From a virus, in the IMG/VR virus record IMGVR_UViG_3300025133_000752, positions 1 to 20,237 of that record: a DNA stretch of 20,237 nucleotides; one strand, written 5' to 3'. Every line of letters starts with the position of its first letter. The first letter of the stretch is position 1. A program made the translations under genes and the position numbers. Positions 1 through 20,237 of the stretch are shown here, in pieces. Below the pieces are notes generated by a model. It worked only from the letters and a program-made list of their open reading frames with translations, ran no database searches and had not been told where the DNA came from.

Positions 1-1
1 C

Positions 2-2149
2 CAAAGAGCAGAGTTATTTGAGGATGAAAAAATATCTTTAACACAGAAAATAAAGGATATTAAAGATGTAGCTAAGATTTTCACTGATTTCTCTAAGGAT
101 TTCACTATACCTGCCTCAAGAATTAATAATAAACTACTAAAACACTTCTACGAAAGCTCTATAGTAGATGGTTTTGATGCAAGGTTTTTAGTTGATGCCT
201 CTATTAAATTGAATGGGGTAGACTTTAGGAAGGGTAAAATAAGACTTTTAGGTGTTAATATGACTGATAATAACCCAAGTTCATATAGAATTAGTTTTGT
301 AGGAGAAACAGTATCTCTAAAATCACTTATGGGAGATGATGAACTAACAGATTTACCATACTTAGATGCTTTTAACCATAATTACTCGTATAGTAACATT
401 AAAGATTATATGCAAGATGGATTTCATTTAAACCCGTCACAACCTGACACACAGAGTCCTGATATGATGTATCCTTTTATAAGTTGTAAGAGTAGATATT
501 ATATTAATACAAGCACAGCATTACCTGATATTGATAATGTTAGGAATATTTACTCGTCATCATCATCAAATCCAACCGATTTTGAAGCTATCTCTTATAT
601 AGATTTAAAACCTGCCATAAAAGTAGAGCATATTTTAACAGCTATTGAAGATAAATATGGATTGACTTTTTCACAAGATTTCTTTTTCTCTGACGAGATA
701 TTCGACCAATTATATATGTGGTGTAATAGAGAAGCAGGTACTTTGTCGGAATTAGTTGAGGAAACAAATGAAATAACAAACTTTGAAGATTTAGTTTATA
801 ATAGTGGAGATACAGATGTTAGAGAGGGGAGTGATAATTCTTATTACCAATTAGTTAATAATGCGCATTACTGGAAGTATTTAAAATATGAAGGAACTAT
901 TGATATTTTAGGTGCTACTGGGGTTTCTTATGATTTTAAACTCTATGATAAAGAAACAGGTGATACTCTTTTAGAAGAAAAGAATTTAAGTGGTAATTAC
1001 GATTTTAGTTACGATGGATGGGGAAATGGATACTGGAGAATCCCTTTTACAGAGAAAATAAGACCAACTATAGAAGTTACAACTATAGGTGGTTTAAGTC
1101 AATTTGATATAACTAATATTAAATTAACTAGTATTGTCGATAGTCATCAAGGCACTTATTATAATTCAACGGCTGTTGGAAATTATAATGATGTAAGCGT
1201 TACTTCTCTATCTAATGGTGTTGATTTCAGAACAAAACTACTACCTAAACTAAAGGTTCTAGATTTCTTAACAGGATTATTTAAAATGTTTAATCTTGTA
1301 GCTTATTTTGAGGATGATATTATTGTAGTTAAAACGTTAGATGATTTTTATTTAAATTCAAACCATAATACTTATAATATTGATAAATATGTTGATATTT
1401 CTAAATCAAAGGTAGAGCGTTCTGATATATTTAGTGAGATAAACTATGAATTCAAAAAGCCTAAGACTGTATTTGCATTAGAGAGTAATGAAGCTACAAA
1501 CGATGAATACGGCAATGAAAGGTTTAAATCAGGTGGCGAGAACGCTTTTGATGGTGGAAAATATGATGTAAAGGTTAAATTTGGTCATATGATGTATGAG
1601 AATATTGTAGACCAGAATTCATCTCCAAGTTATCCTAATCCGACTAATGTTCTTTGGGGTTATTCTGTAAACAAGGATGAAAGTCCTGTTATTGATGATA
1701 CCTCTTTATTTTTAGCTAAAAGGAGGTATTTCGGTGAGTCAAATGCTGGATTGAATCAAGATTACTACGTTACAGATAAACCTGTAGGTGAAACTGGTTT
1801 TTATTATAAAGATAGATTACTACATCTTTACCTGCCTTCAAATAATTATACAGATACAAGTCTTAAACATCATTCTATTAACTTTGGCTCTGAGTATGAT
1901 GCAAGAACAAGTACAAATCAGGATAATAGTTTATTTACTGATTACCACGATAATTTTATAACGAATATATATCAAACTCAAGCAAGAATTGTAAAAATAA
2001 CGGCACACTTACCATTAAGTATATTACTTAAATATAAGTTGAATGATAGATTTGTGTTTAGAGGTAAAAAGTATCTTATAAACAGCTTTGATGTCAATTT
2101 ACAATCAGGAGAAACAAAACTTGAATTATTAACAGATAACTACGGATAA
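2..2149 (+). CDS. Tail-tip / baseplate-like structural protein, 5' end outside window
   Basis: The frame is open from base 2 with no stop, so the gene starts upstream; at least 715 residues are present. A TTG at 209 could be mistaken for the start, but the coding frame continues through it with sensible protein sequence. I see a long beta-rich, Asp/Asn/Tyr-rich protein with no signal peptide. The C-terminus, with motifs FVFRGKKYLINSF and GETKLELLTD, resembles the C-terminal end of large tail proteins in Bacteroidetes phages. It lies two genes before the tape measure gene, which supports a tail-tip, hub or baseplate role at the distal end of the tail. The next gene starts one base after its stop. 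The tail assignment rests mainly on position and general character; no catalytic motif is visible. Confidence 0.6.
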   Translation, partial: QRAELFEDEKISLTQKIKDIKDVAKIFTDFSKDFTIPASRINNKLLKHFYESSIVDGFDARFLVDASIKLNGVDFRKGKIRLLGVNMTDNNPSSYRISFVGETVSLKSLMGDDELTDLPYLDAFNHNYSYSNIKDYMQDGFHLNPSQPDTQSPDMMYPFISCKSRYYINTSTALPDIDNVRNIYSSSSSNPTDFEAISYIDLKPAIKVEHILTAIEDKYGLTFSQDFFFSDEIFDQLYMWCNREAGTLSELVEETNEITNFEDLVYNSGDTDVREGSDNSYYQLVNNAHYWKYLKYEGTIDILGATGVSYDFKLYDKETGDTLLEEKNLSGNYDFSYDGWGNGYWRIPFTEKIRPTIEVTTIGGLSQFDITNIKLTSIVDSHQGTYYNSTAVGNYNDVSVTSLSNGVDFRTKLLPKLKVLDFLTGLFKMFNLVAYFEDDIIVVKTLDDFYLNSNHNTYNIDKYVDISKSKVERSDIFSEINYEFKKPKTVFALESNEATNDEYGNERFKSGGENAFDGGKYDVKVKFGHMMYENIVDQNSSPSYPNPTNVLWGYSVNKDESPVIDDTSLFLAKRRYFGESNAGLNQDYYVTDKPVGETGFYYKDRLLHLYLPSNNYTDTSLKHHSINFGSEYDARTSTNQDNSLFTDYHDNFITNIYQTQARIVKITAHLPLSILLKYKLNDRFVFRGKKYLINSFDVNLQSGETKLELLTDNYG

Positions 2150-2150
2150 T

Positions 2151-2483
2151 ATGAAGATACCGATAATAAAATATAACGATAAATTCTTAAATAGTCTAAG
2201 TTGGTTTTTAAGAATAGGAGGAATAACTTTATTCCCTTTTATAATTCTAAGAAAGAAACATAAGAATAATAAAATAATATTAAACCACGAATCTATTCAT
2301 ATTGAACAACAAAAAGAATTACTTGTAGTAGGTTTTTATTTATGGTATGTGATTGAGTGGGGAATACGGTTATTTATGCAAGGGAACGCATATCGTAATA
2401 TAAGTTTTGAAAAAGAAGCATATGCTAATGAAAGAGATTTAAACTACTTAAAAACAAGAAAACGATACAACTGGTTACGATGA
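2151..2483 (+). CDS. Small HExxH zinc-metallopeptidase-like protein
   Basis: This is a 110-aa protein with the zinc-metallopeptidase motif HESIH at residues 46-50 and a downstream FEKEAYANE segment (86-94) whose glutamates could supply the third zinc ligand. Hydrophobic stretches at about 16-33 and 57-75 flank the motif, so it may sit at or in a membrane. HExxH plus a downstream glutamate is the gluzincin arrangement; that it cuts protein is inferred from the motif alone. It is tucked between the tail-tip gene (1 base) and the next small ORF (ATGA overlap). That position suggests a virion-linked or tail-assembly role, possibly acting on the host envelope during entry. It could instead be an inactive relative. 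The motif is certain, the function uncertain. Confidence 0.7.
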   Translation: MKIPIIKYNDKFLNSLSWFLRIGGITLFPFIILRKKHKNNKIILNHESIHIEQQKELLVVGFYLWYVIEWGIRLFMQGNAYRNISFEKEAYANERDLNYLKTRKRYNWLR

Positions 2484-2629
2484 TAAAACAAATATTAGAC
2501 ATACTTAAATCGGATAACTTTTATGGAGGTACAGAAACTATAGAGGTTGCAAAAGGTAAATACGAATTAAAGGAATCTATTAAAGAAGCTTATAAACAAG
2601 GGAAACGATTAGGTTATGGCAAAAAGTGA
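2480..2629 (+). CDS. Small hypothetical protein between the HExxH gene and the tape measure
   Basis: This 49-aa ORF begins MIKQILDILKSDNF and ends in a basic segment, GKRLGYGKK. Its ATG overlaps the stop of the preceding gene (ATGA at 2480-2483), and its 3' end overlaps the tape measure start by 14 bases. Those two overlaps make translational coupling likely and are the main reason to call it real, because without it there would be a 132-base gap in a compact operon. I do not recognise the family. Its position just before the tape measure gene is one where phages often carry tail assembly chaperones, but this protein is too short for that to be more than a guess. Confidence 0.6.
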   Translation: MIKQILDILKSDNFYGGTETIEVAKGKYELKESIKEAYKQGKRLGYGKK

Positions 2630-5087
2630 AAAAATAATAATTAGTGTTCAATTAACTGACAAAGGGTTAAAGGCAAGTTCAACAAAAGCTAAAGCTGCTA
2701 TTGATGGTATAACTCAATCTACAAGTAAACTTGACAAAGCTACGGAGGCACTAAAGTTTCAACAAACTGATGAAGCTAAAAAACTTGCTGAATTAAAAAT
2801 AAAGACTCAGTTAGCTACTGAAGCTAATAGACAGTTAGCTCTATCTACTTTAGCTGCTGCTGATGCCTCTAAGCAAGGTAGAACTCAAAGTGGTCTTAAT
2901 AATGCTATCTTGACAGAAACAGGTAGGATGGCTTCGGATGCTGCGTATGGGATGCAAGGTATGGCGAATAACTTAGGTCAGTTAATGACTTTAATGAATC
3001 AACACGCTCAAACAAGAGGTGGATTTTTAGCTTCATTTAAAGAGTTGGGTCGGTCTTTATTAGGTGGTGGTGGTATTTTGATAGGATTACAATTACTTAT
3101 ATCTTTCGCTCCTCAGATACAGAAGTTTTTTCAAACTTGGGGAGATGAAGCTAATAAAGCTAAAGAGGAGCAAGAAGCATTAAATAAAAGTTTAAGTGAA
3201 TACAGAGAAGGTTTAAGGGGTGTTGAAAAAGCGAAGTTAGAAGGACTTAGAGATTCAGCAAAAGAAATAAGTAAATTAAAAATACTAAAATCAAGGATAG
3301 ACGATACTAATTTATCTCAAAAGAAAAGATTAGAATACGTTAATATATTAAAGGCTGATTATCCTGAGTATTTAGAAAATATATCAGATGAAGATGCTTT
3401 AGTTGGAGGGTTAGATGAAAAATATGACGAGCTGACAACATCTATATTAAAAAACGCTAAAGCACAAGCAGCAGCAAAAATAATATCTGAAAATTATCAA
3501 AAGCAAATAACTTTACAGTTTCAATTACAGGAAAACGCTATTGAACTTGTTGAAAATCAAGCTAAAGTAGAGGCTGTTGCTTCTCAAGCTAGAGAAGCAA
3601 TAAGTAAACAAGCAGAAGGAGGGCACTATGGTATGGTAGCACAAATACAAGTTTCCTCTAAATTAACAAATGCTGTTAATGACGGGTTAGAAAAACAAGT
3701 AACTATTGCTGCTGAAATAAATAAATTAAACGAAGAAAATATAGCTTTAGCTGAAGATGTTGAGTTTTTTGGAGGGAAAAAGAAAAATGGAGCTGGAGAA
3801 GGCTCTAAAAGAGTTTCGTTCTTTAAACAAATGTTACTTAATCTTGAAAAAGAGTTGTTAAAATATCAAAAGGCGTATAAAAAAACAACCCTCAGAAACG
3901 AACAAGAGATAATAAGAGATTCAGGAGATGCAAGTGTTAAATTGATAGAATTAAAAAGAGATGAATTTAATGATAAACAAGAATTAAGATTAAAGGAATT
4001 TATAGAAAAACAGGAGTTAAGAAAGGAAGAAAAAGGTGCTGATAAAACTGCAATAAACGCTTCAATAGAAAGAGCTAAAAATAAAACTGCTGAATCAATA
4101 AAATTAGCAAACAAAGAAGCTAAGGGTGTTATCGCTGCTATAAATGAGGTTACAGAAGCAAGAATAACTAATCAAATAAGAATAGAAGAACTTAACGCTT
4201 TAAAAAGAGGTTCTAAAGAAGAAGAATCATCTGCTTCCAATACAGTAGATATGATGCCTGAAGGTATGGAGAAGATTGAGGCTGAGAAAGCTTTAAGTGA
4301 TTTAAGATATAACAATAAGGTTGCTGCTGCTGAAGCAGAATTGGAAATGTTAGCTGAAAATAGCGATAAGAAAAAGGATTTATTATCTCAAATGTCTATA
4401 TGGGAGGATGAAAGAAGGGTTGTTGATTTGCAAAATGAAATAGACGTTGTAAATGAAAAGCAAAGAGTCAATGAAGAATATATGGGCTTTCTGTCTGGTA
4501 TTAGTGGTGTTTTAAGCACTTTAGCAGGTGAAAGTGAGCTTATACGAAAAACAGCGTTGGTTTTAGAGAAAGGTGCTGCTATAGCGAGTGTAATTGGTCA
4601 AACTAATGCTGCAAATGCTAATATCGCAAGTCAATCAAGTGATGCTGCCGTAAATGTAGCCTCTAAAGGTTGGGCAGCGACAGATGTAGGTGCTATGATG
4701 ATGGCGTCTGGTAATATTGTACAGGGTAAAGCTATGATGGCAGCAGGTACTAAAGGTATTGCTACAGGTGCAAAGATTACAGCAGGTGCAAAAGCAGCAA
4801 TGGGAAGAAATAGAATAGGAGCAGGTATAGCTATTGCAGGTATCTTAGCTGAAAGTGTTGTAGGATTAGATAGTGGAGGTCGTGGAGGTTCTTCTTCTGG
4901 AGGAGGAGGAGGTCAAACTGTTCAACCACCTGATTTCAATATTATAGGAAGTACAGGCACTAATCAATTAGCTGAAGCGATAGGAACAACAACAAAGTTG
5001 CCAATTAAAGCATATGTAGTATCAAGTGATGTTACTTCAGCACAGGAAATGGATAGAAATATAGTAGAATCATCATCAATAGGATAA
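2616..5087 (+). CDS. Tail tape measure protein
   Basis: This 823-aa protein is rich in Lys, Glu, Ala and Gln and has long heptad-like helical stretches (about 30-120, 180-400 and 400-640). A hydrophobic segment at about 147-168 (GGGGILIGLQLLI) is typical of tape measures. An Ala/Gly/Met-rich hydrophobic region lies at about 640-745, followed by a Gly/Ser-rich stretch near 754-770. Tape measure proteins set tail length and are ejected with the DNA. At about 1.5 angstroms per residue this one would give a tail near 120 nm, which is inference from the family rule. It follows the tail-tip block and precedes the prohead protease, an unusual neighbour. The ATG at 2616 overlaps the preceding ORF by 14 bases. 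Confidence 0.85.
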   Translation: MAKSEKIIISVQLTDKGLKASSTKAKAAIDGITQSTSKLDKATEALKFQQTDEAKKLAELKIKTQLATEANRQLALSTLAAADASKQGRTQSGLNNAILTETGRMASDAAYGMQGMANNLGQLMTLMNQHAQTRGGFLASFKELGRSLLGGGGILIGLQLLISFAPQIQKFFQTWGDEANKAKEEQEALNKSLSEYREGLRGVEKAKLEGLRDSAKEISKLKILKSRIDDTNLSQKKRLEYVNILKADYPEYLENISDEDALVGGLDEKYDELTTSILKNAKAQAAAKIISENYQKQITLQFQLQENAIELVENQAKVEAVASQAREAISKQAEGGHYGMVAQIQVSSKLTNAVNDGLEKQVTIAAEINKLNEENIALAEDVEFFGGKKKNGAGEGSKRVSFFKQMLLNLEKELLKYQKAYKKTTLRNEQEIIRDSGDASVKLIELKRDEFNDKQELRLKEFIEKQELRKEEKGADKTAINASIERAKNKTAESIKLANKEAKGVIAAINEVTEARITNQIRIEELNALKRGSKEEESSASNTVDMMPEGMEKIEAEKALSDLRYNNKVAAAEAELEMLAENSDKKKDLLSQMSIWEDERRVVDLQNEIDVVNEKQRVNEEYMGFLSGISGVLSTLAGESELIRKTALVLEKGAAIASVIGQTNAANANIASQSSDAAVNVASKGWAATDVGAMMMASGNIVQGKAMMAAGTKGIATGAKITAGAKAAMGRNRIGAGIAIAGILAESVVGLDSGGRGGSSSGGGGGQTVQPPDFNIIGSTGTNQLAEAIGTTTKLPIKAYVVSSDVTSAQEMDRNIVESSSIG

Positions 5088-5098
5088 ATAATAAAAAT

Positions 5099-5716
5099 AT
5101 GAGAGTAATAGAATTAATAATAGACGAAGAAGGGATTTTTTCAGGAATTGAAGCAATCTCAATAGTAGATAGACCAGCAATACAAGAAAACTTTATTGCC
5201 TTATCAGAAGAAGAAAGAATTAAATTAGCTGACGTAGATACCGATAAGAGAATCCTTATGGGAGCTGCCTTAATTCCAAATAAGAATATTTATCGTCAAG
5301 ATAGTGAAGAATCTGAAGGTTACTATATCTACTTTTCAGAAGAAACTGTTAAGAAGGCATCTGAATTATTCTTAATAGAAGGTAATCAAAATAAATCAAC
5401 CCTTGAACATCAAGCTGAATTGAGTGGGTTATCTGTTGTTGAGTCTTGGATAGTTGAGGATGAAGTACACGATAAATCTCGTAAATACGGCTTAAATATG
5501 CCTTTAGGTAGTTGGATGGTATCTATGAAGGTAAATAATGAAGAAGTTTGGCAAAACTATATTAAGACAGGTGCTGTGAAAGGATTTAGTATAGAGGGCT
5601 ACTTCTCTGAAGCTATAAAACTAAGCAAGAAAGATGTTTTATCTGAGGATGAGGCTGAATATATATTATCAGAGTTAAAGATAATAGTACAAGATAAATT
5701 AAATGAACTAAAATAA
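5099..5716 (+). CDS. XkdF-type prohead protease
   Basis: This 205-aa protein resembles the XkdF family of phage serine proteases (Peptidase_S78_2), which cleave scaffold and capsid precursors during head maturation. It opens with the characteristic IFSGIEAISIVDRPAIQ segment (13-29). The probable catalytic histidine is H104 in TLEHQAEL. The conserved PLGSWMVSMKV stretch follows, and the probable catalytic serine is S164 in VKGFSIEGYF. The C-terminal tail is charged. It starts 11 bases after the tape measure stop and is followed by a 51-aa peptide gene, the scaffold and the capsid gene, which is the expected maturation group. Catalytic residues are assigned by family logic. Confidence 0.85.
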   Translation: MRVIELIIDEEGIFSGIEAISIVDRPAIQENFIALSEEERIKLADVDTDKRILMGAALIPNKNIYRQDSEESEGYYIYFSEETVKKASELFLIEGNQNKSTLEHQAELSGLSVVESWIVEDEVHDKSRKYGLNMPLGSWMVSMKVNNEEVWQNYIKTGAVKGFSIEGYFSEAIKLSKKDVLSEDEAEYILSELKIIVQDKLNELK

Positions 5717-5721
5717 TAATT

Positions 5722-5877
5722 ATGGCACAATCAAAAAGAATGAGGGAAAGGGGGTACTACCCAAGCTCTGCATCACCTACCCATAAAAAAAAGGGATGCC
5801 TGTGTAAAGATGGTCTAAGATATTCAAGGAAATGTTGTGATGGCTCTGTTCACGCACAAGGAATTGGTAAAATATAG
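5722..5877 (+). CDS. Short cysteine-rich basic peptide
   Basis: This 51-aa ORF starts 5 bases after the protease stop. The N-terminal half is basic (AQSKRMRERGYY, then HKKK). The C-terminal half carries four cysteines in the pattern C-x-C-K-D-G-x9-C-C-D-G, ending VHAQGIGKI. The CxC...CC spacing looks like a small zinc-binding or disulfide-stabilised knot. I recall similar small CKDG...KCCDG proteins near capsid genes of Bacteroidetes phages, but I know of no function. Its position between protease and scaffold suggests a head-related role, such as a minor virion component or assembly factor. The dense motif and tight spacing make it very likely a real gene. Confidence 0.75.
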   Translation: MAQSKRMRERGYYPSSASPTHKKKGCLCKDGLRYSRKCCDGSVHAQGIGKI

Positions 5878-5945
5878 ATTAAAAATCTAACACACAGTAT
5901 AATCAATATTACTTATTTATAAATCTTATTTAATAATCATTACTT

Positions 5946-6452
5946 ATGGAAAGCAAAAAAGCAACAGAAATACTTTCTGATTTTATGCAAAAACTTTCAT
6001 CTATTGGTAAAGCTAAAGAAGAAGTAAAGGAAGAGATAGTAGAACTATCTAAAGAGGTTACTGAAACTGAAGCTGTTGAAGAAGAAGTTGTTGAGGCTGC
6101 TTCTACGGAAACCGAAGTAGAAGGAGAGGTTGAATTAAAAGAAGAGAAAGTAGAAGATGTATCTTTGGAGTTGTCTGAGGAGAAAGAAGAAATTGAAAAG
6201 TATGTTTCAAAGGTAGACTTCGAGGAAGCTATCAGTGAAATAAAACAATTATTCTCTGAGGTAACTAAAAGTTACGAAAAAGAAAAAGTAGAGATGTCTG
6301 CTCAAATTGAGGACTTATCTAAACAACCTGCGTCAGAGCCTTTAGCTCATAGCCCTGAAGCTGAAATTACAAATGAGAGAAAAGTGTTATTTAGCCAAAA
6401 AAGAGGTGGTAGCACAATGGATAGAGTTCTATCAAAAATGTATAATAAATAA
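5946..6452 (+). CDS. Capsid scaffold protein candidate
   Basis: This 168-aa protein is highly acidic and helical, with Glu/Val/Lys repeats from about residue 20 to 125 that should form coiled coils. A short basic C-terminal segment (SQKRGGSTMDRVLSKMYNK) follows. Composition, size and position between the XkdF-type protease and the major capsid protein match an internal scaffold that directs capsid assembly and is then degraded. In scaffolds such as that of phage P22, a basic C-terminal helix contacts the coat protein, so the basic end here may do the same. It is separated from the Cys-rich peptide gene by 68 bases in which I see no gene. The assignment rests on composition and order. Confidence 0.75.
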   Translation: MESKKATEILSDFMQKLSSIGKAKEEVKEEIVELSKEVTETEAVEEEVVEAASTETEVEGEVELKEEKVEDVSLELSEEKEEIEKYVSKVDFEEAISEIKQLFSEVTKSYEKEKVEMSAQIEDLSKQPASEPLAHSPEAEITNERKVLFSQKRGGSTMDRVLSKMYNK

Positions 6453-6471
6453 TTAATAAATAATTTAAAAA

Positions 6472-7398
6472 ATGGCAACAACAACTTCAATCACTACTAC
6501 TTATGCTGGAGAAAAAGCTGGTGAATATATATCAGCAGCACTTTTAAGTGGTAACACAATTGACAATGGAGGTATCTCTATTAAACCGAACATTAAGTTT
6601 AAGGAAGTAATCAAGAAATTAGCAACAGACGGAATCGTAAAAGATGGCTCTTGTGATTTTGCTGATACTTCTACAATTACTTTAACTGAAAGAATTATTG
6701 AACCTAAAACATTCCAAGTAAATCTTGAGTTATGTAAGGCTGATTTTAGAAGCGATTGGGATGCAATTCAAATGGGATATTCTGCATTTGATAACCTACC
6801 TTCTTCTTTCCAAGATTATTTAATTTCTCACGCACAAGCTAAAGTAGCTCAAAAAATGGAACAAAACATTTGGAGAGGAGCTGACGCTAATGAAGGAGAA
6901 TTTGACGGATTTGTACCTTTAGCTACTGCTGATGCTGATGTAGTAGACGTTGTAGGAACATCTATTACTGCTTCTAACGTTATTGACGAATTAGGAAAAG
7001 TAGTTGACGCTATTCCTTCTGAATTATATGGTTCTGAAGAATTGCATATTTATGTTGCTCAAAACGTATTTAGAGCTTACAAACGTGCTTTAGGAGGTTT
7101 CCAATCTAATGGACAAGGAGCTGCTGGTGTTGACGCACAAGGTAATAATCAAGATATTAATATCATTTATTTTGATGGTGTAAAAATCTTTATGGCAAAT
7201 GGATTAGCTGATAACTATATGGTTGCTGCTGAGAAATCAAACTTATGGTTTGGAACAGGATTATTGAATGATGCTAATGAAGTTAAAGTATTAGATATGG
7301 CAGATTTAGACGGAAGTCAAAATGTTCGTGTAATTTTACGTTTCACAGCAACTGTTCAGTATGGTCTTGGTTCTGAAATCGTACTTTATACTCCATAA
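6472..7398 (+). CDS. Major capsid protein
   Basis: This 308-aa protein follows the protease and scaffold genes and is followed by a strong terminator, as expected for the most abundant virion protein. It begins MATTTSITTTYAGEKAGEY and contains a central helical region rich in Ala and Gln (SSFQDYLISHAQAKVAQKM, about 112-130) resembling a spine helix. The C-terminal beta-rich domain has a putative substrate-like segment, ELHIYVAQNVFRAYKRAL. The overall pattern fits an HK97-fold coat protein of the kind found in Bacteroidetes phages. Codon use is smoother than its neighbours (frequent GCT, GGA and TTA), consistent with high expression. The leader just upstream (6453-6471) is almost pure A/T. The fold is inferred rather than shown. 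Confidence 0.85.
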   Translation: MATTTSITTTYAGEKAGEYISAALLSGNTIDNGGISIKPNIKFKEVIKKLATDGIVKDGSCDFADTSTITLTERIIEPKTFQVNLELCKADFRSDWDAIQMGYSAFDNLPSSFQDYLISHAQAKVAQKMEQNIWRGADANEGEFDGFVPLATADADVVDVVGTSITASNVIDELGKVVDAIPSELYGSEELHIYVAQNVFRAYKRALGGFQSNGQGAAGVDAQGNNQDINIIYFDGVKIFMANGLADNYMVAAEKSNLWFGTGLLNDANEVKVLDMADLDGSQNVRVILRFTATVQYGLGSEIVLYTP

Positions 7399-7420
7399 TA
7401 ATTAACAGACAATAAATACG

Positions 7421-7452
7421 AAGGGGTGGGCTAACTGCCTCCCCTTTTTTTA
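7421..7452 (+). terminator. Rho-independent terminator after the capsid gene
   Basis: AAGGGG pairs with CCCCTT, and an inner GGC pairs with GCC around the loop TAACT, with a small internal mismatch. A run of eight T follows directly. It would end or attenuate transcription after the capsid gene and protect the 3' end of its mRNA. Confidence 0.85.
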
Positions 7453-7475
7453 ATAACTTAAAAATATAAATAATT

Positions 7476-8021
7476 ATGGCTTGTGATTTTATTTCTGCTG
7501 GTAGAGCGTTATCTTGTAAAGATGCTTCTGGTGGTTTGAAAAACGTTTACTTTAGCGACTCTGAAGAAAGTGCTTGGACTATTGATGCTCTTACTGATGA
7601 GGTTGATGCTGTTGTTGGAGGTCCTTTAGACGTTTACAAATATGAATTAAAAGGTACATCTACCTTTGAACAAACGATTAATTCTTCAAGAGATAACGGA
7701 ACTTCTTTTGTTGAACAGACATTAACTCTATCTTTACAGAGAATGAGTGCTGCCGATAATAAGGCAATTAAATTACTTACTTGGAATAACCCAAGAGTAT
7801 TAGTAGAAGATTATAATGGAAATGTATTCTTAATGGGAGTAGAGAATGGTGCTGACGTAAGTGGAGGTACTATTGCTACAGGTGCTGCAATGGGAGATTT
7901 TAATGGATATACCCTTACGCTTTCTGCTATGGAAAGAGTACCTGCTCACTTTTTAGTTGGTTCTCTAGCCTCTGATTTAATAGATGAGGGTGGAGTAAGT
8001 TTTGATGTGAATCCTGTTTAA
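7476..8021 (+). CDS. Probable major tail tube protein
   Basis: This 181-aa beta-rich protein begins MACDFISAGRALSCKD. The central stretch (STFEQTINSSRDNGTSFVEQ, about 61-80), followed by alternating LTLSLQRM and YTLTLSAMERV, fits the two-sheet fold of tail tube subunits of siphophages, the LTLS-type strands being a common signature. It stands alone between two strong terminators (7421-7452 and 8042-8072), next to the capsid gene. That layout is usual for proteins needed in hundreds of copies. Tail tube is the best call; a capsid decoration protein is the main alternative. A family search or virion proteomics would decide. Confidence 0.65.
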   Translation: MACDFISAGRALSCKDASGGLKNVYFSDSEESAWTIDALTDEVDAVVGGPLDVYKYELKGTSTFEQTINSSRDNGTSFVEQTLTLSLQRMSAADNKAIKLLTWNNPRVLVEDYNGNVFLMGVENGADVSGGTIATGAAMGDFNGYTLTLSAMERVPAHFLVGSLASDLIDEGGVSFDVNPV

Positions 8022-8041
8022 TAATTAATACTTGTGAATTT

Positions 8042-8073
8042 AAAAGGGGTGGCGTTTGCTACCCTTTTTTTTA
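8042..8073 (+). terminator. Rho-independent terminator after the tail tube gene
   Basis: GGGTGGC pairs with GCTACCC (one G-U pair) around the loop GTTT, flanked by A on the left and a run of eight T on the right. It resembles the terminator after the capsid gene and isolates the tail tube gene as its own unit. Confidence 0.85.
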
Positions 8074-8110
8074 TTTAAAACAATCAAGGGTTTTTATATT
8101 ACTTTAGTAT

Positions 8111-8446
8111 ATGAAAATACTAACAACATCTACAGGAACTCAGTCGTTAAAGATAATAGCAAGAAAGGGTTCACAACCTCTTACATTGACACTGATAGAT
8201 AAAAATACTAGAGTTGAAAGTATTATTCCTGTTAGCCCTGTAACAAACGATGGATATACAATTCTTTATGGTAGTTTTGAGTTAAAAGAAAACGCTACCT
8301 ATTCTATGATTGTATCTAATAATGATGGCATTCTATATAAAGACACTGTATATTGTACAGACCAAACAGATTACAATAAATTTGATTTACATAAAGATGA
8401 ATATATAACTGAAGACTCTCGTAGTAATCAATTCATTGTATTATAA
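8111..8446 (+). CDS. Small beta-rich structural protein candidate
   Basis: This 111-aa protein has alternating hydrophobic strands (SLKIIARKG, LTLTLIDKNT, YTILYGSFEL, ATYSMIVSNNDG) that suggest an Ig-like or beta-sandwich domain, followed by a C-terminal segment ending NQFIVL. I do not recognise a specific family. It comes after the tail tube terminator and 10 bases before the portal gene, so a minor virion role such as decoration, tail terminator or neck protein is plausible but unproven. The sequence TACTTTAG at 8100-8107 just before the start resembles a Bacteroidetes -7 element, but no matching -33 element lies at the right distance. Confidence 0.6.
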   Translation: MKILTTSTGTQSLKIIARKGSQPLTLTLIDKNTRVESIIPVSPVTNDGYTILYGSFELKENATYSMIVSNNDGILYKDTVYCTDQTDYNKFDLHKDEYITEDSRSNQFIVL

Positions 8447-8456
8447 ATAAAGCATT

Positions 8457-9728
8457 ATGAGTAGAAATAAAATAAATAAATACAAGAAACCTCAACAAGC
8501 TAAAGCTAAAAATGGCAAGGTTCACGTTGTTAATTTTTCATCTTATACTAAACCTGAAGTTAAAGAGGTTTACAGTAGGGATTGGATTGAATATGGGGAG
8601 GATAATAATTATTTTCAATATCTTATAAATAGATATAACGGTTCACCTACGAATAACGCAGCTATTAATGGGATTGCCGATATGATTTATGGTAAAGGAT
8701 TAGATGCTGTTGATGGAGAAAATAATAAGGCTCAATACGATGAAATGAATGAGTTATTCTCTAAGAAATGCTTAAAGAGTGTTTGTTATGATTATAAGAT
8801 GATGGGTAATGCTGCGTTTCAAGTTATCTATTCAAAAGATAGAAGTAGAATTGCTCAAGTAGAGCATATTCCAATTCAAACATTAAGAGCTGAGAAAGCT
8901 GATGCTAATGGTAATATTAAAGCATATTACTATTCTAATGATTGGTCTAAAGTTAGTTCATCTAAAAAAAATGTTAAAAGAATCTCTGCATTCGGATTTT
9001 CAAAGGATAATATTGAGATAGTTTATATTAAACCTTATAAAGCAGGGTTTTTCTATTATTCTCCTGTTGATTATCAAGGGGGGTTACAATACGCTGAATT
9101 AGAGGAAGAAATTGCAAATTACCATATTAATAATATACAAAACGGACTTGCTCCAAGTATGTTGATTAACTTTAATAATGGAGTGCCTAATGAAGAGGAA
9201 AGAACGATGATAGAGCAAAGAATATACGACAAGTTTAGTGGTAGTTCAAATGCAGGTAGATTTATATTAGCATTTAATGATTCTAAAGAGTTATCAGCAA
9301 GTATAGAACCTGTTCAATTAAGTGATGCTCACCAACAGTATCAGTTCTTATCAGACGAGAGTATGAAGAAGGTTATGGTTTCCCATAGAATTGTATCACC
9401 AATGCTTGTTGGAATTAAAGATTCTTCAGGACTTGGAAATAATGCTGAGGAATTACAGACAGCTTCTGTTCTTATGGATAATACAGTTGTTCGACCATTG
9501 CAAGTTACAATACTTGATGAAATAGAGGAAATCCTTAAATTTAATGGCATCGAATTAGACATCTATTTTAAGACGTTACAGCCACTTGAATTTACCGACT
9601 TAACAAATGCTATTAGTGAGGCAGAGATAGAGAAGGAAACAGGTGTTAAAAAGGATTCTGGAGTAGGTTCAGAATCTTCAGGTGATGAAGAAATATCAGA
9701 AGAGGTAGATAAAAATTTAAAAGAATAA
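8457..9728 (+). CDS. Portal protein
   Basis: This 423-aa protein has the layout of a phage portal, the dodecameric ring at the capsid vertex through which DNA is packaged and ejected. The N-terminal region has YSRDWIEYGEDNNYFQYL and TNNAAINGIADMIYGKGL (about 39-82), a conserved portal feature. A middle wing region (about 110-200) includes KMMGNAAFQVIY and VEHIPIQTLR. Helical segments around 290-350 include MKKVMVSHRIVSPMLVGI and NAEELQTASVLMDN. The C-terminus is acidic and probably disordered (about 385-423). It is followed after 4 bases by the probable connector fusion. I cannot tell which portal subfamily it belongs to, but the call itself is firm. Confidence 0.85.
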   Translation: MSRNKINKYKKPQQAKAKNGKVHVVNFSSYTKPEVKEVYSRDWIEYGEDNNYFQYLINRYNGSPTNNAAINGIADMIYGKGLDAVDGENNKAQYDEMNELFSKKCLKSVCYDYKMMGNAAFQVIYSKDRSRIAQVEHIPIQTLRAEKADANGNIKAYYYSNDWSKVSSSKKNVKRISAFGFSKDNIEIVYIKPYKAGFFYYSPVDYQGGLQYAELEEEIANYHINNIQNGLAPSMLINFNNGVPNEEERTMIEQRIYDKFSGSSNAGRFILAFNDSKELSASIEPVQLSDAHQQYQFLSDESMKKVMVSHRIVSPMLVGIKDSSGLGNNAEELQTASVLMDNTVVRPLQVTILDEIEEILKFNGIELDIYFKTLQPLEFTDLTNAISEAEIEKETGVKKDSGVGSESSGDEEISEEVDKNLKE

Positions 9729-9732
9729 CGTA

Positions 9733-11052
9733 ATGGCTAAAAACACACAAGTTTCTATAATAAATGCCAATAATAAAACGTATAGTGATGGCACAGTAAT
9801 ACCAAGAGTTCAAAGTACGGCTGATTTCGCTAATATAACTACAGGTGCGTGGTGTTATTATGGTGACGATGCAACTAAAGGTAAACTTTATAACTGGTAC
9901 GCTATTGCTGGTGTTTATAATAGTGCCTCATTAAATAATCCTGCCCTAAGAAAGAGTTTCGCTTCTGATGGATGGAGAGTTCCTGATAACTCAGATATTG
10001 ATGATATGATTACTTATTTGATAGCTGAAGGTTATAATTGGGATGGTAGTACATCTACTAATATGATTGGTAAATCGTTAGCTTCAACAGATTTATGGTC
10101 TGCTGCCTCAAGTAATTATGATGATATTGTTGGGCGTAATCCAAATTTAAATAACTCAACAGGGTTCGATGGTAAGCCTCTTGGATTTTTTCAAGCTTTA
10201 ACACAATCCTTTGTTAGTCGTACTGATGTTGGTGCGTGGTGGACTATAGAGAATACTTATGAAACTAATGTAGGGGTAGGTACAGAGCTTAGAGCTTGGA
10301 GTTATAATTTATTCTCTTCAAGAAGTTATCTTGGACAATACTCAGCAGCATTAAACACTGGGTATAGTGTTAGGCTTATAAAAGATGTTGAGGATTCAGG
10401 ACTTACAAGTAGAGAATTTAGTTTTAGTGGAACTCCTAACTACCTTGAAACGTGGGATACTGAAGATGAAGAAAGTGAGAATGGAGAGAATAATAATAAT
10501 GGTGGAGGTAATAATAATAATAGTGGAGGAAGTAATAATGCTTCAACTAATGCTAAAGCGTTATTTATAAAGAGAGCTGATTTAGTAAAGAGTACAGCTA
10601 TGTCAGGAAGTGTAGATACGGATAAGTTTATTCAATTTATTGAACTGGCACAAGAAATTCACTTACAGAATTATTTAGGCACAGATTTATATAATAAAAT
10701 AAGTGATGAAATTATAGCAGGTACTTTAAGTGGGGATTATTTAGATTTAGTAAATAATTATATTCAACCTATGTTGATTCATTTCTCTATGGCAGAATAC
10801 TTACCTTTTGCTTCATATACGATAGCGAATGGAGGAGTTTACCATCATCAATCAGATAATTCAACGTTAGTTAGTAAGGAAGAAATAGATTTCTTAGTTC
10901 AAAAAGAGAGAGATTACGCTAATTATTATACGAATAGGTTTATAGATTTTATGGGGAGTAATGCCTCTAATTTATTTCCTGAGTATTATACTAATTCAAA
11001 TGAAGATATTAACCCTGATAAAGATACTATATTTCACGGATGGAATTTATAA
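9733..11052 (+). CDS. C-type-lectin-like domain fused to a probable head-tail connector
   Basis: This 439-aa protein has two parts. Residues about 10-218 match the Fibrobacter-succinogenes-type paralogous domain, a C-type-lectin / formylglycine-enzyme-like fold: YSDGTVIPRV, TTGAWCYYGDD, GKLYNWYAI, DGWRVPDNSDI, GAWWTIE and the closing GYSVRLIKD. An acidic then Asn/Gly/Ser-rich linker spans about 240-272. Residues 273-439 look like a complete small helical protein (LFIKRADLVKSTAMSG, LAQEIHLQNYLGTDLYNKI, YIQPMLIHFSMAEYLPF, FPEYY) of the DUF6712-like / gp6-like connector type usually found beside the portal, which is exactly where this gene lies. The fusion would hang a binding domain from the neck. 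The lectin-like assignment is firmer than the connector assignment. No reverse transcriptase or template repeat is visible, so diversification is not supported. Confidence 0.75.
   Translation: MAKNTQVSIINANNKTYSDGTVIPRVQSTADFANITTGAWCYYGDDATKGKLYNWYAIAGVYNSASLNNPALRKSFASDGWRVPDNSDIDDMITYLIAEGYNWDGSTSTNMIGKSLASTDLWSAASSNYDDIVGRNPNLNNSTGFDGKPLGFFQALTQSFVSRTDVGAWWTIENTYETNVGVGTELRAWSYNLFSSRSYLGQYSAALNTGYSVRLIKDVEDSGLTSREFSFSGTPNYLETWDTEDEESENGENNNNGGGNNNNSGGSNNASTNAKALFIKRADLVKSTAMSGSVDTDKFIQFIELAQEIHLQNYLGTDLYNKISDEIIAGTLSGDYLDLVNNYIQPMLIHFSMAEYLPFASYTIANGGVYHHQSDNSTLVSKEEIDFLVQKERDYANYYTNRFIDFMGSNASNLFPEYYTNSNEDINPDKDTIFHGWNL
10480..10548 (+). repeat. AAT/GGN triplet repeat encoding the Asn/Gly linker
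   Basis: In-frame runs of AAT and GGT/GGA/AGT triplets encode the flexible segment around NNNNGGGNNNNSGGSNN. It separates the lectin-like domain from the C-terminal connector-like domain. Such simple repeats can slip in multiples of three and can act as recombination hinges. Confidence 0.8.
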
Positions 11053-11159
11053 AGAAAGAATATAAACCAAAAGCAGTTAATTTAAAGAAATTACAAATAT
11101 ATTTAAGCAAAACAAAAGATGGCAAACAATATAGATTGGGGTCAAGGAATAATAAATAA
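11040..11159 (+). CDS. Possible small overlapping lysine-rich ORF
   Basis: This 39-aa ORF (starts MEFIKKEYKPKAVNLKK) begins 13 bases inside the end of the lectin-connector gene and ends 41 bases inside the next gene in another frame. It fills an otherwise empty 66-base gap. The 5' overlap resembles the coupling seen at the tape measure gene. The long 3' overlap and unremarkable composition argue against it. I do not recognise it, and codon-level conservation in relatives would be needed to accept it. Confidence 0.35.
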   Translation: MEFIKKEYKPKAVNLKKLQIYLSKTKDGKQYRLGSRNNK

Positions 11160-11343
11160 CACTATTAATTGGGGTTTAGGCGCAGTTAATAATGTATTAT
11201 CTTGGGGTATATCTCATAAAGAGGAAAATAGCCGTAGTGGCGAAACAGAAATATACGGATTAAGTGAACTACAACGACAGTTTAAATTAAGAGTAGAGGC
11301 TGACGGTGGTATTGTTGAATCTATTAGATGCGTTAAATTATAA
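11119..11343 (+). CDS. Small protein with NxxxWG repeats
   Basis: This 74-aa protein starts with three near-repeats of 10-11 residues: NNIDWGQGII, NNTINWGLGAV and NNVLSWGISH (about residues 3-33). A polar segment with GETEIYG and a C-terminus of ADGGIVESIRCVKL follow. The regular N-N-x-x-x-W-G pattern suggests short stacked beta turns. I recall similar small proteins beside connector and fibre genes in Bacteroidetes phages but no established function. It lies between the lectin-connector fusion and the first fibre-like gene (25-base gap), so a minor fibre, adaptor or neck component is a reasonable inference. Confidence 0.65.
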   Translation: MANNIDWGQGIINNTINWGLGAVNNVLSWGISHKEENSRSGETEIYGLSELQRQFKLRVEADGGIVESIRCVKL

Positions 11344-11368
11344 TAACAATAATAAAAAAATATAAACA

Positions 11369-13411
11369 ATGGCAACACCAAGTTTAGCAATGATACCTTC
11401 GGGTTATAAAGAAGAAAAATTATATAGCTTTTTACCTGTACCAAGCTATTCAGAAGAATTAGTTACTAATGGAGATTTTGCTACTGATAGTGATTGGAAT
11501 AAATATGGTAGCTTTACAATAAGTGGAGGTGTGGCAAGTGCATCATCTAATGGCGCATTAACACAAGCCTCAATATTTCAGTCTAACAAAAGATATACTG
11601 TAAGTTTTGATTTAATATCAAACGGTCAGCAATTTAATTTGTGGGTAAATGGTACTCAATTAGTGTTTGCATCATCATTAAATAGTGGTAGTTACACTTA
11701 TGATGTTTTGGCGACAATTTCGGGGTCTTTATATTTTGAGGCTACAAGTTCTTTTATAGGCTCAATTGACAACGTATCAGTAAAAGAAGTGCTTGTATCT
11801 GATGGTGATTTTACATTTTCAAGAGGTTCTAATGCAACGAGAGTAAATAAAGATGGTTTAATTGAATCAATGCCTTTAGATTATGGTAGCGAGTTGATTA
11901 CTAATGGTGGATTTGACACCAATAATGATTGGAATAATACAAATGCATCAGTTACTAATGGAGTAGCCTCTTTTAATGCTGTTAGTGGTCAAGAAAGTGC
12001 TCTTTTTCAACAAAATGTTGCTACTTCAATTCCAAGTGGAACACTACACGCTTTTACTTACACTGTTATATCTAATAATCTGCAAGGTAGTGGTGCTTTT
12101 TATGTTGGATATAAGACAGTTAATGAGTGTATTCAAGAATCGGGAATACCTACGACAGTTGGAACACACACTATTTATAATAACTCAATAGGCACAGGTA
12201 CAGGTTTTTCTTTACATACGTCTGTTGGTTTTAATAGTGGAAGTTTAGTTATCGACAACATCTCTGTTAAAGAAGTAACAGGAGGCTACAATAAGCCACG
12301 TTTAGATTATTCTGATAGTTCTTGCCCAAGCTTGTTATTAGAGCCACAGAGAACGAATTTACTTACTTATTCAGAAGATTTTGTTAATTCTTATTGGACT
12401 AAAAGTGGTTCAAGTGTAGTTAGTGGAGTTGTGTCGCCCGATGGAACGAACAATGCTTTTAAGTTAGTTAACAATTCAAGTAATGGATTGCATAGTTTAA
12501 TAGGTTCAAATGTTTCTTCTTCTAATACTGACTATTCATTAAGTTTATTTGTAAAAGCAGAAGAAATAAATAAAATCGGGGTTAGGGATGCTATTACAGG
12601 ACTTTATTTAACTTACGATATAAGTACTGACACAGTTATTGAAAGTAATGTAGCGAGTTATAATATTTCTAAACTTACAAACGGATGGAATAGAGTGAGT
12701 ATAGTATTTCAAGGCTCGGGGTCAGCGATAATACAACCAAAGATTTATTTATTAAACGACTCTTATGTTTCGGGTAATCCTCAAACTTATTCTTATACAG
12801 GAAATGGTACGGATGGATTATACATTTGGGGCGCACAATTAGAAGAAGGAAGTTATAGCACAAGTCTAATAAAAACTAACGGAAGTTCAGCCACTCGTCT
12901 TCAAGATGAATGTGATGACGCAGGTGATAGTTCTACTTTTAATAGTGAAGAGGGTGTTTTGTTTGCAGAGATAAGTGCTTTGGCTGATGATGGAACTTAC
13001 AGATTAATGTCTATTGAAGATGCTTCTAATAGTTTTATTTATTTAGGGTATAAAGATACTTCTAATGTAGTTAGAGCAAGAATGGAAGTAGGAGGCGTTA
13101 CTTCTTTTAATATGGAGTATGTTTTATCAGATGAAACAGAATTTAATAAAGTTGCTGTTAAGTGGAAAGTTAATGATTTTGCTTTATGGGTTAATGGTGT
13201 AGAGGTTGAAACAGATACAAGTGGAGGTAGTTTTAATACTGATACATTAAATAAATTATCTTTTAATAGAAATTCAAGTAGTAGTTTCTTAGGAAAAACA
13301 AAAGACCTAAGAGTTTACAATACAGCACTAACAGATTTAGAATTAGAAGGAATTAGCTCTTGGGAATCATTTATAGCAATGGCTAACGGACAAAATTATA
13401 CAATAAAATAA
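11369..13411 (+). CDS. Fibre-like protein with tandem jelly-roll carbohydrate-binding modules
   Basis: This 680-aa protein is Ser/Asn/Gly-rich. Two related modules, about 29-145 (EELVTNGDF to IDNVSVKEV) and 174-306 (SELITNGGF to IDNISVKEVTGG), look like CBM4/9-type jelly rolls. Between and after them are DFTFSRGSNATRVNKDGLIE (about 147-166) and the phage-fibre signature LLLEPQRTNLLTYSEDF. A third module runs from about 339 to 516. The C-terminal part (about 525-680) resembles a concanavalin/LamG domain and is shared with the next gene. The expected role is binding host surface glycans from the virion. Its stop and the next start are 3 bases apart. The order after the connector could place it as a head, neck or tail appendage. 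Confidence 0.75.
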   Translation: MATPSLAMIPSGYKEEKLYSFLPVPSYSEELVTNGDFATDSDWNKYGSFTISGGVASASSNGALTQASIFQSNKRYTVSFDLISNGQQFNLWVNGTQLVFASSLNSGSYTYDVLATISGSLYFEATSSFIGSIDNVSVKEVLVSDGDFTFSRGSNATRVNKDGLIESMPLDYGSELITNGGFDTNNDWNNTNASVTNGVASFNAVSGQESALFQQNVATSIPSGTLHAFTYTVISNNLQGSGAFYVGYKTVNECIQESGIPTTVGTHTIYNNSIGTGTGFSLHTSVGFNSGSLVIDNISVKEVTGGYNKPRLDYSDSSCPSLLLEPQRTNLLTYSEDFVNSYWTKSGSSVVSGVVSPDGTNNAFKLVNNSSNGLHSLIGSNVSSSNTDYSLSLFVKAEEINKIGVRDAITGLYLTYDISTDTVIESNVASYNISKLTNGWNRVSIVFQGSGSAIIQPKIYLLNDSYVSGNPQTYSYTGNGTDGLYIWGAQLEEGSYSTSLIKTNGSSATRLQDECDDAGDSSTFNSEEGVLFAEISALADDGTYRLMSIEDASNSFIYLGYKDTSNVVRARMEVGGVTSFNMEYVLSDETEFNKVAVKWKVNDFALWVNGVEVETDTSGGSFNTDTLNKLSFNRNSSSSFLGKTKDLRVYNTALTDLELEGISSWESFIAMANGQNYTIK

Positions 13412-13414
13412 GAT

Positions 13415-14590
13415 ATGGCAAATACAATAAAATTTGGAAATGGGAATTGGGCAACAAAAGAAGGCTCGACCTTAGCTTATAACGATGAAAATGAAAACTT
13501 CAAACCTTTACCATTTGACTTCAGTAGAGCGAGTAACGCTACTGTTGTAAATAAAGAGGGTTTAATTGAAACTGTTAGTAATGGTGTTCCAAGAATAGAT
13601 TATTTAGATAATACTAAAGGTGCTTTATTATTGGAGAAGACAGCCACAAATAAAGTGTTATATAGTAATGATTTAACACAATGGGCAAATATAGGTCCAT
13701 CTACAACTGTAACTAATGAAGGTGTATCTATTGTTAAAAATAATACTTCTTCAAGAGTTCAGATGACAGGTTCAAGTTCTAGTTCATTTTTATCGGGGAG
13801 TGTTTTCTGTATGGCAGGTACAAATCATACATTTTCATTTTGGGCAAAAGGTGAAACAGCAGGACTAACATTTGGAGTAACTTATTCGGGAGGTTCAGCA
13901 CCATCGTATGTAACTAAGACAATAGCATCAGATTCAGACGAATGGGTTAAGTACGAAGCAAGTTTTTATTCACCAGGTTATCTTACAGTTTATTATACAT
14001 TTTATAATTTGCAAAATATGGATTCTGTTGATTTCTATGTAGATGGTGTACAATTTGAGCAAGTTACTACCTTAGATGATTCATCAACCTCTTTAATTGA
14101 AACGAGTGGTTCAGCAGTTTCGAGAGTTGCAGATGAATGTAGTGGAGCAGGTAATGAGCAAGTAATAAATTCAACAGAGGGTGTGCTTTATTTTGAGGCT
14201 AAAGCTTTAGCTGACGATGGAACTAATAGGTCAATATCTATTTCAGATGGTACGTCTAGTAATAAAATAACCCTAAAATTTGATAACACTTCCAATCAAA
14301 TAGAGTATGATGTTATTGTAGGTAGTGTTGTTCAAGTAGGAATTGATAGAACAATAACCGATACAACAAACTATAACAAGATAGCTTGTAAATGGGAACT
14401 CAATTCTTTTTCATTATGGGTTAATGGTGTTGAAATAGGAACTGATTCTAGTGGTAGTACCCCAATAGGATTATCAGAACTAGCATTTGACAATGGTAAT
14501 GGGGGTAGTGCTTTCTACGGTAAATGTAAAGACCTAAGAGTTTATGATGTAGCTTTAACAGACCAAGAATTAGCAGATTTAACAAGTTAA
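13415..14590 (+). CDS. Second fibre-like protein, shorter paralogue
   Basis: This 391-aa protein is a shorter relative of the preceding fibre. It lacks the two N-terminal modules but keeps FDFSRASNATVVNKEGLIE (about 34-52), RIDYLDNTKGALLLEKTATN (about 60-79), one jelly-roll-like module (about 85-235) and the concanavalin/LamG-like C-terminal domain (about 250-391: EGVLYFEAKALADDGTN, FSLWVNGVEIGTDSSG, GKCKDLRVYDVALTDQELADL). The C-terminal ends of the two genes are also similar at DNA level (both contain AAAGACCTAAGAGTTTA), which indicates duplication. The likely role is a surface-glycan-binding appendage. Whether both fibres sit in one particle is not visible from sequence. Confidence 0.75.
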   Translation: MANTIKFGNGNWATKEGSTLAYNDENENFKPLPFDFSRASNATVVNKEGLIETVSNGVPRIDYLDNTKGALLLEKTATNKVLYSNDLTQWANIGPSTTVTNEGVSIVKNNTSSRVQMTGSSSSSFLSGSVFCMAGTNHTFSFWAKGETAGLTFGVTYSGGSAPSYVTKTIASDSDEWVKYEASFYSPGYLTVYYTFYNLQNMDSVDFYVDGVQFEQVTTLDDSSTSLIETSGSAVSRVADECSGAGNEQVINSTEGVLYFEAKALADDGTNRSISISDGTSSNKITLKFDNTSNQIEYDVIVGSVVQVGIDRTITDTTNYNKIACKWELNSFSLWVNGVEIGTDSSGSTPIGLSELAFDNGNGGSAFYGKCKDLRVYDVALTDQELADLTS

Positions 14591-14642
14591 GAGTAATAAT
14601 TACACCTATAATAATAATAAGAGTAAATAAAAAATAATAGAT

Positions 14643-14939
14643 ATGATTTATAAAAAATACGAGTTTAACGACCAAGAACAAGTAGAAGAAAAATTAGAGG
14701 CATTTTTTGATTTAGACGAAGATGGCAACAAGGTTCAAAATATTAAAGCGCATTTTATCAAATTGGGTAAGTTTGTACTTGAACAAGGCGAATACGATGA
14801 GCAAGGTGAAGAAATTACAGCACCTATTTTATCCGAAGGGTTTGCCATTGATGTTATGTGGAAAGAATTAGATGAAAGTCCTTATGGATGGAAGTCTTAT
14901 GAAGTAGAGCCAGAGAATCCTAAGCATAAAATATTTTAA
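14643..14939 (+). CDS. Small acidic protein downstream of the fibres
   Basis: This 98-aa acidic protein begins MIYKKYEFNDQEQVEEKLEAFF and has a C-terminal half with EGFAIDVMWKELDESPYGWKSY and EVEPENPKHKIF. The DVxW...W.xY.V.P..P.H pattern is one I associate with small proteins following fibre genes in phages of this host group, with no known function. It lies 52 bases after the second fibre gene and 4 bases before the holin candidate, so it could be a fibre assembly or attachment factor. No membrane segment or catalytic motif is visible. Confidence 0.65.
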   Translation: MIYKKYEFNDQEQVEEKLEAFFDLDEDGNKVQNIKAHFIKLGKFVLEQGEYDEQGEEITAPILSEGFAIDVMWKELDESPYGWKSYEVEPENPKHKIF

Positions 14940-14943
14940 TAAT

Positions 14944-15126
14944 ATGAGAAATTACATAGATAAATTACTTAATATAGCTATCAGTAAGAAATTAACGGTT
15001 TTCTTAGTTGGTACTATATTTATCTCAATTAATAAATTAGACGGTGACCAATGGTTAGTATTGTCATCTATTTACGTTGGTACGCAAGGAATAATTGACT
15101 TAACAAAAGAATACTTTAAAAAATAA
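14944..15126 (+). CDS. Two-helix holin candidate
   Basis: This 60-aa protein has two predicted membrane helices (about 17-32, LTVFLVGTIFISIN, and about 36-52, WLVLSSIYVGTQGII), a positively charged N-terminus and a basic end (KEYFKK). That matches small phage holins, which form holes in the inner membrane to time lysis. It sits 4 bases after the preceding gene and just before an XhlA-like protein and the endolysin. Holins share little sequence, so the call rests on topology and position. Confidence 0.65.
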   Translation: MRNYIDKLLNIAISKKLTVFLVGTIFISINKLDGDQWLVLSSIYVGTQGIIDLTKEYFKK

Positions 15127-15160
15127 TAATAATAATAATTGCTAAAAATTATAGAAAAAG

Positions 15161-15454
15161 ATGACACAACAAGACCGAGAGGAGTTCATTTTATTAAAAG
15201 TTGATGTTGAGAATATAAAGGAGAATGTAAAGGAAACTAAAGAAGTTGTAGATAAATTCTACAAATCTATGACAAAAATCGAATCTAAGTTATTTAATGA
15301 TGGTGATACGGGTGAGGAGGGTTATATATCAATAACTAAAAGAAATGCTTATAAGATTAATAGATTAGAGAATGTTAAGAGGGCTTTCTTAGCTTTATTA
15401 TTTACAATAGGTGGGGTAATAGGTTGGTTAGCTAAACAAATATTAAGTAAATGA
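15161..15454 (+). CDS. XhlA-like membrane-anchored coiled-coil protein
   Basis: This 97-aa protein has an N-terminal coiled coil (about 5-45, with LLKVDVENIKENVKETKEVV), a polar middle and one C-terminal membrane helix (about 74-91, AFLALLFTIGGVIGWLA) followed by a short basic tail. This is the layout of the XhlA/hemolysin family that works with a second small membrane protein in PBSX-type lysis cassettes. It lies between the two-helix holin candidate and the endolysin, which supports a lysis role. It could also be an antiholin or holin on its own. Confidence 0.65.
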   Translation: MTQQDREEFILLKVDVENIKENVKETKEVVDKFYKSMTKIESKLFNDGDTGEEGYISITKRNAYKINRLENVKRAFLALLFTIGGVIGWLAKQILSK

Positions 15455-15464
15455 ATTATCCCTC

Positions 15465-15494
15465 TTCAATTCAATACCCTTCAATTCAATACCC
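15465..15494 (+). repeat. Two perfect tandem copies of a 15-base unit
   Basis: The unit TTCAATTCAATACCC occurs twice in a row (15465-15479 and 15480-15494), in the 58-base gap before the endolysin. The unit itself contains two TTCAA steps. It may be slippage-derived or a leader element affecting endolysin expression. Confidence 0.9.
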
Positions 15495-15512
15495 CTATTT
15501 TATATAAAATAT

Positions 15513-15866
15513 ATGGTTAATTTTAAAATAAATGAGTTTGATAGTCCAGATAAAAAAGGTAGTGGTACTAATATGTGCCCTACCTTTCTATCTATGATTG
15601 ATGAAGCTCGTAGTATAGCAGAAGTGCCATTTATAATAACAAGTGGATATAGAACTAAGTCGCATAATAAAAGTGTCGGAGGAGTTATTAATTCAAGTCA
15701 TATTAAAGGTTTAGCGTGTGATATTAAGTGTACGAATAGTAGGCATCGTTTTTTAATAATTAGTGCCTTACGAGATGTAGGGTTTACTCGTATAGGTATT
15801 GCTAAAACATTTATTCATTGCGATTCTGATACAGAAAAGAGTCAGAATGTGTATTGGGTATATTAA
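15513..15866 (+). CDS. Endolysin, peptidase M15A family
   Basis: This 117-aa protein carries the M15A (D-Ala-D-Ala carboxypeptidase / L-Ala-D-Glu endopeptidase-like) pattern. It has SGYRTKSHNKSVGG (44-57), the zinc-binding SSHIKGLACDI (H63, D70) and the C-terminal FIHCD (H102, with D104 near the active site). The length is typical of a single-domain phage enzyme. It would cut peptidoglycan cross-links at lysis. No signal peptide or cell-wall-binding domain is present, so it should need the holin genes immediately upstream to reach the cell wall. It is the last late gene before the long intergenic region. The exact bond cut cannot be read from the sequence. Confidence 0.88.
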   Translation: MVNFKINEFDSPDKKGSGTNMCPTFLSMIDEARSIAEVPFIITSGYRTKSHNKSVGGVINSSHIKGLACDIKCTNSRHRFLIISALRDVGFTRIGIAKTFIHCDSDTEKSQNVYWVY

Positions 15867-15941
15867 TTGTCTATAACTTTGTAGATAACTATTTTTAATA
15901 GGGTATTGACTTTCGCATTATTTAATCCGAACTTTGCACTA

Positions 15942-16199
15942 TAGGTAGAGAAGATATATAGTATAAGTATACATATTGTTTATGCCTGTTTACTTAGTAT
16001 ATTAAGATATAAATCTTGTATTGTTTATGCTAAAAGAAAAAAATACGATATAATGTTTGCATTGCGCAACATATTATGTTATATTTATTCTATAGAAATA
16101 GATACTGTTTTTATTTTTATTATATGTTTTTTTAATCTCTAATTTGTTAGTTTTAAGGCAGTAGGATATTTAACTTAAACGTTCTACTGCTTTTTTTTT
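15942..16199 (+). ncRNA. Possible small non-coding RNA in the late/early gap
   Basis: A promoter-like ATTG-N20-GAACTTTG (15905-15936) lies upstream and a clear terminator (16155-16199) downstream, with no ORF between. That would give a transcript of about 250 nt containing the 12-base direct repeats and the 16050-16077 hairpin. The -7 element departs from consensus at its first base, so the 5' end is uncertain. The terminator could instead simply end read-through from the late genes. Confidence 0.3.
16155..16199 (+). terminator. Rho-independent terminator before the early operon
   Basis: GCAGTAG (16158-16164) pairs with CTACTGC (16184-16190). The stem can be extended outward by AAG/TTT and inward by G-U pairs, and it is followed by nine T. 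It separates upstream transcription from the recombination/replication operon. Confidence 0.8.
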
Positions 16200-16217
16200 A
16201 TTTTTTTACACAAACTA

Positions 16218-16249
16218 CTTGACTACTTAAACAATATTTGTTATATTTG
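16218..16249 (+). promoter_or_regulatory. Bacteroidetes-type promoter for the early operon
   Basis: CTTG (16218-16221; consensus TTTG), a 20-base spacer, then TATATTTG (16242-16249), a perfect match to the TAnnTTTG -7 element of the Bacteroidetes primary sigma factor. Transcription would start near 16256, about 20 bases before the first early gene. It lies just after a terminator, as expected for an independent operon. Confidence 0.75.
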
Positions 16250-16277
16250 TCACAAGGAAACAAACAAGGTATATATT

Positions 16278-16430
16278 ATGGACACAGAACTTATCAGTTT
16301 TTTAACATTTAGAATTAAGGCACTTGAAAAAGAAGTGGAAACTCTTAAATTCGACAATCACTTATTAGATAGTGAATTAAGTCACTATATAAATAAATCA
16401 CAAGAATTAATCTTAAAACAAAAACAATAA
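16278..16430 (+). CDS. Small coiled-coil protein, first early gene
   Basis: This 50-aa ORF, MDTELISFLTF onward, has strong heptad character (LTFRIKALEKEVETLKFDNHLL) and ends in a Lys/Gln-rich tail. It lies directly downstream of the best promoter in the window and 5 bases before the ERF gene, in an operon with otherwise short gaps. I do not recognise a family. As the first early gene it could be a host-takeover or regulatory peptide, or a partner of the annealing protein. A coiled-coil dimer is the only structural feature I can support. Confidence 0.6.
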   Translation: MDTELISFLTFRIKALEKEVETLKFDNHLLDSELSHYINKSQELILKQKQ

Positions 16431-16435
16431 TTATT

Positions 16436-16960
16436 ATGGCAACAGAAAACACAAACATTTATCAGGCACTAGCTGCATTTCAGCAAGAATGTCCTGTAAT
16501 TCACAAAGGAACTCAAGGTTATGGTTACAGCTACGCTGACCTACCTACAATCTTTAGTATTATTAATCCAATACTACAAGAAAAAGGATTAGGATTTACG
16601 CAACTTATACAAGATAATTCAATCGAAACTATTTTGTTTCACTCTAAATCAGGGCAAACAATTGTAAGTAAAACTACTATTCCTGAAGATGTATCACTAA
16701 AAGGTATGAATGCCTATCAAGTATTAGGTTCAGCAATCACTTATATTAGACGTTACGCATTAAGTAGTATGCTTGGTGTAGTAACAGATAAAGATACGGA
16801 TGCTGCGACTCCCAAACAAGTTAAACGACCTATACTGAAGTCAGATACCAAAGAATTTGATGGAGCTATTAAGTTCATCAAGGATGGTGGTAGAATTTCA
16901 GATATCAGAAAGAAGTATAACGTTTCTACAGAGATAGAGGCATTGTTAAAATTAAAATAA
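16436..16960 (+). CDS. erf: ERF-family single-strand annealing protein
   Basis: This 174-aa protein matches the ERF (essential recombination function) superfamily of phage recombinases, which anneal complementary single strands during recombination and genome circularisation. The signature runs through YGYSYADLPTIFSIINPILQEKGLGFTQ (about 24-51), a middle beta hairpin (SIETILFHSKSGQTIVSK) and GSAITYIRRYALSSMLGVVTDKDTDAA (about 100-126). A Lys-rich C-terminal helical tail (about 128-174) may mediate partner binding. It is followed after 25 bases by an SSB-like gene and then a nuclease candidate, the usual partners. The length is typical of short phage ERF proteins. Confidence 0.88.
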   Translation: MATENTNIYQALAAFQQECPVIHKGTQGYGYSYADLPTIFSIINPILQEKGLGFTQLIQDNSIETILFHSKSGQTIVSKTTIPEDVSLKGMNAYQVLGSAITYIRRYALSSMLGVVTDKDTDAATPKQVKRPILKSDTKEFDGAIKFIKDGGRISDIRKKYNVSTEIEALLKLK

Positions 16961-16985
16961 TAAATAATCATTAAATAGTAAAATT

Positions 16986-17255
16986 ATGAGTCAAGAAAAA
17001 AAGTATGTAGGTAGAGGGAAAAAAGCTGGGAATTTCGATTTAGTAAATTTCAGCATTTCAGAATCAAAAGTTAAAGATAGTTGGTTTGAGTATAACGGAG
17101 AACGTTATTTAAAGATGACTATTGGAGCATTAAAGAACCCTGACAATTATGGTAAAACTCACTCAGTATGGATTGACGAGTACAAGCCTAATGACGAGCA
17201 AACATCCAAACCTAAGAAACAGGCAGAGGATTTAAAGAGTGATTTACCTTTTTAA
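16986..17255 (+). CDS. Small SSB-like protein with DLPF tail
   Basis: This 89-aa protein is predicted beta-rich in its N-terminal two thirds (NFDLVNFSISESKVKDSW, YLKMTIGALK, THSVWIDEY), with a polar linker and a C-terminus of DLKSDLPF. The ending resembles the acidic DDDIPF tip by which bacterial single-stranded-DNA-binding proteins recruit partners. Position right after the ERF gene supports a role in coating or handing over single strands. The body is shorter than a standard OB-fold SSB (about 110 residues for the fold), so it may be a minimal or divergent version. The ssDNA-binding role is inferred from the tail and the neighbours. Confidence 0.6.
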   Translation: MSQEKKYVGRGKKAGNFDLVNFSISESKVKDSWFEYNGERYLKMTIGALKNPDNYGKTHSVWIDEYKPNDEQTSKPKKQAEDLKSDLPF

Positions 17256-17279
17256 ATAGAATTATGTAGGAATATCAAT

Positions 17280-17301
17280 AGGGAGGTTTAAAAGCCTCCT
17301 T
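17280..17301 (+). terminator. Hairpin after the SSB-like gene, possible weak terminator
   Basis: AGGGAGG (17280-17286) pairs with CCTCCTT (17295-17301), with one G-U pair and an 8-base loop. The following bases (TGGTATTTA) lack a proper T run, so it may be a processing or stability element rather than a terminator. Confidence 0.5.
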
Positions 17302-17317
17302 TGGTATTTACAACTAT

Positions 17318-17442
17318 CTTATAACCTGTTGTTGTTTGCAATAACGGTTATGAGGAGTTATCCAACGTTTTAATGTTGGATGGAGAGATGGTATTTCTCT
17401 TATAGATAAACGGAAACACTACGATTATATACTGCTATAGTG
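17318..17442 (+). ncRNA. Candidate structured RNA or leader element
   Basis: Four successive hairpins fill this gap. Hairpin 1 (17318-17354) pairs CTTATAACC and GTTGTTG with CAATAAC and GGTTATGAG: 16 pairs, one bulged T, loop TTTG. Hairpin 2 (17358-17383) pairs TTATCCAACGT with ATGTTGGATGG: 11 pairs including G-U, loop TTTA. Hairpin 3 (17384-17400) has AGAGA/TCTCT with a 7-base loop, and hairpin 4 (17417-17442) has CACTA/TAGTG. The rest of the early operon has gaps under 60 bases. No known RNA family is recognised. It may be a leader controlling the nuclease gene 20 bases downstream, or an independent small RNA. Confidence 0.5.
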
Positions 17443-17461
17443 ACATTATAAAATTAAACTA

Positions 17462-17929
17462 ATGAAAGAAGTATCAAAAGAAAGATTAGACAGATGCTCT
17501 AAGGATGGTGATTATTTTGAGGAGCTATTCAGACAGAAAGTTATTAATAAAGGGTTTGCCTTCCGTAAAAGTACTACAAAAGAGGATTGGTATAAACATA
17601 TAGATTGTTATGTTGATGGTTATGGTGTTGATGTAAAAGGTAACAGACATTTAGAAACTATATGGTTAGAACATACTAACGTTAATGGAAATAAAGGATG
17701 GTTAAAAGGTGATGCTAAATATATTGCATTCCATATAGCTGAACTTAATTGTTTTTCTATATTCAACAGAGTAGATTTATTATACTTTATAGAGGCAAAT
17801 GTTAGATACAAGACAACAAATAAGAATGAGTATTTTAAATTCTATACAAGAGAAAGATGGGGTAAAAAAGATTTAGTTGTTAAAGTTAGGTATAGTGATA
17901 TAAAGCATTTAGAACTAAAACAAATTTAA
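17462..17929 (+). CDS. PD-(D/E)XK-type nuclease candidate
   Basis: This 155-aa protein has a plausible PD-(D/E)XK core: E20 in DYFEELFRQKVINKG (helix), D48 in HIDCYVDG, then D57-V-K59 in YGVDVKGNRH. It continues with WLEHTNVNGNKGWLKGDAKYIAF (about 68-90), which looks like the strand and substrate-side region of small phage endonucleases. These enzymes cut branched or double-stranded DNA during replication and recombination, as T7 endonuclease I and phage resolvases do. Its place between the SSB-like gene and the primase-helicase fits that use. The structured gap lies just upstream. The motif spacing is suggestive but unverified; the specific substrate is unknown. Confidence 0.6.
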   Translation: MKEVSKERLDRCSKDGDYFEELFRQKVINKGFAFRKSTTKEDWYKHIDCYVDGYGVDVKGNRHLETIWLEHTNVNGNKGWLKGDAKYIAFHIAELNCFSIFNRVDLLYFIEANVRYKTTNKNEYFKFYTRERWGKKDLVVKVRYSDIKHLELKQI

Positions 17930-17931
17930 TA

Positions 17932-17963
17932 TTTGTGTAGCTAAACAAAATTTACTATATTAG
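17932..17963 (+). promoter_or_regulatory. Putative Bacteroidetes-type promoter before the 72-aa gene
   Basis: TTTG (17932-17935), a 20-base spacer, then TATATTAG (17956-17963), which matches TAnnTTTG except for one A. It lies just after the nuclease stop and would start transcription near 17970, some 15 bases before the next ATG. Confidence 0.55.
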
Positions 17964-18006
17964 CAAAGAATTAAAACTATATATTATGAATAATTTAAAT
18001 ATAAAA
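17960..18006 (+). repeat. Leader-and-start repeat, copy 1
   Basis: A 47-base segment containing the leader, ATG and first seven codons of the 72-aa gene recurs at 18238-18284 with only three differences, all transitions. The offset between copies is 278 bases. Confidence 0.9.
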
Positions 18007-18204
18007 AGAAGAAAAAAAATAAAGGAACAAAGAAAAGATAATGGAGATAGCTCGTGGTGGTCGTTTGCTTTAAATTTCAAAATGCTCCACGAAGGGTTTG
18101 GATTTTCTTATGATTTCTTTCCTCATAATGAAAGAGAAAATTGGAATACAATCTTATTAAGATTAGGGTTTGTTACATTAATTTATGAATGGGGATATCA
18201 TTAA
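17986..18204 (+). CDS. 72-aa protein of unknown function
   Basis: The first seven residues, MNNLNIK, are identical to those of the winged-helix protein downstream because the leader and start are duplicated. The N-terminus is very basic (KRRKKIKEQRK). The rest is aromatic-rich (SSWWSFALNF, FGFSYDFF, LIYEWGYH) and unlike any family I recognise. With its own promoter-like site and flanking repeats it behaves like an inserted accessory gene. A host-takeover or counter-defence role is conceivable for an early, small, basic-aromatic protein, but nothing in the sequence shows it. Confidence 0.65.
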   Translation: MNNLNIKRRKKIKEQRKDNGDSSWWSFALNFKMLHEGFGFSYDFFPHNERENWNTILLRLGFVTLIYEWGYH

Positions 18205-18237
18205 TATTGTAATTAATTGAGATTAAGAAAATAATAA

Positions 18238-18284
18238 TTAGCAAAAAATTAAAACTACACATTATGAATAATTTAAATATAAAA
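18238..18284 (+). repeat. Leader-and-start repeat, copy 2
   Basis: This copy precedes and includes the start of the winged-helix gene. Unlike copy 1, the bases at the -7 position read ATAATTAG instead of TATATTAG, so this copy probably does not carry a working promoter. Confidence 0.9.
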
Positions 18285-18494
18285 GAAAAAGCATTATTAT
18301 CTCTAATAGGAGTATTAGCTAAAGAGGATGGTTACTGCTTAGCAAGTAATAGCACTTTATCTACTGAGGTTAATATCCACGAGAGAACACTTTACAGAAT
18401 ACTTAATAAATTAGAAGAACTTCATTATATCTATAGAGTAACACAATCTATAGGGAACTACGGAAAAGAAAGAAGAATCTACTTAAATAAATAA
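18264..18494 (+). CDS. Winged-helix DNA-binding protein, replication-initiator-like
   Basis: This 76-aa protein is nearly all one winged helix-turn-helix. A first helix (IKEKALLSLIGVLAKEDG) is followed by a helix-turn-helix around NSTLSTEVNIHERTLYRILNKLEELHYI (about 29-56) and a basic beta wing (RVTQSIGNYGKERRIYLNK). This matches the HTH_36 type found at the N-terminus of phage replication initiators and in small regulators. It ends one base before the primase-helicase start, so it probably helps replication start or controls that gene. It lacks the C-terminal domain of full-length initiators. Regulator versus initiator cannot be settled from sequence. Confidence 0.7.
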   Translation: MNNLNIKEKALLSLIGVLAKEDGYCLASNSTLSTEVNIHERTLYRILNKLEELHYIYRVTQSIGNYGKERRIYLNK

Positions 18495-18495
18495 T

Positions 18496-20237
18496 ATGGC
18501 TGGAATAGAAGATTTTATAAATTTAGATATTCAGCCAAAATCAAGTACTTCAAGACAACAAAAGGTTAAATGTCCTAAATGTAAAGAACAAGGTAAAACG
18601 AACTTAAATGATACTTGTCTTAGTATTAATATAGCTGAGGGTGTTTATAAATGCCATAAATGTAATTGGAGTGGTAAGATTCACAATGAAAAAAGCTTAA
18701 TCGAAATGTCGGAACAAAACAAACAATATAAAACTCCATCAGAAAGCAGTATTTCAATAGTTAATAATAAGGCACTAAAATTCCTAAAGGATAGAGGGAT
18801 AACTCAGGAGGTTATAGATAATAATTACATTAGCTCCTCAAATGATGGTAGAAGTGTTATATTCCCTTATTACAGAGAAGGTATCTTAGTTAACTATAAA
18901 ACAAGAGCAATAAATAGTAAGAAATTCTTTCAGGCTAAAGAGGCTGAACCAATAATGTATAATTATGATAGAATTAATGGTAAGAAATCAATAGTTATTT
19001 GTGAAGGTGAAATGGATTCATTATCTTGGGAAGTTGCTGGTATAACATTCCATACTACCGTTAATCAAGGTGCGCCTAATGTAAGTGATAAGAATATAGA
19101 TAAAAAATTAGAGTGCCTTAATACTTGTTCAGAAGCCTTTGAGAAAGCTAATTCAATATATCTTGCAGTAGATAATGATGAAAATGGTAGATTCTTAGAA
19201 AGCGAACTTATTAGAAGGTTTGGAGCAGAGAGATGTTTTTTAGTTGATTTTAGCCCTTTTAAAGATGCAAATGAGGTATTAGTCCAAGAAGGTGTAGAAA
19301 GTCTTAGAAAACGTATTAAAAATGCTTCTCAACCTAAAGTTGAAGGTATATTTAATGTAGAGGATGTTGTAGACTCAATGCTGGATGGTTATAGGAATGG
19401 ACAAGAAAGAGGAACTACAACGTATATAGAAGAGGTTGATAAGGCTTGGACTTGGAGAGCAGGAGAGGTTAATATTTGGACTGGTTATCAGAATGAAGGG
19501 AAGAGTTTATTTCTTAACCAATTAGCTACAATTAAGGCTGCTATTGATGGATGGAAGTTTGCTGTATTCAGTCCTGAGAATATGCCAATCAAAGATTTCT
19601 TTAATGATATTATTGAGATGTATATTGGTAAGAGTTGTGACCCTTATTACGCTAACAATTATATGAATGAGGATGAGTATAGGGAAGGTATGAACTTCGT
19701 TAATAATAATTTTAATGTTATATATCCTGAAAAGAATTTCACGTTAGATACAATCTTTGCTAAGACAAAATATCTAATAAAAACTCAAGGTATAAGAGCA
19801 TTAATAATTGACCCATATAATACTGTTCAACATAAAATGAATAGAGGAGAGCGAGAGGATTTATATATATCAAGGTTTATGAGTGAATTAAAGAGGTTTG
19901 CTGTTGATAATAATATTTCTGTGCATTTAGTTGCTCACCAAGTTACTCCTCAAAAATCAGAGGATGGAAGATATATAAAACCTGATGTGAATAAGATTAA
20001 AGGTGGAGGAACATTTGCCGATAAGGCTGATAATGTATTATTTGTATGGCGACCTGATAGAGCAATTGATTTTTCATCAAAGAAGGTTACATTTGGAAGT
20101 CAAAAGATTAAGAAACAAAAGTTAGTTGGTTATCCACAAGATGTTGAAGGTATAATGTTTGATATTAAGACCTCAAGGTATTCATTCGATGGTTCAACAC
20201 CATTTGGACAATTAGATTATATTAGACGTAATAATAA
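18496..20237 (+). CDS. Primase-helicase, T7 gp4/DnaB-like, 3' end outside window
   Basis: The frame is open for 580 codons from ATG 18496 to the window end with no stop. The N-terminus has a zinc ribbon (CPKC at 26-29, CHKC at 53-56). A TOPRIM domain follows with CEGEMDSLSW (catalytic E170) and VDNDENG (D226, D228). The C-terminal RecA-like helicase has Walker A GYQNEGKS (330-337), Walker B ALIIDPYN (D439), the sensor-type HLVAHQV and the DnaB-style GGGTFADKADNVLFVWRPD. The protein would unwind the fork and lay primers. Many phages of this type synthesise DNA with a polymerase encoded further downstream. It starts 1 base after the winged-helix gene. Confidence 0.92.
   Translation, partial: MAGIEDFINLDIQPKSSTSRQQKVKCPKCKEQGKTNLNDTCLSINIAEGVYKCHKCNWSGKIHNEKSLIEMSEQNKQYKTPSESSISIVNNKALKFLKDRGITQEVIDNNYISSSNDGRSVIFPYYREGILVNYKTRAINSKKFFQAKEAEPIMYNYDRINGKKSIVICEGEMDSLSWEVAGITFHTTVNQGAPNVSDKNIDKKLECLNTCSEAFEKANSIYLAVDNDENGRFLESELIRRFGAERCFLVDFSPFKDANEVLVQEGVESLRKRIKNASQPKVEGIFNVEDVVDSMLDGYRNGQERGTTTYIEEVDKAWTWRAGEVNIWTGYQNEGKSLFLNQLATIKAAIDGWKFAVFSPENMPIKDFFNDIIEMYIGKSCDPYYANNYMNEDEYREGMNFVNNNFNVIYPEKNFTLDTIFAKTKYLIKTQGIRALIIDPYNTVQHKMNRGEREDLYISRFMSELKRFAVDNNISVHLVAHQVTPQKSEDGRYIKPDVNKIKGGGTFADKADNVLFVWRPDRAIDFSSKKVTFGSQKIKKQKLVGYPQDVEGIMFDIKTSRYSFDGSTPFGQLDYIRRNN

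Follow-up and report, generated by a model that had tools for sequence, protein, structure and literature searches.

Our analysis suggested, with a probability of about 0.6, that a flavobacterial siphophage carries a neck adaptor to which a FISUMP head was added N-terminally via a flexible Asn/Gly linker, and that this head would serve as a secondary adhesin. The protein is encoded in the window, which is the whole stretch of 20,237 nucleotides analysed here (positions 1 to 20,237 of the IMG/VR virus record IMGVR_UViG_3300025133_000752). Its open reading frame of 439 residues is a genuine two-domain protein, consisting of a lectin-like domain, a linker, and a DUF6712 domain that resembles head-tail adaptors in its gene position and predicted fold.

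The fusion gene and its neighbors

The preliminary description of this DNA, made from the letters alone, had divided the frame into a lectin-type domain, an Asn/Gly linker, and a C-terminal part, and both the division and the linker were recovered with the Pfam search and the sequence composition (Table 1). The match to Fib_succ_major (PF09603) scored 60.1 bits (cut-off 33.9) and covered positions 12-187 of the 187 in the model, and the match to the NCBIfam FISUMP model (TIGR02145) was under the curated cut-off (30.9 versus 41.65 bits). DUF6712 (PF20459) matched residues 311-424 with 82.1 bits (cut-off 25, model positions 1-117 of 121), and phrog_35048, a family to which no function is assigned, matched residues 275-429. 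The homology to DUF6712 proteins extended over residues 273-439. Between the two domains, the linker contained about 54 residues, with 12 Asn and 6 Gly among residues 236-272. No in-frame ATG, GTG, or TTG was found between codons 112 and 289 of the fusion frame, and a start at codon 290 would remove the conserved first 17 residues of the adaptor domain, so that an intact unfused adaptor cannot begin at any of the usual start codons and its production from an internal start was ruled out. Since such a start is lacking, every subunit should bear a head, unless the protein is cut.

The fusion was also present in other contigs. In the IMG/VR scan with the C-terminal part, the best 80 of 130 relatives were taken. 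Contig 3300010151_000546 (L001) contained the complete fusion. It was 99.4% identical to the window in DNA over 6.9 kb, and the three codon differences in the fusion gene were all synonymous. Contig 3300025131_003940 (L083), which was 92.5% identical in DNA over 4.3 kb, kept the junction of the portal and lectin sequences and stopped at residue 214, short of the DUF6712 join. Between the window and L083, the differences were scattered across the lectin domain, with dS of 0.35, dN of 0.037, and dN/dS of about 0.105. This low ratio, together with the synonymous-only differences to L001, pointed to selection for the lectin sequence. Because two contigs carried the whole fusion, a third carried the portal-lectin junction, and the lectin dN/dS was near 0.1, the fusion is, as judged by these comparisons, neither a chimera nor a decaying insert. 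Chimeric assembly or a frame error was ruled out by L001, L083, and the selection on the lectin domain.

The fusion gene began 4 nt past the stop codon of the portal gene. Downstream of it, the window contained a small protein with repeats and an adhesin cassette of two genes. Homologues of the two cassette genes, in one to three copies, followed the adaptor gene in several relatives.

Table 1. Features of the fusion gene and of its neighbors in the window.
Feature	Positions	Strand	Evidence
Portal gene, directly upstream	8457..9728	+	phrog_33693 E 1.5e-90; phrog_11226 E 1.6e-24; Phage_portal PF04860 E 8.9e-9, just under cut-off
Fusion gene, 439 aa: lectin-like domain, linker, and DUF6712 neck-adaptor-like domain	9733..11052	+	ORF and domain matches; whole fusion also in L001, portal-lectin junction in L083
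Fib_succ_major/FISUMP domain, residues 11-217; predicted mixed alpha/beta fold	9763..10383	+	PF09603 E 4.6e-16; AF2 pLDDT 83, pTM 0.81
Linker, residues 219-272: acidic, then Asn/Gly/Ser-rich; pI 4.05; no in-frame start codon	10387..10548	+	Sequence composition; pLDDT of residues 224-230 already <50
DUF6712 neck-adaptor-like domain, residues 273-439: predicted helices, beta-hairpin, long helix, extended conserved tail	10549..11049	+	PF20459 E 4.1e-23; phrog_35048; AF2 pLDDT 79, pTM 0.75; alignment of 46 proteins
Small protein with WGQG/WGLG-type repeats	11119..11343	+	After the adaptor gene, before spike-like genes, in many relatives
Two genes with GTA head-spike-fibre domain and LamG-type domain, adhesin cassette	11369..14590 (11369-13411, 13415-14590)	+	NF048003 E 5.3e-41 and 5.2e-16; PF13385

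The DUF6712 domain as a candidate head-tail adaptor

The DUF6712 part is quite probably a head-tail adaptor, a role proposed because of its position beside the portal gene, its predicted TP901-1-like fold, and its relation by fold to a virion protein of phage phiST. The joint MAFFT alignment of both domains put lectin sequences onto the adaptor domain, and for this reason the lectin-like and DUF6712 domains were modelled apart. The AlphaFold2 model of the C-terminal domain, built from 46 sequences, was mostly helical, in agreement with the helical region that had been read from the letters. The predicted elements were helices at positions 9-15, 21-43, 45-57, and 62-88, a hairpin at 90-93/96-99, a helix at 110-142, and an extended conserved tail. 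The adaptor ORF38 of TP901-1 consists of the helices h1-h2-h3, a hairpin, the long helix h4, and an extended C-terminus, the last strand of which joins the portal clip (PMC10747895). The predicted elements of the DUF6712 domain followed the same order, as compared by description rather than by superposition. In the Foldseek search against viral models, the domain matched M4SK65, annotated as "Structural protein" of Cellulophaga phage phiST (probability 1.00, TMq 0.60, E 0.019). A phiST protein of 166 residues, annotated as structural and linked to M4SK65 by length and name rather than by accession, is encoded directly 3′ of a phrog_11226 portal.

Homology to a solved head-tail adaptor of the gp6, gp15, or RcGTA g6 type was detected neither by sequence nor by fold in the PDB. 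Foldseek against the PDB gave no significant match for the domain (best E 1.2), its profile had no match among the PDB sequences, and hhalign of the profile gave no sequence link to HK97 gp6 or to the phiST protein (0.4% and 2.6%). Owing to the lack of a match to a solved adaptor by sequence or PDB fold, the domain is termed adaptor-like here and not filed as a member. The connector that the preliminary description had placed beside the portal thus held in its portal-adjacent gene and in a connector-like predicted fold, a helical domain with a hairpin and an extended C-terminal tail, but not in homology to a solved adaptor. The domain also matched only DUF6712 and phrog_35048 rather than any fibre or chaperone family, and it stayed adjacent to the portal across distant prophages.

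This gene position was highly constant. In the 16 relative loci that were compared, the genes for the protease, the capsid, the phrog_19091 protein, a small protein, the portal, and the DUF6712 protein followed each other as far as each contig reached. The DUF6712 gene stood directly after the portal homologue in all 16 loci, save for a GIY-YIG gene between them in L055. This gene (L055:5474-5998; PF01541, E 1.5e-5) was located exactly between the portal and DUF6712 genes, indicating that the junction accepts inserts in relatives. In L024, the segment that begins with the phrog_19091 gene and ends with the DUF6712 gene occurred twice in tandem, 3.8 kb apart (L024:241-7299), which may be an assembly effect. 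Among 10 distant Flavobacteriaceae prophages, the gene just upstream of DUF6712 matched a portal family in eight, with E values from the 1.2e-116 type to 0.002, some of them weak (1e-4 to 2e-3), and phrog_22277 in the other two. The phrog_22277 gene took the place of the portal before DUF6712 in L356 and L358 (as the first ORF) and weakly shared a match with phrog_11226 in L340, and by this resemblance it is probably a portal family. The DUF6712/phrog_35048 protein gp8 of Nonlabens phage P12024L (AFM54728.1), which had 32% identity, is likewise encoded after the portal gene; it is unfused.

Distribution and origin of the lectin-like domain

The survey of unfused versions proposed in the preliminary description found that they exist and are the rule. 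The viral contigs contained 177 DUF6712 ORFs with 109 distinct proteins, a sample made of the distinct sequences among the best 80 of each scan, and 108 of these 109, by profile over all scans, were unfused. The DUF6712 domain was preceded by fewer than 10 residues in 107 of the 108 and by 10-19 residues in the remaining one. The homologue of residues 273-439 was elsewhere a stand-alone protein of 165-168 residues, which began directly with the domain (MAKALFIK... or a similar sequence), and the unfused viral members among those examined ranged from 165 to 187 residues. PF09603 was present in two of the 48 relative records searched, namely L001 and L083, and no FISUMP domain was found as a separate gene in the 46 unfused records searched, several of which are fragments. 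Among the relatives examined, the fusion is, on this evidence, confined to one marine flavobacterial phage lineage. Orthologues without the lectin-like head had adaptor domains with 80-83% identity and capsid proteins with 83-84% identity. Since orthologues this close do without the head, we infer that it is accessory and would be dispensable for assembly.

In bacterial genomes, a peptide-pattern search of GTDB for close DUF6712 homologues found none. When 399 Flavobacteriaceae genomes were searched with the Pfam model, DUF6712 was detected in 20 of them. The open frames that encode it had either 173-192 or 312-345 residues, and none reached the length of the fusion. The two longer frames checked with the Pfam model contained two DUF6712 stretches each, and in three frames the domain was matched twice, at separate places. 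In L349, L353, L356, and similar prophage loci, the proteins of 312-345 residues, some with two DUF6712 stretches, were encoded after portal-like genes.

The fold of the lectin-like domain was modelled by AF2 from 43 sequences (Table 1). CTLDs, including several snaclecs and BDCA2, were among its top Foldseek matches in the PDB, all of which were weak (best E 0.13, probability at most 0.47). Fib_succ_major has been listed as one of the C-type-lectin folds that diversity-generating retroelements target (PMC8143477, PMC4159848). In the Bacteroides phages Bacuni, the domain is located at the C-terminus of a target gene of such a retroelement and is varied by it (PMC8143477). These proteins, which are thought to bind hosts, share the Fib_succ_major family with the protein of the window, but here the domain is N-terminal and fused to a neck gene. 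No reverse transcriptase (RVT_1) was found among the scanned ORFs of the window or in the records of seven relatives, which are fragments, and a diversity-generating retroelement was accordingly not backed.

In other viral contigs, FISUMP was found mostly on long proteins, often at the extreme C-terminus, with matches to virion-structural and tail-fibre proteins and one match to a crAss muzzle protein. It is a module that recurs at the C- or N-terminus of long virion proteins of phages. It was fused C-terminally to a homologue of the protein at 2-2149 of the window in L148 (L148:3883-6555) and to a homologue of the head-spike-fibre-domain protein at 11369-13411 in L165 (L165:4600-6543). Since this phage encodes homologues of both carriers, the domain, as read from these homologies, moves among the virion proteins of such phages. 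Restriction of the domain to tail tips, which had been named as a finding against placement at the neck, was not clearly seen: in other phages, the domain occurred mainly on fibres and long virion proteins, and it was also present on the homologue of a head-spike-fibre-domain protein. The nearest bacterial kin of the lectin-like domain were mostly secreted-looking proteins of Flavobacteriaceae, for example of Polaribacter, and in a quick tree, the domain of the window grouped with eight of these flavobacterial proteins (SH-aLRT 89, not starred). This relationship suggested a host origin of the domain.

Proposed function of the heads and alternative explanations

In the proposed mechanism, the DUF6712 parts would form a ring beneath the portal, as in the orthologues, with the predicted beta-hairpin lining the channel and the conserved C-terminal tail clasping the portal clip. 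On their linkers, the lectin-like heads would be able to swing outward around the neck, where they may bind host surface glycans or proteins in a weak and multivalent manner. Such heads would act as a secondary, reversible adhesin, keeping the particle by the cell as the tail tip searches for its receptor. Incorporation into the virion, the ring with its copy number, the outward display of the heads, their binding to a ligand, and the benefit to the phage are all inferred. The fuller picture, in which the neck ring was turned into a receptor-binding organ with about twelve tethered lectin-like heads as a collar adhesin and the domain was taken from a host surface protein, has in our estimate somewhat less than an even chance.

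Known virion structures contain the elements of this proposal in separate forms. The adaptors of RcGTA (g6, Rcc01688) and R4C, which are present in twelve copies, have an N-terminal beta attachment domain that binds the capsid (PMC7296036, PMC10276861). Like the fusion protein as predicted here, they have an N-terminal beta domain, followed by a helical tube domain and, at the C-terminus, the part that binds the portal; no sequence homology to them was found. The difference is that their N-terminal domain is capsid-binding (Ig-like in R4C), whereas the FISUMP domain here sits on a long Asn/Gly linker and is absent from the unfused orthologues. In TP901-1, the neck passage structure ORF51 is a separate trimeric fibre around the neck with carbohydrate-binding modules (PMC10747895). 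The neck of that phage is thus similar in having such modules and in the order of its adaptor elements, but the modules are on a separate fibre, whereas the putative binding domain here is inside the adaptor chain. By analogy, the fusion protein may unite the N-terminal domain of RcGTA and R4C and the neck binding of TP901-1 in one chain. The head spike fibres of RcGTA (NF048003), the domain of which is shared by the two cassette genes of the window, are head-mounted and bind the capsule; they differ in being separate proteins on the capsid vertices and not in a neck ring. They indicate that adhesion is not limited to the tail tip.

The same RcGTA and R4C adaptors raise the alternative that the N-terminal domain is a structural clamp, in which a FISUMP fold was simply co-opted to attach to the capsid around the portal vertex. 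The order of a beta-containing domain followed by a helical adaptor is the one found in both, but this explanation is unlikely, as the closely related orthologues and their capsids do without the domain, the long low-complexity linker is more in keeping with a tethered head than with a rigid clamp, and the domain has its nearest kin among secreted surface proteins. Slightly less likely again is that the DUF6712 part is another neck-region virion protein, for example a neck or tail-completion protein, which would place the heads lower or in another number. The failure to match a solved adaptor would allow this, and the existence of doubled DUF6712 proteins, which complicates a simple ring with one domain per portal subunit, points the same way; the constant place straight after the portal gene, even in distant prophages, and the TP901-1 order of the predicted elements argue against it. 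It is very improbable that the fusion is incidental, with a lectin domain captured by read-through or insertion and tolerated or cut off in assembly, so that it has no role at the neck. The occurrence of the fusion in one lineage only and the GIY-YIG gene at the same junction in L055 would fit such a capture, but the low dN/dS of the lectin domain between two populations and the synonymous-only differences to L001 speak for selection on its sequence.

Compared with these alternatives, a neck adaptor with an added adhesin head is the reading preferred here. In a literature search of open-licence papers, we found neither an account of a portal adaptor with a fused lectin-like domain nor any paper on DUF6712, on FISUMP, or on a lectin combined with a head-tail connector. 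The statement in the preliminary description that such a decoration was not known to be described therefore stands for the fusion of a lectin and an adaptor, but not for its parts, since N-terminally extended adaptors (RcGTA, R4C) and sugar-binding neck fibres (TP901-1) have been published.

Siphophage adsorption is usually seen as a matter of the tail tip. If the proposal is true, a ligand-binding domain in the adaptor would represent covalent neck adhesion in as many copies as the portal dictates, and the conserved portal junction would tolerate a cargo of about 270 residues. DUF6712, which Pfam lists as of "unknown function", would gain a testable role as a neck adaptor in many marine and flavobacterial phages and prophages.
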